Part shown: in pieces, positions 1 through 64,000 of the stretch | How the letters are laid out: each line of letters opens with the position of its first letter | How positions within the stretch are numbered: position 1 is the stretch's first letter | Assembly: GCA_016868775.1 (NCBI GenBank) | Contig: VGFT01000005.1 | Location: forward strand, 62,001-126,000 | Origin: Bacteroidota bacterium | GTDB lineage: Bacteria > Bacteroidota > Bacteroidia > Chitinophagales > Chitinophagaceae | DNA length: 64,000 nucleotides | Direction of reading: 5' to 3' | Program-made: the position numbers and the translations under genes | Notes under the pieces: generated by a model | What the model saw: the letters and a program-made list of their open reading frames with translations, nothing else | What the model was told of the DNA's origin: nothing | The model's database searches: none

Positions 1-654
1 CAAGTTCCCCTGATCTATGCCTCCTCGGCGGCTACCTATGGAAATGGGGATAATGGCTATTCGGATGATACGGCCCTGCTTCCTTCCCTGAAGCCATTAA
101 ATCCGTATGGGTTATCGAAACATCAATTCGATTGCTGGGTGGTGGAGCAGGCCATTCAACCGCCGCATTGGTATGGCCTGAAATTTTTTAATGTGTATGG
201 ATTTCGGGAGTCACACAAAGGTCGGATGGCCAGTATGGTCTACCATGGATTCCAACAAATCCGAGAACGGGGGCAGGTTCGGCTATTCAAATCGCACCGG
301 GCGGGCATTGCGGATGGAGAACAGCGCAGAGATTTCATCTATGTGAAGGACGTGATCGGAGTGATTGATTGGTTGATGAATCGCTTGGCCCCCGTAGGTA
401 TTTACAACCTGGGAACGGGACAGGCCCGCTCCTTCAACGACCTGATCCGCGCTGTTTTTCAGGCGATGAACCTTCCGGCGAACATTGAATATTTTGATAT
501 GCCGGTGGATCTGCGGGATAGCTATCAATACTTCACCGAAGCCCCGATGGAAAAACTCCGCTTGGCCGGATATCCGTATAATTTCTACTCGCTGGAGGAG
601 GGGGTGGGGGACTATCTCCGGAATTACTTAGTCCCGGACCAAGCTTCTGCGTAA
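1..654 (+). CDS. hldD: NAD-dependent epimerase, ADP-L-glycero-D-manno-heptose-6-epimerase-like (5' truncated by window edge)
   Basis: Frame is open from base 1 (QVPLIYASSAATYGNGDNGYSDD...LNPYGLSKHQFD); SDR-type YGxSK motif, then GLKFFNVYGFRESHKGRMASM and RDFIYVKDV typical of HldD/RfaD. Confidence 0.85.
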   Translation, partial: QVPLIYASSAATYGNGDNGYSDDTALLPSLKPLNPYGLSKHQFDCWVVEQAIQPPHWYGLKFFNVYGFRESHKGRMASMVYHGFQQIRERGQVRLFKSHRAGIADGEQRRDFIYVKDVIGVIDWLMNRLAPVGIYNLGTGQARSFNDLIRAVFQAMNLPANIEYFDMPVDLRDSYQYFTEAPMEKLRLAGYPYNFYSLEEGVGDYLRNYLVPDQASA

Positions 655-814
655 GTTTTAGCACCGATTTTCCACAAGTTTTTGGCAACGCCTCCCCTGG
701 GACTTTTTTCAACTATCTTTACACGACCTCTCGGATTTCCCCATTCATTCGGCTGGTCATTTGTACTTCGCAAAATCTTTTGCGCGGGCAAGCTATTTAG
801 AAATAAATCGCCCT

Positions 815-2461
815 ATGGCTAAGTATATTTTTGTGACCGGGGGGGTAACCTCCTCATTGGGAAAAGGCATCATTGCTGCTTCTCTGGCCAAGCTCCTTCA
901 GGCGCGAGGTCTTCGTGTCACCATTCAAAAATTCGATCCCTACATCAACGTCGATCCCGGCACCCTGAATCCGTATGAGCACGGCGAGTGTTATGTGACC
1001 GAAGACGGCGCGGAAACGGATCTGGACCTGGGGCATTACGAGCGCTTCCTGAGCATTTATACGTCGCAGGCGAATAATGTAACAACCGGACGCATCTACC
1101 AGACCGTGATCGAGCAGGAGCGGCAAGGGGTTTATCTGGGAAAGACCGTACAAGTAGTACCTCACATCACCGATGAGATCAAGCGGTGCATGCGGATACT
1201 GGGGGAAAGTGGCAACTACGATGTGGTGATCACCGAAATCGGAGGCACGGTGGGCGATATTGAGAGTTTACCTTTTGTGGAGTCGGTCCGACAACTCCAA
1301 TGGGAACTGCCGGAGGAGGATACCGTGGTGGTGCACCTGACCTTGATCCCCTACCTGCGCGCAGCAAAGGAATTAAAGACCAAGCCCACGCAACACAGCG
1401 TGCGGATGTTGAGTCAGGAAGGAGTGCATCCGGATGTGATCGTTTGCAGAACCGAAAGATCGATCTCCTCCGATTTGCGCAAAAAGATCGCCTTGTTCTG
1501 CAATGTTCGGCAGGAAGCGGTCATTGAATCGCTCGATGCTTCTACGATCTATGAAGTTCCCCTGATGATGATGCGCGAGGGGTTGGATACCATCGTGATG
1601 AAAAAATTGCATCGCACGGGTAAACAAGAGCCGGATCTTTCCCGGTGGAGTGATTTTTTACACAAGTTGAAAAATCCCAAACAGGTAGTGTCGATCGGAC
1701 TGATCGGCAAGTACATCGAATTGCAAGATGCCTACAAATCGATCTTGGAAGCATTTGTGCATGCCGGTGCCGTACAGGAAACGGAGGTGCAAGTGATCAA
1801 TCTTCACAGCGAGCAGCTGAATGCATCAAACATACAGGATCAATTGAAGGGGTTGGACGGATTGCTGGTGGCACCCGGCTTTGGTCACCGAGGCGTAGAA
1901 GGAAAGATCGAGGCCGTTCGGTATGCCCGCGAGCAGGGGCTGCCTTTTTTCGGAATCTGTTTAGGAATGCAAATGGCGGCAATCGAGTTCGCCCGAAACG
2001 CACTGGATCACAAGAAAGCACATTCTACAGAAATGGATCCCCAGACGCCCGACCCGGTGATCGCTTTGATGGAAGATCAGAAACAGTTGCAGGTCAAAGG
2101 AGGCACCATGCGGTTAGGGGCTTATCCCTGCGACCTTAAACCCGGCAGTTTAGCGGAGCGTATTTATGGGTCGACCCGTATCTCTGAGCGTCACCGGCAT
2201 CGATGGGAATTCAACAATCGCTACTTGGAGGCATTTCAACAGGCCGGTATGCAGGCCAGCGGGGTGAATCCCGGTTCCGGCTTGGTGGAGGTCATCGAAT
2301 TGAAGGACCATCCCTTCTTCATCGGTGTGCAATATCATCCTGAATTGAAGAGTACGGTGGAAAACCCACACCCGATATTCGTTCACTTCATCCGGGCCGC
2401 CTTGGAACGTCGGAACCTGGCTACTTCCTCCCGGCCTCGAAAAGAGGCAGTCGAGTCTTGA
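815..2461 (+). CDS. pyrG: CTP synthase
   Basis: MAKYIFVTGGVTSSLGKGIIAASLAKLLQARG N-terminus and C-terminal glutamine amidotransferase (GICLGMQ, YHPE). ORF track starts at 761 but the conserved start is ATG 815. Confidence 0.97.
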   Translation: MAKYIFVTGGVTSSLGKGIIAASLAKLLQARGLRVTIQKFDPYINVDPGTLNPYEHGECYVTEDGAETDLDLGHYERFLSIYTSQANNVTTGRIYQTVIEQERQGVYLGKTVQVVPHITDEIKRCMRILGESGNYDVVITEIGGTVGDIESLPFVESVRQLQWELPEEDTVVVHLTLIPYLRAAKELKTKPTQHSVRMLSQEGVHPDVIVCRTERSISSDLRKKIALFCNVRQEAVIESLDASTIYEVPLMMMREGLDTIVMKKLHRTGKQEPDLSRWSDFLHKLKNPKQVVSIGLIGKYIELQDAYKSILEAFVHAGAVQETEVQVINLHSEQLNASNIQDQLKGLDGLLVAPGFGHRGVEGKIEAVRYAREQGLPFFGICLGMQMAAIEFARNALDHKKAHSTEMDPQTPDPVIALMEDQKQLQVKGGTMRLGAYPCDLKPGSLAERIYGSTRISERHRHRWEFNNRYLEAFQQAGMQASGVNPGSGLVEVIELKDHPFFIGVQYHPELKSTVENPHPIFVHFIRAALERRNLATSSRPRKEAVES

Positions 2462-2498
2462 GCCCTTTCCTATCTTTGATGCCCCCTAAACGTACTTC

Positions 2499-4340
2499 AT
2501 GAATCTCGACCGCAATACGGTGATTGGCTTTGTGCTATTGGCCATTTTATTTTTTGGTTATTTCTACCTGCTTTACACCGAGCAATCGGAGATGCGGCAA
2601 AAGCAAGCGCGGGAGCAGTTTGTTCGCGACTCGCTGGCCGCTGCCAAGGCCCCGGTCGTTGATCCGCAACGTATCGTAAAAGATTCGCTGAAGGCCGACT
2701 CCTTGAGCCGGGCGGTTAAAGCCGGATCCTTCACTCCTGCAACAGACAATTCCCTTGTCTCTTGTACGCTGGAAAATTCTTCGATCAAAGTGGTTCTCTC
2801 TAGCCGGGGCGGTCAGATCGAACGGGTAGCGTTGAAGGATTATAAGGGGTTGGACAGTGGGATGGTGAAGTTGGGAGGTGCTGGCGGGACCTCTCTTGGC
2901 TATCCGATCAAAACAGGCAATGGTCAAACTACTTCAACTAATGAGTTGCAGTTCGTCCTGAAGGATTCGGGCCGAAATCAAGATGGATCCCAATTTGTGC
3001 TCTTTCGTTTGGCGGGCACAGACACGGCCCGGTACATCGATCATCGCTTTGAACTGCCTAAAGCGGGTTATCTGATCAAACAAACCATTCGGGTGCAAGG
3101 GGTTGCGGACTTAGTAGATGATCGTTCCCTTCGAACGGTATGGAACTACACGGCGGAACCACAAGAACAAGACCTGGCTTTTGAGAAACAAAATACCCAG
3201 ATCGGATACGTTGAGCAAGATGAATTCGACTATCATACCATCGGCCGGAGTTCGGATCGTCGCTTCGATGGGTCGGTAAGTTGGGTGGGGATCCGGCAGC
3301 GCTTTTTTCTGGGGGCCCTTATTGCCCCCACTAAATTCCAGAAAGGCGAAGTTGTGTGGTCGGATACCAGTTCCAAGCATGTGGTTCAGTCAAGTTCCAA
3401 TCTTACCCTTCCGCTCGATGGTCAGGGAGAAACCCGCTTGCAATACTTTTTTGGTCCTTCGGACTACCACACCCTGAAACAATACGACTTGGGGTTGGAG
3501 CAGATCGTGAATTTGGGCCAGGGGGTCTATGCATTTGTTAGTCCCCTTAACAAATACGTCATCCTTCCGACCTATGAATTTTTCCGTGGATTGACGGGTA
3601 CGGACTTGGGGATTGCCATTTTGCTGCTGACACTGGTTATCCGCTTAGTAATCTCCCCGCTCACCTATTCCAGTTATTTGAGTGGTGCCAAGATGAAAGC
3701 GCTGCGTCCAGAGATCGCGAAACTCAAAGAGAAATTCGGGGAAGATCGGCAGTCGATGAGCATGGAGCAGATGAAGCTCTTTCGCGAAGCAGGCGTAAAC
3801 CCCTTGGGGGGTTGTATCCCGGCACTGCTGCAGATCCCGATTTTCTTTGCATTGTTCAGCTTCTTCAATTCCGAGGTCAGTTTGCGGGGGGCTTCTTTCC
3901 TTTGGGCGCATGATCTTTCCACGTTTGACGCTCCGATCGAATTTGGTTTTTCCATTCCGTTGCTGGGTGGTCACCTGAGTTTGTTCAACGTTTTAGCGGC
4001 AGCGACGAGTTTTCTGATCTCTTGGTATAGCATGAGTATGACACCGGACCAGGACAATCCCATGTTAAAATACATGCCCTATATTTTCCCGGTGTTTCTA
4101 TTGTTCTTCTTCAATCAGTTGCCTTCGGGCCTGACTTGGTATTACACGGTCTCCAACCTGGTCACCCTCGGACTGCAATTTGTTATTCAGGCCTACATCA
4201 TCGATCACGACAAGATTCTGGCCAAAATCCAGGAAAACAGGAAAAAGCCGAAGAAAAAGTCGAAATGGCAAGAGCGGCTGGAACAAATGCAGGAGCAGCA
4301 GAAAAAATTAACGGATCAGCGTAAAAAAACGGACAAATAG
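2499..4340 (+). CDS. yidC: Membrane protein insertase YidC
   Basis: MNLDRNTVIGFVLLAILFFGYF N-terminus, periplasmic domain, conserved core LTYSSYLSGAKMKALRPEIAKLKEKF and lysine-rich C-terminus. Confidence 0.96.
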   Translation: MNLDRNTVIGFVLLAILFFGYFYLLYTEQSEMRQKQAREQFVRDSLAAAKAPVVDPQRIVKDSLKADSLSRAVKAGSFTPATDNSLVSCTLENSSIKVVLSSRGGQIERVALKDYKGLDSGMVKLGGAGGTSLGYPIKTGNGQTTSTNELQFVLKDSGRNQDGSQFVLFRLAGTDTARYIDHRFELPKAGYLIKQTIRVQGVADLVDDRSLRTVWNYTAEPQEQDLAFEKQNTQIGYVEQDEFDYHTIGRSSDRRFDGSVSWVGIRQRFFLGALIAPTKFQKGEVVWSDTSSKHVVQSSSNLTLPLDGQGETRLQYFFGPSDYHTLKQYDLGLEQIVNLGQGVYAFVSPLNKYVILPTYEFFRGLTGTDLGIAILLLTLVIRLVISPLTYSSYLSGAKMKALRPEIAKLKEKFGEDRQSMSMEQMKLFREAGVNPLGGCIPALLQIPIFFALFSFFNSEVSLRGASFLWAHDLSTFDAPIEFGFSIPLLGGHLSLFNVLAAATSFLISWYSMSMTPDQDNPMLKYMPYIFPVFLLFFFNQLPSGLTWYYTVSNLVTLGLQFVIQAYIIDHDKILAKIQENRKKPKKKSKWQERLEQMQEQQKKLTDQRKKTDK

Positions 4341-4391
4341 GGATGCAACCCCTGCACCGATAGTGCCATCTCCAAAAATAAACGTTATGCA

Positions 4392-5063
4392 ATGCGGTAT
4401 TATTTAGCCTTTTTTTGCTGCATTATATATTTCGATCTATTTGCCCAGACGGGGACCAGTGTTCGTCGACTCTCCGAGGCAACGCTGACCTACTCCGTAT
4501 CAATACGAACAACCAATAAGGAGCCAAGAGCGGCCGATTTGATGGACGGCGCACTGAACATCGTTTACTTGAAAGGAAATATGAGTCGGTCGGATCTCAA
4601 TAGTTCCCTCGGCAGGCAATCGACCATCGTCGATTCCAAAACTGGTAACGCTACGGTGTTGAAAGAATATGGGGAACAGCGGTATCTTATTCAGATGACT
4701 TCTGCGGAATGGGAAAGCTCAAACGAAGCGTATGAGAATGTTCGCTACCAATATACGGGTGTAACCAAACAAGTTGCCGGTTATCTCTGTGAGCAAGCCA
4801 TTGGTACCTGGGGGGATCAAAATACGTATGTAGTTTTTTTTACCCGCGCGTTGCAACCCGTGAACCATGAATTTCAATACCTGAACCGTAATCTTCCCGG
4901 CTTGGCGCTGGAATACCAGGCCAAAGTGGGCAATAGTGAGCTGACCTATATAGCTACCAAAGTTGATTTTGATCCGGTACCGCACACTGTCTTTGAGTTG
5001 CCCACCAGCGGGTATCGGATTATGACCTATCAAGAAAGTAAGGGAAGCGTAAAAAAGAATTAA
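4392..5063 (+). CDS. Hypothetical secreted protein
   Basis: Complete ORF with N-terminal hydrophobic signal-like segment; no family recognised with confidence. Confidence 0.7.
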   Translation: MRYYLAFFCCIIYFDLFAQTGTSVRRLSEATLTYSVSIRTTNKEPRAADLMDGALNIVYLKGNMSRSDLNSSLGRQSTIVDSKTGNATVLKEYGEQRYLIQMTSAEWESSNEAYENVRYQYTGVTKQVAGYLCEQAIGTWGDQNTYVVFFTRALQPVNHEFQYLNRNLPGLALEYQAKVGNSELTYIATKVDFDPVPHTVFELPTSGYRIMTYQESKGSVKKN

Positions 5064-5083
5064 CAGGCTGGTTCGAAGCGCGT

Positions 5084-5428
5084 TTAGAAGCGGCGTATCG
5101 ATTGATTGCCGAGCGTCAACTTAACCGTTGGGGTCCAGATCTGCTTTTTCAGCGGCATGGTATAGATGTGATTTCCTTTTTGTAGGGAAACAACTGTATT
5201 CACCTGGATTGCTTTTGAATTGTCCTGTAGGACGGAGCGGCCCCGGAAATCATATCCGGATTTCAATGAAAATGTACCCGGTACTTGTTCGATTCGGCTG
5301 GAGAGATTCAGCTGTGTTTTGCGCTTGGCCGATTTACGACGACCTTCTCCCAGCGTGGCATACGCGTAAAAACCGCTGAACAAGATCAGCAGAGCCGTTA
5401 AGGAAAGGAGAATCGTTTTGTTTCTCAT
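5084..5428 (-). CDS. Hypothetical membrane-anchored/secreted protein
   Basis: 114-aa ORF with N-terminal hydrophobic helix; fills the gap between neighbours. Confidence 0.55.
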   Translation of the reverse strand: MRNKTILLSLTALLILFSGFYAYATLGEGRRKSAKRKTQLNLSSRIEQVPGTFSLKSGYDFRGRSVLQDNSKAIQVNTVVSLQKGNHIYTMPLKKQIWTPTVKLTLGNQSIRRF

Positions 5429-5595
5429 ATTGTAAAAGTATAGCTAAAAATTGATTTGATTCCAAAATTTCTACGGGTTTTTTCCGGTATGCGGCCGGAA
5501 TTAGCGGAAATTTGTAATCCTGGGTTCCCGTTTTCCCCATTTGGGGATATTTCAATCTTTTTGATCTATTGAATTTCAGGAACTTAAGCAATGTT

Positions 5596-7014
5596 ATGGG
5601 GGAATCATTTTCTGAGGATAAGGACAATTTACAGGAACTTCTGCTGCTCTACGAGCAACTGAAAAAGGGGCAAGGCAGAGGGTATTTGGAGGAGGATTCC
5701 TTCGAGCGGATTATCGTTTACTACCAAGACCAAGAACAATTCAAAAAGGCGCTGGAAGCTGCCCGATTTGCGCTGGAACGTTTTCCGTATTCATCTCCCC
5801 TCAAGATAAAATTGGCTGATGTACTGATCGCACTGCGCCGATTTCGGGATGCAAAAGCAGTCCTGGAAGAGGCGGCATTGTTAGACAACCGCGACATCAA
5901 CCTGTATATTTTGCAAGTCGAGGTCTTCCTGGCCCTGGAGCTTCCTATACATGCCCATACGATCCATCAGGAGGCCTTGGGACTATTTGAAGGGGAGGAG
6001 CGTATTGAGTTATTATTTGAGTTGGCAGATGTGTATGACGATTACGAGGAATATGAGCGTGTTTTTGAATGTATTCGCGACGTATTGGAGTCGGATCCTA
6101 CCAATGAGGAGGCGTTGTACAAAATTTGTTTTTGGACCGATTTCACTGGCCAGAATGAGGAAAGCATCCGGTTGCATCAATCCATATTGGAGGATTTTCC
6201 TTACAGTGAATTGGCTTGGTTTAATTTGGGGGCAGCTTATCAAGGGCTTAAGCTTTATGAAAAGGCCATCGATGCGTATCAGTATGCGATTGCCATTGAG
6301 GAAAAATTTGATTACGCCTACCGAAACATGGGAGATGCCCTGATTCGTTTGCGTCGGTATAAGGAGGCATTGGAGGCCTTGCAGCGGGTGACCGAACTCA
6401 CCAAACCCGAGGATGTCATTTTTGAGGCAATGGGATTTTGCTATGAGCGGCTCAAACAACCGGCGCAAGCCAGAAGCCAATATCGAAAAGCGGTATACCT
6501 GCGTCCCGATGATAGTTTACTTCATTACAAAATTGCGGTCACCTATCATACAGAACGGCAATGGGAACGGGCTATCCGGCAGATTGAGACGGCCCTGAAA
6601 CGATTTCCTCGCCAACCCGACTACAATAAATTGGCGGGAGAGTGTTACGCTCGCTTGGGACAATGGCAACAGGCCGTTGATCACTTGGCCTTAGTGGTTC
6701 GATCCAGACCCAAGACCGCTGCCAGTTGGGAGGCACTAATCACATGTCTCTTTCAGGCGGGCGATCATGCGGAGGCTTGCAAACAATCAGCGAATGCCTT
6801 TACGGCTACGGGGAACAAGCCATTGTTTCTCTACTACCGCGCGGCAGCTTTTTTTGGTTTATCGCAACCTGCTCAAGGGCTGGAATGGCTTGAAAAAGCG
6901 TTAAATCAAGCACCCAAGTTGCTTAAAAAGTTCATGGAGGTATTTCCTTCTGCCTTGCAGCACCGGGCGTTGGTAGATCTTTTGGCCAAACACAAGCGTC
7001 GTCGTTCCTTCTGA
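5596..7014 (+). CDS. Tetratricopeptide repeat protein
   Basis: Multiple TPR-like units (e.g. SELAWFNLGAAYQGLKLYEKAIDAYQYAIAIEEKFDYAYRNMGDALIRLRRYKEALEAL). Probable start is the internal Met at 5596. Confidence 0.88.
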   Translation: MGESFSEDKDNLQELLLLYEQLKKGQGRGYLEEDSFERIIVYYQDQEQFKKALEAARFALERFPYSSPLKIKLADVLIALRRFRDAKAVLEEAALLDNRDINLYILQVEVFLALELPIHAHTIHQEALGLFEGEERIELLFELADVYDDYEEYERVFECIRDVLESDPTNEEALYKICFWTDFTGQNEESIRLHQSILEDFPYSELAWFNLGAAYQGLKLYEKAIDAYQYAIAIEEKFDYAYRNMGDALIRLRRYKEALEALQRVTELTKPEDVIFEAMGFCYERLKQPAQARSQYRKAVYLRPDDSLLHYKIAVTYHTERQWERAIRQIETALKRFPRQPDYNKLAGECYARLGQWQQAVDHLALVVRSRPKTAASWEALITCLFQAGDHAEACKQSANAFTATGNKPLFLYYRAAAFFGLSQPAQGLEWLEKALNQAPKLLKKFMEVFPSALQHRALVDLLAKHKRRRSF

Positions 7015-7055
7015 GATTCTACTTCTTTAGTACCTTCGGGCCTGAAAAAAATACC

Positions 7056-7826
7056 ATGAATTTCAATCTCACCCAAATGCCCAACCGGCTGATCAAGCCC
7101 CGTCAATCGGGTATAACCATGGTGATGGACAAGGGACTTAGCATCGAAGAGGCGCGTAATTTTATGAGTGTGTCTCATCCGCATGTCGACTTGGTAAAAT
7201 TGGGGTTTGGCACCTCTTTTGTCACCCCCGACCTTAAAAAGAAACTTGAGGTATACCGGTCTTACAACATTCCTGTCAATTTCGGCGGTACGCTTTTCGA
7301 AGCCTTTCTGATCCGCAACCAATTTGAGGATTACATCGCGGTCTGTCGTGATTTTGGAATTTCATACATGGAGGTTAGCGATGGTTCAATAACCATCCCC
7401 CACGCCGAAAAATGTGGTTACATCGAAAAACTCACCAAGCACGGCACCGTCTTAAGTGAAGTGGGCAGCAAAGACGCCGCACACATTATTCCTCCGTACA
7501 AATGGATCGAGCTGATGCGCGCTGAATTATCGGCAGGCTCCACCTATGTAATCGCCGAGGCCCGTGAGGCGGGAAATGTGGGGATTTATCGTGGAAGCGG
7601 CGAGGTACGGGAAGGATTGGTGCAAGAGATCTTGACTCAAATTCCCGGCGAACAAATTCTCTGGGAAGCACCCCAAAAGGCACAGCAACTGTATTTCATT
7701 GAACTCCTCGGTTGCAACGTGAACCTGGGCAACATCGCTCCCACGGAGGTGATCCCCTTAGAAGCGATGCGAATGGGACTTCGAGGCGATACCTTCCATC
7801 TCTTCCTCGATACAAAAGAAGCCTGA
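7056..7826 (+). CDS. Phosphosulfolactate synthase (ComA)-family protein
   Basis: GITMVMDKGLSIEEARNFMSVSHPHVDLVKLGFGTS and FEDYIAVCRDFGISYMEVSDGSITIP resemble the ComA family TIM barrel. Confidence 0.85.
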   Translation: MNFNLTQMPNRLIKPRQSGITMVMDKGLSIEEARNFMSVSHPHVDLVKLGFGTSFVTPDLKKKLEVYRSYNIPVNFGGTLFEAFLIRNQFEDYIAVCRDFGISYMEVSDGSITIPHAEKCGYIEKLTKHGTVLSEVGSKDAAHIIPPYKWIELMRAELSAGSTYVIAEAREAGNVGIYRGSGEVREGLVQEILTQIPGEQILWEAPQKAQQLYFIELLGCNVNLGNIAPTEVIPLEAMRMGLRGDTFHLFLDTKEA

Positions 7827-8569
7827 TGCGGGTCTTTGGACTCATCGGCAATCCACTTACCCATTCTTTCTCGGGGAGTTATTTCGAGAAAAAATTCAGG
7901 GAACTCGGTCTTCACGACCATGTTTATAATCTTTATTCGCTGCCAGACCTGAGCGAATTCGCCTCCTGGGTCCGTCGGGTCGATGGATTGGAAGGCCTCA
8001 ACGTAACCATCCCCTACAAAAAATCCATCTTACCCTATTTAGATGAAATCTGTTTGCCGGAGGGGCTTGTGACATGTAATTGCATTCATCTCCGCGACAA
8101 CAAACTGATCGGATACAATACCGATGTCATCGGATTTGCCAATAGTTTGAAACCTTTGCTGAAGCCCCATCATCAACGGGCACTGGTATTGGGACAAGGT
8201 GGGGCAGCCGAAGCGGTCTGCCACGTGTTGAAACAATGGCAAATCCCCTTTCGGCAAGTTGGAAGGGAAGCCAGCGTGCCGGGTGGGTTGACCTATTCAA
8301 TGCTGACCTCTCTGTTGATCGAAGAGCATCCGCTCCTCATACACACTACTCCACTCGGCACGTATCCCAACGTATCAGATTATCCGCCGATTCCCTACGA
8401 AGGAATCGGTCCAAACCATTTGCTGTACGACTTGGTGTATAACCCCGAACGCACGGTTTTTCTTTCCAAGGGTGCGGAACGGGGAGCAATCATTTCGAAT
8501 GGGTGGAACATGTTGGTGGGTCAGGCCGAGGCCAGCTGGTCGATTTGGAACGGGAATTTACTTACCTGA
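7826..8569 (+). CDS. aroE: Shikimate dehydrogenase
   Basis: MRVFGLIGNPLTHSFSGSYF, GLNVTIPYKKSI, GYNTDVIGF, NGWNMLVGQAEASW. Start ATG 7826 overlaps the upstream TGA. Confidence 0.95.
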   Translation: MRVFGLIGNPLTHSFSGSYFEKKFRELGLHDHVYNLYSLPDLSEFASWVRRVDGLEGLNVTIPYKKSILPYLDEICLPEGLVTCNCIHLRDNKLIGYNTDVIGFANSLKPLLKPHHQRALVLGQGGAAEAVCHVLKQWQIPFRQVGREASVPGGLTYSMLTSLLIEEHPLLIHTTPLGTYPNVSDYPPIPYEGIGPNHLLYDLVYNPERTVFLSKGAERGAIISNGWNMLVGQAEASWSIWNGNLLT

Positions 8570-8995
8570 GAACCGGTGTAACAAAATGGGTTCCGGAACA
8601 CGGACCGGTTTGTTTTTTTGATAGTCAAAACAGATCATCGTCGTGTGGGCCAGTGCAGTGATCACCTCCGCGTCGCCCTCTTTTCTCCAGATCCGATACA
8701 ACATTCGAAATCCTGTACCCGACCACTCCGGTACCGACAATTCCACTCGTAACAAATCGCCATAGAACATCTCTTTCTTCAACACCACGGATAGATCGCG
8801 CAGGATGAGTCCAACCCCCTCCATATTCATTTCGGTGTAGTTCCATGCGCGTAGAAATTGCACACGGGCCTCGTGTAATAAACTTACGATCCGGTCATTG
8901 CCCAGGTGATTGCCGTAGTTGAGATCGCTGATCCGAACCCCAAGCTCGCAAGAGAAAAGAGCAGGACCCTCAAAGGATAGTTCCCATTTATTCAT
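8558..8995 (-). CDS. Acyl-CoA thioesterase, hotdog fold (4HBT-like)
   Basis: LNYGNHLGNDRIVSLLHEARVQFL hotdog signature; likely start is the internal Met (MNKWELSF). Confidence 0.82.
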   Translation of the reverse strand: MNKWELSFEGPALFSCELGVRISDLNYGNHLGNDRIVSLLHEARVQFLRAWNYTEMNMEGVGLILRDLSVVLKKEMFYGDLLRVELSVPEWSGTGFRMLYRIWRKEGDAEVITALAHTTMICFDYQKNKPVRVPEPILLHRFSGK

Positions 8996-9023
8996 GAGAG
9001 CAAATCTCCGAAAAGAACCCGTA

Positions 9024-9698
9024 TTAATGCTCTGCGTCAATCAGTGCGAGCAGACCCATAAACGAATCGGCTTGAAAACCCAGCTCGGTTTGAAGGACCT
9101 CTGCATGCCACTTGTTTTGCTGCTGATTGCAGTCGGCGTTTTGCGTTTCTCCGCTCAAACAACAAGAGAGGTACTCCCATTTTAAATGCAACCGAAGGGG
9201 TTCTCCTGTTTTGCTGGCTATCAATAAGTAGTCGGACGGGATCGGAGCGGTCGAGCGCGCGGCTGATTTTTTTGTTAATGTTTGGGAGAGGGCTTCTGTA
9301 CGGGGAAAGGGTTCCGCGTATTCTTGAACCGCATCAACGACGGGGCGCGGGGTAAGATCTTTTGGTGGATCGTTCAGAATTACAGAGAGAGAAGGGGTTG
9401 TTCCCTTACTGGTTTCTATCGATGTGTTAGTGGTAGGAGAGACGATCCAATACGTTGCTCCTAGCAGCAAAAGGGAAAAAATCGACACTAGAGCGTATCG
9501 GTTTCGTAAGGCCGGTTGATCAGACTTGGCTTTTCGGATCTGATGCCAGGTATTGGAAGGAGGATGTATTTCTACTTCGGCCAATCGGGTACGCAGTTGA
9601 TCCCTGTCGAGTGCCTCACAGATCGAGGTCCAGGTTTTTTCGGAAGGGGGCTGCTCCCATTGATTCAGTCTATTCAATTTGGCTTGCTCCATATGCAT
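9024..9698 (-). CDS. Putative single-TM anti-sigma-like protein, unknown family
   Basis: Directly abuts the ECF sigma gene; cytoplasmic N-terminus, TM (YALVSIFSLLLLGATYWIV), extracytoplasmic C-terminus. Confidence 0.7.
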   Translation of the reverse strand: MHMEQAKLNRLNQWEQPPSEKTWTSICEALDRDQLRTRLAEVEIHPPSNTWHQIRKAKSDQPALRNRYALVSIFSLLLLGATYWIVSPTTNTSIETSKGTTPSLSVILNDPPKDLTPRPVVDAVQEYAEPFPRTEALSQTLTKKSAARSTAPIPSDYLLIASKTGEPLRLHLKWEYLSCCLSGETQNADCNQQQNKWHAEVLQTELGFQADSFMGLLALIDAEH

Positions 9699-10244
9699 TC
9701 AACTATTTTTTTTCAGTCGCTCCTGCAGCCATTTTTTGGCCCGGGCATATTGCGATTTACTGGTTCCCTCACTGATCCCCAACTGCTGGGCGATCTCGCC
9801 GTGGTTGTAGCCCTCTACGGCATACAGGTTAAAGACCGTTCGGTAACCAACGGGCAGTTCCTGGATCAAGGCACTCAGTTCTTTTGCCTCGAGTTGGGTG
9901 ACCCCGGTTTCCTGTAAACTAGGCTCCTGTGGAGGTGTCTCTTGCTCCAATGAAACCAAGGGTTTTATCCGTCTGAAATGCTCAATGGCGGTGTTTACGA
10001 TGATGCGCCTTGCCCAGCCCTCGAAGGATCCCTCGCTCCGGTAGGTCGAGAGCTTTTGGAACAATTTGATAAATCCTTCCTGCAGAATATCCTCTGCAGC
10101 CTCTCGGTCGGATGCATACCGCAAGCAAACGGCAAAGAGGCGGGGGGATAACCACCGATACAATTGCTCCTCCGCGCGGTGATCATTCACCAAACAGCCG
10201 TTAATCAAGTCGCTCAAAGGCACCGGAGGGTTGCTTTCCATCAA
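9699..10244 (-). CDS. RNA polymerase sigma factor, ECF/sigma-70 family
   Basis: Sigma2 (DREAAEDILQEGFIKLFQKL..FEGWARRIIVNTAIEHFRR) and sigma4 (LPVGYRTVFNLYAVEGYNHGEIAQQLGISEGTSKSQYARAKKWL). Confidence 0.95.
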   Translation of the reverse strand: MMESNPPVPLSDLINGCLVNDHRAEEQLYRWLSPRLFAVCLRYASDREAAEDILQEGFIKLFQKLSTYRSEGSFEGWARRIIVNTAIEHFRRIKPLVSLEQETPPQEPSLQETGVTQLEAKELSALIQELPVGYRTVFNLYAVEGYNHGEIAQQLGISEGTSKSQYARAKKWLQERLKKNS

Positions 10245-10831
10245 CTTGATTTTTGCCCCTGACGTAAAAAATCGATCAATTGTTGCACCGCTTTTTTTCG
10301 ATGACTGAATCTATTTTTATCAGTCAGACTCAGTTCTGCAAAGGTCTTATCCGCCCCATCGGGCTGAAAGATCGGGTCGTAGCCAAATCCCCCGTTGCCT
10401 TGAGGCGCCGTAAGCAGCGTCCCCTCACAAACCCCGGAGAAGAACTTTTCTTGTCCCGCCCAGACCAGACAAATGATCGTCTGAAAATATGCCTTGCGGT
10501 CTGTAGCACCGACCATTTCCTGAAGGACCCGCTCAATGTTATCGGCATCGTTTCGATGATTGCCGGCATAGTGTGCACTATGAACCCCAGGCCTTCCTTC
10601 CAAGGCGGTTACAAAAAGTCCGCTGTCCTCACTGAATCCCGCTTGGATTCCGGTGCGCTGCAAGGCGTATTGAATTTTGGCTTGAGCATTTCGTTCCAGG
10701 GTCTCAAACGGTTCCGGTATTTCTTCTTGGAGTCCTGCCTCAACCAAGGTCAGGATTCGAAGATCGTCCGGCAGGAGCGATTGAATCTCCCGAACCTTGT
10801 GGGCGTTATTGGTTGCGAAAAGCATATCCAT
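10241..10831 (-). CDS. rdgB: XTP/dITP diphosphatase (non-canonical purine NTP pyrophosphatase)
   Basis: LLFATNNAHKVREIQSLL, SEDSGLFVTALEGRPGVHSAHYAG, GNGGFGYDPIF; HAM1 family. Confidence 0.95.
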   Translation of the reverse strand: MDMLFATNNAHKVREIQSLLPDDLRILTLVEAGLQEEIPEPFETLERNAQAKIQYALQRTGIQAGFSEDSGLFVTALEGRPGVHSAHYAGNHRNDADNIERVLQEMVGATDRKAYFQTIICLVWAGQEKFFSGVCEGTLLTAPQGNGGFGYDPIFQPDGADKTFAELSLTDKNRFSHRKKAVQQLIDFLRQGQKSS

Positions 10832-10837
10832 GCTGTA

Positions 10838-11320
10838 TTAAAGGACGTAGTGGGCTTTGAGTTGCTGCCATAAAACTTTTTTCGCCTCCGGCTGCTGGTC
10901 GAGCTGTTGCAGCGTCAAAGAGGCAAATACCGGAGCACCTTCAAACCGACCTGTAGTAGTTGCTGTGATGACATCGGTCATTCCCAATTGCTCGGGGGTA
11001 GGACCGAAAAGCCACCAGGCCGAGGGGTGAAACCGTTGATGTAATTGCTGTGCTGGTTGACCGGGGGTGTCTTTTAGATTGACAATTCCCACTTCGGACA
11101 AATTCAAATAACAGGCCGTGAGGATGCCGGTCAAAAAGCGCAGCTCCTCATCCGATAAAAATGCCTGCATGGGCTGGTCGACCAGAATCAGAATTTTTTT
11201 GGTGAAGTCGCCTAAAACCGACCAGGTGGGCAAGTCCACAGCGGATTGTTCGCGAACCAACTGCTGTCCATACCAGTCCGCAATCTGTTCCGCCTTCAGC
11301 CGTATCTCGTTGATAGCCAT
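10838..11320 (-). CDS. Conserved hypothetical protein
   Basis: 160-aa ORF immediately upstream of rdgB on the same strand; family not recognised. Confidence 0.65.
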   Translation of the reverse strand: MAINEIRLKAEQIADWYGQQLVREQSAVDLPTWSVLGDFTKKILILVDQPMQAFLSDEELRFLTGILTACYLNLSEVGIVNLKDTPGQPAQQLHQRFHPSAWWLFGPTPEQLGMTDVITATTTGRFEGAPVFASLTLQQLDQQPEAKKVLWQQLKAHYVL

Positions 11321-11386
11321 AGTGTCAAAAAGAAACTAATGGGTGTTCGTTTTTTTCGTTTATTTGCCCTTCAAATGTAGTGCAAT

Positions 11387-12454
11387 ATGACTGCTGCGTT
11401 GGATATTTTGCTCACCCGTTCTCTGCATAGTCGGCTGTCCGATTTGGATCTGGATAACATCCCTTTTGGAAAGCATTATACCGATCATATGTTGGAGGTT
11501 GATTTTTTGGATGGGCAGTGGAGGCAACCGGTGATTAAACCCTATCAGCATTTGTCGCTTGCGCCCTCCATGGCTGCATTGCATTATGGACAGGCAATTT
11601 TTGAAGGCATCAAGGCCTATGTGGATGCGGACGGGAATCCGCGGATTTTTCGCCCCTTGGATAATTTTTATCGGTTTAATATTTCTGCCGAGCGAATGCA
11701 GATGCCTGTGGTGCCGGAGGATATTTTCATGGAGGGGATGAAGCAGTTGGTTTCACTCGACCGGGCCTGGATCCCCAACAAAAAGGATCATTCGCTTTAT
11801 ATCCGGCCTTTTATGTTTTCCACCGATGAGTTAATTGGAGTTCGTCCGTCGGATAACTATAAGTTTCTGATCATACTTAGTCCCTCTGGCCCTTACTACA
11901 GCGCCCCCATGCGGATTCACGTGGAGGAGCAATACATTCGGGCCGCACCGGGCGGGGTAGGATATGCCAAGGCCGCCGGAAACTATGGAGCCGCGATGTA
12001 TGCCACGGCACAGGCTCGTAAGCACGGATATGATCAAGTGTTGTGGATGGATGGGCTGGAGCGCAAGTATGTGCAGGAGTGTGGCACTATGAATGTTTTT
12101 TTTATCATTGGCGATACCGCGATCACGCCCAGTTTGGAACAAGGAACGATCTTGAATGGGGTTACCCGTCAATCCGTCATTACCCTGCTTCAAGAGGCTC
12201 ATTTGCGGGTAGAGGAGCGACCACTGAGTTTGGATGAGATCGTGGAGGCCTACGACCAAGGTACCCTCAAAGAAGTTTTTGGCACCGGTACGGCTGCCAC
12301 CATCTCCCTGATCAAGGAATTGGCTTGTCGGGAACGAGAGCTGACCTTTGAGGTAGAAAAATGGCAATACGCACCTGCCATCAAACAGAAGCTGATGGAT
12401 ATTCGGGCGGGCCGTATACCGGACTTGCACGGGTGGATGATGCCGGTGGGTTGA
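11387..12454 (+). CDS. ilvE: Branched-chain amino acid aminotransferase
   Basis: Class IV PLP aminotransferase: ALHYGQAIFEGIKAY, KAAGNYGAAMYATAQARKHGYDQVLWMDG, QECGTMNVFF. Confidence 0.95.
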   Translation: MTAALDILLTRSLHSRLSDLDLDNIPFGKHYTDHMLEVDFLDGQWRQPVIKPYQHLSLAPSMAALHYGQAIFEGIKAYVDADGNPRIFRPLDNFYRFNISAERMQMPVVPEDIFMEGMKQLVSLDRAWIPNKKDHSLYIRPFMFSTDELIGVRPSDNYKFLIILSPSGPYYSAPMRIHVEEQYIRAAPGGVGYAKAAGNYGAAMYATAQARKHGYDQVLWMDGLERKYVQECGTMNVFFIIGDTAITPSLEQGTILNGVTRQSVITLLQEAHLRVEERPLSLDEIVEAYDQGTLKEVFGTGTAATISLIKELACRERELTFEVEKWQYAPAIKQKLMDIRAGRIPDLHGWMMPVG

Positions 12455-12503
12455 TCGGCCGGATGTCGTTTTTCTCAAAAAGGTGGGGAACTCGTTAATA
12501 ATC

Positions 12504-12527
12504 AGGGGGTATTGCCCCCTTTTTTTT
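12504..12527 (+). terminator. Intrinsic terminator after ilvE
   Basis: AGGGGG-TATTG-CCCCCT hairpin followed by TTTTTTT. Confidence 0.85.
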
Positions 12528-12533
12528 AGCCCG

Positions 12534-12569
12534 TTTTTTTGGTGATTCGCCCCCTTGCCGTTACCTTTG
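12534..12569 (+). promoter_or_regulatory. Bacteroidota-type promoter for rpsL
   Basis: TTTTTTTGG (-33 like), 19-nt spacer, TACCTTTG (-7, TAnnTTTG). Confidence 0.75.
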
Positions 12570-12593
12570 CCTCCCCAAAAACAAGGGATTCGA

Positions 12594-12974
12594 ATGCCTA
12601 CTATTCAACAACTGGTTAGAAAAGGACGTGAGATCATTCGGGCCAAGAGTAAATCCCGCGCCCTGGATCAATGTCCCCAACGTCGCGGAGTTTGTACCCG
12701 TGTCTACACGACCACTCCCAAAAAGCCCAACTCCGCACTTCGTAAAGTGGCCAAGGTTCGCCTGACCAACAAAGTCGAGGTGATCGCATATATCCCCGGA
12801 GAGGGACACAATTTGCAGGAACACTCCATCGTACTCATTCGCGGGGGTCGTGTGAAAGACCTCCCCGGAGTTCGTTATCACATTGTTCGGGGATCCTTGG
12901 ATACGGCCGGTGTGAAAGACCGTAAGCAGAGCCGTTCCAAATACGGAACCAAACGCGAAAAAGCCAAGAAATAA
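12594..12974 (+). CDS. rpsL: 30S ribosomal protein S12
   Basis: [13 protein letters not shown]..., [38 protein letters not shown]. Confidence 0.98.
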
Positions 12975-12996
12975 CTTATTCAATATCTGATACGCC

Positions 12997-13464
12997 ATGC
13001 GGAAAGCACAAGCCAAGAAACTTCCTCTCGCACCCGACCCCAAATTCAGTGACAAGCTTGTTACCCGTTTTGTCAACAACTTGATGTGGCAAGGAAAGAA
13101 AAGTGTAGCCTTTACCATTTTTTACGATGCGCTGGACAAAGTAGCCAAGCAAACCAGCGAAGATGGCTACGAAGTATGGAAGCGGGCCTTGGCCAACGTT
13201 TCTCCCTCTGTTGAGGTGCGCAGCCGTCGTATTGGCGGAGCAACCTTCCAGATTCCTTCGGAGGTTCGTCCCGATCGTAAGATCTCCCTCAGCATTAAAT
13301 GGTTGATCCGTTACAGCCGCGAGCGCAACGGCCGCAGCATGGCCGACAAACTGGCCAACGAGATCGTAGCCGCTAGCAAAGGTGAAGGGGCTGCTTTCAA
13401 AAAGAAAGAAGATACGCACCGGATGGCCGAAGCCAATAAGGCATTCGCCCACTTCCGAGTATAA
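12997..13464 (+). CDS. rpsG: 30S ribosomal protein S7
   Basis: [17 protein letters not shown]..., [63 protein letters not shown]. Confidence 0.98.
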
Positions 13465-13482
13465 CCGATCTGAACAGATTAC

Positions 13483-13509
13483 AAGCCGTCCAGTGGACGG
13501 CTTTTTTTT
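13483..13509 (+). terminator. Intrinsic terminator after rpsG
   Basis: AAGCCGTCC-AGT-GGACGGCTT followed by a T run. Confidence 0.9.
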
Positions 13510-13514
13510 GCGCA

Positions 13515-13538
13515 TAAAAAAGGCCCGCGATGCGGGCC
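13515..13538 (-). terminator. Intrinsic terminator after icd (minus strand)
   Basis: On the minus strand GGCCCGC-ATC-GCGGGCC followed by TTTTTT. Confidence 0.85.
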
Positions 13539-13561
13539 GGTATCGTTGCGTCGAATGTGCG

Positions 13562-14794
13562 CTATTTCAATTTCTTTTTCAGGTTCTGATCGATGGCTTC
13601 CAGAAATTCCTCGGTGTATAGGTAATGTTCGCCGTGTTTGACCTTGTTGCCGTGTATGCAGACGGCCAGGTCTTTGGTCATCTTACCTTCTTCCACGGTT
13701 TCAATACAAACGCTTTCCAGTGTCTGACAAAAATCGATCAGTGCCTGGTTATTATCCAATTTTCCCCGGAAGGCCAAGCCACGGGTCCAGGCAAAGATGC
13801 TGGCAATGGGATTGGTGGAGGTGGGTTTACTGGCCTGGTGATCGCGGTAGTGGCGGGTAACGGTACCATGTGCGGCCTCGGCCTCCATGGTTTGTCCGTC
13901 GGGTGTGATCAGCACCGAGGTCATCAGTCCCAAGGACCCAAATCCCTGCGCCACGGTGTCGCTTTGCACGTCGCCGTCGTAATTTTTACAGGCCCATACA
14001 AAATTCCCGTTCCATTTCAGGGCGGAGGCCACCATGTCATCGATCAGGCGGTGCTCATATACGATACCTGCTTCTTCAAAGGCCGATTTGAATTCTTTAT
14101 CGTAAATCTCTTGGAAGATATCCTTGAAACGTCCGTCGTATTTTTTGAGGATTGTGTTCTTGGTAGAAAGATACAGCGGCCATTTTTTACTCAAAGCCAT
14201 ATTGAAGCAGCTACGGGCAAATCCGCTAATGCTCTCGTCGGTATTGTACATGCTCATGGCCACCCCATCTGCTTTGAAGTTGAACACTTCGAAAGTTTGC
14301 GGGGCACTGCCGTCTTCGGGCGTGAAGGTCATGGTCAGTTTTCCTTTTCCTTTGATGACGGTATCGGTGGCGCGGTATTGATCGCCAAAGGCATGGCGGC
14401 CCACGATGATGGGGGCGGTCCAGTTTGTTACCAGCCGGGGAATGTTACTGATCACGATGGGTTCCCGAAAAACGGTGCCGTCCAAAATATTGCGGATGGT
14501 TCCGTTCGGACTCTTCCACATTTGTTTCAATCCGAATTCTTTTACCCTGGCCTCATCGGGGGTGATGGTGGCGCATTTGATGCCCACGCCGTGTTGCTTG
14601 ATGGCATTTGCCGAATCGATGGTCACCTGATCGTTGGTCTTGTCCCGGTTCTCCATACCGAGATCAAAGTATTTAATATCTACTTCGAGATAGGGGAGGA
14701 TGAGTTTTTGTTTGATGAAGGACCAGATGATGCGGGTCATTTCATCGCCATCTAACTCTACGACGGGCTTGGCTACGTGGATCTTGGCGGGCAT
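13562..14794 (-). CDS. icd: NADP-dependent isocitrate dehydrogenase (eukaryotic-type)
   Basis: [73 protein letters not shown]. Confidence 0.96.
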
Positions 14795-14858
14795 GTGCGG
14801 ATGAAATTTTTAGTGAAAGTAAGGTCCGTAAAGGTATCCATTTTAGGGCGATTGGTCC

Positions 14859-15683
14859 TTAGCCCAGCGATACATCAAGAATCATCATCACCAAAAAACC
14901 GGCAATGAATCCGAGTACTGAGCGATCTGTGTATTTGTCCCGTTGCGTTTCCGGGATCACTTCCTCCACCACCACGAAGATCATGGCGCCCGCCGCAAAA
15001 GCCAGGGCAAAAGGCAGCAGGGGTTCAATGTAGATCACGGCAAATGCCCCGATCACCCCGGCAAGGGGCTCTACGATCGCAGAGAGTTGTCCGTACCAAA
15101 AACTGCGAAGTCGACTCACGCCTTGTCGGCGCAAAGGCATGGAGACGGCTATGCCCTCCGGAAAATTTTGTATAGCAATGCCGATGGCCAGGGTGATGGC
15201 CCCTGCATAGGTGGCATGTTCTACGCCTAAATAGGCAGCTCCGAAAAGCACGCCCACGGCCAGTCCCTCTGGAATATTATGCAACGTGATTGCCAAGATC
15301 AGCAATGTCGTACGGTGTAAATTGCTCTGGACGCCTTCTTTTTCTTCGATCCCGAAATTCAGGTGCAAGTGGGGCATGAATCGGTCCAGGAAAAAAATAA
15401 ATAACGAACCGGCACCAAAACCCACGGCGGCCGGCATCCAGCTCCAGCCGGGGTATAACCGCTCGGAGATTTCAATGGAGGGTGCCAGCAACGACCAGAA
15501 GCTGGCAGCGACCATCACGCCTCCGGTAAACCCCAGCATGGGATCGAGAACGGATCGGTTCATGGTTTTGAAGAAGAAGACCATGGCCGCGCCCAGCGCT
15601 GTAACGAACCAGGTGAAGGTGGTGGCCAGCAGAGCCGACCAAAGCGGTCCGATCTGTTGGCTGAATTCCAGGATTTTTTCCAT
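14859..15683 (-). CDS. ZIP family metal transporter
   Basis: TM-rich protein with HNIPEGLAVGVLFGA and NFPEGIAVSMPLRR ZIP motifs. Start chosen at MEKILEFSQQIG. Confidence 0.9.
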   Translation of the reverse strand: MEKILEFSQQIGPLWSALLATTFTWFVTALGAAMVFFFKTMNRSVLDPMLGFTGGVMVAASFWSLLAPSIEISERLYPGWSWMPAAVGFGAGSLFIFFLDRFMPHLHLNFGIEEKEGVQSNLHRTTLLILAITLHNIPEGLAVGVLFGAAYLGVEHATYAGAITLAIGIAIQNFPEGIAVSMPLRRQGVSRLRSFWYGQLSAIVEPLAGVIGAFAVIYIEPLLPFALAFAAGAMIFVVVEEVIPETQRDKYTDRSVLGFIAGFLVMMILDVSLG

Positions 15684-15849
15684 GTCTAAGCAAAAATACG
15701 CGATTGGAAATTGGAAGGAGCCTCGATTGTTCCCGAGTTTTGAGTAGAAACAAAACAATTCATGCGTTATTCACCAGGGTCAGCACACCGGACATCTATG
15801 AATTGGGATAAACCTCCTATCTTGCGACTTCGTTTAAAATCAACACATT

Positions 15850-17505
15850 ATGGCGTTTCATGACTTTGCGGTGCCCTACGCGATCGATGCCCGGTATTCG
15901 CAGCGGGTGGCTTATTTTTCGATGGAGTTTGCCATTCATCAGCCGCTTAAGATCTACAGCGGTGGGCTTGGGTTTCTCGCCGGTTCGCATCTGCGCAGTG
16001 CCTATGAGCTCAAGCAAAACCTGATCGGAATCGGGATTTTGTGGAAATATGGCTATTACGATCAGGAGCGCAATCAGGACCAAACCCTCAACGTTGCCTG
16101 GAACGAGAAGCAGTATAGTTTTCTGGAGGAAACGGGGATCAAATTTCAGATCACCATTCACGAGCATCCGGTGTGGGTGAAAGCGTTGTATCTGAATCCC
16201 GAGACATTCAAGTCGGCTCCGTTGTTTCTTTTGTCGACCGACCTCCCCGAAAACGATTACGTTTCTCAGACCATCACGCATCGTCTCTACGATGCCAATG
16301 TAGCCACCAAGGTGGCCCAGTTCATTTTGCTTGGCGTGGGTGGCGCGAAATTGGTTGACCTGTTAAATTTTCAACCCGATCGGTATCACCTGAATGAGGC
16401 GCACGGACTCTCCGCCGCCTTCTATCTCTACCAGAAATATAACCGTCAATTGGCGGAGGTAACGAAGCGGCTGGTCTTTACTACCCATACGCCGGAAGAA
16501 GCCGGAAACGAGAAGCATGATATTTATCTCTGTCATAAAATGAGTTATTTCTGTGGACTCACCGTGGAGGAGGTCAAACAACTTTATCAGCACGACAGCG
16601 ATGATTTCAATCATTCTCTCGCTGCCCTACGATTTGCCCGGTTGGCCAATGGTGTTTCTCGGTTGCACGGGGAGGTTTCGCGTGCGATGTGGAGTAAATA
16701 CAGCCATATTTGTCCGATTCTCTCCATCACCAACGCCCAGAATTGGCGGTATTGGGCCGATAAGCAATTGTATCGTTTTATGGAGGCGGGTGATGATTAC
16801 GGGATCTACGACCGGAAAAAATACTTGAAGAAACGCGCCTTTGAGATCGTGGCCGACCAAACCGGAAAGATTTTCAATCCCGATGTCTTTACGATCGTCT
16901 GGGCGCGTCGTTTCGCCGGATACAAGCGGGCGGGATTGCTTACGCGCGACGAAAAACGATTTGCCAAACTCTTGAGCAATTCAAAACATCCGGTTCAGCT
17001 CATATGGGCCGGGAAACCTTATCCGGTCGACCATCCGGCCATCAGCGAGTTCAACGAATTGGTGCACATCAGTCGCCAGCACAAGAACATGGCTGTTTTG
17101 ATCGGCTATGAACTTACCTTGTCCAAACGGCTCAAGCAGGCAGCCGATTGTTGGCTGAACAATCCCCGCGTACCCCGCGAGGCATCCGGCACCAGTGGCA
17201 TGACGGCTTCTATGAATGGGGCAGTCAATTTTTCGACCGATGATGGCTGGATCCCGGAGTTCATCAATCACGGGCACAATGGGTTTGTGGTGCCCAAGGT
17301 CGATTACGATTCCATACACGTTCACGAGCAAGATGAATACGATCTCGATACGATTTATGATATCCTGGAAACGCAGATCCTACCGTTGTACTATGAGAAC
17401 TACGGGGTCTGGCGTGAGGTCATGAAAAATGGCATGCGCGATGTCCGTTATCCGTTCGAGAGCAACCGCATGGCGCACGAGTACTACGATCTGCTCTATA
17501 AATGA
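15850..17505 (+). CDS. glgP: Alpha-glucan family phosphorylase
   Basis: YFSMEFAIHQPLKIYSGGLGFLAGSHLRSAYEL, HLNEAHGLSAAF, VPREASGTSGMTASMNGAVNFSTDDGW. Confidence 0.93.
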   Translation: MAFHDFAVPYAIDARYSQRVAYFSMEFAIHQPLKIYSGGLGFLAGSHLRSAYELKQNLIGIGILWKYGYYDQERNQDQTLNVAWNEKQYSFLEETGIKFQITIHEHPVWVKALYLNPETFKSAPLFLLSTDLPENDYVSQTITHRLYDANVATKVAQFILLGVGGAKLVDLLNFQPDRYHLNEAHGLSAAFYLYQKYNRQLAEVTKRLVFTTHTPEEAGNEKHDIYLCHKMSYFCGLTVEEVKQLYQHDSDDFNHSLAALRFARLANGVSRLHGEVSRAMWSKYSHICPILSITNAQNWRYWADKQLYRFMEAGDDYGIYDRKKYLKKRAFEIVADQTGKIFNPDVFTIVWARRFAGYKRAGLLTRDEKRFAKLLSNSKHPVQLIWAGKPYPVDHPAISEFNELVHISRQHKNMAVLIGYELTLSKRLKQAADCWLNNPRVPREASGTSGMTASMNGAVNFSTDDGWIPEFINHGHNGFVVPKVDYDSIHVHEQDEYDLDTIYDILETQILPLYYENYGVWREVMKNGMRDVRYPFESNRMAHEYYDLLYK

Positions 17506-17512
17506 GTTGGGG

Positions 17513-18712
17513 TCAGGCCCACTGATCGTATGGCAGGGAGCTGTCAAAAAATCCGGCCAGTTTCTCCAGGATCCGTTCCACCAGTGCATCCGGACAAGAC
17601 GCACCGCTGGTGATCAAAATCCGCAGAGGTCTTTTCTCCGAAAGGAAGGGCTCGGTGATTTTTTCTACGCCTTCAAAAAAATCAAAGTGGTGAACGCGGT
17701 GTCGACTTTCGATGCGATCCGGTCCGTCGATGTAATAAGTGGGCAATTTCTCGGCACAAAGTTCGAACAGGTGAGAGGTGTTGGAAGAATTGTAGCCACC
17801 CACGACCAATGCAAGATCTGCCGGTGTCTCCAGCATTCCCAAGACAGCAGATTGATTGTCGCTGGTGGCATAGCAAAGCGTATCACGGGTATCGGCTATG
17901 GCATCGGGATCGGAATATTGTTTGCGCACTTCCTCTTTCAGGTAATCGGCGATGCCTTGTGTGTCGGAGGCCAGCATGGTCGTTTGGTTGACGACGCCGA
18001 TCCTTTTCAGGTCGCGTTCGATCTGAAATCCGGCGGAATATTGGTTTTCGAATTCCTGTTCAAATTCCGATTGGGAAGCTTCCATTCGGATATACCGTGC
18101 CAGCCGCTCGGCTTGGGAACGATCTTTGATCACGAGGGCCGGACCATGGACGGCGGCATGGGAGAAAGTGGCGCGTGTTTCTTCGTGACTCGGTTTGCCG
18201 TGAATGATGATGGTGTACTGTTTTTGGGCAATCGATTCGCTTCGGTTCCAAACCTTTTCCACAAAGGGGCAGGTGGTGTTGTAGGATTCCAGCTGGATGC
18301 CAATTGCGCGCAGGCGACTTTCGATCTCCAGAGTGGTTCCAAAGGCAGGTATGAGAACGATGTCGTCGGCGCGAAGCGTTTCAAACGGAATGAGTTGTTT
18401 TCCCTTGGTGTCTTGGAGAAATCGAATCCCCCGGGAGGTGAGGTCGGCATTGACCAAGGGATTGTGGATCATCTCGCTGAGTAAAAAGATTCGATTGTTT
18501 GGGTGTTGTTCGAGCGTTCGAAAGGCAATCTCGATCGCATTTTCGACCCCGTAGCAAAACCCAAAATGCCGCGCGAGGTAAATCTGTAGGGGACCTAGGT
18601 CCAATACCGTAGGGGTAAAGTCTTTCTTGAGTTTGTCGGCAGCTTTACGTTGCTGTTTGATCGCGCTGATCAGGGGACTTCGATAAAAAGGAGGCACTTC
18701 AAAACTGCGCAT
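17513..18712 (-). CDS. ispH: 4-hydroxy-3-methylbut-2-enyl diphosphate reductase (long form)
   Basis: ARHFGFCYGVENAIEIAF, TTCPFVEKVWNR, VVGGYNSSNTSHLFELC, TSGASCPDALVERILEKL. ORF track extends to 19342; plausible start is MRSFEVPPFYRSP at 18712. Confidence 0.93.
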   Translation of the reverse strand: MRSFEVPPFYRSPLISAIKQQRKAADKLKKDFTPTVLDLGPLQIYLARHFGFCYGVENAIEIAFRTLEQHPNNRIFLLSEMIHNPLVNADLTSRGIRFLQDTKGKQLIPFETLRADDIVLIPAFGTTLEIESRLRAIGIQLESYNTTCPFVEKVWNRSESIAQKQYTIIIHGKPSHEETRATFSHAAVHGPALVIKDRSQAERLARYIRMEASQSEFEQEFENQYSAGFQIERDLKRIGVVNQTTMLASDTQGIADYLKEEVRKQYSDPDAIADTRDTLCYATSDNQSAVLGMLETPADLALVVGGYNSSNTSHLFELCAEKLPTYYIDGPDRIESRHRVHHFDFFEGVEKITEPFLSEKRPLRILITSGASCPDALVERILEKLAGFFDSSLPYDQWA

Positions 18713-18769
18713 GGGACAAAGATACGTGGTCGCACCGCGGCATTTTATTACTTTGCAGGAAACATCCCT

Positions 18770-20149
18770 ATGCGTCTTTTTCGCGGAATCATTTTGATCC
18801 TGTTGACCGCGCTGGCTTGTGGTCCTACCCCCCAGCAGCAAACTCAAAAAAATTACAGCATGTCTATGTCGTTTCAGACCCCCGAGTGGGCCCGACAAAC
18901 TTCTATTTACGAAGTAAATGTTCGTCAATATACCCCCGCCGGCACCTTTCGTGCTTTTCAGGCGGAGTTGCCCAGGCTTAAGGATATGGGTGTGGGAACG
19001 CTTTGGTTCATGCCCATCACACCTATTGCCGAAAAAAATAGAAAAGGCACGTTGGGCAGTTACTATGCCTGTTCGGATTATACTTCGATCAATCCGGAGT
19101 TTGGAACCTTGGAGGATTTCAAAGAGTTGGTGCAACAGGCCCATTCCATGGGGATGAAGGTGATCATTGACTGGGTGGCCAACCACACCGGGTGGGATCA
19201 TCGTTGGACCCGCTCGCATCCGGAGTATTATTTGCGCGATTCGGCAACAGGTGATTTTCAGATCGCATCCGGAATGGATGATATCATTGAGCTCGATTTT
19301 TCCAAACCAGCACTTCGAAAGGCAATGATCGATGCCATGCAATTCTGGGTAACGGAATGTGACATCGATGGGTTTCGTTGCGACCTGGCTTTCTGGGTAG
19401 AGTTGCCTTTCTGGAGAGAGGCCCGCGATCGGCTCGATGCGGTCAAGCCCTTATTTTGGTTCGGAGAGTACGACGAATTAGACAAGCCGGAGTATGCGGA
19501 GGTCTTTGATGCCAGTTATACTTGGACATGGATGCATCGAGCCAAAGATTTTTATCAGCAGCGGGGAGTCATGGACTCCCTCCTAAAAGTGTTAGATCGG
19601 TATACGCAATTAAGCAATGACCGGATGCGATCTTGGTTCACGACCAACCATGATGAAAACAGTTGGAATGGAACTGAATTTGAGAAGTACGGCGATATGG
19701 CCCGGGCATTGGCTGTTTTTAGCATTACCTGGCCAGGTGTGCCATTGATTTATTCCGGGCAGGAGTGGGGCAATTTAGCGCGAATACAATTTTTTGAGAA
19801 GGATACGATTCGGGCCGGTAAAGACGCCGAGGCCTTTACTCGTTTTTACACCGACTTGTTGTCGTTGAAGAAAGCCAGCCCCGCGCTGCTGGCCGACTCT
19901 ACAGCATCACTCACTCAATTGCAAACAACGGCCTCTGGCTCTGTGTTGGCCTACAAACGCCAGAAAGGCGCTCATTCGGTGGTGGTTTTACTCAATTTAT
20001 CACCCAATACCGACCTGCATTTTGAAATTACCAATCCTAGGCTTAAGGGGAAATACCGCAGCCTGTTTTCTGGAGCCATGAATGATTTCAATACCGATCG
20101 GGCTTTTGAGATGCAGGCTTGGGATTATTTAATTTATGTAGCCGAATAA
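18770..20149 (+). CDS. GH13 alpha-amylase family lipoprotein
   Basis: Lipobox LLTALAC|G; GH13 motifs DWVANHTGWDH, DGFRCDLAFWVE, WFGEYDE, TTNHDENSW. Confidence 0.93.
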   Translation: MRLFRGIILILLTALACGPTPQQQTQKNYSMSMSFQTPEWARQTSIYEVNVRQYTPAGTFRAFQAELPRLKDMGVGTLWFMPITPIAEKNRKGTLGSYYACSDYTSINPEFGTLEDFKELVQQAHSMGMKVIIDWVANHTGWDHRWTRSHPEYYLRDSATGDFQIASGMDDIIELDFSKPALRKAMIDAMQFWVTECDIDGFRCDLAFWVELPFWREARDRLDAVKPLFWFGEYDELDKPEYAEVFDASYTWTWMHRAKDFYQQRGVMDSLLKVLDRYTQLSNDRMRSWFTTNHDENSWNGTEFEKYGDMARALAVFSITWPGVPLIYSGQEWGNLARIQFFEKDTIRAGKDAEAFTRFYTDLLSLKKASPALLADSTASLTQLQTTASGSVLAYKRQKGAHSVVVLLNLSPNTDLHFEITNPRLKGKYRSLFSGAMNDFNTDRAFEMQAWDYLIYVAE

Positions 20150-20176
20150 GAAACGCCCCGTTGGGGCGTTTCTTAT
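20146..20176. terminator. Bidirectional terminator between amylase and Do-like protease genes
   Basis: Perfect 14-bp inverted repeat ATAAGAAACGCCCC-GTT-GGGGCGTTTCTTAT between convergent genes. Confidence 0.88.
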
Positions 20177-20206
20177 GAATGGTATTTTCTTGGGGAAAAG
20201 GCTCGG

Positions 20207-21712
20207 TTACTCTTCTGAGTCGGGCAAGGTTACGGGATAGCGGTAAATTCCATTGTATCCATCATAGAATCCCTCCACGCTGATGTTGTAACTGCGGGCA
20301 GCGGAAATGGCTTTGCTGAGTTCGTCCATATTTTTCACCTCCATGTCATTAACTCTCGTGATCACAAATCCCTCTTGCATCCGGGTCTGACTAAAGGGTC
20401 CGCCGGCGGTGATCTTATTTACAATTACACCTCCGGGGGCTTGGTTTCGTTCTGCCATTTTGGAGTCGATGTTGGCTAGTTCACCTCCTAATAGATTACC
20501 CAGGTTAGTCCCCGCTAAATTGTCATAACTCCCGGTTTCTTCTTTGAGCGTGACAGTTGAAGTTGCTTCCGTCCCGTTGCGTTTGTACGTGATGTTCACC
20601 TTATCGCCGGCGTTCAGGGAGGCGATTGTACCCTGTAATTCTCCCCAGGAGCCGATGGTATTACCATTGACTTTAGTGATGATGTCTCCTTTTTTCAGTC
20701 CGCCTGCTTCCGCTGCACCGCCCTTGGCGACATTCCCAATATAAGCCCCATCGGTAGAGTTGATTTTGGTTTGATCGGCAGCTACCCCCAAATAAGGGCG
20801 CTTGACATTGCCGAATTTGATCAGGTCGTTTACAATTTTTTTAGCCAGGTTAACCGGAATGGCAAAGGAATAACCGGCATAGGTGCCGGTGGGCGCGTAG
20901 ATGGCCGAGTTGATTCCAACCAATAAACCATCTGTGGTGATGAGTGCGCCGCCACTGTTTCCTTGATTCACGGCGGCATCCGTTTGTATGAAGGATTCGA
21001 TGGGGGTATCGCTCTGGCGACCATTGACACCGATGGATCGGCCTTTGGCACTCACAATGCCGGCGGTAACGGTCGTTTCCAGCGACAGCGGATATCCGAT
21101 GGCCAGTACCCATTGACCGAGCTGGACTTGATCTGAATTGCCATATAGTAAGTAGGGAAATCCGTTGCCATCGATCTTTAGCACTGCTATGTCGCTGCTT
21201 GGATCTCGTCCTATTACACGGGCGGTATATGTTTTTTTGTTATTTAGCGTTACCTTAATCTCTGCGGCTACTCCATCTCCTCCGTCCGTAATAACGTGGT
21301 TATTGGTTACGATATAACCATCATCGCTGATCAGCACTCCGCTACCGGAGGCACGCTGTTCGGGACGAATTTGTGGACCAAAAATTCCATCTCCAAAAAA
21401 TTGCTCCAACATTTCCTCAAGCCCTCCTTTTGTTTCAGGAAGTTGGTTGGTGACTCGTTTTGCAGGGGTTTTGGTTTTGATATGTACCACCGCCTGAACG
21501 GCTGCCTGGGATGCTTTTGTAAAGTCAATGGCGCTCCCGATATTTTGGGTTGCATTTTCCAAGAACCCGGCATAATTGGCCGGAAGCTTTGCCGCATCAA
21601 CTCCATCGAATTGGGGTGCACGGTTGTTGCTGAATCGGTCGTAAGTCCAAATCGTGGCCAGTGCGGTTGTGGCACTCAGTCCAACTACGACCAAAATTTG
21701 TTTCCATTTCAT
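20207..21712 (-). CDS. Do/Deg-type periplasmic serine protease with PDZ domains
   Basis: Triad motifs TNNHVI, SDIAVLKI, GNSGGAL; two C-terminal PDZ-like regions. Start at MKWKQILVVVG. Confidence 0.95.
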   Translation of the reverse strand: MKWKQILVVVGLSATTALATIWTYDRFSNNRAPQFDGVDAAKLPANYAGFLENATQNIGSAIDFTKASQAAVQAVVHIKTKTPAKRVTNQLPETKGGLEEMLEQFFGDGIFGPQIRPEQRASGSGVLISDDGYIVTNNHVITDGGDGVAAEIKVTLNNKKTYTARVIGRDPSSDIAVLKIDGNGFPYLLYGNSDQVQLGQWVLAIGYPLSLETTVTAGIVSAKGRSIGVNGRQSDTPIESFIQTDAAVNQGNSGGALITTDGLLVGINSAIYAPTGTYAGYSFAIPVNLAKKIVNDLIKFGNVKRPYLGVAADQTKINSTDGAYIGNVAKGGAAEAGGLKKGDIITKVNGNTIGSWGELQGTIASLNAGDKVNITYKRNGTEATSTVTLKEETGSYDNLAGTNLGNLLGGELANIDSKMAERNQAPGGVIVNKITAGGPFSQTRMQEGFVITRVNDMEVKNMDELSKAISAARSYNISVEGFYDGYNGIYRYPVTLPDSEE

Positions 21713-21796
21713 ATGCGCATATTTAGATAATAGATTGGGCAAATTAATTTTAAGTTGTCAAAGTACACCCGTACTCATTTGTAGTTTAACAATTTT

Positions 21797-22813
21797 TCAA
21801 CGCGTCGGTTCAAGACCGAGAAGAAACTGGATTGTATTGGCGCCATCGGCGTAGTCGGTTAGGGTAGGTAGTTGTGTCTGGCCGAAGGAAAGCCCGTTGG
21901 CCCCGCCCACCCGGCATTGGATTTGTTCGGATTGCTCGGACAGCCACCCTTCCGCTTCCTCTACTTGGTCGTAGTATTGATACTGTACCACTCCGATCGG
22001 GGCATGGAGGGATGGGCGTTCAACCAGTAAGCAAATTCCATTGGTCATGTAATACTCCTTATTTAAAAGGCAAAGTGCCAACTGATAGTCGTAATTGTTC
22101 TTGAATTTGTGGTGCTCTTGTAGAAAGGAAAATGAAGTTCCAGCTTGTAGCAGGGGGGTAAAGTCATACCCCCTGGGCACCAGCAGGTGCGTAATACTCC
22201 TACAGCCCCTTCCGAAATAGGTATACATGTCGGCGGAAAGACGCGTTAATTCATCGGGGGTCTCATGGCCTGTCAGCAGCGCAGCAGAGGACCGGCTTTT
22301 TCGGATGATGTGTGGGTAGAGGCCAAAATAATAGTCAAAGTAGCGGGACGTATTGTTGCCACCCGTTGCGATGTAAGCGTCGGAACCACTTAATCGCTCT
22401 ACTAGTTGTATATAAGGGGCTACCCGCGCCTCCCATCGCACCAGTTGCTGTACCAAGTGCTCGAAAAGGCAACTATCCTGGCCGGATAGCTTGATACGAG
22501 CCTGATGGCCAACCACCCAGCAGCAGAGCCAATCATAAAACCCAACGAGCGGTAAGTTGCTGGCCATCACCAATCCCACCGTTTGGGGGGCCGACAGGCT
22601 GGGGGGAATGGATTCGGAGGATGTCCAAGCCCACAGTTTTTCGGGGTGTAGGTAGAATTGACAGATATGGTTGACTGAGCACTTTACAAATTCGGGGATA
22701 AACCAAGGATTGCAGGCATAGGCTCGCTGCTGTGCTTCCACCCATTGCGGCTCGTCCGATCCCATGTAGTCCCCCAACCGGGAGGCAAGTTCAATCCGTT
22801 CGGTCAGATTCAT
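21797..22813 (-). CDS. Acyl-CoA reductase (LuxC-like)
   Basis: VGLVMASNLPLVGFYDWLCCWVVGHQARIKLSGQDS, YIATGGNNTSRYFDYYFGLYPHIIRKSRSSAALLTG, FGRGCRSITHLLVPRGYDF. Confidence 0.82.
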   Translation of the reverse strand: MNLTERIELASRLGDYMGSDEPQWVEAQQRAYACNPWFIPEFVKCSVNHICQFYLHPEKLWAWTSSESIPPSLSAPQTVGLVMASNLPLVGFYDWLCCWVVGHQARIKLSGQDSCLFEHLVQQLVRWEARVAPYIQLVERLSGSDAYIATGGNNTSRYFDYYFGLYPHIIRKSRSSAALLTGHETPDELTRLSADMYTYFGRGCRSITHLLVPRGYDFTPLLQAGTSFSFLQEHHKFKNNYDYQLALCLLNKEYYMTNGICLLVERPSLHAPIGVVQYQYYDQVEEAEGWLSEQSEQIQCRVGGANGLSFGQTQLPTLTDYADGANTIQFLLGLEPTR

Positions 22814-22874
22814 GTTGAATTACTTAGATTTGTGTGGCAAAATTAGTTAACCTACCTATCACAACTTATCAATC

Positions 22875-23222
22875 ATGGCCATTAAGATTACGGATGAGTG
22901 CATTAATTGTGGTGCCTGCGAGCCGGAGTGTCCCAACAACGCCATTTATGAAGGCGGGGTAGAATGGGCCATTGCCGATGGCACCTCGGTAAAAGGGTCC
23001 TTTACGCTTATGGACGGACAAACCGTGGAAGCAAATACCAAGCTCGCCCCCATTGCAGTAGATACGTACTACATTACCCCCAACAAGTGCACCGAGTGCC
23101 AGGGATTTCATGAGCAACCTCAGTGCGCAGCGGTCTGTCCGGTCGATTGCTGTGTTCCCGACGAGCTGTACCGAGAAACGGTTGATGAATTGTTGGCTAA
23201 GAAAGAGAAGCTGCATCTTTGA
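22875..23222 (+). CDS. 4Fe-4S dicluster ferredoxin
   Basis: [28 protein letters not shown] and [22 protein letters not shown]. Confidence 0.95.
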
Positions 23223-24244
23223 TGAAGCCCTGTATAGCGCTCGTGACCGGTGGTTACTCCGGGGAATCTGTTATTTCCTATCGGACCGCAGAAACCATTT
23301 CCAAACATCTTGACCCCGAACAATATCAGGTATATAAAATTAACATTCGTTCGGACGGGTGGTGGTACTCAACCACGGAAGGAGAAACCCTATCGGTTGA
23401 TAAAAATGATTTTACCATTCAGCTGGGGGGAAAAACAATTCGGTTCGATGCTGTTTTTTTAGCCATGCACGGTACGCCGGGTGAGGACGGTAAACTCCTC
23501 GGCTATTTCGACATGCTGGGTATACCCTATACCTGCTGTCCCAGCGCCACCGCAGCCATAACTTTCAATAAGTGGTACGCTACATCCATCGCAAGAGCCG
23601 CCGGTATCCCGGTATCCAACGCTCAGTATTTTGATATTACCAGCGATCGCAAAAAGGCCGTTCAAGCAATCCGTGAAAATTTGACCTTTCCCGTTTTTGT
23701 AAAACCCAATAACGGCGGCTCCAGTATTGGCATGTCCAAGCTCCTTCACCCCGACGAAAATATTGACGCTGCATTGGAACTAGCTTTTCAGGAAGACACC
23801 CAAGTATTGGTGGAGGAAATGATACAGGGGAGGGAATTTACCGTGGGTGTTTACCGAAATCAGAAAGGGGTGCAGGTGCTTCCTATCACGGAGGTTTTTG
23901 CTGACGCCCAACAGCCTTTCTTTGATTTTGTCGCCAAATACCAAGGGAAATCGACTGAAGTCACCCCCGCAACCATTGCTCCTGCCTGGGCGGAGAAACT
24001 TCAGGACATGGCCCGAAAGATTTACCTGGTATTTGGATGTGCGGGGGTTGTACGAATTGACTTTATTTATCAAGAAGACGCAGACACCCCTGTTATGCTT
24101 GAAGTAAATACCATTCCCGGCCAAAGCAGTGCGAGCATCATCCCCCAACAGGTATCTGCAACCGGAGTTTCACTCCAAAAGTTCTATTCTGAATTGCTGG
24201 AAATGACACTATTCAATAATCCCCACCTTCGAAAAACCGTATGA
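23222..24244 (+). CDS. ddl: D-alanine--D-alanine ligase
   Basis: [26 protein letters not shown]-grasp VKPNNGGSSIGMSKL, EVNTIPGQSSASIIPQQV. Confidence 0.95.
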   Translation: MKPCIALVTGGYSGESVISYRTAETISKHLDPEQYQVYKINIRSDGWWYSTTEGETLSVDKNDFTIQLGGKTIRFDAVFLAMHGTPGEDGKLLGYFDMLGIPYTCCPSATAAITFNKWYATSIARAAGIPVSNAQYFDITSDRKKAVQAIRENLTFPVFVKPNNGGSSIGMSKLLHPDENIDAALELAFQEDTQVLVEEMIQGREFTVGVYRNQKGVQVLPITEVFADAQQPFFDFVAKYQGKSTEVTPATIAPAWAEKLQDMARKIYLVFGCAGVVRIDFIYQEDADTPVMLEVNTIPGQSSASIIPQQVSATGVSLQKFYSELLEMTLFNNPHLRKTV

Positions 24245-25044
24245 TCCGCTGGTTATTCAATAAACCTGTTTGGCTAAATATGTTGGTGGGCGTCGGCCTG
24301 GCTGTTCTGTTATTTTTTTTCTGGCTTTCCTCTTTGAATTGGTTTACGAAGCACGGGCGAACCGCCGTTGTGCCCAATGTTGTTGGCATCTCCTATAACG
24401 AAGCAAAGACGCTATTGGAGCGTAAAGGATTTGAAGTAGTGATTGAAGACTCCATCTACTCCGATACGATCCCCCCACTTCAAGTGTTGCGGCAGATGCC
24501 CGACTCGGCGGAAACCGTGAAAGAGGGAAGGACGGTTTTCCTGACCATTACCCGTCTAGTCCCCCCCGAGGTACTCATGCCCAGCCTGAAAGGGCAAAGC
24601 TATAGAAATGCAGAGATGATCCTGAAAAGTATGGATCTCCGCGTAGGGGATACGATATATCGACAGGATTTTGCCCGCAATGCAGTACTGGATCAATTAT
24701 ACCAAGGAAAGCCGGTTGCACCCGGTACCGCACTAAAAAAGGGTACTCGGATCGATTTGGTACTTGGAAATGGAGTGGGTAATCAAGAAATGCCCGTTCC
24801 TAATTTATTGGGACTGCGTTACCCAGATGCGCGCTCGGTCATGGATCAAATGGGACTCGGATTGGGCGTTTTAATGATGGGGCCAGATCTTACTGATACC
24901 CTGAGCGGATTTGTGATTCGCCAAGAACCCAAACCACAAGTGAGCGAATCCCTTCCAAATCGGATTCGAGCCGGTCAGCTGATCGATCTCTGGCTGGGTA
25001 CTACACCGCCGATTCGGGATACATTGCCTACTCCACAACAATAA
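24241..25044 (+). CDS. Membrane-anchored PASTA-domain protein (three PASTA-like units)
   Basis: N-terminal TM then repeats VPNVVGISYNEAKTLLERKGFEV, MPSLKGQSYRNAEMILKSMDLRVG, VPNLLGLRYPDARSVMDQMGLGLG. Confidence 0.9.
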   Translation: MIRWLFNKPVWLNMLVGVGLAVLLFFFWLSSLNWFTKHGRTAVVPNVVGISYNEAKTLLERKGFEVVIEDSIYSDTIPPLQVLRQMPDSAETVKEGRTVFLTITRLVPPEVLMPSLKGQSYRNAEMILKSMDLRVGDTIYRQDFARNAVLDQLYQGKPVAPGTALKKGTRIDLVLGNGVGNQEMPVPNLLGLRYPDARSVMDQMGLGLGVLMMGPDLTDTLSGFVIRQEPKPQVSESLPNRIRAGQLIDLWLGTTPPIRDTLPTPQQ

Positions 25045-25050
25045 TTTTGC

Positions 25051-25374
25051 ATGCGCACCACTACCGTAGAAATCCTGAAAGCTCGACTGGAAAAAGGAGA
25101 AAATATTCGACTCATCGATTGCAGGGAGCCACACGAATATCAAGAATTCAACTTAGGGGGACTGCTTTTGCCGCTAGGAAAAATACAAACCATGCAGATC
25201 GAACCCATTGAGGATTGGAAAGAGGAAGAGATCATCATTCATTGCCGAAGCGGTCAACGCAGCTTGATGGCCGGGTTATTCTTAGAATCAGCCGGGTACA
25301 AAGACGTCGTTAACTTGGCCGGCGGCGTGCTGGCTTGGAAAGAGTTGTACGGGGATGCGCCTCCAGCCCTATAG
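25051..25374 (+). CDS. Rhodanese-like domain protein
   Basis: IRLIDCREPHEYQEFNLGG, IIHCRSGQRSLMAGLFLESAGYKDVVNLAGGVLAWK. Confidence 0.93.
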   Translation: MRTTTVEILKARLEKGENIRLIDCREPHEYQEFNLGGLLLPLGKIQTMQIEPIEDWKEEEIIIHCRSGQRSLMAGLFLESAGYKDVVNLAGGVLAWKELYGDAPPAL

Positions 25375-27522
25375 TTCGATCTGTACGCCCAACGATCCGT
25401 TTGTTCCGGCCATCGGGAAGTAATAATTTTCTGTATTCATTCGTCCCCCATAAAAATAACTAAACGTATATCCGTTTGGTTCGTATCGGATGTCAAAGAG
25501 ATTGTTTACCTGTAGCGTAAGGCGAATGCTTTTTTCCTTCGGTAAGACCCATCGATAATCGATCAGCAGGTGTTGTATCCAGTAAGGATCCAGCGATCGG
25601 CTTTTTTGGGCGGTGTTGTCGAGGTATTGCCGACTAACAAATTGACTGATCCATTGACACTCCAATCCTTTTATCGGGGTCCAACTTAGTATGCCATTTG
25701 AAACCCAAGTGGGCGATAAGGCCAGATCCGATCGACGATAAACGCGTTTGAGTTGTCCGCCATTATCATAGTCATCCACATACTTCGTGAAATTTTTAAC
25801 CCGATTACGACTAACCGCCACGTTGCCGGTCAACCTGATCGTGGGACGAAGATTCAAACTTCCTTCCCATTCAATACCCATTCGATAACTGCGTGGAATG
25901 TTCTGTCGCGTATACGCGCCCACGTCGTTGATGGCGCCAGTTAGAATCAGTTGATCCCGATACGCCATGTGGTACAGCGTGGCCGACCACCGGTAAGTGC
26001 TTTTCTTTTTCCCTATGTTCATTTCCAGGTCCAATAATTTTTCCGGATGCGGCGGTTGATTCCACCCGGCCTCAAAATCGTCTCGGTTGGGTTCTTTTTG
26101 GGCAACGGCCAACGAAGCAAAACCCGACCAGCTCTGATGCGCATAACTGATACCGGCCTTGGGGTTTACGAACCGATAGGTCGGATGAAAACGAACCTGC
26201 GGATTATTTCTAAATCCATTTAATCGGTATTCGACCCAACGCAATTGCAGATCGGCAAACAACGACCACTTGGGTTTCCAGTTCCACTGCCATTTTAAAA
26301 ATTGGTTGGCATCGTTTTTATCGGCCGGCTGATCGTACCAGTTTCGGATTGCGGTGAGCCCGTTCAAGGCCCAAATTGGTTTTCCGAAATGCCGTCCAAT
26401 GTAGCGCATCAGGGCCCCGCCCCCGATCCAGGACGAGCGTCCCTCTTTCCATTGATAGGAAAAAGTGGTCCCGAAAAAATGATTGTCAAGCCAGAGTTGC
26501 CGGATCAGATCGGTGGTGAACGTAGTATCGTTTCCGTTGATGGGGTAAGGCATTTGGTAACGGGCGTAATCTTGGTTTGCCTTGTACTGCTCGTAGTATC
26601 CGTTGCCCCGCGTATAAAACAAGGCGATCGATAACTCAGCCTTGCCAGCGGTGGTTCGGTTGAAAAAAAGTTGTGTATGGCTCTGACGGTAGTTGTCCGT
26701 TTCATTTTCATAAGGGCTTCCGGGTCGCTCTGTTCCGGCATCATTCACCCTTCGATTGCCGTCCCGTAGATCTGCTTCTGAAATTCCGTACCAGGCCTGA
26801 TACGTTTTTTCCTTCCCGGCAAAATGCGTAATGCGAAGCGAATAGCTTGGCTGAACAAAGACCGTGGATACATAGTAAGAGGATAGCCGACTGCTGGCCC
26901 GGTCGATGTATCCATTGCTGAATAGATGAGAGAGCCGGATATCGGTGGCGAAATTTCCCTCTAGCCCGCTTTGATAGAGCAACGTGTATTTTCGGGAGTC
27001 GAACGAACCGTAGCTGTTTTGAAAGCTCAGCCGTCGCTGTGGGTTGACTTCATGCGTACTGATGTTGAGGTTGGCGCCAAATGCACCCGCGCCATTGGAA
27101 GAGGTACCTACTCCGCGTTGCACTTGTATGCTTTGAGCGGAAGAGGCCAGATCGGGTAAATTGACGAAAAAAATTCCCTGACTCTCCGCGTCGTTGTACG
27201 GGATGCCGTTGAGGGTCATGTTGATTCGGGTGGGATCCGTTCCCCGAATCCGGATCCCGGTATACCCGATGCCATTGCCCGCATCCGAGTGTACGACCAC
27301 GCCCGGCAAGGTTGATAACAGGAAGGGAAGGTCCTGCCCCAGATTTCTTTTTTCGATATCCGATCGGGTCAGGTTTGACTTGGCAAAGGGTGCTTCATCT
27401 CCGGCACGAACGGCTTGTATCTCCACCGGACTAAGCACATAAAAACTATCTTTTTTTTCTGCTTGGGCGAACGATAGAAAGGGGAGAAGGAGGAGTCCCG
27501 CTAGCAGGCGATTTCTTTTCAT
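25369..27522 (-). CDS. TonB-dependent outer membrane receptor, predicted thiamine-related
   Basis: Signal peptide, plug domain (FLLSTLPGVVVHSDAGNGIGYTGIRIRGTDPTRINMTLNGIPYND), beta-barrel; downstream of a TPP riboswitch. Confidence 0.93.
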   Translation of the reverse strand: MKRNRLLAGLLLLPFLSFAQAEKKDSFYVLSPVEIQAVRAGDEAPFAKSNLTRSDIEKRNLGQDLPFLLSTLPGVVVHSDAGNGIGYTGIRIRGTDPTRINMTLNGIPYNDAESQGIFFVNLPDLASSAQSIQVQRGVGTSSNGAGAFGANLNISTHEVNPQRRLSFQNSYGSFDSRKYTLLYQSGLEGNFATDIRLSHLFSNGYIDRASSRLSSYYVSTVFVQPSYSLRITHFAGKEKTYQAWYGISEADLRDGNRRVNDAGTERPGSPYENETDNYRQSHTQLFFNRTTAGKAELSIALFYTRGNGYYEQYKANQDYARYQMPYPINGNDTTFTTDLIRQLWLDNHFFGTTFSYQWKEGRSSWIGGGALMRYIGRHFGKPIWALNGLTAIRNWYDQPADKNDANQFLKWQWNWKPKWSLFADLQLRWVEYRLNGFRNNPQVRFHPTYRFVNPKAGISYAHQSWSGFASLAVAQKEPNRDDFEAGWNQPPHPEKLLDLEMNIGKKKSTYRWSATLYHMAYRDQLILTGAINDVGAYTRQNIPRSYRMGIEWEGSLNLRPTIRLTGNVAVSRNRVKNFTKYVDDYDNGGQLKRVYRRSDLALSPTWVSNGILSWTPIKGLECQWISQFVSRQYLDNTAQKSRSLDPYWIQHLLIDYRWVLPKEKSIRLTLQVNNLFDIRYEPNGYTFSYFYGGRMNTENYYFPMAGTNGSLGVQIEL

Positions 27523-27570
27523 AACGGAAAGATTTATCGCTACCGGGAATGATGATCTGGATTCCGACTC

Positions 27571-27650
27571 CATCCCTACGCAGGCATTATCCTGAACAGG
27601 TATTACGGGTTTGATCTCAGCCGTTGCCCTTAAAGCAGCAGCACCCCGGA
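27571..27650 (-). ncRNA. TPP (thi-box) riboswitch
   Basis: Minus strand: GGGGTGCTGCTGCTTTAAGGGCAACGGCTGAGATCAAACCCGTAATACCTGTTCAGGATAATGCCTGCGTAGGGA, with the conserved GGGGUGC, CUGAGA, ACCC, GGAUAAUGCC and GCGUAGGGA blocks. Confidence 0.93.
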
Positions 27651-27692
27651 AGCAATTGCAAAACTAGACGATCCGAAACATCCATACAAGCA

Positions 27693-27725
27693 TTTTTGTC
27701 CACACGGCCCCATTCCTTATCTTTG
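27693..27725 (+). promoter_or_regulatory. Bacteroidota-type promoter for tRNA-fMet
   Basis: TTTTTG, 19-nt spacer, TATCTTTG; tRNA 5' end 4 nt downstream. Confidence 0.75.
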
Positions 27726-27728
27726 CAC

Positions 27729-27800
<72 letters not shown>

Positions 27801-27804
27801 CAAG

Positions 27805-27827
27805 ATCCGCCCCCGGGCGGATTTTTT
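27805..27827 (+). terminator. Intrinsic terminator after tRNA-fMet
   Basis: ATCCGCC-CCCG-GGCGGAT followed by TTTTT. Confidence 0.85.
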
Positions 27828-27844
27828 CTTCCAATGCCACCCTC

Positions 27845-28711
27845 ATGCGATCCGGATTCATCAACCTCTTTGGCAGACCCAATGCGGGGAAAAGTACCCT
27901 GCTGAATTTTCTTTTGGGGGAGAAACTCGCCATTGTTTCGCCCAAGGTGCAAACCACCCGCCACCGCATCAAAGGCATTCTTACCACCGATGCCTATCAA
28001 ATGGTGTTCTCCGATACGCCCGGCATCATCGATCCCAAGTATCCACTCCATCAACGCATGATGGACGCGGTGCGGACAGCGCTTGAGGATGCCGATCTGG
28101 CCCTACTGTTGGTGGATGTATCATCCGATTTAGCCGAATCGGATCAAATCTTTTCCCAATTGAAACTGAACGCACCAGCTTGGGTACTCGTGACGAAATC
28201 AGACAAAGTAGGGTCCCCCGAAGTTGAAAAAGCCGTGCAGTTCTTCGCGGGAAAGCCCTATGCCAAAAGCGTATTTTCCATCTCCTCCCAGCGCGAAGCT
28301 GATAGGTCACGCTTGCTGCAGGCCCTCGCGGAAGCACTTCCGGAAGGCCCCCTCTATTTCCCGGCCGATGAGATCAGTGACGCCCAAACTCGTTTCTTTG
28401 CATCGGAACTGATCCGAGAAAAGATATTTGAACTCACCAGCGAAGAGATCCCTTACCACACCACCGTGGTGGTCCGGGAGTTTCAGGAAAAAACCACGCT
28501 CACCAAGATCGTGGCCGATATCGTCGTACACCGAGAAAGCCAGAAGGCAATTCTTTTGGGCGAAAAAGGAGCCATGATCAAAAAATTAGGTACGGCGGCA
28601 CGAGAATCGATTGAGCAGTTTATCGGGAGGAAAGTTTTTTTGGAGCTGTTCGTGAAGGTCAGGCCTAAGTGGAGGGAGAGTGAGTTGTTTTTGGATGAGT
28701 ACGGGTACTAA
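27845..28711 (+). CDS. era: GTPase Era
   Basis: GRPNAGKSTLLNFLLGEKLAIVSPKVQTTRHRIKGI, DTPG, TKSD, KH domain ending FLELFVKVRPKWRESELFLDEYGY. Confidence 0.97.
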   Translation: MRSGFINLFGRPNAGKSTLLNFLLGEKLAIVSPKVQTTRHRIKGILTTDAYQMVFSDTPGIIDPKYPLHQRMMDAVRTALEDADLALLLVDVSSDLAESDQIFSQLKLNAPAWVLVTKSDKVGSPEVEKAVQFFAGKPYAKSVFSISSQREADRSRLLQALAEALPEGPLYFPADEISDAQTRFFASELIREKIFELTSEEIPYHTTVVVREFQEKTTLTKIVADIVVHRESQKAILLGEKGAMIKKLGTAARESIEQFIGRKVFLELFVKVRPKWRESELFLDEYGY

Positions 28712-28713
28712 CC

Positions 28714-28749
28714 AGTTTGAGAAGTTTAGATAGTTTGGGTAGTTTGAAT
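28714..28749 (+). repeat. Four degenerate 9-bp tandem units (AGTTTnnnn)
   Basis: AGTTTGAGA AGTTTAGAT AGTTTGGGT AGTTTGAAT, units at 28714, 28723, 28732, 28741. Confidence 0.85.
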
Positions 28750-28758
28750 AATTAAGTC

Positions 28759-30072
28759 ATGTCGTATACAGTTGCAATTGTGGGAAGGCCAAATGTGGGG
28801 AAGAGTACGCTGTTCAACCGGTTGTTGGAACAGCGCAAGGCCATTGTGGATGACGTGAGTGGGGTAACCCGCGACCGGCAATACGGCGTGGCCGATTGGA
28901 ACGGGAAATCCTTCAACGTAATCGATACCGGCGGATTCGTGCACGGCAGCGAGGATGTTTTTGAAAAAGAGATCGCCAAGCAAGTACTCATCGCGGTAGA
29001 AGAATCCCATGCCATTCTCTTTGTGGTAGATGCCACAACCGGACTCACCGAACTGGATGATGCCATGGCCCGGGTTCTGCGCAAGAGTCCCAAACCCGTC
29101 TTCCTGACAGTCAATAAAGTAGACGACAACCAACGCCTGCTCGAGGCCTCGGAGTTTTACAGCCTCGGTTTCGATAAGATCTTTTTCATCGCTTCCGCCA
29201 GCGGAAGCGGAACCGGCGAGTTATTGGACGCCGTGGCCGAGGGGATCCCCGCTACGAACGAAGAAGAAATAAAAGCCGAATCTGAATTGCCGCGATTTGC
29301 AATCATCGGGCAACCCAATACCGGTAAATCCTCTTTGCTCAATGCCCTGATTGGACAAGAACGCACCATCGTCAGCAACGTGGCCGGAACTACCCGCGAT
29401 ACCATCCATACCCATTACAAGCTTTTTCAAAAAGAATTCATTCTGATCGATACGGCCGGTATCCGACGCAAATCCAAAGTGCATGAGGACTTGGAGTTCT
29501 ATTCCGTCATCCGCGCCATAAAAGCGGTAGATGAGGCAGATGTGTGTTTGTTGATGTTGGATGCGGAAAAAGGATTGGCGGCACAGGACCTCAATATTTT
29601 TAGTCTCGTCGCCCGAAAAGGAAAAGGGCTCGTGGTACTGGTGAACAAATGGGACCTGGTTGAAAAAGAAACGCAAACGGCCGCCATCTATGAAAAAGAA
29701 TTAAAAAAGCGATTGACACCCTTTAGTGATGTACCGATCTTGTTTATTTCTGCGCTGGAAAAGACCCGAATTTTCAAAGCGGTTGAAATAGCGTTGGATG
29801 TGTATGAGAACCGCAAAAGACGGGTGCCCACCGCCGCCTTGAACGAGGTGATGCTACAAGCCATTCAATCTTATCACCCGCCCGTCGTGCGAGGTCATCC
29901 GATCAAAATAAAATTTGTGACGCAACTGCCCACCGTGGTTCCCTCCTTTGCCTTTTTCTGCAATTTTCCCGACGATGTCAAATTGCCGTATAAAAATTAT
30001 TTAGAAAATCAATTACGTCAGCAATTTGATTTTTCGGGTGTTCCACTGCGCTTATTTTTCCGCAAAAAGTAG
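28759..30072 (+). CDS. der: GTPase Der (EngA)
   Basis: Two G domains: GRPNVGKSTLFNRLLEQRKAIVDDVSGVTRDR and GQPNTGKSSLLNALIGQERTIVSNVAGTTRDT; KH-like C-terminus. Confidence 0.97.
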   Translation: MSYTVAIVGRPNVGKSTLFNRLLEQRKAIVDDVSGVTRDRQYGVADWNGKSFNVIDTGGFVHGSEDVFEKEIAKQVLIAVEESHAILFVVDATTGLTELDDAMARVLRKSPKPVFLTVNKVDDNQRLLEASEFYSLGFDKIFFIASASGSGTGELLDAVAEGIPATNEEEIKAESELPRFAIIGQPNTGKSSLLNALIGQERTIVSNVAGTTRDTIHTHYKLFQKEFILIDTAGIRRKSKVHEDLEFYSVIRAIKAVDEADVCLLMLDAEKGLAAQDLNIFSLVARKGKGLVVLVNKWDLVEKETQTAAIYEKELKKRLTPFSDVPILFISALEKTRIFKAVEIALDVYENRKRRVPTAALNEVMLQAIQSYHPPVVRGHPIKIKFVTQLPTVVPSFAFFCNFPDDVKLPYKNYLENQLRQQFDFSGVPLRLFFRKK

Positions 30073-30130
30073 CCTTGAAGGCCGGACAGATAAATTAGTT
30101 TTTTTCCTATCTTGGCTCAAATTCTTGCTT

Positions 30131-31972
30131 ATGTGTGGCATTGTGGGCTACACCGGTTCGCGTATGGCGTACCCGGTCGTGGTGAAGGGACTCAAACGAT
30201 TGGAGTACCGCGGATACGATAGCGCCGGGGTTGCTATTCAGGGGGAATCGGGCCCCATCCGCGTCTATAAGAAACAAGGAAAAGTAGCAGATCTGGAAGA
30301 GTCCGTTCTGGGACAAGATCTTCAAGGAGGAACCGCTATTGGTCACACCCGCTGGGCAACACACGGTGCTCCCAGCGACCGCAACGCACATCCCCACCGT
30401 TCTGCCAGCGGAAAACTGGCCATGATCCACAACGGAATTATTGAAAACTATCATCAACTCAAACAGGAGCTGGTCTCCAAGGGCTATGCGTTCCACAGCG
30501 ATACGGATACGGAAGTGCTGTTATATTTCATTGAGGAAATTCAACGAAATAATCATTGCTCGCTCGAGGAGGCACTTTGCGTTGCACTCAAGCGAGTCTC
30601 CGGCGCATATGTGGTACTTCTGCTAAACGACGAAGAACCCGGAACCATCATCGCTGCCCGAAAAGGAAGTCCGCTGGTAATTGGTGTTGGCCAACACGAG
30701 CATTTTCTTGGCTCCGATGCCTCTCCGATGTTGGAATACACCAAACAAGTGGTGTACGTGAACGATTATGAACTCGCCATCGTTCGTCCCGATGAACTGA
30801 TCTTAAAGAATCTGGGCAACGAGATCCTCACGCCTTATGTACAACAACTCGACCTGGAGCTGGCGGCCATCGAGAAAGGCGGATTCGATCATTTTATGTT
30901 GAAAGAGATATTCGAGCAACCGCAAACCATTTATGATTCGTTGCGTGGACGGATGGATGTGGTTACGGTGAGTATTACGCTGAGCGGAATGGAATCGTGC
31001 AAAGCGGAATTGATCGCCGCCAACCGGATCGTGATCGTAGCCTGTGGCACCAGTTGGCATGCCGGGTTGGTTGCCGAGTATATTTTTGAGGAACTCGCGC
31101 GCATCAATGTGGAGGTTGAATATGCCTCTGAGTTTCGCTACCGGAATCCCGTTATTCATCCAGGCGATGTGATCATTGCCATCTCGCAAAGCGGAGAGAC
31201 CGCCGATACGTTGGTGGCGATTGAACGCGCCAAGCAGCAAGGGGCAATTATTCTTGGGGTAGTGAATGTGGTCGGATCTTCCATTGCCCGGATCAGCCAC
31301 GCGGGGTGTTATACCCATGCCGGTCCGGAGATCGGCGTGGCTTCTACCAAGGCTTTTACGGCACAATTGGCTGTATTGAGTTTGATGGCCATCCAACTTG
31401 GCTATTGGCGGGAAACCATTAGCACCGAGCGCAAGAAGCAATTGTTGGAAGAGTTGTACTTGATCCCGGAAAAGGCGCAATCCATCTTGTCACAATCGGA
31501 ATCGATCCGCAACCTTGCTAGTCGGTATGAATCGGCTCGTGATTTTTTGTATTTGGGACGCGGGTACAATTTTCCTGTCGCACTGGAAGGTGCTCTTAAA
31601 CTCAAGGAGATTTCTTATATCCATGCGGAGGGGTATCCGGCAGCCGAGATGAAGCACGGGCCCATTGCGTTGGTCGATGACCAATTACCGGTTGTATTTG
31701 TTGCCACCCGTGATGCCTATCAAGAAAAAGTAGTGAGCAACATGCAGGAGATCAAGGCCCGCAAGGGTCGTGTTGTTTCCGTGATTACGGAGGGGGATGA
31801 ATGGGCACGCAGTTTATCGGAGGCCTCGATCGAGATACCGGCTTGCGACGAAGTGATTGCTCCGCTGCTCAGTGTGATCCCCTTGCAATTGCTGGCTTAT
31901 TACATCGGAGTAGCTAAAGGATTGGATGTGGATAAGCCTCGTAATTTGGCAAAATCCGTCACCGTAGAATAA
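30131..31972 (+). CDS. glmS: Glutamine--fructose-6-phosphate aminotransferase (isomerizing)
   Basis: MCGIVGYTGSR N-terminal GATase; SIS domains; ends RNLAKSVTVE. ORF track starts upstream at 30026. Confidence 0.97.
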   Translation: MCGIVGYTGSRMAYPVVVKGLKRLEYRGYDSAGVAIQGESGPIRVYKKQGKVADLEESVLGQDLQGGTAIGHTRWATHGAPSDRNAHPHRSASGKLAMIHNGIIENYHQLKQELVSKGYAFHSDTDTEVLLYFIEEIQRNNHCSLEEALCVALKRVSGAYVVLLLNDEEPGTIIAARKGSPLVIGVGQHEHFLGSDASPMLEYTKQVVYVNDYELAIVRPDELILKNLGNEILTPYVQQLDLELAAIEKGGFDHFMLKEIFEQPQTIYDSLRGRMDVVTVSITLSGMESCKAELIAANRIVIVACGTSWHAGLVAEYIFEELARINVEVEYASEFRYRNPVIHPGDVIIAISQSGETADTLVAIERAKQQGAIILGVVNVVGSSIARISHAGCYTHAGPEIGVASTKAFTAQLAVLSLMAIQLGYWRETISTERKKQLLEELYLIPEKAQSILSQSESIRNLASRYESARDFLYLGRGYNFPVALEGALKLKEISYIHAEGYPAAEMKHGPIALVDDQLPVVFVATRDAYQEKVVSNMQEIKARKGRVVSVITEGDEWARSLSEASIEIPACDEVIAPLLSVIPLQLLAYYIGVAKGLDVDKPRNLAKSVTVE

Positions 31973-31977
31973 GTACC

Positions 31978-34185
31978 ATGAACATCATCAAACGCAGTTC
32001 GATTGGCTCGTTGGGATTTGGGTTTGTGGATCCCAAATACCTCCCCAAAGGGAAAGACGAATATTATCTTAGAAACCGGCAGCTTCGAAAAACGCATGGG
32101 TATCGGACGCTGACCAAACAAGAGATCCGGGTGCTGGAGAAAAACGATAACAGTGCGGATGATTGGAAAAATATAAAGGTGATGGATCCGTTCGAGGTGG
32201 GACTGATCAAGCGGTGTAGTTTTTTTGGTCTGATCCGAATCGGAAAGTTGGAGCCGGTCTACCACGAATTCAATAACCTGCGCCTGCCGGCAGGGCTATA
32301 TCACAGCACCATCATCAGTTGTGATTTTGGCGACAATGTGGTAGTGGACAATGTTCGGTTCATGAGTCACTACATCATCGGGAACGAGGCCATGCTGGTG
32401 AACATACACGAGATCGCCACAACCGATCATGCCAAATTTGGCAATGGGGTCGTAAAAGTGGGGGAGTCCGAAACTGTTCGGATCTGGATGGAGGTGGCCA
32501 ACGAAAACACCGGTCGCGCCGTGCTTCCGTTTAAGGGCATGGAATCGGGGGATGTATGGATCTGGTCTAAATACCGCGACGATGAGGTGTTGATGAACAA
32601 ACTTCGTCAGTTTACCGACGATCTGTTCGATGTTCGTCGCGGTTACTACGGCAAGGTGGGAGAGCGAAGCGTCATAAAGAACTGTCACATCATCAAAGAC
32701 GTCTGGGTGGGCAGCGATGCCTACATCAAAGGCGCCAATAAATTGAAGAACCTCACCATTGATTCTTCCGCGCATGCTTCGGTGCAGATTGGAGAGGGCA
32801 CCGAGATGGTGAACGGAATCGTGGGTCCGGGTTGCCGGGCGTTCTATGGCGTGAAGGCCGTACGATTTATCATGGGCGCGTATTCCCAACTCAAATACGG
32901 CGCGCGTCTCATCAACTCCTATTTAGGTGAGAATTCCACGATCTCCTGTTGCGAGGTGTTGAACTCACTGATCTATCCGGGGCATGAGCAACATCACAAC
33001 AATTCCTTTCTCTGTGCATCGGTGCTGCTGGGGCAAAGTAATTTGGCCGCCGGGGCCACGATCGGGTCTAATCACAATTCGCGTTCAGCCGACGGCGAGT
33101 TGGTTGCCGGAAGAGGATTTTGGCCGGGACTTTGCGTGAGCTTGAAGCACAATTCGAGATTTGCCTCTTATACTTTATTGGCAAAGGGAGATTATTCTGC
33201 CGAGCTGGATGTTGATATTCCGTTTGCATTGGTATCGAATGATTATTCCAGGGATCGGCTTACGCTGATGCCGGGGTATTGGTTTTTCCATAATCTCTAT
33301 GCGCTTTCCCGAAACGTCCATAAGTACAAACAGCGCGATCAGCGCACGGATACTCGACGGCTTATTGAATATGATTTTCTGGCACCCGATACGGTCAATG
33401 AAATGTTGCATGCGCTACATCGGATCGAGGAGGCGGTGGGGATGGCCTATCGAAACGCCTATCCCAACAAGAAAAAGGGATTGGATCCTTCCACGCTTGG
33501 TCGTGAATTGTTAAGCAATGACCCCAAAGCGGTCAGCCAATTATCGGTTATCCTTTCCGGGGTAGAGAATAGTCCAAGAGCGGTACGACTGCTGAAATCG
33601 GAGCAGGCCTATGATTTGTTTCAGCGCCTGATCGTTTATCATGCCGTATCTCAATTGATACAACGTTGGAATGACAAACCGGCCAAAGGATTTCTTTCGT
33701 TCCGCGATCGCTTCAAGAAGTCGAGTGGGGGGAAGTGGAAGAACATCGGCGGACAATTAATGCCCGAATGGGCGGTGCAGCAATTGCTTCGCAGAATTCG
33801 TCAGGGAACCATTGGCGATTGGCCGGCCATTCATGCGTACTACGACGAGCAGTCGAGGCTTTATCCTCGTCAAAAGGCCGAGCATGCCCTGGCCTCAGCA
33901 TTGCAGATGAAAGGAATGAAACTATCGGCACTCTCGAAATCGATGTTGCGGACATGGGTCGAGGAGGCGGTAGAAACTCGTGTGTGGATGATGGAGATGA
34001 TCCGGCAGTCTCGCGCAAAGGATCATCAGCAAGTTTTTCGAAAGATGCTGTACGATACGCAGGAGGAGATGGATAAAGTGGTTGGAAAGTTTTCGGAGAA
34101 TGCGTTTATCCGGGCACAGGAAAAAGAAGCCGAGCAATTTGTGCATCAAGCTAGGGCATTTACAAAGTGGCTGGGATCAAAGTAA
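31978..34185 (+). CDS. DUF4954-type protein with left-handed beta-helix-like region
   Basis: Hexapeptide-like repeats (VWVGSDAYIKGANKLKNLTIDSSAHASVQIGEGTEMVNGIVGPGC), LAAGATIGSNHNSRSADGELVAGRGFWPGLCVSLKHNSRFASYTLL. Confidence 0.8.
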   Translation: MNIIKRSSIGSLGFGFVDPKYLPKGKDEYYLRNRQLRKTHGYRTLTKQEIRVLEKNDNSADDWKNIKVMDPFEVGLIKRCSFFGLIRIGKLEPVYHEFNNLRLPAGLYHSTIISCDFGDNVVVDNVRFMSHYIIGNEAMLVNIHEIATTDHAKFGNGVVKVGESETVRIWMEVANENTGRAVLPFKGMESGDVWIWSKYRDDEVLMNKLRQFTDDLFDVRRGYYGKVGERSVIKNCHIIKDVWVGSDAYIKGANKLKNLTIDSSAHASVQIGEGTEMVNGIVGPGCRAFYGVKAVRFIMGAYSQLKYGARLINSYLGENSTISCCEVLNSLIYPGHEQHHNNSFLCASVLLGQSNLAAGATIGSNHNSRSADGELVAGRGFWPGLCVSLKHNSRFASYTLLAKGDYSAELDVDIPFALVSNDYSRDRLTLMPGYWFFHNLYALSRNVHKYKQRDQRTDTRRLIEYDFLAPDTVNEMLHALHRIEEAVGMAYRNAYPNKKKGLDPSTLGRELLSNDPKAVSQLSVILSGVENSPRAVRLLKSEQAYDLFQRLIVYHAVSQLIQRWNDKPAKGFLSFRDRFKKSSGGKWKNIGGQLMPEWAVQQLLRRIRQGTIGDWPAIHAYYDEQSRLYPRQKAEHALASALQMKGMKLSALSKSMLRTWVEEAVETRVWMMEMIRQSRAKDHQQVFRKMLYDTQEEMDKVVGKFSENAFIRAQEKEAEQFVHQARAFTKWLGSK

Positions 34186-35565
34186 GACACCGCGAAGCAG
34201 CCAGTAGGCCGTTCCAAAGTAAATCAGCAATCCCGTTACATCCACCAGCGTGGCGATGAAGGGGGTGGAGGAGGTTGCCGGGTCGGCGCCCAGTCGTTTT
34301 AGTAAGAGCGGAAGCATAGATCCCATCAGGGTTCCCCAGAGCACCACACCATTCAGTGCCACGCCAATGGCTAGTCCGACTGCCTGATAATGCTCGCCAA
34401 AGAGTTGGAAGAATTCATGTCCTCCAATGACGATAAGATATCCGATCAGTCCCAGGGTAACCCCCATGATCAGTCCGGATTGGATCTCGCGTCGGGCGAT
34501 CGACCACCAATCTTTTACGGTAATCTCACCGAGTGCCATGGCTTGAATGATGAGGGTGGCAGCCTGAGAGCCGGTGTTTCCTCCGCTGGAGATGATCAGG
34601 GGAATGAATGTGGAGAGCACCAGTACGCTTTCCAAGGTTTGTTGAAAACCGGACATCGCAGCGATGGTCATGGTTTCTCCCACAAATAGGATCAGCAGCC
34701 AAACGATCCTTTTTTTATATAGTTTCAGCAGGGGAACATCGAGGTAGGGTTCGTCGAGTGCCTCGGTACCTCCCATTTTTTGCATGTCCTCCGTGAATTC
34801 TTCCTGGGCAACCCAGAGGATATCATCGATCGTGACGATCCCCAGGAGCTTGTTGCTGCGGCTGATGACCGGCAAGGCAACACGGTTATTCATTTTGAAG
34901 ATCTCGCTGGCGGTTTCCTGATCGTCCTCGGGGGTGAGGGCAATGAATCGCCCATCGATTAGGTCGGAGATCTTTTTGTTGGGTTCATTGAGGATGATGT
35001 CGCGGATGCGGATGTCGTCGATCAGTTCACCTTGTTCGTTGATGACGTAGATGACGTTGATGGTCTCGCTATCCTTTCCATATTTTCGAATGGTCGCGAA
35101 GACTTCTTCAACGGTATTTTGTGGGTACACATAAACATAATCGGGGGTCATCAGACGCCCGATCGAATTTTCGGGATAGCCGAGTAGCGAGAGCGTAATC
35201 TTCCTTTCTTCGGGCTCCAGGAGTTTGATCAATTCCCGCACCACGTTGCCCGGTAATTCTTCGAAGAAGTCGGTCCGGTCGTCGGCCGGCAGGGCATTGA
35301 GCAAATTGGCCGTCAGGTTGGCAGGCAGTTCCCGAATTACCTGTTTTTGAAGACTCAGGTCGAGGATCTTGAATACACTGACGGCCCGGTGCATCGACAT
35401 GACCGAAATGATCTCGGTGGCCCATTGTGATTCCTCATCGATCCAGGCGGCGATGTCGCTGATGTTCTGATCGTCCAAAAAGGCAGGAAGGGTCACCGGA
35501 TCGCCTTGCTGGCGAACCTGGAGGAACGCTTCCCGAAGATTTTGTTGGAGGATTTCAGCCGACAT
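34177..35565 (-). CDS. mgtE: Magnesium transporter MgtE
   Basis: MgtE_N, CBS pair (LMTPDYVYVYPQNTVEEVF...), TM domain SSGGNTGSQAATLIIQAMALGEI. Confidence 0.96.
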   Translation of the reverse strand: MSAEILQQNLREAFLQVRQQGDPVTLPAFLDDQNISDIAAWIDEESQWATEIISVMSMHRAVSVFKILDLSLQKQVIRELPANLTANLLNALPADDRTDFFEELPGNVVRELIKLLEPEERKITLSLLGYPENSIGRLMTPDYVYVYPQNTVEEVFATIRKYGKDSETINVIYVINEQGELIDDIRIRDIILNEPNKKISDLIDGRFIALTPEDDQETASEIFKMNNRVALPVISRSNKLLGIVTIDDILWVAQEEFTEDMQKMGGTEALDEPYLDVPLLKLYKKRIVWLLILFVGETMTIAAMSGFQQTLESVLVLSTFIPLIISSGGNTGSQAATLIIQAMALGEITVKDWWSIARREIQSGLIMGVTLGLIGYLIVIGGHEFFQLFGEHYQAVGLAIGVALNGVVLWGTLMGSMLPLLLKRLGADPATSSTPFIATLVDVTGLLIYFGTAYWLLRGVLL

Positions 35566-35620
35566 GGCGCGAAATTACGAAAACCTTTTGCTGGGTGAGT
35601 GTCAATTTTCGTTCGTTAGA

Positions 35621-36019
35621 ATGGTAGATTTGGACATGATTCTTCCCCTGTTATACCTGGCGCCTTCCCCCGGAAGAGGAAGGGGCGTATTCACCCAAGA
35701 GGCGATAGCCATAAACACGATCATAGAGATCGCACCTGTCATTGTTTTGTCGGCTGCTGAGCGTGAGCTGCTCGACAAGACCCGGTTGCATGATTATATT
35801 TTTGTCTGGGGAGAAAAAGGCGATCGCTGTGCCATGGCGCTGGGCTATGTGCCCCTCTACAACCATGCATCGCCCAGCAACTGCGAATATGAGATGGAAT
35901 GGGAGTCGGAGTTGATCCGTATACGGACCATTCGAAACATTGAAGCCGGGGAGGAGTTATTCATCAATTATCAAGGAGATTGGGACAATCAAGCACCGGT
36001 CTGGTTTGAGACCAAATAA
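35621..36019 (+). CDS. SET domain protein (putative protein-lysine methyltransferase)
   Basis: GRGRGVFTQEAIAINTIIEIAPV, YNHASPSNCEYEM, AGEELFINYQGDW. Start uncertain: 35564, 35621 or 35636. Confidence 0.85.
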   Translation: MVDLDMILPLLYLAPSPGRGRGVFTQEAIAINTIIEIAPVIVLSAAERELLDKTRLHDYIFVWGEKGDRCAMALGYVPLYNHASPSNCEYEMEWESELIRIRTIRNIEAGEELFINYQGDWDNQAPVWFETK

Positions 36020-36043
36020 AAAAGCCCTCCGATTTTGAGGGCT
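36016..36043 (-). terminator. Intrinsic terminator for the CHRD-like gene (minus strand)
   Basis: Minus strand AGCCCTC-AAAATCG-GAGGGCT followed by a T run; overlaps the stop of the SET gene. Confidence 0.75.
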
Positions 36044-36064
36044 ATAGAAATGCGTTGAATTTTT

Positions 36065-36562
36065 TTAGTAGAACTTGATCTGACCGCGGATCTCCCCAAT
36101 GCTCGCGAACACCCCACCGGTTCTCAGGGTGATGTAGTAAATACCCGCCAGTAGATTTTCCTCGGTTACCACAAATCCATCTACCAGCAGCGTACCGCGG
36201 TAAGAGCCACAGGAAGTGTTGGAAACGGTCGGGCAGCGAACAATGATGGCGGGATTCAAATTTTGTAAGATGGTACTGGAGGGAAATCCAACAGGGGCCG
36301 GGCCCATGATGGAGGCACTGCTCACGGGGCCGGTTAAACCAGACCAGTTCAGCGTGTAGGTCAGGATGCGCGTTTCCTTGGAATACCAGATATCCATTGT
36401 ACCGATTCCGGTTGAGGGCGTTTGCGGAACATTCAGGGCACCGGTCATCGCGATGCCATTTTTTCTGAATTCCGTGATCTTGGTGAATTCGGTATCCCGC
36501 TTACATGCCGTTAAGGCGATGGATGCAAACAATACCCAAGCAGCTGGCCGGAGGAATTTCAT
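36065..36562 (-). CDS. CHRD-domain-like lipoprotein
   Basis: Lipobox ALTAC|K; SGLTGPVSSASIMGPAPVG and LLAGIYYITLRTGGVFASIGEIRGQI. Confidence 0.8.
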   Translation of the reverse strand: MKFLRPAAWVLFASIALTACKRDTEFTKITEFRKNGIAMTGALNVPQTPSTGIGTMDIWYSKETRILTYTLNWSGLTGPVSSASIMGPAPVGFPSSTILQNLNPAIIVRCPTVSNTSCGSYRGTLLVDGFVVTEENLLAGIYYITLRTGGVFASIGEIRGQIKFY

Positions 36563-36626
36563 GAGCAGTTAATTTGGTGTAAAAATAAGGTAGTTTAGGA
36601 TATCAGGCAATAGGTACGCTGTTTGA

Positions 36627-39251
36627 TCATTTATCCGATATTTTTCGCTGGATCTCCTGCAATTTGAGCAAGGCTTCGACCGGCGTGAGCCGGTTCAGGT
36701 CCAGTCCCTCGATCAACTCCCGAATCTCCTGAAAAGTCTGGCTATGAGCATCGAAAATCGATAATTGAAATTGTTCCCGGCCGGGCAGTATTTGCTCTCG
36801 TAGGACTTTTTTATTCACTTCCGTTATTCCTCCTAAGTGGCTGTTTTCCAAATTTTTAATGACTTCTATGGCACGCTCTAATATGCTGGAAGGCAATCCG
36901 GCCATTCGGGCTACGTGTATGCCAAAACTATGGGTACTGCCACCCGGAGCAAGTTTGCGCAAAAACAGGATCCGGTTACCGGATTCCTGATGGGTGAGGT
37001 GGTAGTTTTTGATACGGGGCAGCCTGTGCTCCAATTCATTTAGTTCGTGGTAGTGGGTAGCAAACAGGGTCAGGGGTTTTCCGGGGTGGTCGTGCAGGTA
37101 TTCGGCGATGCTCCAGGCCAGTGAGATGCCATCGTATGTGGCGGTGCCTCGGCCGATCTCATCTAAAATGATCAGGCTGCGATCTGAAAGGTTATTCAGG
37201 ATCGAAGCAGTCTCATTCATTTCTACCAGGAAAGTGGATTCACCGCTACTGAGGTTATCGGAGGCGCCAACCCGGGTGAAGATCTTATCAGTTATCGGAA
37301 TTCGGGCGCTGCGGGCCGGAACAAAACAACCCAGGTGAGCCATCAGGGTGATCAGGGCTGTTTGTCGAAGCAGGGCTGATTTTCCGCTCATGTTGGGACC
37401 GGTCAGGATGATCAATTGCTGATCGGTTTTATTTAAGGTGAGGTCGTTGTCGATATACGGAGTGCCAACCGGTAGTACCTGTTCAATTACTGGATGTCTT
37501 CCGCCTTCGATCGAAAGCGGGTCGGTCTCGGTCAGAACCGGACGTTGATATCGATTCGTTTTGGATCTTTCGGCGAAGCAACACAGCACATCCAATTCGC
37601 CTAGCATCAGGGCAGTTTGTTGCAGGGAGCCGACAAATGGTTGGAGCCGATTCACCAGTTCCTCAAAAATCTTAATCTCGAGCGCCAGTATCTTTTCCTC
37701 GGCTCCGAGTATTTTTTCCTCGTACTCTTTTAATTCGGGGGTAACGTATCGTTCGGCGTTGGTTAGGGTTTGTTTTCGAATCCAGTCGGCCGGAACTTTT
37801 TCTTTGTGTGCGTGGGTGACTTCCAGGTAATAGCCAAAGACGTTGTTGAAGCCGATCTTCAGAGACGATATTCCGGTGCGCAGGACCTCTTGCTGCTGCA
37901 GGCTTGATAAATAGTTTTTCCCATTGCGTGCAATGTTTCGCAAGTCATCAAGTGTTTGGTCTACCCCTTCCCGGATCAGGCCACCTTTGTTGAGGGGGGC
38001 AGGTGCATCCTCGGCAATATGGGTATGGATACTTTCTTTCAGTTCCGGACAATCGCTCAGTTTCGCCAACCGGGCCTGCAACCAAACGGGTTTGTTCTGG
38101 GGCAGTTGAGCAAGGATCTGGCTGACGGCTTCCAGTCCGAATGAAATTTGTAACAGATCGCGCGGATTTACTTTTCGCATGGCGATCTTTCCCGCCAGCC
38201 GTTCGAGGTCGCCGCATTGCGCTAAGAACTGTTGGAGTGACTCCAGCCATTCCGGTTGGTCAATCAGCGCTTGTGTCATGTTCAAGCGGGCTTCGATCGA
38301 TTGCCTGTCCCTAAGGGGAAACAGGATCCAGCGACGAAGCAAACGGGCTCCCATGGGGGAGCGGGTTTTATCCAATACCGACAAGAGGCTGTGCGGTTGT
38401 CCGTTTGCTCCTTCTAGCAGCTCCAGGTTTCGGATGGTGAAACGATCCATCCACAAAAATTCGTTTCGATCGATTCGTTGCAGCTGCCGGATGTGTTGCA
38501 CATGCGCATGTTCGGTCTCCCGTAAATAATGAAAGATCGCTCCGGCGGCAATTTGCGCATTGGTCATTTCCGCTACTCCAAATCCTTTTAGCGAGTGTGT
38601 CTGAAAATGTTTCGTGAGCAATTCGGCAGCGTAGCGTTGTTCAAATACCCATCCATCCAATGGGTAGGTGTAGGTGCTTTCCGGAAGCCAGGAACGTATT
38701 TCCTTTTGTTTGTCTTTTGCCAAGATCACTTCAGCGGGGCGAAGGCTTTGCAATAATTTGTCGGCATAGTCGGCACTTCCCTCCGCCAGAAAGAATTCCC
38801 CGGTTGAAAGATCGAGAAAAGCCAACCCGATCTGTTCGGTAGGGGCAAGTTGCAACGCCGCTAAAAAATTATTGGATCGATGCTCGAGGAGTTTGTCTTG
38901 TATGGCGGTACCGGGACTAACCAAATCTGTCACCCCTCTTTTTACAATTCCCTTGGCCAGCTTAGGATCTTCCAGTTGATCGCACACGGCTACCCGATGT
39001 CCGGCTTTAACCAGTTTGTGCAGATAATTATCGAGGGCATGGTGTGGAAATCCTGCCAGCTCGGATTCGGCGGCGGCACCGTTATTGCGTTTGGTTAACG
39101 TTATGCCTAAAATACTTGCAGCGGTTACGGCGTCGCGGCCAAAGGTTTCGTAAAAATCTCCGACCCGAAACAGTAAGATGGCATCCGGATGTTTTTGTTT
39201 GATCATCCGATGCTGTTGCATCAAGGGGGTATCGCCGCTGCTTTTCGCCAT
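36627..39251 (-). CDS. mutS: DNA mismatch repair protein MutS
   Basis: DTPLMQQHRMIKQKHPDAILLFRVGDFYETFGRDA; Walker A TGPNMSGKSALLRQTALI; DEIGRGTATYDGISLAWS. Confidence 0.97.
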   Translation of the reverse strand: MAKSSGDTPLMQQHRMIKQKHPDAILLFRVGDFYETFGRDAVTAASILGITLTKRNNGAAAESELAGFPHHALDNYLHKLVKAGHRVAVCDQLEDPKLAKGIVKRGVTDLVSPGTAIQDKLLEHRSNNFLAALQLAPTEQIGLAFLDLSTGEFFLAEGSADYADKLLQSLRPAEVILAKDKQKEIRSWLPESTYTYPLDGWVFEQRYAAELLTKHFQTHSLKGFGVAEMTNAQIAAGAIFHYLRETEHAHVQHIRQLQRIDRNEFLWMDRFTIRNLELLEGANGQPHSLLSVLDKTRSPMGARLLRRWILFPLRDRQSIEARLNMTQALIDQPEWLESLQQFLAQCGDLERLAGKIAMRKVNPRDLLQISFGLEAVSQILAQLPQNKPVWLQARLAKLSDCPELKESIHTHIAEDAPAPLNKGGLIREGVDQTLDDLRNIARNGKNYLSSLQQQEVLRTGISSLKIGFNNVFGYYLEVTHAHKEKVPADWIRKQTLTNAERYVTPELKEYEEKILGAEEKILALEIKIFEELVNRLQPFVGSLQQTALMLGELDVLCCFAERSKTNRYQRPVLTETDPLSIEGGRHPVIEQVLPVGTPYIDNDLTLNKTDQQLIILTGPNMSGKSALLRQTALITLMAHLGCFVPARSARIPITDKIFTRVGASDNLSSGESTFLVEMNETASILNNLSDRSLIILDEIGRGTATYDGISLAWSIAEYLHDHPGKPLTLFATHYHELNELEHRLPRIKNYHLTHQESGNRILFLRKLAPGGSTHSFGIHVARMAGLPSSILERAIEVIKNLENSHLGGITEVNKKVLREQILPGREQFQLSIFDAHSQTFQEIRELIEGLDLNRLTPVEALLKLQEIQRKISDK

Positions 39252-39323
39252 TAGGACAAAAATAATGGGTTCCCGCCTGTGTAACCCGGGGAAACCCGGC
39301 ATCTAAAGGGGAAAATCATCTAT

Positions 39324-41012
39324 ATGCAAATCAAACTCCTAATTCCCCTATTGTTGTCATTGCCTTTTCTGTCAAGCGCGGAAGATACCTTACGGGTTCG
39401 TTCGGGGCTTCGAAGTGCCAATGTCTATTTTGGATATGGGGCCGAGTTAACCCATGAAGGCCGGGTGCGCCTGGAAAATGGTTCCCGGCTGATTTTATTG
39501 GAAGGGATCAGCACATCGGTTGACCCGAACAGTTTGCAGGTGAATTTACCAGAGGGGATTGCGTTGCTTTCTCAGCAGTTCCGGGTTTATCAGCCGGCTG
39601 TGCCTCCTTCCAAATATCAAAAGCAAATTGAGGCACTGCTTGATAGTAACCGGCAACTGACAAAAGATATTGCCCGGTTTCAGAACCTGATCAGCATCGA
39701 TCAAGAGATCTTGAATAAGACGGGTTTACTGATTGAATCATCGCTCAATGGCAAGTCCGACCGCCCCGTTCTGGCGGCCGACATCCTTCGGATGCTGGAG
39801 GTGTACACGGCTCGGATTGAAAAAGCCAAATTGTCGATCTTTCAACATCAAACGGCGGTTGAAAAGATCCAGCAATCCATTCAGGAGAATCTGAAGAAGA
39901 TTCAGCAGTGGTCGCTGCAACAGGCAGTTCCCTTGGAGCCCCAAGGTCAACTTCTTCTGCAAGTCGTTTCTGAGCGTACGGATGATTTTTCGATCCAGGT
40001 TTCGTATTACACCCCGCAAGCGGGGTGGACAGCCAATTACGACCTACGGGTAAATTCGAAAGAAAACAAGATGAAGCTTGTGTACAAAGCGTCTTTGACA
40101 CAAACTACCGGCATTCCGTGGAAGCAGGTGAAACTAACCCTGAGTACCGGCACACCCAATTTCGGGGTAGAGGCTCCCATCCTTGCGCCTTGGTATTTGC
40201 AGCTGTATGTGCCGGCACTGTACAAGGATGCGCAGGCGCGGTCGGTGAATGGAAACAGAAATGTAATTCAATCAATGCAGGGTTCTGGGGTGTTGAGTGA
40301 CCAGTTGGTGAGGGAGGAAAATGCCGATCAGTATCGATTGGCTCCGGCTCCCTATAGCGTTGATCCCAGTACGTTGGGCAATTATACTACCCTTCAGCAG
40401 GGCCAGCTCAATACCAGTTATGAGATATCCATTCCGTACGACGTTCCGAGCGATGGGCAGATTCAGCAGGTTAATATTCAGGAGCGGTTGGTGGATGCCG
40501 GGCTCAAAAACTACTCCGTTCCCAAGCTGGATCAAGAGGCTTATTTAATGGCCGAGCTGGCGAATTGGCAAAATCTCGATCTTATACCGGGTTTTGCGAA
40601 TATCATCATGGATAATACCTACATCGGAAAAACACAGATCGATCCCCAAAACACAGCGGATACCCTGAATTTGTCATTGGGACGCGACAAGCGAATTGTT
40701 GTGAAACGTACGCAAGTCAGAGAATCCGCACCCTCCAAATCCGGCGGCGGTATGCAGAAGCAACTATTCACGTACGAGATCACCGTGAAGAATAATAAAG
40801 TAACTCCCGTTCAGATGCTGCTAAAGGACCAGCACCCACTCAGTGCTGTCAAGGAGATTGAAGTGTCTTTGGAAGAATCGGGCGACGCAGAGGTAAATCC
40901 GGAAACCGGGGTGTTGACTTGGAAAGTAGATCTCAAACCCGGTGAGAGCAAATCTTACCGATTTGTTTACAGTGTGAAGCATCCGCGCGACAAGCGGATC
41001 GTGAATCTCTGA
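39324..41012 (+). CDS. MuiA-like / DUF4139 domain protein
   Basis: Signal peptide; N-terminal DUF4140-like segment; VSYYTPQAGWTANYDLRV and conserved C-terminal LTWKVDLKPGESKSYRFVYSVKHPRDKRI. Confidence 0.85.
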   Translation: MQIKLLIPLLLSLPFLSSAEDTLRVRSGLRSANVYFGYGAELTHEGRVRLENGSRLILLEGISTSVDPNSLQVNLPEGIALLSQQFRVYQPAVPPSKYQKQIEALLDSNRQLTKDIARFQNLISIDQEILNKTGLLIESSLNGKSDRPVLAADILRMLEVYTARIEKAKLSIFQHQTAVEKIQQSIQENLKKIQQWSLQQAVPLEPQGQLLLQVVSERTDDFSIQVSYYTPQAGWTANYDLRVNSKENKMKLVYKASLTQTTGIPWKQVKLTLSTGTPNFGVEAPILAPWYLQLYVPALYKDAQARSVNGNRNVIQSMQGSGVLSDQLVREENADQYRLAPAPYSVDPSTLGNYTTLQQGQLNTSYEISIPYDVPSDGQIQQVNIQERLVDAGLKNYSVPKLDQEAYLMAELANWQNLDLIPGFANIIMDNTYIGKTQIDPQNTADTLNLSLGRDKRIVVKRTQVRESAPSKSGGGMQKQLFTYEITVKNNKVTPVQMLLKDQHPLSAVKEIEVSLEESGDAEVNPETGVLTWKVDLKPGESKSYRFVYSVKHPRDKRIVNL

Positions 41013-41076
41013 TCTGGTTTTTTTCTGTAGGCAGGTCCCTTTCTTTTATGGAAGCGGACCTGCTTACCTTTGCGCC

Positions 41077-41625
41077 ATGCGAAAGCTATCAATGGAGGAG
41101 TTAGAACGAAAATCTACCGCAGAGGCTCGCCGTGCCGAGAAATTTCCGATCGTTCTTATTCTGGAAAATATTCGAAGTGCCTACAACGTTGGGAGTGCCT
41201 TTCGCACAGCCGATGCTTTTCAAGTGGAAGCTATTTATTTGACGGGTTACACGGCTTTTCCGCCCCACAAGGAGATCCGAAAAACCGCGCTGGGGGCGGA
41301 GGATTCCGTGGTTTGGCGGCATTTTCCCGATGCCGGCACAGCCATTGAGCGGGCTCGGTCGGCCGGGTACAAAATTCTAGCCGTAGAACAGACTACCGAG
41401 AGTCAGGCATTGCAGTCGCTGCATCCGACACCGGAGCAAAAGATTGCGCTGGTTTTTGGCAATGAAGTAACGGGGATTGAATCAGAAACGCTTTTGTTAG
41501 CTGACGCCTGTCTGGAGATCCCACAAGGAGGGATGAAGCATTCCCTGAATGTAGCCACGGCACTCGGGATCGCGGTGTGGGAATGCGTGCGTAGTTATAT
41601 CAAGGAGAAACCGATTCTGAAATAA
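41077..41625 (+). CDS. TrmH/SpoU-family RNA methyltransferase
   Basis: ILENIRSAYNVGSAFRTADAF, ALVFGNEVTGIE, EIPQGGMKHSLNVATALGIAVWE. Confidence 0.95.
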   Translation: MRKLSMEELERKSTAEARRAEKFPIVLILENIRSAYNVGSAFRTADAFQVEAIYLTGYTAFPPHKEIRKTALGAEDSVVWRHFPDAGTAIERARSAGYKILAVEQTTESQALQSLHPTPEQKIALVFGNEVTGIESETLLLADACLEIPQGGMKHSLNVATALGIAVWECVRSYIKEKPILK

Positions 41626-41629
41626 TACC

Positions 41630-42514
41630 ATGAATGCCCTGAAACGATATCTAAGTCTGATCAAATTCTCGCATACCATTTTTGCAATGCCGTTTGCATT
41701 GGTGGGATTTGGTTTGGGAGTTGTCGATCAGGCCATGCTGTCGTCGGCGCTTTCAACGGAACAGTGGTGGTGGAAAGCAGTGTTCGTTTTGGGTTGCATG
41801 GTTTTTGCCCGTAGTGCAGCCATGGCATTCAATCGGTATTTGGACCGAACATTTGATGCGTTAAATCCCCGTACGGCGATGCGGGAAATTCCGGCCGGGA
41901 TCATTTCACCGAAAAAAGCCTTGCGGTTCACAATTCTTAGTGCCGCATTGTTTGTGGGTTGTGCCTATTGTATCAACGCACCCTGTTTTTATTTGTCGCC
42001 CGTTGCCTTGCTGATCGTTCTGGGCTATAGTTATACCAAGCGGTTTACGGCGCTTTGTCACCTGATTCTGGGTCTGGGTCTTTCTCTTTCTGTCACCGGT
42101 GCGTACCTGGCGGTCACCGGCACATTCGACCTGCTGCCCATTCTTTTTTCGCTTGCCGTGTTGACGTGGGTATCGGGCTTTGATATTATTTACGCCCTGC
42201 AGGATGAATCGTTCGATCGCTCGCATCGGCTTCGTTCCATCCCGGCCTGGCTGGGTGGAAAGCGGGCCTTACGTGTTTCTTCCGCGCTCCATTTCCTTAC
42301 CATATCTGCGCTGTTTTTTGCCGGGATCTGGGGCGATTATGGCATCTGGTATTGGACAGGAACGCTTGTTTTTTCTTTGTTACTGATCTATCAGCATGCG
42401 TTGGTAACGGCAGAAGATTTGTCGCGGATCAATCTGGCTTTCATGACCACCAATGGGGTAGGCTCAGTGGTCTTCTCCTGTTTTGTAATAATCGAATTGA
42501 TCTTTTCAAGCTAA
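41630..42514 (+). CDS. ubiA: UbiA-family prenyltransferase
   Basis: IKFSHTIFAMPFALVGFGLG, AMAFNRYLDRTFDALNPRTAMREIPAG, GFDIIYALQDESFDR. Confidence 0.92.
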   Translation: MNALKRYLSLIKFSHTIFAMPFALVGFGLGVVDQAMLSSALSTEQWWWKAVFVLGCMVFARSAAMAFNRYLDRTFDALNPRTAMREIPAGIISPKKALRFTILSAALFVGCAYCINAPCFYLSPVALLIVLGYSYTKRFTALCHLILGLGLSLSVTGAYLAVTGTFDLLPILFSLAVLTWVSGFDIIYALQDESFDRSHRLRSIPAWLGGKRALRVSSALHFLTISALFFAGIWGDYGIWYWTGTLVFSLLLIYQHALVTAEDLSRINLAFMTTNGVGSVVFSCFVIIELIFSS

Positions 42515-42516
42515 CT

Positions 42517-42930
42517 ATGGGACGTATTCTGGCCATTGATTACGGGTTGAAGCGCACCGGGCTGGCGGTTACCGATCCTTTACGCATCATTGCCACGGGG
42601 TTAACAACCGTGCCTACGCGGGAGCTTATGAATTATTTACAGAACTATGTAAAACGGGAGCCGGTTGATCTTTTATTGATCGGCTGGCCTACAAATTGGG
42701 AAGATACACCCACGGATGCAACGTCGGGCGTGGAAAAATGCATCAAGAAACTTGAAAAATCGTTTCCGAATATTCCGGTCGAGAAATCCGATGAGCGGTT
42801 TACCTCCAGGATGGCACAGGCGGCCATGTTGGAAATGGGTTTGAAGAAAAAGGATCGGCGCAACAAGGCGTTGGTGGATGAGATCGCGGCCACCATCTTG
42901 TTGCAGGAATACCTTCAGCGAAACGGCTGA
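42517..42930 (+). CDS. ruvX: Holliday junction resolvase-like protein RuvX/YqgF
   Basis: MGRILAIDYGLKRTGLAVTDPLRIIA, DERFTSRMAQAAM, DEIAATILLQEYL. Confidence 0.95.
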   Translation: MGRILAIDYGLKRTGLAVTDPLRIIATGLTTVPTRELMNYLQNYVKREPVDLLLIGWPTNWEDTPTDATSGVEKCIKKLEKSFPNIPVEKSDERFTSRMAQAAMLEMGLKKKDRRNKALVDEIAATILLQEYLQRNG

Positions 42931-42972
42931 GCAAAGCCGAAGGATTCGGTAACTTTACCAAAATTATTTTAG

Positions 42973-43566
42973 TTGATCCTACCTATTGTTGCATATGGCC
43001 ATCCGGTATTGCGCGCGGCTACCCGGGAACTGCAGCCGGGTTATCCCGGATTGGAAGCGCTGATCACGAACATGTGGGAAACCATGTATCAGAAAGGGAT
43101 TGGCTTGGGTCTGGCTGCGCCGCAGGTAAATCACGCACTTCGCTTGTTGGTGTTGGATACGCAACAGATCATCGCCCGAATGAGCGAGGAGGAAAGGAAG
43201 GAGTCGGGTTGGGAAAACGATCCGGGATTAAAAGCGGTGGTTATCAATCCGCGAATTCTTTCGGTCAGTGAGGAAGATTCGGTGGACGAGGAAGGTTGTT
43301 TGAGCCTTCCGCGTGTTCGGGTAGAAGTTACTCGTCCCCTTGAAATTCGAATTGCATACCAAGACGAACAATTTCAATCGTTCGAAACTACGTTTGTGGG
43401 TTTGACGGCCCGCGCGTTGTTGCACGAGATCGATCATTTGGAAGGCAAATTGATCGTTGATTATTTGTCTCCGTTGAAGAAAAAATTGATGCAACGAAAA
43501 CTGCAAGACATCATGAAGGGTAAGGTCGATGCCGAATATCGAATGATGTTTGCCGACCGCATCTAG
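42973..43566 (+). CDS. def: Peptide deformylase (TTG start)
   Basis: ILPIVAYGHPVLRAATREL, GIGLGLAAPQV, EEGCLSLP, LLHEIDHLEG. In-frame TAG directly precedes the TTG. Confidence 0.96.
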   Translation: MILPIVAYGHPVLRAATRELQPGYPGLEALITNMWETMYQKGIGLGLAAPQVNHALRLLVLDTQQIIARMSEEERKESGWENDPGLKAVVINPRILSVSEEDSVDEEGCLSLPRVRVEVTRPLEIRIAYQDEQFQSFETTFVGLTARALLHEIDHLEGKLIVDYLSPLKKKLMQRKLQDIMKGKVDAEYRMMFADRI

Positions 43567-44630
43567 GTTCCAATGCTTTGGGTGTATTGCCGCCACTTAT
43601 CGATCACCTCTTGTAGATCCGCGGGCAGTTCGGTGTCAAAGCCCATTTCTTCTTGCGTAACGGGATGTTTGAACCCAAGTGTTTTGGCATGAAGTGCCTG
43701 GCGGGGACAGATGGCAAAGCAATTCTCCACGAACTGTTTGTAACGGGGGAAGATGGTTCCTTTGGCGATGCGATCGCCGCCGTAAAATTCATCGTTGAAT
43801 AAGGGATGACCGATGTGTTTCATGTGCACACGGATCTGATGCGTGCGTCCGGTCTCCAGCATGCATTCCACCAACGTTACGTAGCGAAACCGCTCCAGCA
43901 CCCGGTAGTGGGTGATGGCTTCTTTACCATGATCTCCTTCCGGGTAGGCTTCGAATAATTTCCGGAAGCGTTGGTGTCTGCCGACGTGGGCACGGATGGT
44001 GCCGGAATCGGCTTCTACATCTCCCCAGACCAGTGCCTGGTAGCGGCGGCGCACGGTGTGATCAAAAAATTGTTTGGCCAGCCCGCGCATCGCCACATCG
44101 GTTTTTGCCAACACCAACAGTCCACTGGTGTTTTTATCGATCCGGTGTACCAATCCAAAGCGGGGGAGTGTATCCTCGGTGAGCTGGGGGTTTTGTTTTT
44201 TTAGGTAATAAGCGACGTGGTTGAGCAGGGTACCATGGTAGTTGCCACTGCCGGGGTGCACGACTTGACCGGGCGCTTTGTACAGCAACATCAGGTCGTT
44301 GTCCTCGTAGCGTATGTCAAGTGGACCTTCTTCGGGCTGCACATCGGTTTCCTCGGGGTGCAGGTCGGAGTAGATCAGGATCTGGTCGCCTGGTTTGATC
44401 TTATAATTTGGTTTTACAGGTTGACCATTGACGGTCACCATCTCCAGGTGCATGGCCTGTTGCAATTTGTTGCGGGTGGCCCGCTCGATGCGTTGGCTCA
44501 GGAATTTATCGATTCGGATGGGTTCTTGGCCGCGGTCGACCGTTAGCTGAAACCGTTCATAAAGGGCATCCCCGGTATCGATCGGTTCTTCTGCTTCGTT
44601 GGGTTCCGGGTTTGGCCATTGATCGGACAT
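43563..44630 (-). CDS. rluD: RluA/RluD-family pseudouridine synthase
   Basis: S4 domain; HRIDKNTSGLLVLAKTD; LETGRTHQIRVHMKHIGHPLFNDEFYGG. Confidence 0.95.
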   Translation of the reverse strand: MSDQWPNPEPNEAEEPIDTGDALYERFQLTVDRGQEPIRIDKFLSQRIERATRNKLQQAMHLEMVTVNGQPVKPNYKIKPGDQILIYSDLHPEETDVQPEEGPLDIRYEDNDLMLLYKAPGQVVHPGSGNYHGTLLNHVAYYLKKQNPQLTEDTLPRFGLVHRIDKNTSGLLVLAKTDVAMRGLAKQFFDHTVRRRYQALVWGDVEADSGTIRAHVGRHQRFRKLFEAYPEGDHGKEAITHYRVLERFRYVTLVECMLETGRTHQIRVHMKHIGHPLFNDEFYGGDRIAKGTIFPRYKQFVENCFAICPRQALHAKTLGFKHPVTQEEMGFDTELPADLQEVIDKWRQYTQSIGT

Positions 44631-44672
44631 GGCGCAAAGGTAGCATGGGATTGTTCGTAGTTTTGCATCTTC

Positions 44673-45359
44673 ATGAAACAGGTTGTTTCTTTTGAGGATT
44701 TGGGGCAGCGGCCTTATGCGGAGGTATGGGATTATCAGGAATCCCTGTTACAGGCCAATGTGGCGTTGAAACAGCAGGGACGGGGAGCAGAAACCCGTCA
44801 TCGTTTATTGTTTGTCGTCCACCCTCCCGTATATACACTCGGCAAAAGTGGCGATCCACAGCATGTCTTGATCAGTGCCGAGGAGCGTTCGGCGCGTTCG
44901 ATCGAGTTTTTTCACACCAATCGGGGGGGTGACATCACCTATCATGGTCCGGGTCAGTGGGTGGTTTACCCCATATTGGATTTGGAGAAGTTTGAACGGG
45001 ACATTGGTAAATATCTTCGGAGTCTGGAGGAAGTGATCATTCGATTGCTGGCGGATTATGGGCTGAAGGGCGCGCGTTCGGTGGGGGAGACCGGCGTTTG
45101 GTTGGATCCGGCCGATCCAGTCAGGGCCCGCAAGATCTGTGCGATCGGGGTGCGGTGCAGTCGGTGGATCAGTATGCATGGACTGGCCCTGAATGTGAAC
45201 ACGGAGCTAAGTTATTTTCAGCACATCGTTCCCTGTGGCATACCCGATAAGCAGGTGACTTCGTTGGAGAAAGAGTTGGGAATACGGCTTCCGATGGAGG
45301 AGGTGAGGGAAAAGCTCCTGTTTCATTTTGCACAGGAATTTCATTGGTCGTACCATTAA
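44673..45359 (+). CDS. lipB: Octanoyltransferase LipB
   Basis: RGGDITYHGPGQWVVYPILDLE, ICAIGVRCSRWISMHGLALNVN, IVPCGIPDKQVTSLEKELG. Confidence 0.96.
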   Translation: MKQVVSFEDLGQRPYAEVWDYQESLLQANVALKQQGRGAETRHRLLFVVHPPVYTLGKSGDPQHVLISAEERSARSIEFFHTNRGGDITYHGPGQWVVYPILDLEKFERDIGKYLRSLEEVIIRLLADYGLKGARSVGETGVWLDPADPVRARKICAIGVRCSRWISMHGLALNVNTELSYFQHIVPCGIPDKQVTSLEKELGIRLPMEEVREKLLFHFAQEFHWSYH

Positions 45360-46207
45360 AACTCCAGCGGCAGATAAAATCGGTTCGTCTCGATTTTCAC
45401 TCCCTTGTGCCAAATTTCAAAATTGTACCATCCGGCGCGGGTGAAATTTGTTTTGTCAATTCGAAAGGTTCGGATGGGCGGATCGGTTAGCACAAACAGC
45501 TTCTCTCCATTTTCTTCGAAAAAACGTATTTGCACCTGTGTCAGTACCCATTCGGCCGGAAGTTTGATGAATGGATACCCATCCGGGAGCGTGCTGAGAT
45601 AAGGAGAAGGAGCGCGTTTAACGGGTTCAGGAACGGGTTCAGGAACGGGTTCTTGTTTTTTATTCTCCTTTTTTTCTGCTGGAAACTTTTCCTTTAGTAC
45701 AGGGACTTTGTTATCGCTGCTATCCTTTTTTACCCGGTTGGCTGGCGGCGTTGTTTTGACGGATACATTTTTTACCGTATCCGGCTCCGCCTTGCTTTTT
45801 GACAACTCTGCTTTTGTTTTAGTGGACAGTGGGGGTGAAGGCGTATTCTGTACAGCGGGTGACTTTTCCCCGGGTAATTTGGAAGCGGTGAAAATATATT
45901 TTCCGCGCGGATAGAGCAGGTAGATCCGATAGAACATTTTGCTTGCCTTGGGACGTCCGATCACCGAGCCGTTTTGTTCCAGTTGTGGGCTCAGCACGGT
46001 GATGATGGTTTTAAAACCGGTGAGGGAGTCGGCCGACTGTTGAATGGACAATTGACGAAGGGTTGTATCCGGATTTTTCCAGTGAATCCGTACTTTATCT
46101 GTGTTCAATTTTTCCAAGGAAAAATTAGGAAGGGTTTCCTGGGCAGCAACAGGGTTAACAATCAGGATCATCCCTCCTGCGAGCAATATGTTCGTTAGAC
46201 GGACCAT
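45356..46207 (-). CDS. Hypothetical secreted protein with PVPEPVPEPV linker
   Basis: Signal peptide (MVRLTNILLAGGMILIVNPVAAQ), N-terminal beta-rich region, Lys/Pro-rich linker, C-terminal domain. Confidence 0.7.
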   Translation of the reverse strand: MVRLTNILLAGGMILIVNPVAAQETLPNFSLEKLNTDKVRIHWKNPDTTLRQLSIQQSADSLTGFKTIITVLSPQLEQNGSVIGRPKASKMFYRIYLLYPRGKYIFTASKLPGEKSPAVQNTPSPPLSTKTKAELSKSKAEPDTVKNVSVKTTPPANRVKKDSSDNKVPVLKEKFPAEKKENKKQEPVPEPVPEPVKRAPSPYLSTLPDGYPFIKLPAEWVLTQVQIRFFEENGEKLFVLTDPPIRTFRIDKTNFTRAGWYNFEIWHKGVKIETNRFYLPLEF

Positions 46208-46297
46208 ATTTATTTCGTAAAGATACAGGGACGGCCATGCAGGCAATACTTTTTTAACATCGGTACGTTATTTGTTTACCTTCGCGTTTTATTGAAT

Positions 46298-47203
46298 ATG
46301 AAGCTCACACTAGTGATCCTTGCAGCCGGTATGGCGTCTCGATATGGGAGTATGAAGCAGGTAGAGTCTTTTGGTCCGGGTGGCGAGACCATCATGGACT
46401 ATTCCATCTACGATGCCATTCGAGCAGGATTCGGAAAAATCGTTTTCATCATTCGGGAGCAGCATCAAGAAACGTTTCGTAGCTTGTTTGCTCCACGTCT
46501 GGCGGGGAAGGTGGCGGTTGAATATGTGAATCAGGAGCTCTTTATGCATACGGAGGGGTATCCTTTTTTATCAAGCCGAAACAAGCCCTGGGGAACGGCT
46601 CATGCAGTTCTCTGTGCAGGGGATGTGGTCCGGGAGCCGTTTGCGGTGATCAATGCAGATGATTTTTATGGCCGACATGCCTTTGAGGTGGCAGCCTCTT
46701 TTTTGAAGGAGGCTTGTCGCCCCAATCGATTTGCCATCGTCGGTTATCCGCTGTCCGGGACCCTGTCTGCGCATGGTTCCGTCAACCGGGGCGTTTGCTC
46801 CATCGATTCTTTCGGAAAATTGGTTTCTGTAACGGAGCGGATAAACATTGCTTCTCGGGATGGAAAGATTCTGGTTGAAGATGGGCTGTTGCCCAAGGAG
46901 TTGTTGCCCGACACCCGCGTGTCCATGAATTTCTGGTGTTTTGATCCGGCTTATTTCCCCTTGGCGCAGGAGTTATTCTCCGTATTTTTACAGACGCAGG
47001 GTCAGCTGGAAAAATCGGAGTTTTTTATTCCCCTAGTGGCGGATTCATTTATACAGAAGCATGGTGAGATCGAAGTCATACCCACCGAGGCACATTGGTT
47101 CGGGGTTACTTATAAGGAGGACGCACCCGCAGTACAATCCAGTTTGAATGCTTTGATCCAACAGGGAGAATACCCTGAGAGACTTTGGTCAACGCAGGGT
47201 TAG
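46298..47203 (+). CDS. Nucleotidyltransferase (NTP_transferase family)
   Basis: MKLTLVILAAGMASRYGSMKQVESFGPGGETIMDYSIYDA, PWGTAHAVLCAGDVV, AVINADDFYG. Confidence 0.9.
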   Translation: MKLTLVILAAGMASRYGSMKQVESFGPGGETIMDYSIYDAIRAGFGKIVFIIREQHQETFRSLFAPRLAGKVAVEYVNQELFMHTEGYPFLSSRNKPWGTAHAVLCAGDVVREPFAVINADDFYGRHAFEVAASFLKEACRPNRFAIVGYPLSGTLSAHGSVNRGVCSIDSFGKLVSVTERINIASRDGKILVEDGLLPKELLPDTRVSMNFWCFDPAYFPLAQELFSVFLQTQGQLEKSEFFIPLVADSFIQKHGEIEVIPTEAHWFGVTYKEDAPAVQSSLNALIQQGEYPERLWSTQG

Positions 47204-48300
47204 TTTACTTTGACCAAATAAACAAACTCCTGAATTTTTTTGACTTGTTGCGTGCGGTCCAAACCGCCCAGACGGGATAGAATGGGTGGACTAATGCGTT
47301 CGTTTCCACTTGTTTTTTTGAATTCTTGTAAACACGCCAGTATTTCTTGGCTGCGAATCGCAAAAACAGATCCCTGTTGGTCTGATTGGCGACCGTTCAA
47401 TATACCAATCACTTCGCCGTTTCGGTTGAGCACAGGACTTCCGCTATTGCCCTGGTGGGCCGCAATTTCCATCTGATAGCTCAGGGTATCGCCCTGGTAG
47501 CCGGTACGGGCACTGAGGTACCCTTGCCCATACACAACCTCATCTCTGGGATAGCCAAGCGTAAATAATGGCTCACCCAATGCAGCATTCTTTCGCGAGA
47601 GTCCGTAGGGGAGCGTAACAGCAATGGGATAATTTTTATCGATGACGCGTAAAAGGGCTAGGTCTCGTTTGGTGTCAATGTACGCCACCTCAGCCACATA
47701 CTCATTATTCCCTTGCTGAATGGCAATTTGCTTGGCATTTTCAACCACATGTCGGTTGGTTACCACCAAGCCGGTAGCATCCACCAAAAATCCGGTTCCC
47801 CCTTTTGTGTAGGCGATGCTGGAGACAGGAGGAGTATTTTTTTTGATTGCATCGATTTCGTTGCCTTGCTCCTTCGTGCGCGTGGCCAACCAATTGTACT
47901 TGCGGTTTAACTCTTCAAACTGACTTCCTTCACCCCTGGTTGAAAATAAGGTGATGAGTGCCGAAAGCGCCAGTGTTGTGATACCGGCTATCGAGGCGGC
48001 AATAGCGCCCGTGCGCTTGTACCGGTTCCAGAGGTAAACGATCTTGGCCTTTCCGATCAAGCGGGTGGCTTCGATTTTCCCCGCTTCGGCAAGATCGGTG
48101 TGAATGTTGTGTAGGGTGTGCTTGAATTTTTTCCATTCTCCAAAACGGTTGATTTTCTGGAGGAAGAGGGTATGTTCCACTACCAGTTGATCTACCGATG
48201 CATGGGTTTTTCGATAGTTTTCAAAATGGGCCCGCTCATCTGGATTCATTTCTCCCTTGATGTATCGTTCTACGGTCTCCAATATATTAAGGTCACTCAT
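47200..48300 (-). CDS. Fusion: anti-sigma-like N-terminus, TM, trypsin-like serine protease
   Basis: DLNILETVERYIKGEMNPDERAHFENYRKTH; TM GAIAASIAGITTLALSALITLF; coiled linker; triad motifs TNRHVV, KRDLALLRV, GNSGSPVL. Start may be 48315 or 48300. Confidence 0.88.
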   Translation of the reverse strand: MSDLNILETVERYIKGEMNPDERAHFENYRKTHASVDQLVVEHTLFLQKINRFGEWKKFKHTLHNIHTDLAEAGKIEATRLIGKAKIVYLWNRYKRTGAIAASIAGITTLALSALITLFSTRGEGSQFEELNRKYNWLATRTKEQGNEIDAIKKNTPPVSSIAYTKGGTGFLVDATGLVVTNRHVVENAKQIAIQQGNNEYVAEVAYIDTKRDLALLRVIDKNYPIAVTLPYGLSRKNAALGEPLFTLGYPRDEVVYGQGYLSARTGYQGDTLSYQMEIAAHQGNSGSPVLNRNGEVIGILNGRQSDQQGSVFAIRSQEILACLQEFKKTSGNERISPPILSRLGGLDRTQQVKKIQEFVYLVKVN

Positions 48301-48307
48301 TTCGGGT

Positions 48308-48850
48308 TCATTCAAGATTAAAAAATAATTTTTTCAGTCGTATCAAGCACTTGTATTTCTGATTTTTAGCGTTGTCGGCGTTCGTATATCCAAACTCAGC
48401 CGCGATGGTCGACATTTTTTGTCGGTGTAGGTAATACGCCTCCAGCAGACTTTTGCACGGTTCTCCCAACTGCTGTATGGCCTTCTCCATACGAACATAC
48501 TCGGCTTCCTCCTGCTCATGCCTGTCCAAATCCGGCTCCACAGAAACGGGATCGGCCACGTCGCCCCAGTCCGATACCATTCTTTTTTGCTGCTGCAATT
48601 TCTTCAGCCAAAGCCTCCGGCTAACCGAGTAGAGGTACGTGCGAATTTGACAGTTTAGCTCAAAATCGCCTTGCCTTACCTTTTCGTAAAGAACGATCAG
48701 GGCTTCCTGAAAAATGTCCCGAGCATCGTCTACCGAACCTTGATTATTGATAATCAATGACTGTATGCTATTATAGCTTCCCTGATAGATGGCTTCAATA
48801 GACTTACGGTCGTTCGTAGCAAGCCCGTGGAGAAGTTGATTTTCATCCAT
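48308..48850 (-). CDS. RNA polymerase sigma factor, ECF/sigma-70 family
   Basis: DDARDIFQEALIVLYEKVRQGDFELNCQIRTYLYSVSRRLWLKKL (sigma2), AAEFGYTNADNAKNQKYKCLIRLKKLF (sigma4). Confidence 0.93.
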   Translation of the reverse strand: MDENQLLHGLATNDRKSIEAIYQGSYNSIQSLIINNQGSVDDARDIFQEALIVLYEKVRQGDFELNCQIRTYLYSVSRRLWLKKLQQQKRMVSDWGDVADPVSVEPDLDRHEQEEAEYVRMEKAIQQLGEPCKSLLEAYYLHRQKMSTIAAEFGYTNADNAKNQKYKCLIRLKKLFFNLE

Positions 48851-48877
48851 GTATGGCTTCGGTCACCCTACCTTTTA

Positions 48878-48903
48878 ATACGGGCGGGTAAAAATAGTAA
48901 CCT
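48878..48903 (-). promoter_or_regulatory. Putative ECF-type promoter for the sigma gene
   Basis: Minus strand AGGTTAC-N15-GTAT, preceded by CGGGTA; 28 nt from the sigma ATG. Confidence 0.6.
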
Positions 48904-48932
48904 TACCCGGCTCAAAAAAAATCACGGGTATT

Positions 48933-48958
48933 AGGTTACCTTTTCCTGTTTTCAGTAT
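48933..48958 (+). promoter_or_regulatory. Putative ECF-type promoter for the repeat lipoprotein gene
   Basis: Plus strand AGGTTAC-N15-GTAT, preceded by CGGGTATT; same motif and spacing as the opposite promoter. Confidence 0.6.
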
Positions 48959-48999
48959 ATATTCGCGAAATATTTCACAAAAACCCAAAAAATCAACAC

Positions 49000-49188
49000 A
49001 TGAAAAAGTTTTTTGCGATCGCTTTTCTTGCTGCTTTCACTGTAGCTTGTGAGCCTAAATCTGGTGATGCTACCACAACAACTGAGGACACTACCAAGAA
49101 AGAAGCTGCTGCTGACACAACTAAGAAAGAAGCTGCTGCTGACACAACTAAGAAAGAAGCTGCTGCTGACACAACTAAGAAGCCCTAA
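49000..49188 (+). CDS. Small repeat-containing lipoprotein
   Basis: MKKFFAIAFLAAFTVAC|EPKSG lipoprotein signal; body is (KKEAAADTT)x3 ending KKP. Confidence 0.8.
   Translation: MKKFFAIAFLAAFTVACEPKSGDATTTTEDTTKKEAAADTTKKEAAADTTKKEAAADTTKKP
49096..49176 (+). repeat. Three exact 27-bp tandem repeats
   Basis: AAGAAAGAAGCTGCTGCTGACACAACT at 49096, 49123, 49150, each encoding KKEAAADTT. Confidence 0.97.
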
Positions 49189-49215
49189 TTCACTACAGGG
49201 TTTTTTAAAATCATT

Positions 49216-49243
49216 GGCCGTTCAACTTGAACGGCCTTTTTTT
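49216..49243 (+). terminator. Intrinsic terminator after the lipoprotein gene
   Basis: GGCCGTTC-AACTT-GAACGGCC followed by TTTTTTT. Confidence 0.9.
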
Positions 49244-49280
49244 ATTTATTGGTAAGGCCGGCCTTAACGGCTTCCATATT

Positions 49281-50921
49281 TTGAACACATTTGAATCGCT
49301 TGGGCTAGATCCCACTTTAGTTGCTACTGTCGCCGGATTGGGGTTTGTACAACCCACTGAAATACAGGAGAAGGCCATCCCGGTGCTCTTGCAGGGAACC
49401 CGTGATTTTATTGGACTGGCGCAGACGGGTACGGGCAAGACGGCCGCATTTGGGTTACCCCTTTTGCAGTGGGTGGAGGCAAGTGCCCGAATTCCACAGG
49501 CTCTGATCATCTGCCCGACGCGGGAGCTTTGTCTGCAGATCACACAGGATATGAACCGGTATCGCCCAAAGGGTAAGGGCAATCTGATTTTGGCAGTGTA
49601 TGGCGGATCGCCCATAACCGGACAGATCAAGGATCTTCGAAAAGGGGTTTCGGTGGTGGTGGCCACACCGGGTCGATTGATCGACCTGATCGAACGCAAG
49701 GCCATTGATCTGGAAGAAATAAAATGGGTAGTGTTAGACGAGGCTGATGAAATGCTCAACATGGGCTTTCAGGAGGATATTGAGTTCATTCTAAAAAATA
49801 CGCCCAATCGAAACAGTCTCTGGCTCTTCAGTGCTACCATGCCATCGGAGATCCGGAAAGTAACTAAGCGTTACATGCAAACACCCGTGGAGGTCACGGT
49901 TGGGACGGCCAATTCCAGTAACATAAATATTGACCACCAGTACTACGCTTGTTTGCATCACGATCGGTATGAAGTCCTTAAACGCATCATTGATTTCAAT
50001 CCCGGTATGTATGGTATCATTTTTGCTCGGACCAAAATTGAGACGCAGGAGATCGCAGAAAAATTAACCCGAGAGGGATACGACATTGACGCCATTCATG
50101 GTGACTTGACCCAGGTGCAGCGCGATAAGGTCATGGCCGCGTTCCGTTCCAAGCACCTGCGCTTATTGGTAGCTACCGACGTGGCTGCCCGGGGCATCGA
50201 TGTAAAAGGGATCACGCATGTAATTAATTACGAGTTGCCAGACGATGCGGAAGTCTATACCCATAGAAGTGGACGAACCGGCCGTGCCGGACACAGCGGG
50301 ATCTCGGCCAGCCTTGTCACCCCCAAAGAAATGTATCGACTCAAGCAGATCGAACGGTTGCTGCAAACCAAATTTCACCCCCTGGATATTCCCAGCGGAA
50401 AAGATGTTTGCCGAAAACAATTCTTTCATTTCACGGATAAGTTGTTAAGCACCGACATTCAACACGGCGATTACGAGACGTACTTGCCCTTGCTTCAGGA
50501 GAAATTCGCAGCTATATCAAAAGAAGAGATCTTGCAGCGGGTTGCCTCGATGGAATTCGATCGGTTCCTTCAATATTATGCAAATGCGGCCGACTTGAAT
50601 TTGCGCGGAGGTAAGAAAGAGGGCCGTAAGAAAGGTTCGGAGGGCAAGCCCTCGGCACCTGGACAATACCGCCGTCTGTTTGTCAACCTCGGCATCAAAG
50701 ACGGTTTCTATAAAGCCAGTTTCCTGCAATTCATCCTGGACATGAGTGAACTTCCCAAGTCGGTTTTGGGGCGCATCGATATGAAGGACATGAATAGTTG
50801 GATCGAGATCGAACCCGATTCCATGAACCAGATGATTCGCGCCCTGGACGGAAAGAAATTTCGAGGCAGAAAGATTCGGATGAACGATGCCGAGATGGGA
50901 GGCAAACGATCCCGTTCCTGA
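49281..50921 (+). CDS. DEAD-box RNA helicase with DbpA-like C-terminal RNA-binding domain
   Basis: Motifs AQTGTGKTAAFGLP, PTRELCLQ, VLDEADEML, SATMP, HRSGRTGRAG; C-terminal YRRLFVNLGIKDGFYKASFLQFIL. Likely TTG start at 49281 (NTFESLGLDP). Confidence 0.92.
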   Translation: MNTFESLGLDPTLVATVAGLGFVQPTEIQEKAIPVLLQGTRDFIGLAQTGTGKTAAFGLPLLQWVEASARIPQALIICPTRELCLQITQDMNRYRPKGKGNLILAVYGGSPITGQIKDLRKGVSVVVATPGRLIDLIERKAIDLEEIKWVVLDEADEMLNMGFQEDIEFILKNTPNRNSLWLFSATMPSEIRKVTKRYMQTPVEVTVGTANSSNINIDHQYYACLHHDRYEVLKRIIDFNPGMYGIIFARTKIETQEIAEKLTREGYDIDAIHGDLTQVQRDKVMAAFRSKHLRLLVATDVAARGIDVKGITHVINYELPDDAEVYTHRSGRTGRAGHSGISASLVTPKEMYRLKQIERLLQTKFHPLDIPSGKDVCRKQFFHFTDKLLSTDIQHGDYETYLPLLQEKFAAISKEEILQRVASMEFDRFLQYYANAADLNLRGGKKEGRKKGSEGKPSAPGQYRRLFVNLGIKDGFYKASFLQFILDMSELPKSVLGRIDMKDMNSWIEIEPDSMNQMIRALDGKKFRGRKIRMNDAEMGGKRSRS

Positions 50922-50960
50922 ACGGCATTTGTTTTTCTATTTTTGTGTATTCATTGATCC

Positions 50961-52040
50961 ATGTCTACCCCCGCCGCCACCGCTAAAAAATGGACAGGTC
51001 TTCCCCGTCCGTGGATCATCAGCGGTCCCTGCAGCGCAGAAACCGAATCACAGGTCCTCTCTACCGCAAAAGCACTGGCAGATTCTGGCAACGTGCATTT
51101 ATTCCGAGCCGGGATCTGGAAGCCCCGCACGAAACCCGGCGGCTTTGAAGGGGTAGGAGTAGAGGGATTGCAATGGCTCAAAACAGCCCGCCAGGAATAT
51201 GGTCTCCCTTTCACCGTGGAAGTGGCCACAGCAAAACAAGTGGAGGATGCCTTGCAATACGAGGCCGATGTACTGTGGATCGGGGCCCGTACCACGGTCA
51301 ATCCGTTCAGTGTACAAGCGTTAGCCGATGCCTTGAAAGGAGTCAAGATCCCCGTTCTGATAAAAAATCCCTTGAACCCAGATCTCGAGTTGTGGGCGGG
51401 CGCTTTGGAGCGTATTGCCGGAGCCGGCATCGAAAAGATCGGACTGATCCACCGCGGATTTTCCAATTACGGAAACAGCGAATACCGAAATGTTCCGATG
51501 TGGCACCTCGCCATTGAGATGAAACTTCGTCACCCTCAACTCCCCATGATCAACGATCCTTCTCACATCTGCGGTCGGCGTGACTTGTTGATGGACGTGA
51601 TGCAACGAGCCATCGATCTTGATTTTGATGGACTGATGATTGAGTCCCATCCCAATCCCGACCAAGCCTGGAGCGATGCCAACCAGCAGGTAACGCCCGT
51701 CCGGTTGATGGAAATGCTTGCTGCCATGCGCTGGCGTACCGAGGATATCAACTCGGATAGCTTTCACACCGCGTTGGAAGCCCTTCGGCAACAGATCAAT
51801 CAACTCGACAATGAGATGGTCCAGTTGTTGGGCAGACGCATGCAGGTTGCCGAGGAGATCGGTCGCTATAAAAAAGAAAATAACATCACGATCCTTCAAG
51901 CCGGACGATGGCAAGAGATCATAGAGCGGGCTTGTGCCCAGGGGGAGCGCGTTGGTCTTAGTCGGGAATTTATCACCCGTTACCTAGAGGCAGTGCATAT
52001 GGAAAGCATCAACCGTCAAAAAAAGGTCCTCGACAATTAA
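50961..52040 (+). CDS. Bifunctional 3-deoxy-7-phosphoheptulonate synthase / chorismate mutase
   Basis: N-terminal DAHP synthase (ISGPCSAETESQ, FRAGIWKPRTKPGGFEG, INDPSHICGRRD) plus C-terminal chorismate mutase (LRQQINQLDNEMVQLLGRRMQVAEEIGRYKKENNI). Confidence 0.93.
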   Translation: MSTPAATAKKWTGLPRPWIISGPCSAETESQVLSTAKALADSGNVHLFRAGIWKPRTKPGGFEGVGVEGLQWLKTARQEYGLPFTVEVATAKQVEDALQYEADVLWIGARTTVNPFSVQALADALKGVKIPVLIKNPLNPDLELWAGALERIAGAGIEKIGLIHRGFSNYGNSEYRNVPMWHLAIEMKLRHPQLPMINDPSHICGRRDLLMDVMQRAIDLDFDGLMIESHPNPDQAWSDANQQVTPVRLMEMLAAMRWRTEDINSDSFHTALEALRQQINQLDNEMVQLLGRRMQVAEEIGRYKKENNITILQAGRWQEIIERACAQGERVGLSREFITRYLEAVHMESINRQKKVLDN

Positions 52041-52048
52041 CCCATACT

Positions 52049-53071
52049 ATGCGACCCCTTCTTTTCCCGATCGATGACCAACGTGTTCGGTTCTATCCAG
52101 ACACGCCGATGGCAACCTTGTCGACCTTATTGCCCGGAAGAAGAATGGTACTGATTACCGATCAACACGTATACCGCTATCATAAAAAAGTTTTTGCACC
52201 TTTTGATACGATCGTGCTACGTGCGGGGGAGCAATTCAAAGTACAGGCCACCATCGATGGCTTGATCGATCGGTTGATTCAGCTGGAAGTAGATCGTACG
52301 ACGGTATTGGTTGGGGTTGGCGGTGGGGTGGTGACCGATCTGGTGGGCTACCTAGCGGCTGTTTATATGAGGGGAATCGACGTTGGTTTTGTGCCTACCA
52401 CGATTTTGGCCATGGTGGATGCGTCCATTGGAGGTAAAAATGGCGTGGACGTGGGGCAGTATAAAAATTTAGTTGGCTCCATCCGACAACCTCTTTTTGT
52501 TTTACATGATTACACCTTTCTGTCCACGTTGCCGAAACGCGAGTGGTCGAACGGTTTTGCCGAGATCATCAAGCATGCCGCCATCGGAGACGCCGCCATG
52601 TTTGCGGAACTGAAAAAAAATAATTTGGACGGGTATCGGAACGATTTGGTCAAATTGCGTCGACTCATTGTTCGAAATGTTCGCTTCAAAAATCGAGTAG
52701 TGGTGAACGATCCCTTTGAAAAGGCCGGTAGAAAATATTTAAACTTTGGCCACACCCTGGGGCATGCCCTGGAGATGCAGTACGAACTTTCTCATGGAGA
52801 AGCGATTTCGCTGGGAATGATGTTTGCCGCGCAGCTCTCCGAAAAAAAACTGCATTTCTCCGAAACGAACGAACTGCGCCAACTGTTGATCGGATATGGG
52901 TTGCCGGTGGAAGCCGGATTTTCCGCGCAAAAAGTATTTCGCTCTCTTTCGATGGATAAGAAACGTGTAAAGCGATCCGTTGATTTCATCCTCCTTTTCC
53001 GAATCGGCCGGGCGGTGGTTCATCCGATTCCATTGACCGAACTGGCTTCGCGGCTAAAACAATACGTATGA
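52049..53071 (+). CDS. aroB: 3-dehydroquinate synthase
   Basis: VGVGGGVVTDLVGYLAAVYMRGIDVGFVPTTILAMVDASIGGKNGVD; NFGHTLGHALE. Confidence 0.96.
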   Translation: MRPLLFPIDDQRVRFYPDTPMATLSTLLPGRRMVLITDQHVYRYHKKVFAPFDTIVLRAGEQFKVQATIDGLIDRLIQLEVDRTTVLVGVGGGVVTDLVGYLAAVYMRGIDVGFVPTTILAMVDASIGGKNGVDVGQYKNLVGSIRQPLFVLHDYTFLSTLPKREWSNGFAEIIKHAAIGDAAMFAELKKNNLDGYRNDLVKLRRLIVRNVRFKNRVVVNDPFEKAGRKYLNFGHTLGHALEMQYELSHGEAISLGMMFAAQLSEKKLHFSETNELRQLLIGYGLPVEAGFSAQKVFRSLSMDKKRVKRSVDFILLFRIGRAVVHPIPLTELASRLKQYV

Positions 53072-54345
53072 ACGTCCGGGTATCTCCCGCCGCCATCTGG
53101 GGCGTGATACAGGTTCCTGCCTCCAAAAGTGCCATGCAGCGGGCCTTGGGGGCAGCATTGATCCGTTCAGGTAAAACGCTTCTTCGAAACCCCGGGCATG
53201 CGGCCGACGACCTGGCGGCCCTTTCCTGTATTCGGGCACTGGGCGCTTCGGTTCATTGCGAACCGGATGCTTGGACGATCGACAGCCAAGGGATCCATCC
53301 CACGGATGCTGTACTGGGTTGCGGGGAGTCGGGTTTAAGCATGCGCATGTTTACAGCGATCGCTGCACTTACAGATCGACCCTTGCGCATCACCGGTTCG
53401 GGAAGTTTGAGAAATCGACCCATGCATTTTTTTGAAAAGACATTTCCGGCTCTCGGCGTTCAAATAAAATCAAATCAAGGGCGCTTGCCCCTTGACATCC
53501 AAGGGCCGCTTAAGCCCGCAAGCATCCGGGTAGATGGATCGCTCAGCTCGCAATTTCTGACCGGTTTGCTGATGGCTTATGCCGCAGCGGGAGCAGTAGG
53601 AGTGGAGATTGAGGTCACCAACTTGAAAAGTCGCCCCTATATCGATCTCACGCTTGACCTGTTAAAAAGATTTGGCCTGCCAGTTCCGGAAAATCGAGGG
53701 TATCAATCTTTTTCTTTTACGGACAAATCCGTTATGAGCGTAGGAGAAACAATAGAGTATACAGTGGAGGGCGATTGGAGTGGTGCTGCTTTTTGGTTTG
53801 CGGCCGCGGCCATATCCGGACCGGTTGAGTTGTTCGGATTAGATAACGTTAGTGCTCAGGCAGATCGGACAATCCTGGAGGTTGGTCGGGCTGCCGGCCT
53901 GGAGGTCATTAACAGGCCCCATTCCATTCAACTTAGAATGGGAACGCCCCGCGCTTTTGAGTTTGATGCAACCGATTGTCCAGACTTGTTTCCCCCACTG
54001 GTGGCAATGGCCATGTACCTACCGGGGGTATCGGTCATTCACGGAGCGGATCGTTTACAGCATAAAGAAAGCGACCGGGCTCAGGCATTGAAAATGGAAT
54101 TTGAAAAGCTTGGCGGATCGGTTGAGATCTCAGAAAATTCCCTGCGGGTGAACGGGGGGCGTGGTTTGAGGGGCGCAACGGTGGATTCGCAGGGCGATCA
54201 TCGGATTGCCATGGCCCTCGCGGTTGCAGCTCTGGGTTCCACCGGGCCGGTGAATATTCAGGGTGCCGAGGCAGTAGGGAAATCATATCCTGATTTTTGG
54301 AGGGACTTGCAAACCGTCGGGGGCTCCCTATCTTTAACCGAATAA
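53068..54345 (+). CDS. aroA: 3-phosphoshikimate 1-carboxyvinyltransferase
   Basis: VPASKSAMQRALGAALI, GCGESGLSMRMFTAIAAL, SSQFLTGLLMAYA, DHRIAMALAVAAL. Confidence 0.95.
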   Translation: MNVRVSPAAIWGVIQVPASKSAMQRALGAALIRSGKTLLRNPGHAADDLAALSCIRALGASVHCEPDAWTIDSQGIHPTDAVLGCGESGLSMRMFTAIAALTDRPLRITGSGSLRNRPMHFFEKTFPALGVQIKSNQGRLPLDIQGPLKPASIRVDGSLSSQFLTGLLMAYAAAGAVGVEIEVTNLKSRPYIDLTLDLLKRFGLPVPENRGYQSFSFTDKSVMSVGETIEYTVEGDWSGAAFWFAAAAISGPVELFGLDNVSAQADRTILEVGRAAGLEVINRPHSIQLRMGTPRAFEFDATDCPDLFPPLVAMAMYLPGVSVIHGADRLQHKESDRAQALKMEFEKLGGSVEISENSLRVNGGRGLRGATVDSQGDHRIAMALAVAALGSTGPVNIQGAEAVGKSYPDFWRDLQTVGGSLSLTE

Positions 54346-54354
54346 ATTTTTGAT

Positions 54355-55350
54355 GTGAACAGTTTTGGCAGGTTGTTCCGGATACAAGTAATGGGCGAAT
54401 CGCACGGTGAATTCGTGGGCGTGGTGATCGATGGTTGTCCCGCTGGCCTTCCCTTATCAGCTGAAGACTTCTCCTCCGATATCGAACGGCGAAAAGGGGG
54501 CGTTCAAAAAGGTACTACGCCCCGTCAGGAGTCCGATTTTCCACGTCTTGTCACGGGGTTGTTTCAGGGAAAGACCACCGGCGCACCGGTAACGATCCTT
54601 TTTGCCAATGAAAATGTTCGCTCTTCTGATTATGAGAAACAAAGAGCCATTCCTCGTCCGGGTCATGCCGATTTTGTGGCCCATAAAAAATTTGGTGGGC
54701 ACGAAGATTTTCGTGGCAGCGGCCATTTCAGCGGGCGGCTGACACTTTGTTTGGTAGCGGCCGGGGTAGTGGCCAAAAAATTACTTTACGGTATCCACAT
54801 ACAGGCATCACTCATTGAGGTAGGGGGACTTCCAACGATCGAAGCAGGCATTGACCGGGCCGTTGCAGAGAAAGATAGCGTTGGAGGTATTGTGGAATGT
54901 CGGGCTGAGGGATTGCCAGTGGGACTGGGAGAGCCTTTCTTTGACTCGACCGAATCTTTATTGGCGCACCTGGCTTTCTCGATTCCGGCGGTAAAGGGCA
55001 TTGAATTTGGTTCGGGCTTTGCATCGGCGAAAATGACGGGTAGCACACACAATGATCCGATCGTTGATTCGAATGGCACTACGTCCAGTAACCATGCGGG
55101 CGGAATCGTAGGGGGGGTGACCAATGGAAATCCGTTGGTATTTCGTCTTGCGATCAAACCAACCTCTTCCACGCCTCGTGAGCAATCCTCTCTGAATTGG
55201 GAAACGGAAGAAACGGAAAATTTTTCTGTGAAAGGACGCCATGACCTATGTATTGCCCTGCGGGTGCCCGTGGTAGCAGAAGCGATCTTGGCAATCGTGC
55301 TGGCCGACCTAATGCTGCTGGAACAGCGGATTTCAAGGGTGACGGACTAG
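54355..55350 (+). CDS. aroC: Chorismate synthase (GTG start)
   Basis: MNSFGRLFRIQVMGESHGEFVGVVIDGCPAGLPL, RPGHADFVAHKKFGGHEDFRGSGHFSGRLT. Confidence 0.94.
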   Translation: MNSFGRLFRIQVMGESHGEFVGVVIDGCPAGLPLSAEDFSSDIERRKGGVQKGTTPRQESDFPRLVTGLFQGKTTGAPVTILFANENVRSSDYEKQRAIPRPGHADFVAHKKFGGHEDFRGSGHFSGRLTLCLVAAGVVAKKLLYGIHIQASLIEVGGLPTIEAGIDRAVAEKDSVGGIVECRAEGLPVGLGEPFFDSTESLLAHLAFSIPAVKGIEFGSGFASAKMTGSTHNDPIVDSNGTTSSNHAGGIVGGVTNGNPLVFRLAIKPTSSTPREQSSLNWETEETENFSVKGRHDLCIALRVPVVAEAILAIVLADLMLLEQRISRVTD

Positions 55351-56048
55351 CTTCTTTGTTTTTTTAATTTGGCGAACGGGATGTCCAGGATCTCATATCG
55401 GATGGAGTCGGGCCAGCTATAATGCCACCATTCTTCCTCGTAGGCTTTGAATCCGTGTTTTTCCATTATGGTTCGCAACAGTGCTCTGTTGTTTAATATA
55501 TGAACCGGTAAGGCACGGAATTGATGATGGGCGGTGTCGCTGAAATGGTCAAACCCTGTGCCCATGTCCAATTCGGTTCCATCATTTGTTTGGATAAGGG
55601 TCAGATCCACTGCAATGCCTCGGTTGTGTCCGCTACCCTTGGCAGGATTGGCCACGTACCGTTCATCTCCAATCAGTTCCCAAAAAGCAACCGTGACCCC
55701 ATAGGGTCGGTATGCATCCCAGATTTTGATGCCCAGTCCGCTGCTCTGCAACTCCTCCTGCACCCGTTTTAGTGCCAGGGCCGGTTGTTTCCTCAGATAC
55801 GTTGTTCGGGTTCGCGCGGGGTACATGTTTTGGCGGACAAAGTTATTTTTACTGGCATACCGGAGGTCATATATCAGATTTGGGCAGACGGATTTAAGCT
55901 CCACCAGCTGTTGGTCCTCATCCTTTTGTACGGTTTTTTGCAAATCTTGTATGCTTCGGCAAACAGTCAATTGGGCTTGCAGAATGCTTATTCGGGATAG
56001 GCAGGGCTGCAGCAGACAGAAAACAAGGAAGGGGAGACGCGGCGGCAT
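55347..56048 (-). CDS. D-alanyl-D-alanine dipeptidase (VanX-like)
   Basis: NLIYDLRYASKNNFV, IWDAYRPYGVTVAFW, GSGHNRGIAVDLTL, EEEWWHYSW. Confidence 0.88.
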   Translation of the reverse strand: MPPRLPFLVFCLLQPCLSRISILQAQLTVCRSIQDLQKTVQKDEDQQLVELKSVCPNLIYDLRYASKNNFVRQNMYPARTRTTYLRKQPALALKRVQEELQSSGLGIKIWDAYRPYGVTVAFWELIGDERYVANPAKGSGHNRGIAVDLTLIQTNDGTELDMGTGFDHFSDTAHHQFRALPVHILNNRALLRTIMEKHGFKAYEEEWWHYSWPDSIRYEILDIPFAKLKKQRS

Positions 56049-56166
56049 TGGGGATATGTTTGGGGTAAAAATAGGTTGCAACCCTATGAAAATTAGACAA
56101 ATAATTTATTTTCGGATGTAGTTCATACCCGTTATTTTTGCTTAGCTTAAACCAAACTGTCTGTCT

Positions 56167-57495
56167 ATGAAGAAGGTCCTTTACGTGATCGCTCTGTTCT
56201 TCATGATTCCTTCTGGAACATCTGCTCAAAACAAGCCATTGTTACCAAAATCGCTCGGGGCGAATTTTTTCTTTAATGATTTCGTTACCCCCCAACGGAT
56301 CCGAACCACTTCGCTGAATCAGGTTTTGGCCAACAAGCGATTTGCCCGCATGCGGGAAATGACATCCGGATTAGCGATCACCTACATGAAGGGAATTCGC
56401 CCACACCTGGATATGTCTGCTAACCTAGGGGCATCCTTTTTGCGTTACCCCATGCCCGGCAGGGAGTTTACAAACAACAGCTTGCTTCTGGAGGCAACCG
56501 CTAGCATGCATTTCAAAATGACCACGGAGGCCTATTGGGTGCAGCCCTACTTGATCGCGGGTGTTTCGACGCATAAATATCGTTCGTACTACGGTGCGAC
56601 CCTGCCCTTGGGCATGGGGTTCAAAATTAATTTTCAAGACGATACGCACCTCTTCGTAAACTCGACCTACCGAGTGCCTGTCACAACCGAGTCCGCAAAT
56701 TACCATCTTCAGCACAGCATAGGTGTTGTTAGCAACCTGACCAAAAAGAAGAAGCCTGAAATTAAAATGCCTGATTTGCCTGTACTACCCACTGACAGCG
56801 ACAAAGACGGAATTATTGATGCTGAGGATAAATGCCCGACCGTTCCTGGTTTAGCAAAATACCAAGGCTGCCCCATTCCGGATTCTGACAATGACGGAAT
56901 CAACGACGAGCAGGATAAATGTCCAACTGTGCCGGGTATTGCCAAGTACCAGGGATGTCCGATTCCGGACAGCGATGGAGATGGGGTAAACGATGAAACA
57001 GATAAATGCCCCACTGTTCCGGGTATTGCCCGTTACAACGGCTGTCTCATTCCGGATACGGACGGAGATGGAGTAAACGATGAGCTGGATAAATGTCCTT
57101 CCGAAAAGGGATCCTCGTCCAACAATGGTTGCCCGCTGCTGGAAGAGGTGGCTGAGTATAATTTTGACTTCCGTAAAGTTCAATTTGCCTTAGGCAGCGA
57201 CGCTCTTACCAAGGTAGCCAAAGCAGAACTGGATAAAGCCGCTAAGATCATGGGAGAACATCCCGATATCAAGGTCTCCGTTGAAGGGCATACCGACAAT
57301 ACCGGTAGCGACGCTTTCAACCAGAGCTTATCAGAACGACGCGCGGCTTCAGTAAAAAATTATATTGTGGCCAAGGGTGTTTCGGCTGACAGAATCAAAA
57401 CCAAAGGATTCGGAGAGACCCTACCGATCTCGACCAATAACACGGCTGCCGGTCGGGCACTGAATCGCCGGGTTGAATTCAAGTCTGCCAACTAA
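56167..57495 (+). CDS. OmpA-family outer membrane protein with TSP3 repeats
   Basis: Signal peptide, N-terminal beta-rich region, calcium-binding-type repeats [29 protein letters not shown], C-terminal OmpA domain. Confidence 0.93.
56794..57117 (+). repeat. Four tandem TSP3-type repeat units inside the OmpA-like gene
   Basis: Unit [29 protein letters not shown] repeated with drift. Confidence 0.85.
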
Positions 57496-57512
57496 GCTTT
57501 TTAATACGCTTG

Positions 57513-57537
57513 AAAACCCCGCCTCGGCGGGGTTTTT
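57513..57537 (+). terminator. Intrinsic terminator after the OmpA-like gene
   Basis: AACCCCGCC-TC-GGCGGGGTT followed by TTT. Confidence 0.88.
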
Positions 57538-57655
57538 CTTTTTTCGGCAGCCTATCTCGAATTCGCTTTGGTCAGGAAAAACGGATGTTTTTTCCTACTT
57601 TTGCGCCGCCTTAAGGAGAAACCGTAGCAGGCACAAACCCAGAAAAACACCTTTT

Positions 57656-59800
57656 ATGGCTGACCTGAAATACCAACGGAATTTTGGTATCGCGGCACAC
57701 ATCGATGCCGGTAAAACCACCACCACGGAGCGTATCCTTCGTTACACCGGCATGATTCACCGCATCGGTGAGGTACATGACGGAGCGGCCACCACCGACT
57801 GGATGGAGCAAGAAAAGGAGCGTGGGATTACCATCACTTCCGCCGCCGTAAGCTGTCAGTGGAATTTCCCCACCGTGCTGGGCAAGGCTACCCCCGATAC
57901 CAAAAAATTCTATTTTAACATCATCGATACGCCTGGTCACGTTGACTTCACTGTAGAGGTAGAACGTTCCATGCGGGTGCTGGACGGACTGATCGCGCTG
58001 TTCTCCGCAGTCGATGGGGTTGAGCCCCAGTCCGAGACAGTATGGCGTCAGGCAAACCGTTACGGTGTACCCCGTATTGGTTTTGTCAATAAAATGGACC
58101 GTGCCGGAGCCGACTTTCTAAACGTGGTAAAACAAGTGAAAGAAATGCTCGGATCCAAAGCCGTGCCCCTGCAGTTGCCCATCGGTGCGGAAGATAATTT
58201 CAAAGGCGTGGTGGACTTGATCAAGATGAAGGGAATCATCTGGCACATGGAAACCGAAGGAATGACTTTTGACGAGGTGGATATTCCTGCCGACATGGTC
58301 GAAGAAGCCAATGAATGGCGCGCTTCCCTGGTAGAGGCCGTGGCCGAGTACGATGATAAATTGATGGAGAAATTCTTTGAAGATCCCAATAGTATCAGTG
58401 AAGACGAGATCCATGAGGCGATCCGCAAGGCCACCATCGATCTCAGCATTGTTCCGATGATGTGTGGTTCTTCCTTTAAGAATAAAGGCGTACAAACAGC
58501 GCTTGACGGAGTTTGCCGCTACCTGCCCTCACCGGTGGATATTCCCGATACCATCGGGACCAACCCCGATACGGGTGAGCAGGTCACTCGTAAGGCAGAT
58601 CCCAAAGAACCCTTCGCTGCCCTTGCCTTTAAGATCATGACCGATCCGTTTGTTGGCCGTTTGGCCTTCTTCCGTGCCTACTCCGGCCACCTCGATGCCG
58701 GTTCATATGTATTGAATGTGCGCAGCGGGAAGAAGGAGCGGATCAGCCGGATCATGAAGATGTTCGCCAATAAGCAAAATCCGATCGATTTCATCGAAGC
58801 CGGTGACATCGGAGCCGCGGTTGGTTTCAAGGAGATCAAGACCGGAGATACGCTCTGCGATGAAAATCATCCCATCACCCTCGAGAACATGTTTATTCCC
58901 GAGCCGGTGATCGCGATTGCGGTAGAACCCAAGACGCAAGCCGACGTAGATAAAATGGGTATGGCGATCGCCAAGCTCGTAGAAGAAGATCCTACCCTTC
59001 GGGTAAATACCGATGAAGAGACCGGACAAACCATTCTTCGTGGAATGGGTGAATTGCACCTGGAGATCATCATCGACCGGATGCGTCGTGAATTCAAAGT
59101 AGAGGTAAACCAAGGAGCTCCACAGGTGGCATATAAGGAGGCCTTTACGTCTACGATCGAACACCGGGAGACCTTGAAGAAGCAAACCGGAGGCCGTGGT
59201 AAGTTTGCCGACATCGTCTTCAGCCTCGGGCCCGTAGATGCCGAGTGGCAAACAGAAAATCAGGACAAGAACTATCAGTTCGTCAATGATATTTTCGGAG
59301 GTTCCATTCCCCGTGAGTTTGTGCCCGCCATCCAAAAAGGATTCGAGCAATCTATGACTACCGGGGTGCTGGCCAACTATCCTGTGGCCAACATGAAGAT
59401 CCGTGTGTTCGACGGAAGTTTCCACGCGGTCGACTCCGACTCCATGTCATTCGAACTTTGTGCCAAGCAAGGTTTCCGCGAGGCGGCCCGTAAAGCCAAG
59501 CCCGTATTGTTGGAGCCCATTATGCGCGTCGAGGTGGTTACCCCCGATCAGTACATGGGAGATGTAACTGGAGACCTTAACCGTCGTCGTGGAATGATGG
59601 AGGGAATGGACAGCCGTGCCGGTGCTCAAGTCATCAAGGCCAAAGTTCCGCTCAGTGAAATGTTTGGATATGTAACCCAACTGCGCTCACTGAGTTCGGG
59701 CCGCGCCTCCTCAACGATGGAGTTCTCTCATTACAACCCCGCGCCGAACAACATTGCCGAAGAAGTTATTGCCAAGGTGAAAGGGAAAGCGAATGCCTAA
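57656..59800 (+). CDS. fusA: Elongation factor G
   Basis: [53 protein letters not shown]. True start ATG 57656 rather than 57473. Confidence 0.97.
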
Positions 59801-59820
59801 ATTTCGCTTATGAAATAGTG

Positions 59821-59850
59821 AATCCCGACCCCTTCCGGTCGGGATTTTTT
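59821..59850 (+). terminator. Intrinsic terminator after fusA
   Basis: AATCCCGACC-CCTTCC-GGTCGGGATT followed by TTTT. Confidence 0.85.
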
Positions 59851-60568
59851 ATATCCAATTCATCTTGATGTGATCGATTCGGTTTGATCGAAGTTGTGCT
59901 CGGATCTTTTCTAGCGCAGGCACTTGCTCGGGGATCTTTGTCTCATGTGTTTCCACATACATTCGGCCGAATAAGTCCCAAGCGTTTTCGGCCAAGATCT
60001 TTTCAAGGATAGCGATTTCGGCACCTTCTACGTCAAGCTTGATCAGCGACACGGGATTGGGTTGGGATCTCAGAAACGCGATCAGGTCGATCAGCTTGAC
60101 AGGTCTGCTTTTCGTAGCATCCACATTTGTTTTCTGAGCGATGAGCGAAGACCCAACCGTGAAGGCAGTATCTTCTTCGCTTCCCTGCGCATGATCGAAT
60201 AGGGGGAGGGTGGCCTCCTGATTCCATACGCCCTCGTTTCTTAATTGAACATTCGACAGGTGGCCGCATCGGCGTTGCAGGACTTTAAAAGCTCGGGGGT
60301 CGGGTTCAAAAGCAATGATGGTGGCACCCGTAGTAGCGAGGAGCCGGGTGATTAATCCCACATTCGCCCCGCAGTCCAACACGACATCTCCCTTCCTCAG
60401 CCGAAGCCAATCAGGAATGAGTTTCACATAACTGATCGCGATGGCACCGGTATTGAGAAGTTTTCGTTTCAGCAGCGCAAGTCGAATCGGCATGGGTTCA
60501 AATCTACTTGGATTCGTCCAACGAATTTTTGAGAAGTACTTGAAGACCGATAGTGCCTCTCGCAGCAC
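59849..60568 (-). CDS. FkbM-family methyltransferase
   Basis: LRKGDVVLDCGANVGLITRLLATTGATIIAFEPDPRAFKVLQ; SLIKLDVEGAEIAILE. Confidence 0.88.
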   Translation of the reverse strand: MLREALSVFKYFSKIRWTNPSRFEPMPIRLALLKRKLLNTGAIAISYVKLIPDWLRLRKGDVVLDCGANVGLITRLLATTGATIIAFEPDPRAFKVLQRRCGHLSNVQLRNEGVWNQEATLPLFDHAQGSEEDTAFTVGSSLIAQKTNVDATKSRPVKLIDLIAFLRSQPNPVSLIKLDVEGAEIAILEKILAENAWDLFGRMYVETHETKIPEQVPALEKIRAQLRSNRIDHIKMNWI

Positions 60569-60760
60569 CGCCCAAAAACACCAAGCTCTTTCCGGAGACG
60601 CTCAGTCAATAGGTTCTGATATATAGCGCCATCGGTGTTGGTGCATTTTGGAGTTTCGATTTAGGTGATATTTATTTAGCATGCTGGATTTCAGCAACTT
60701 AGAGGAAAACTGGGCAGCCCGGGTGACTGCGATTCTGGCGTAAAAATTAGTCGACAACTA

Positions 60761-60792
60761 TTTGGTTGCTACCAACTTGTGACTTACCTTTG
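60761..60792 (+). promoter_or_regulatory. Bacteroidota-type promoter for rpsJ
   Basis: TTTGG, 19-20-nt spacer, TACCTTTG. Confidence 0.7.
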
Positions 60793-60821
60793 CATCCCCT
60801 AAACAAAAGGGACCCACAAAC

Positions 60822-61127
60822 ATGTCGCAGCGTATACGTATCAAGTTGCAGTCTTACGATCACAATCTGGTCGACAAATCGGCCGAGAAGATCGTTAAGA
60901 CCGTGCGCAGTACCGGAGCGGTGGTCACCGGCCCCATTCCTCTGCCCACACACCGTAGGATCTTTACGGTGTTGCGTTCGCCTCACGTCAACAAGAAGAG
61001 TCGTGAGCAGTTTCAACTGGCAACCCACAAACGCCTGTTGGATATTTATACGTCTACCAGTCGCACCGTAGACGCGCTGAGCAAATTGGATTTACCGAGT
61101 GGGGTTGAAGTCGAGATCAAGGCCTAA
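60822..61127 (+). CDS. rpsJ: 30S ribosomal protein S10
   Basis: [64 protein letters not shown]. Confidence 0.98.
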
Positions 61128-61359
61128 CCGCTTTTCTCGCAACGTTCTTATTGTTCGAACACGTAATTAAATAGTCATCTCTCAATTTGCCTACGGCAGA
61201 AAAAAGAGCGCTGACTGATTCACATAAAACAAGCCATTCAGGGTTTGTTTACCGTCGGTACTTCCCCAGAAAGGAAAAGGTCGACGGCGAAACGGGGATT
61301 GAAGTCTGGTTTATACCACCGGATTGTCCCGATACCCTGGAGGCATAAACGAAAGGTTT

Positions 61360-61977
61360 ATGAAAGGTATCATTGGGAAGAAAATCGGAATGACCAGCAT
61401 CTTCGACTCCGCAGGCAAGCAGACCGCCTGTACCATTATCGAAGCGGGCCCCTGTGTGGTGACCCAGGTCAAAACCCAAGCGTCTGACGGCTACAACGCC
61501 CTTCAGCTTTCCTATGGCGACAAAAAAGAGAAACACGCTACCAAAGCGGCGGTGAATCATTTTGCCAAATCTCAAACCACTCCCAAAAAAGTTTCCCGCG
61601 AATTCCGTGACTTTTCTATGGAGAAATCACTCGGGGAGACCATTACCGTAGACATTTTCGCCGAAGGCGATAAGGTCGAAGTAGTGGGCACCACGAAGGG
61701 TAAGGGATTTCAAGGGGTAGTGAAGCGTCACGGGTTTAGTGGGGTTGGACAGCAAAGCCACGGTCAGCACGATCGTCAGCGTGCTCCCGGATCGTTGGGT
61801 AACTCCTCTGATGCGAGCCGGGTCATGAAAGGCATGCGCATGGCAGGTCGGATGGGAACTGACCGGGTAAAGATGAAAGGGCTGCAGGTGGTTAAGATCT
61901 TCCCCGACAAAAACTACATTTTGGTGAGCGGGTCTGTTCCTGGTCACAATGGTTCCATTGTATACATTCAGAAATAA
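61360..61977 (+). CDS. rplC: 50S ribosomal protein L3
   Basis: [49 protein letters not shown]. Confidence 0.97.
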
Positions 61978-62014
61978 TCCGGCGAACAAACCAACCGCCG
62001 ACAAACGATAAAGT

Positions 62015-62641
62015 ATGAAACTCGATGTATTGAATAGCCAGGGAAAATCAACCGGACGTTCCGTGGAACTTCCGGAGGAGATCTTTGGTGCCGAGCCCAA
62101 TGATCACGTGATCTATTTGGCCGTCAAACAATATTTGGCTGCACAGCGCCAGGGAACGCACAAGGTAAAGACCCGAGCGGAGGTCAAAGGAGCCAGTCGC
62201 AAATTGCACAAGCAAAAGGGAACGGGGGGAAGCCGTAAGGGAAACATCCGCAACCCGCTGTACAAGGGGGGTGGTACCATTTTTGGTCCCAAGCCCCACA
62301 GCTACGACATCAAACTGAACCGTAAGGTGAAAGATCTTGCCAAGATCTCTGCGCTTAGCTACAAAGCCAAAGAGCAAGCGATCGTGGTGTTGGAAGACCT
62401 GAAAATGGACACCCCCAAGACCAAGGAATTCGTGGGCATCCTGCGCAACCTGAACATCGGCGAGAAGAAAGTCATGTATGTACAACCCGAGCACAACCTC
62501 GAGCTGGAGATGTCGATGCGCAACGTGCCCACCGTACAAGGGGTGATGCTGAGCGACATCAATACCTATGACATCGTAAATGCCGACGTGTTGGTCCTTA
62601 CGGAAAGCGCAGCCAAGATCTTTTCTGACAACGAAGCCTAA
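62015..62641 (+). CDS. rplD: 50S ribosomal protein L4
   Basis: MKLDVLNSQGKSTGRSVELPEEIFG; KQKGTGGSRKGNIRNPLYKGGGTIFGPKPHSY. Confidence 0.97.
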   Translation: MKLDVLNSQGKSTGRSVELPEEIFGAEPNDHVIYLAVKQYLAAQRQGTHKVKTRAEVKGASRKLHKQKGTGGSRKGNIRNPLYKGGGTIFGPKPHSYDIKLNRKVKDLAKISALSYKAKEQAIVVLEDLKMDTPKTKEFVGILRNLNIGEKKVMYVQPEHNLELEMSMRNVPTVQGVMLSDINTYDIVNADVLVLTESAAKIFSDNEA

Positions 62642-62673
62642 ACCACAGACATTAACGATTCAAACGATATTCA

Positions 62674-62973
62674 ATGAAACTGAGCGAAGTACTGATCAAG
62701 CCCATCCTGACCGAAAAGGCAAACAACCAACAGGAGAAGCTGCGCCGCTATGCCTTCAAAGTGGCTCGCAAGGCTAACAAGCTGGAGATCAAAAAAGCGG
62801 TTGAGAGTTTTTACGGCGTTTCCGTGACCTCCGTGAACACTTCCGTGGTGCCGGGCAAGCACAAAAGCCGGTTTACCAAATCCGGCGTGATCGAAGGACG
62901 CAAGCCGGCCTATAAAAAAGCCTTTGTTACAGTAGCGAAAGGGGAGACCATCGATCTGTACGCCAGTATTTAA
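62674..62973 (+). CDS. rplW: 50S ribosomal protein L23
   Basis: MKLSEVLIKPILTEKANNQQEKLRRYAFKVARKANKLEIKKAVESFYGV. Confidence 0.96.
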   Translation: MKLSEVLIKPILTEKANNQQEKLRRYAFKVARKANKLEIKKAVESFYGVSVTSVNTSVVPGKHKSRFTKSGVIEGRKPAYKKAFVTVAKGETIDLYASI

Positions 62974-63026
62974 TTAAAAAATGAATGGCCGCAACAGCCG
63001 CAAATGTTGATTTAAAATAAAAGAAC

Positions 63027-63863
63027 ATGGCACTTAAGAAATTCAAACCCATCACCGCCGGAACCCGTTGGCGCATTGGCAATGCCTATGCAGAGGTGAC
63101 AACCAACGTTCCGGAAAAAACCTTGGTGGAACCCAAACCCCGCACGGGCGGACGGAATTCTTCCGGACACTTATCCATGCGTTATCGGGGTGGCGGACAT
63201 AAAAAGAAATACCGCCTCATCGACTTCAAGCGGAACAAAACCGGATTGGCCGAAGTGGTTTCAATCGAATACGATCCGAACCGTACGGCGTTCATCGCCT
63301 TGTTGCAGTATGCCTACGGAGAGAAGCGTTACATCCTGGCCCCGCAAGGGTTGCAGGTAGGTGCCAAAGTGGAAAGTGGAAAAGACGTGGCGCCGGAATT
63401 GGGCAATGCCCTTCCCATGCGCAACATGCCCTTGGGTACCAACATTCACAACATTGAGATACAACCCGGACAGGGTGGCAAATTGGCTCGAAGTGCCGGT
63501 TCTTCGGCGCAGCTGACCAATAAGGAAGATCGCTATGCGATCCTGAAAATGCCTTCCGGAGAACTCCGCAAGGTGCTCATCGATGGATACGCAACGGTAG
63601 GCGTGGTCAGCAACAGCGATCACAGTTTGCAAAGCATGGGTAAGGCCGGTCGCAACCGTTGGAAAGGCATAAAGCCCCGTAACCGAGGCGTGGCCATGAA
63701 CCCGGTTGATCACCCGATGGGGGGTGGTGAAGGAAAGGCCTCTGGTGGACAGCCTCGCAGCCGCAATGGTCAGTACTCTCGTGGTCTGAAGACTCGTACC
63801 AAGGGTAAGGCCAGCGACAAGCTGATCATCCAACGCAAGAACGGAAGCAAGATCGCTAAATAA
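63027..63863 (+). CDS. rplB: 50S ribosomal protein L2
   Basis: [65 protein letters not shown]. Confidence 0.98.
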
Positions 63864-63891
63864 TAACCGCACAAACGAATAAGAAAAACAT

Positions 63892-64000
63892 ATGGCTCGT
63901 TCGATTAAAAAAGGTCCCTACATCGCCGCCCACCTGGAAAAGAAGGTGATCGGCATGAACGAAGGAAAAAGTAAGAAAGGCGTGATCAAGACGTGGAGTC
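63892..64000 (+). CDS. rpsS: 30S ribosomal protein S19 (3' truncated by window edge)
   Basis: [36 protein letters not shown] runs off the window; follows rplB in canonical order. Confidence 0.95.

Follow-up and report, generated by a model that had tools for sequence, protein, structure and literature searches.

In the 64,000-nucleotide stretch of DNA analyzed here (the window), a gene for an extracytoplasmic function (ECF) sigma factor is followed by a gene whose product joins an anti-sigma-type domain, one transmembrane (TM) helix, and a trypsin-type protease in a single polypeptide. The pair is best explained as a self-contained, autoregulated envelope-response module with a built-in site-1 protease, a reading to which we give a probability of roughly 0.6; its binding and cleavage steps are inferred. 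The two-gene operon, the anti-sigma-type domain, the predicted topology, the intact DegS-like protease, and the divergent lipoprotein target were shown or strongly supported. The conserved promoter pair and the lipoprotein gene that faces away from the sigma operon are new here and were absent from the original prediction, and we are highly confident that they are part of the module. The features of the locus are given in Table 1.

Table 1. Features of the sigma/fusion locus and the divergent lipoprotein gene (positions in the window; residues counted from the ATG start of the fusion)
Feature	Position	Strand	Basis
ECF sigma factor gene, 180 aa	48308..48850	minus	TIGR02937, E 6e-17
Gene for the anti-sigma/TM/protease fusion (366 aa from its ATG)	47200..48300	minus	
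Cytoplasmic, helical domain of anti-sigma-like type, residues 1-83 (helices 3-15, 20-32, 34-72)	48052..48300	minus	AlphaFold, profile match
TM helix, residues 98-118, in which small residues are conserved (AIAASIAGI)	47947..48009	minus	Hydropathy, conservation, model
Periplasmic linker, residues 119-165 (helix 125-155)	47806..47946	minus	Conservation, AlphaFold
S1 protease domain without PDZ, residues 166-331 (triad H184/D213/S286)	47308..47805	minus	Pfam, PDB sequence matches, Foldseek
C-terminal tail, residues 332-366, conserved (helix at 349-357, strand at 360-365)	47203..47307	minus	Relatives, AlphaFold
Predicted autoregulatory ECF promoter of the sigma operon, GGTTAC-N15-GTATTA	48876..48902	minus	Motif conservation
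Predicted divergent ECF promoter facing the lipoprotein gene, GGTTAC-N15-GTATAT	48934..48960	plus	Motif conservation
Gene for a small lipoprotein-like product of 62 aa (lipobox at Cys17; A/D/T/K tail, disordered)	49000..49188	plus	

Both open reading frames described in the original prediction, the ECF sigma gene and the fusion gene, lie where it had placed them, with 7 nt between the sigma stop codon and the fusion start codon in the window. The NCBIfam scan of the sigma factor returned the general ECF sigma model. The fusion had earlier been numbered from an upstream TTG codon (371 aa); the ATG five codons downstream is preferred because it is backed by the sequences of relatives, and the earlier residue numbers are therefore shifted by five. 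After this correction, the triad formerly listed as H189/D218/S291 is intact and corresponds to H184/D213/S286, and the one TM helix formerly placed at residues 103-124 falls at about residues 98-118 by hydropathy. The single-chain AlphaFold model of the full-length fusion (mean pLDDT, 91) contained the three N-terminal helices, a membrane helix spanning residues 84-119, and, beyond it, the linker helix, a trypsin fold, and the helix and strand of the tail. A single TM helix with a cytoplasmic N terminus was predicted by hydropathy, by the positive residues on its N-terminal side, and by the model helix. The positively charged stretch KAKIVYLWNRYKR lies immediately N-terminal to the TM helix, implying a topology with the N terminus inside and the protease outside. 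The linker was the least conserved region (34 to 56 residues long in relatives), and no conserved cleavage motif was found in it across the relatives. Full-length relatives retained the layout and the triad down to about 25% identity, which indicates that the fusion is not a chance arrangement. The fusion gene and a convergent sugar nucleotidyltransferase-like gene (positions 46292-47203, plus strand) share 4 bp at their 3' ends (positions 47200-47203).

The N-terminal domain, which had been likened to the helical start of anti-sigma proteins of the Bacteroidota, proved homologous by profile comparison to the anti-sigma domains of ECF-linked anti-sigma factors. Comparisons with hhalign gave probabilities of 95.3 to 97.9% (93% when only divergent members were used) and E-values of 3e-7 to 5e-13, whereas the probability was 0.1 to 0.5% in eight controls that used reversed profiles or different ones. 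The reference set consisted of anti-sigma factors taken from relatives by means of the NCBIfam model NF052375, and 16 of its 18 proteins adjoin a sigma gene. Single-sequence scans of the N terminus of the window protein against Pfam and NCBIfam yielded nothing meaningful, and those of 36 N termini from relatives yielded only weak matches, to zf-HC2 in four cases and to the NF052375 anti-sigma model in five. A profile search of the PDB with the N terminus returned nuclear-receptor matches only, which were taken as chance. Elsewhere in the order, two loci (L302 and L303) encode an anti-sigma protein beside a related sigma factor (26 to 29% identity to the window sigma) that matches the fusion in its N-terminal domain and TM helix but carries periplasmic TPR repeats, not a protease. 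With TPR repeats in one case and a protease in the other, the shared part (N-terminal domain plus TM helix) resembles a modular chassis with exchangeable periplasmic parts, as far as can be judged from sequence. We consider it very probable that the fusion is an anti-sigma factor; sigma binding is inferred, and there are no binding data.

Contact between the sigma factor and the N-terminal domain was approached by structure prediction and coevolution. A read-through AlphaFold model of a close relative's sigma factor and fusion N terminus, which bears on binding only indirectly, with the stop codon read as Gly, had a pLDDT of 91.3 and a pTM of 0.80. In this model the chains are linked by few residues, so that the short joint may help, and contacts are not visible. 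In a fold search with the model, the top matches were mainly sigma factors from sigma/anti-sigma complexes, with poor global superposition (TM-score of 0.26 by query length), and the search was of no help for the N-terminal domain. Mutual information between the sigma factor and the N terminus, computed from about 150 effective sequences, showed no excess over sigma/protease control pairs. The sigma gene has a GTG start codon in many relatives (L005, L016, L017, L020, and others), and its leader there is very short, often with only 11 to 13 nt separating the start codon from the -10 element; together, these features hint at restrained translation.

Judged by its sequence and predicted fold, the periplasmic part of the fusion is a protease of the HtrA/DegS type that lacks a PDZ domain and has an intact triad. 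The Pfam scan returned trypsin-type models only (Trypsin_2, E 2e-25) and no PDZ domain, the place of which is taken by the short conserved tail; without a PDZ domain, the activation mode of DegS is not applicable to the fusion. Sequence matches in the PDB were to HtrA1 and DegS, and the top Foldseek match was DegS delta-PDZ (2qf0), the nearest solved folds being DegS without its PDZ domain, HtrA1, and DegP. The triad was intact in all 193 full-length copies. A self-cleaving domain of the RsgI/SEAL kind was ruled out, since the periplasmic part is a trypsin-fold protease. Secreted trypsin-like proteases of the Bacteroidota (L083-L098 and L146-L150) share a homologous protease domain and the C-terminal tail with the fusion and differ from it in having a signal peptide, other N-terminal regions, and no adjoining sigma gene; none of 22 such signal-peptide relatives had one. 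The genome from which the window comes contains two other HtrA-like matches besides the fusion and an RseP-type M50 protease (a match over the cutoff in a 468-aa frame). A larger HtrA-like protease of 511 aa is encoded in the window (positions 20207-21742, minus strand) and resembles the fusion in the protease domain only.

The sigma factor and the fusion are a core pair across the family. The fusion was detected in 285 of 299 family genomes, representing 103 of 104 genera and nearly always in a single copy, and relatives of the sigma factor were detected in 284. Both were absent from 11 of the 299 genomes; among genomes at least 95% complete, five lacked both (G076, G095, G108, G170, and G215), and in four of these five the strict promoter motif was absent as well. 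Four genomes had a protease match and no sigma factor, which is accounted for in every case: in three of them the gene is incomplete where a contig ends or close to that point, and the fourth contained a secreted relative only. In the rest of the order, the full layout was found in one genome only (G346), and in the wider class it was found in several other families; the named public relatives belong to the Chitinophagaceae and to other Bacteroidota. The original prediction was to be given up if homologous fusion genes were routinely found away from an ECF sigma gene. The opposite was observed: the upstream sequence sufficed for a test of linkage in 192 of 195 distinct copies, and in 192 of 192 the sigma gene lay directly upstream on the same strand (median gap of 1 nt, overlaps being common). 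In the protease tree, the fused copies formed one group (support 94/57; recovered in 94% of bootstrap trees, with a modest SH-aLRT value), consistent with a single fusion event, and the fusion apparently arose once.

Upstream of the sigma gene, GGTTAC was present at 84 of 85 nonredundant loci (about 2 expected). The full pattern, GGTTAC-N15/16-GTATTA, preceded the sigma gene at 80 of the 85 nonredundant loci and at 176 of all 189 loci, compared with 0% of shuffles, and a second copy pointing in the opposite direction was present at 157 of the 189 loci, again with 0% in shuffles. Autoregulation of its own operon by the sigma factor is, on the grounds of promoter conservation, strongly supported. 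Behind the divergent promoter region, an open reading frame of 52 to 120 aa with a lipobox was found at 170 of 189 loci (0.8% in shuffles), while reading the region in the other direction gave one at only 5 of 189. The mature lipoprotein contains almost no aromatic residues and is made up of A, T, D, K, S, V, E, and P. Its C-terminal residue was Lys in 114 of the 170 cases and His in 27. Braun's lipoprotein is attached to peptidoglycan through its C-terminal Lys, and the terminal Lys seen here is reminiscent of it; this is a resemblance only. The window copy of the lipoprotein gene contains a 27-bp tandem repeat of 3.5 copies (positions 49087-49181, plus strand), the number of which may vary between strains.

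According to the reading that we prefer, the N terminus of the fusion would keep the sigma factor at the membrane, with binding inferred, and an envelope signal would switch on the tethered protease. The protease would then serve, by inference, as a built-in site-1 protease that cleaves the helical linker, either its own or that of a sister molecule, and RseP and a cytoplasmic protease would presumably finish the release of the sigma factor. Free sigma factor would act on its own operon and on the divergent lipoprotein gene through the twin GGTTAC-N15/16-GTATTA promoters, and the lipoprotein would be the main output and, speculatively, a decoy substrate or a ligand that provides feedback. Self-cleavage as the trigger is put forward tentatively, at slightly less than even odds, as there are no cleavage data and the ordered site-1/site-2 cleavage is inferred. 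A fuller version, in which a one-protein stress sensor starts its own destruction and the lipoprotein, as ligand or decoy, sets the activity of the protease, so that a three-gene feedback circuit would be a core trait of the family, is possible and rather doubtful at present.

Release without self-cleavage is conceivable if the protease is both an active quality-control enzyme and the sensor, such that its engagement or saturation by misfolded envelope proteins shifts its conformation or oligomeric state and the sigma factor is freed through the TM helix. The strict conservation of the triad, together with the lack of a conserved cut site in the linker, fits this, and a helical linker joined to a TM helix with conserved small residues could transmit changes in oligomeric state; against it stand the standing of RseP-type proteolysis as the usual pathway and the RseP homologue in the genome. 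With no direct evidence either way, we regard this alternative as unlikely. The site-1 cut might also be made by a separate protease, with the fused protease processing the divergent lipoprotein or other envelope proteins. Two other HtrA-like matches in the genome are compatible with such a division of labor, as is the disordered lipoprotein tail rich in A, T, and V, since tails of this kind suit HtrA-type cleavage, but the covalent tie to the anti-sigma domain in every copy would be left unexplained, and this arrangement seems to us distinctly improbable.

Two further readings concern the link between the proteins themselves. Because there are no data on the mode of binding and the coevolution analysis was uninformative, the N-terminal domain could be a membrane tether or a positive partner of the sigma factor and not an inhibitor; its profile homology to ECF-linked anti-sigma domains and a layout like that of the TPR-type anti-sigma proteins beside related sigma factors speak against this, and little weight is left for it. 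That the two genes are functionally unlinked and neighbors by an accident of operon structure has nothing in its favor beyond the lack of wet-lab data, and it is essentially refuted by the adjacency in 192 of 192 copies across several families of the class, by the co-loss, and by the shared conserved promoter.

In the textbook sigma-E system, the anti-sigma factor and the site-1 protease are separate proteins. The module shares with the RseA/DegS/RseP system of Escherichia coli an ECF sigma factor, a single-pass anti-sigma factor, a periplasm-facing DegS-like S1 protease, an RseP-type site-2 protease in the genome, and an autoregulated operon. It differs in combining anti-sigma factor and protease in one polypeptide without a PDZ domain, in the lack of RseB in the operon, in its promoter and lipoprotein target, and in an apparently far smaller regulon. 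The RskA-like, class I anti-sigma factors of the Bacteroidota (NF052375 type) likewise have an N-terminal helical domain, one TM helix, and an adjoining ECF sigma gene, but their extracytoplasmic parts are different, and none of those extracted had the size or the layout of the fusion. The RsgI factor of Clostridium thermocellum, with SEAL-domain autoproteolysis, resembles the proposed mechanism in that the anti-sigma factor makes its own first cut; RsgI cuts itself inside a periplasmic autocleavage domain, whereas the fusion carries an entire serine protease, catalytic triad included. In RsgI anti-sigma factors, the first cut is followed by RseP and ClpXP (PMC12203970), and RsgI and the sigma-E pathway (reviewed in PMC8103513) are the nearest mechanistic precedents. 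In one survey, only 6% of Bacteroidota ECF genes had a class I anti-sigma domain encoded next to them; the survey includes no trypsin, the word peptidase occurring only in a reference (PMC7406223). The fusion architecture was undescribed in the literature searched, which did not include the main ECF reclassification. The system has the appearance of a compact sensor of envelope stress that has so far gone unstudied, and the fusion has been kept, with its active site intact, by almost every genome of a large family. The module offers a clear, genetically simple anti-sigma system for the Bacteroidota, in which the twin promoters and the divergent lipoprotein gene supply a ready-made reporter and a candidate for the output.

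Genome-wide, the loose promoter pattern was not above the control (6 versus 8 sites in the genome of the window). The strict pattern, searched in 57 genomes, was far above the reversed control and occurred mostly at the sigma/fusion locus, and no strict motif was found in five genomes without the sigma/fusion pair. Given this scarcity, the regulon is probably very small, as estimated from motif counts. In G108, which has no detectable sigma factor or fusion, the motif stands before a similar lipoprotein gene (L184) away from any sigma gene, reflecting either an assembly gap or a remnant. Further strict sites preceded more small lipoprotein genes, some genes for secreted proteins, and, in two genera, the gene for a 96-aa protein that we take to be CBM48-like. 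Genes of this 96-aa type follow the strict pattern at L191 (in G005) and L199 (in G067) and are a candidate extra target.

Follow-up and report, generated by a model that had tools for sequence, protein, structure and literature searches.

The -35 element read by an ECF sigma factor is usually a GGAAC-type box; at the locus described here it is predicted to be GGGTTAC, which sets it apart from the GGAAC-type element of most ECF sigma factors. The locus resembles the RpoE-RseA-DegS system of E. coli in having a promoter that is probably autoregulated, a sigma gene adjoining that of a membrane partner, a periplasmic domain with a DegS-type fold and, by inference, envelope-related targets. However, the anti-sigma factor RseA and the protease DegS of E. 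coli are separate proteins (PMC8103513), while cytoplasmic helices, a transmembrane (TM) helix and a protease occur here in one polypeptide, and E. coli DegS has a PDZ sensor domain that is missing from the protease of this locus. In Flavobacterium psychrophilum SM6, a member of the same phylum, ECF promoters have been inferred, one of them upstream of an ECF sigma/anti-sigma operon (PMC9723704), but these carry a CGT box in the -10 element, and genes for type IX secretion are among their targets; the text of that paper does not contain GTTAC. The Das1/Dma1 pair of Bacteroides thetaiotaomicron likewise consists of a Bacteroidota ECF sigma factor and a membrane anti-sigma factor and concerns envelope biology, although its anti-sigma factor is described as dual membrane-spanning (PMC12596196, PMC13088901), whereas the model of the present partner has a single TM helix together with a protease domain. 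Across the phylum, only 6% of ECF sigma factors adjoin a recognised class I anti-sigma factor (PMC7406223).

We found no paper describing this sigma factor, the motif or the fusion in the open-licence literature, outside which most subscription journals lie. The type of arrangement is known; it is made distinctive most of all by the partner with its protease, but also by the sequence of the promoter, by a two-way layout that is conserved and by a small regulon that recurs. The promoter is of the ordinary ECF kind; what is unusual is the putative regulator fused to a protease.

The window (the whole 64-kb stretch of DNA that was analysed) comes from a genome of 2.03 Mb in 10 contigs, whose group belongs to Chitinophagaceae as judged by its named relatives. 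Judged from sequence comparison, the locus very probably comprises a divergent promoter pair read by the adjacent ECF sigma factor, an autoregulated operon, and a lipoprotein belonging to the regulon, with the sigma factor held at the membrane by a putative anti-sigma factor. The features are listed in Table 1. Region 2 of the sigma factor matches Pfam Sigma70_r2 with 29 bits (gathering threshold 24), and the NCBIfam model TIGR02937 (sigma70-ECF) scores 61.9 bits against a cut-off of 42.9. Region 4 has no separate Pfam match; the TIGR02937 match runs over residues 35-174 and takes in the conserved C-terminal block. The NCBIfam subfamily models scored far under their cut-offs with this protein. 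The protease gene starts 7 nt past the sigma stop codon, and on the other side a DEAD-box helicase gene is the next after the terminator-like hairpin. Short lipoproteins with the same start as the one in the window were found downstream of the plus-strand motif in the genus set.

Table 1. Positions in the window of the divergent promoters, the genes they face and nearby elements.
Feature	Position	Strand	Remarks
Putative anti-sigma factor and periplasmic DegS-like serine protease gene, 366 aa	47200..48300	-	Trypsin_2, 90.5 bits
ECF-type sigma gene, 180 aa	48308..48850	-	Pfam Sigma70_r2, NCBIfam TIGR02937
Predicted sigma operon promoter	48875..48903	-	-35 AGGTTAC 48903-48897, -10 GTATTAA 48881-48875; equivalents at 80/80 family loci
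Predicted lipoprotein promoter	48933..48961	+	-35 AGGTTAC 48933-48939, -10 GTATATA 48955-48961; equivalents at 77/80 family loci
Palindrome GAAATATTTC	48967..48976		Sits at the expected lipoprotein transcription start
Small repeat lipoprotein gene, 62 aa	49000..49188	+	Translation with signal peptide, VAC|E lipobox-like site and KKEAAADTT repeats
Terminator-like hairpin, then T run	49216..49244	+	3' of the lipoprotein gene

The initial annotation had reported AGGTTAC-N15-GTAT at 48933-48958 on the plus strand and at 48903-48878 on the minus strand, coordinates that are exact to the base. It had also described both copies as preceded by CGGGTA and their spacers as unrelated. The hexamer is indeed present upstream of both, but it lies 2 nt farther from the core on the plus strand than on the minus strand and is not conserved in relatives; the prefix is therefore a coincidence, and it was ruled out as a component of the motif. 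The spacers are unrelated to one another, yet each is partly conserved between species, with TATTTTTA retained on the sigma side and CTTTT on the lipoprotein side. Shuffled sequences gave an expectation of 0.01 occurrences of the fixed pattern per 64 kb, and in 350 of 2000 dinucleotide shuffles of the 149-bp gap (17%) some shared 7-N(12-18)-4 motif appeared on both strands. At that rate, and with a pattern picked post hoc, the window by itself is weak proof, and comparative evidence is needed.

Such evidence came from 80 loci across Chitinophagaceae that encode an orthologue of the sigma factor; among the genera included are Niabella, Niastella, Flavihumibacter, Terrimonas, Lacibacter, Sediminibacterium and Ferruginibacter. 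On the sigma side, GGGTTAC-N15/16-GTATTAA was found in strict form at 77 of these loci and at all 80 when one change in the -35 box (GGGTGAC or GGGTCAC) was allowed, 49-60 nt 5' of the sigma start codon. The lipoprotein-side motif, in the opposite orientation, was present at 77 of the 80 loci, and in the genus set its -10 box lies about 40 nt from the start codon. Column information rises to two peaks with near-invariant cores, GGGTTAC and GTATTAA (GTATWAA in the lipoprotein-side sites), which are separated by 15 nt, or by 16 nt in 11 sites of the family set. Outside the boxes, the start of the spacer is T-rich and partly conserved, the remaining columns carry low information and the flanks drift. 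Within the genus, sigma orthologues of 58-85% identity were found in most of the genomes searched, nearly all of their loci having both divergent motifs. As the gap from one -35 box to the other varies from 6 to 155 nt in the genus set with each box pair intact, the two sites appear to act as separate units. A protease gene stands beside the sigma gene at 80 of 80 family loci. Among deep-branching family members, the motif is degraded in genome G066 and was undetected in G076, which counts against our preferred explanation. Genome G001, whose assembly shows neither the sigma gene nor the motif, was dropped as independent support because its contig ends within the protease gene (an assembly gap), and the sigma gene of G012 is missing for a similar reason. 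The palindrome GAAATATTTC is retained at most same-genus loci and degenerate in the rest of the family; it may serve as an operator or as an element of the start region.

In searches of whole genomes, the motif was enriched over controls, it tracked the sigma orthologues, and its off-locus sites stood upstream of recurring genes. Across 42 same-genus genomes (122.7 Mb), GGTTAC-N15-GTATWWA had 125 matches versus 61 for the reversed pattern. Off-locus matches to GGTTAC[CT][TA]T were mostly intergenic and faced genes approximately 45-215 nt downstream; the majority of the other off-locus matches that were checked lay within long open frames. Over 150 genomes of the order, GGGTTACNNTTN11GTATWAA gave 26 matches versus 2 for reversed-pattern controls. 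Genomes encoding a close orthologue of the sigma factor (at least 190 bits) had the strict motif in 14 of 19 cases, and the other genomes in 2 of 131 (Fisher P 7e-14). Since this association is partly the locus itself, the off-locus matches weigh more, and of these there were 11 strict ones in 18 family genomes versus one (G035), or two with G046, in the other 132. In the window's genome, the single exact copy elsewhere (C1:244546) lies inside coding sequence and was rejected as a third site; searches allowing 1-3 mismatches did not bring the motif above background beyond the locus.

The protein families encoded downstream of recurring off-locus sites were: a 96-aa single-domain protein matching AMPK1_CBM and CBM_48 above gathering; a protein of about 200 aa with a weaker CBM48-like start; a lytic transglycosylase (SLT); and small secreted proteins or lipoproteins. 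By inference, these point to envelope- or glycan-related functions of the regulon. Several CBM48 genes in the genus have no detectable motif, however, and this counts against the preferred explanation. A search of the window's genome for the 96-aa CBM48 gene came up empty, and the motif does not recur there above background, so that the detectable regulon is the sigma locus alone. With the sigma operon and one lipoprotein, this small genome provides a natural minimal case. In the larger relatives, genes for the free-standing 96-aa CBM48/AMPK-CBM-like protein repeatedly carry the motif (L068-L083, L231-L246).

The proposal of the initial annotation, that the adjacent ECF sigma factor recognises the boxes as -35/-10 elements, is autoregulated and has the lipoprotein in its regulon, is backed by the family-wide comparison, and the reading of the facing copies as promoters used by the neighbouring sigma factor is well supported. 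On these grounds, the minus-strand site has the character of an autoregulated bipartite promoter of the sigma gene. Could the likeness of the sites instead be due to chance, or to a young intergenic region that has been conserved neutrally? The shuffle rate of 17% would allow this for the window alone, but the boxes are near-invariant across genera while the flanks have diverged, the spread of -35 to -35 gaps is wide, and the same boxes are found again at unrelated loci, which leaves this explanation extremely improbable. Only slightly more credible is that the lipoprotein gene is transcribed by the housekeeping sigma factor from a -33/-7 promoter (TTTG / TAnnTTTG) overlapping the plus-strand motif. 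TAnnTT[TC]G does overlap the -10 box at 14 of the 30 sites in the genus, the window having TATATTCG; however, the exact -7 box is present in just 2 of 30 genus sites and 3 of 84 family sites and in none of the sigma-side sites, and such a promoter leaves GGGTTAC unaccounted for. The full -33/-7 combination was found at none of the genus and family sites. A housekeeping promoter is thus not supported as the explanation, but this clade may have a secondary one that overlaps the motif.

A conserved DNA-binding regulator, or a different ECF sigma factor, might also own the motif, the adjacent sigma gene being merely another of its targets. Larger relatives do encode several ECF sigma factors, and the specificities of such factors can overlap. 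Even so, we regard this as unlikely. The site is asymmetric and faces each gene, with a spacing of 15-16 nt and a near-fixed distance to the start codon, as fits -35 and -10 boxes; no linked DNA-binding regulator is seen between the genes; the motif follows close orthologues of the adjacent sigma factor and their C-terminal block; and the window's genome has only one close homologue. The motif-bearing orthologues have in common, with small changes, the C-terminal block FGYTNADNAKNQKYKC, and distant homologues with different C-termini are mostly without the motif. This correlation is consistent with recognition of the -35 box by sigma region 4. It is thus most probably the adjacent sigma factor, rather than another, that reads the boxes; reading both promoters, it would therefore switch on its own gene and that of the lipoprotein.

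The N-terminal domain of the membrane partner is cytoplasmic according to the positive-inside rule; it is followed by a TM helix (approximately residues 98-120) and a trypsin/HtrA-like domain, and AlphaFold models show three helices, the TM helix and the protease domain in turn. The fold of the protease domain matches DegS without its PDZ domain, HtrA1 and MucD, and the triad H184/D213/S286 is invariant in 47 of 47 members. The partner thus has a membrane-anchored HtrA-type protease domain with a catalytic triad. No PDZ match was obtained in the partner, and the model ends soon after the protease domain; the protein may work like DegS, yet it is not classed as DegS. Pfam and PDB-sequence searches gave nothing usable for the N-terminal domain (zf-HC2 matched 3 of 47 members, with 0.09 as its lowest E value), and naming it from sequence was abandoned. 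Its fold matches all had E >3; anti-sigma domains (RsiW, RslA, MucA and the SigK partner) accounted for 8 of 25 and had the highest probabilities. Operon position, topology and these non-significant fold hints together suggest that the partner is a putative anti-sigma factor. It is possible, and we propose this tentatively, as something short of an even chance, that it is an anti-sigma factor with its own PDZ-less DegS-like protease, which makes the first cut in itself or in a neighbour and so frees the sigma factor, the roles of RseA and DegS being fused.

The model that we favor is that: RNA polymerase with the adjacent ECF sigma factor would bind a -35 box GGGTTAC (AGGTTAC in the window) and a -10 box GTATWWA; the operon of the sigma factor and the membrane protease/anti-sigma factor would be positively autoregulated, with the lipoprotein as a core regulon member; the cytoplasmic helical domain of the membrane protein would retain the sigma factor in resting cells; a signal from the envelope, perceived by the periplasmic DegS-like domain, would lead to release of the sigma factor; and the freed sigma factor would raise expression of its own operon and of an envelope-related set, which would comprise the lipoprotein in the window's genome, joined in larger relatives by CBM48-type proteins and the lytic transglycosylase. 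If the fusion reading is true, the two-way promoter would be the amplifying output of a single-polypeptide stress switch. For a sigma factor that seems not to have been studied, although it is retained throughout a large environmental family, the analysis provides the promoter rule GGGTTAC-N15/16-GTATTAA and a core regulon open to testing. It also indicates that this phylum, with few recognised class I anti-sigma neighbours, may have a sigma regulator that carries its own DegS-like protease.

Two further observations concern the lipoprotein and the distribution of the motif. The C-terminal half of the lipoprotein, a short degenerate KKEAAADTT repeat, varies by species in both length and sequence, with the signal peptide remaining alike. 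In two other families of the order, the motif adjoins sigma homologues of approximately 35-44% identity (G046: L248, L275; G100: L249, L267), so that the system may predate Chitinophagaceae.
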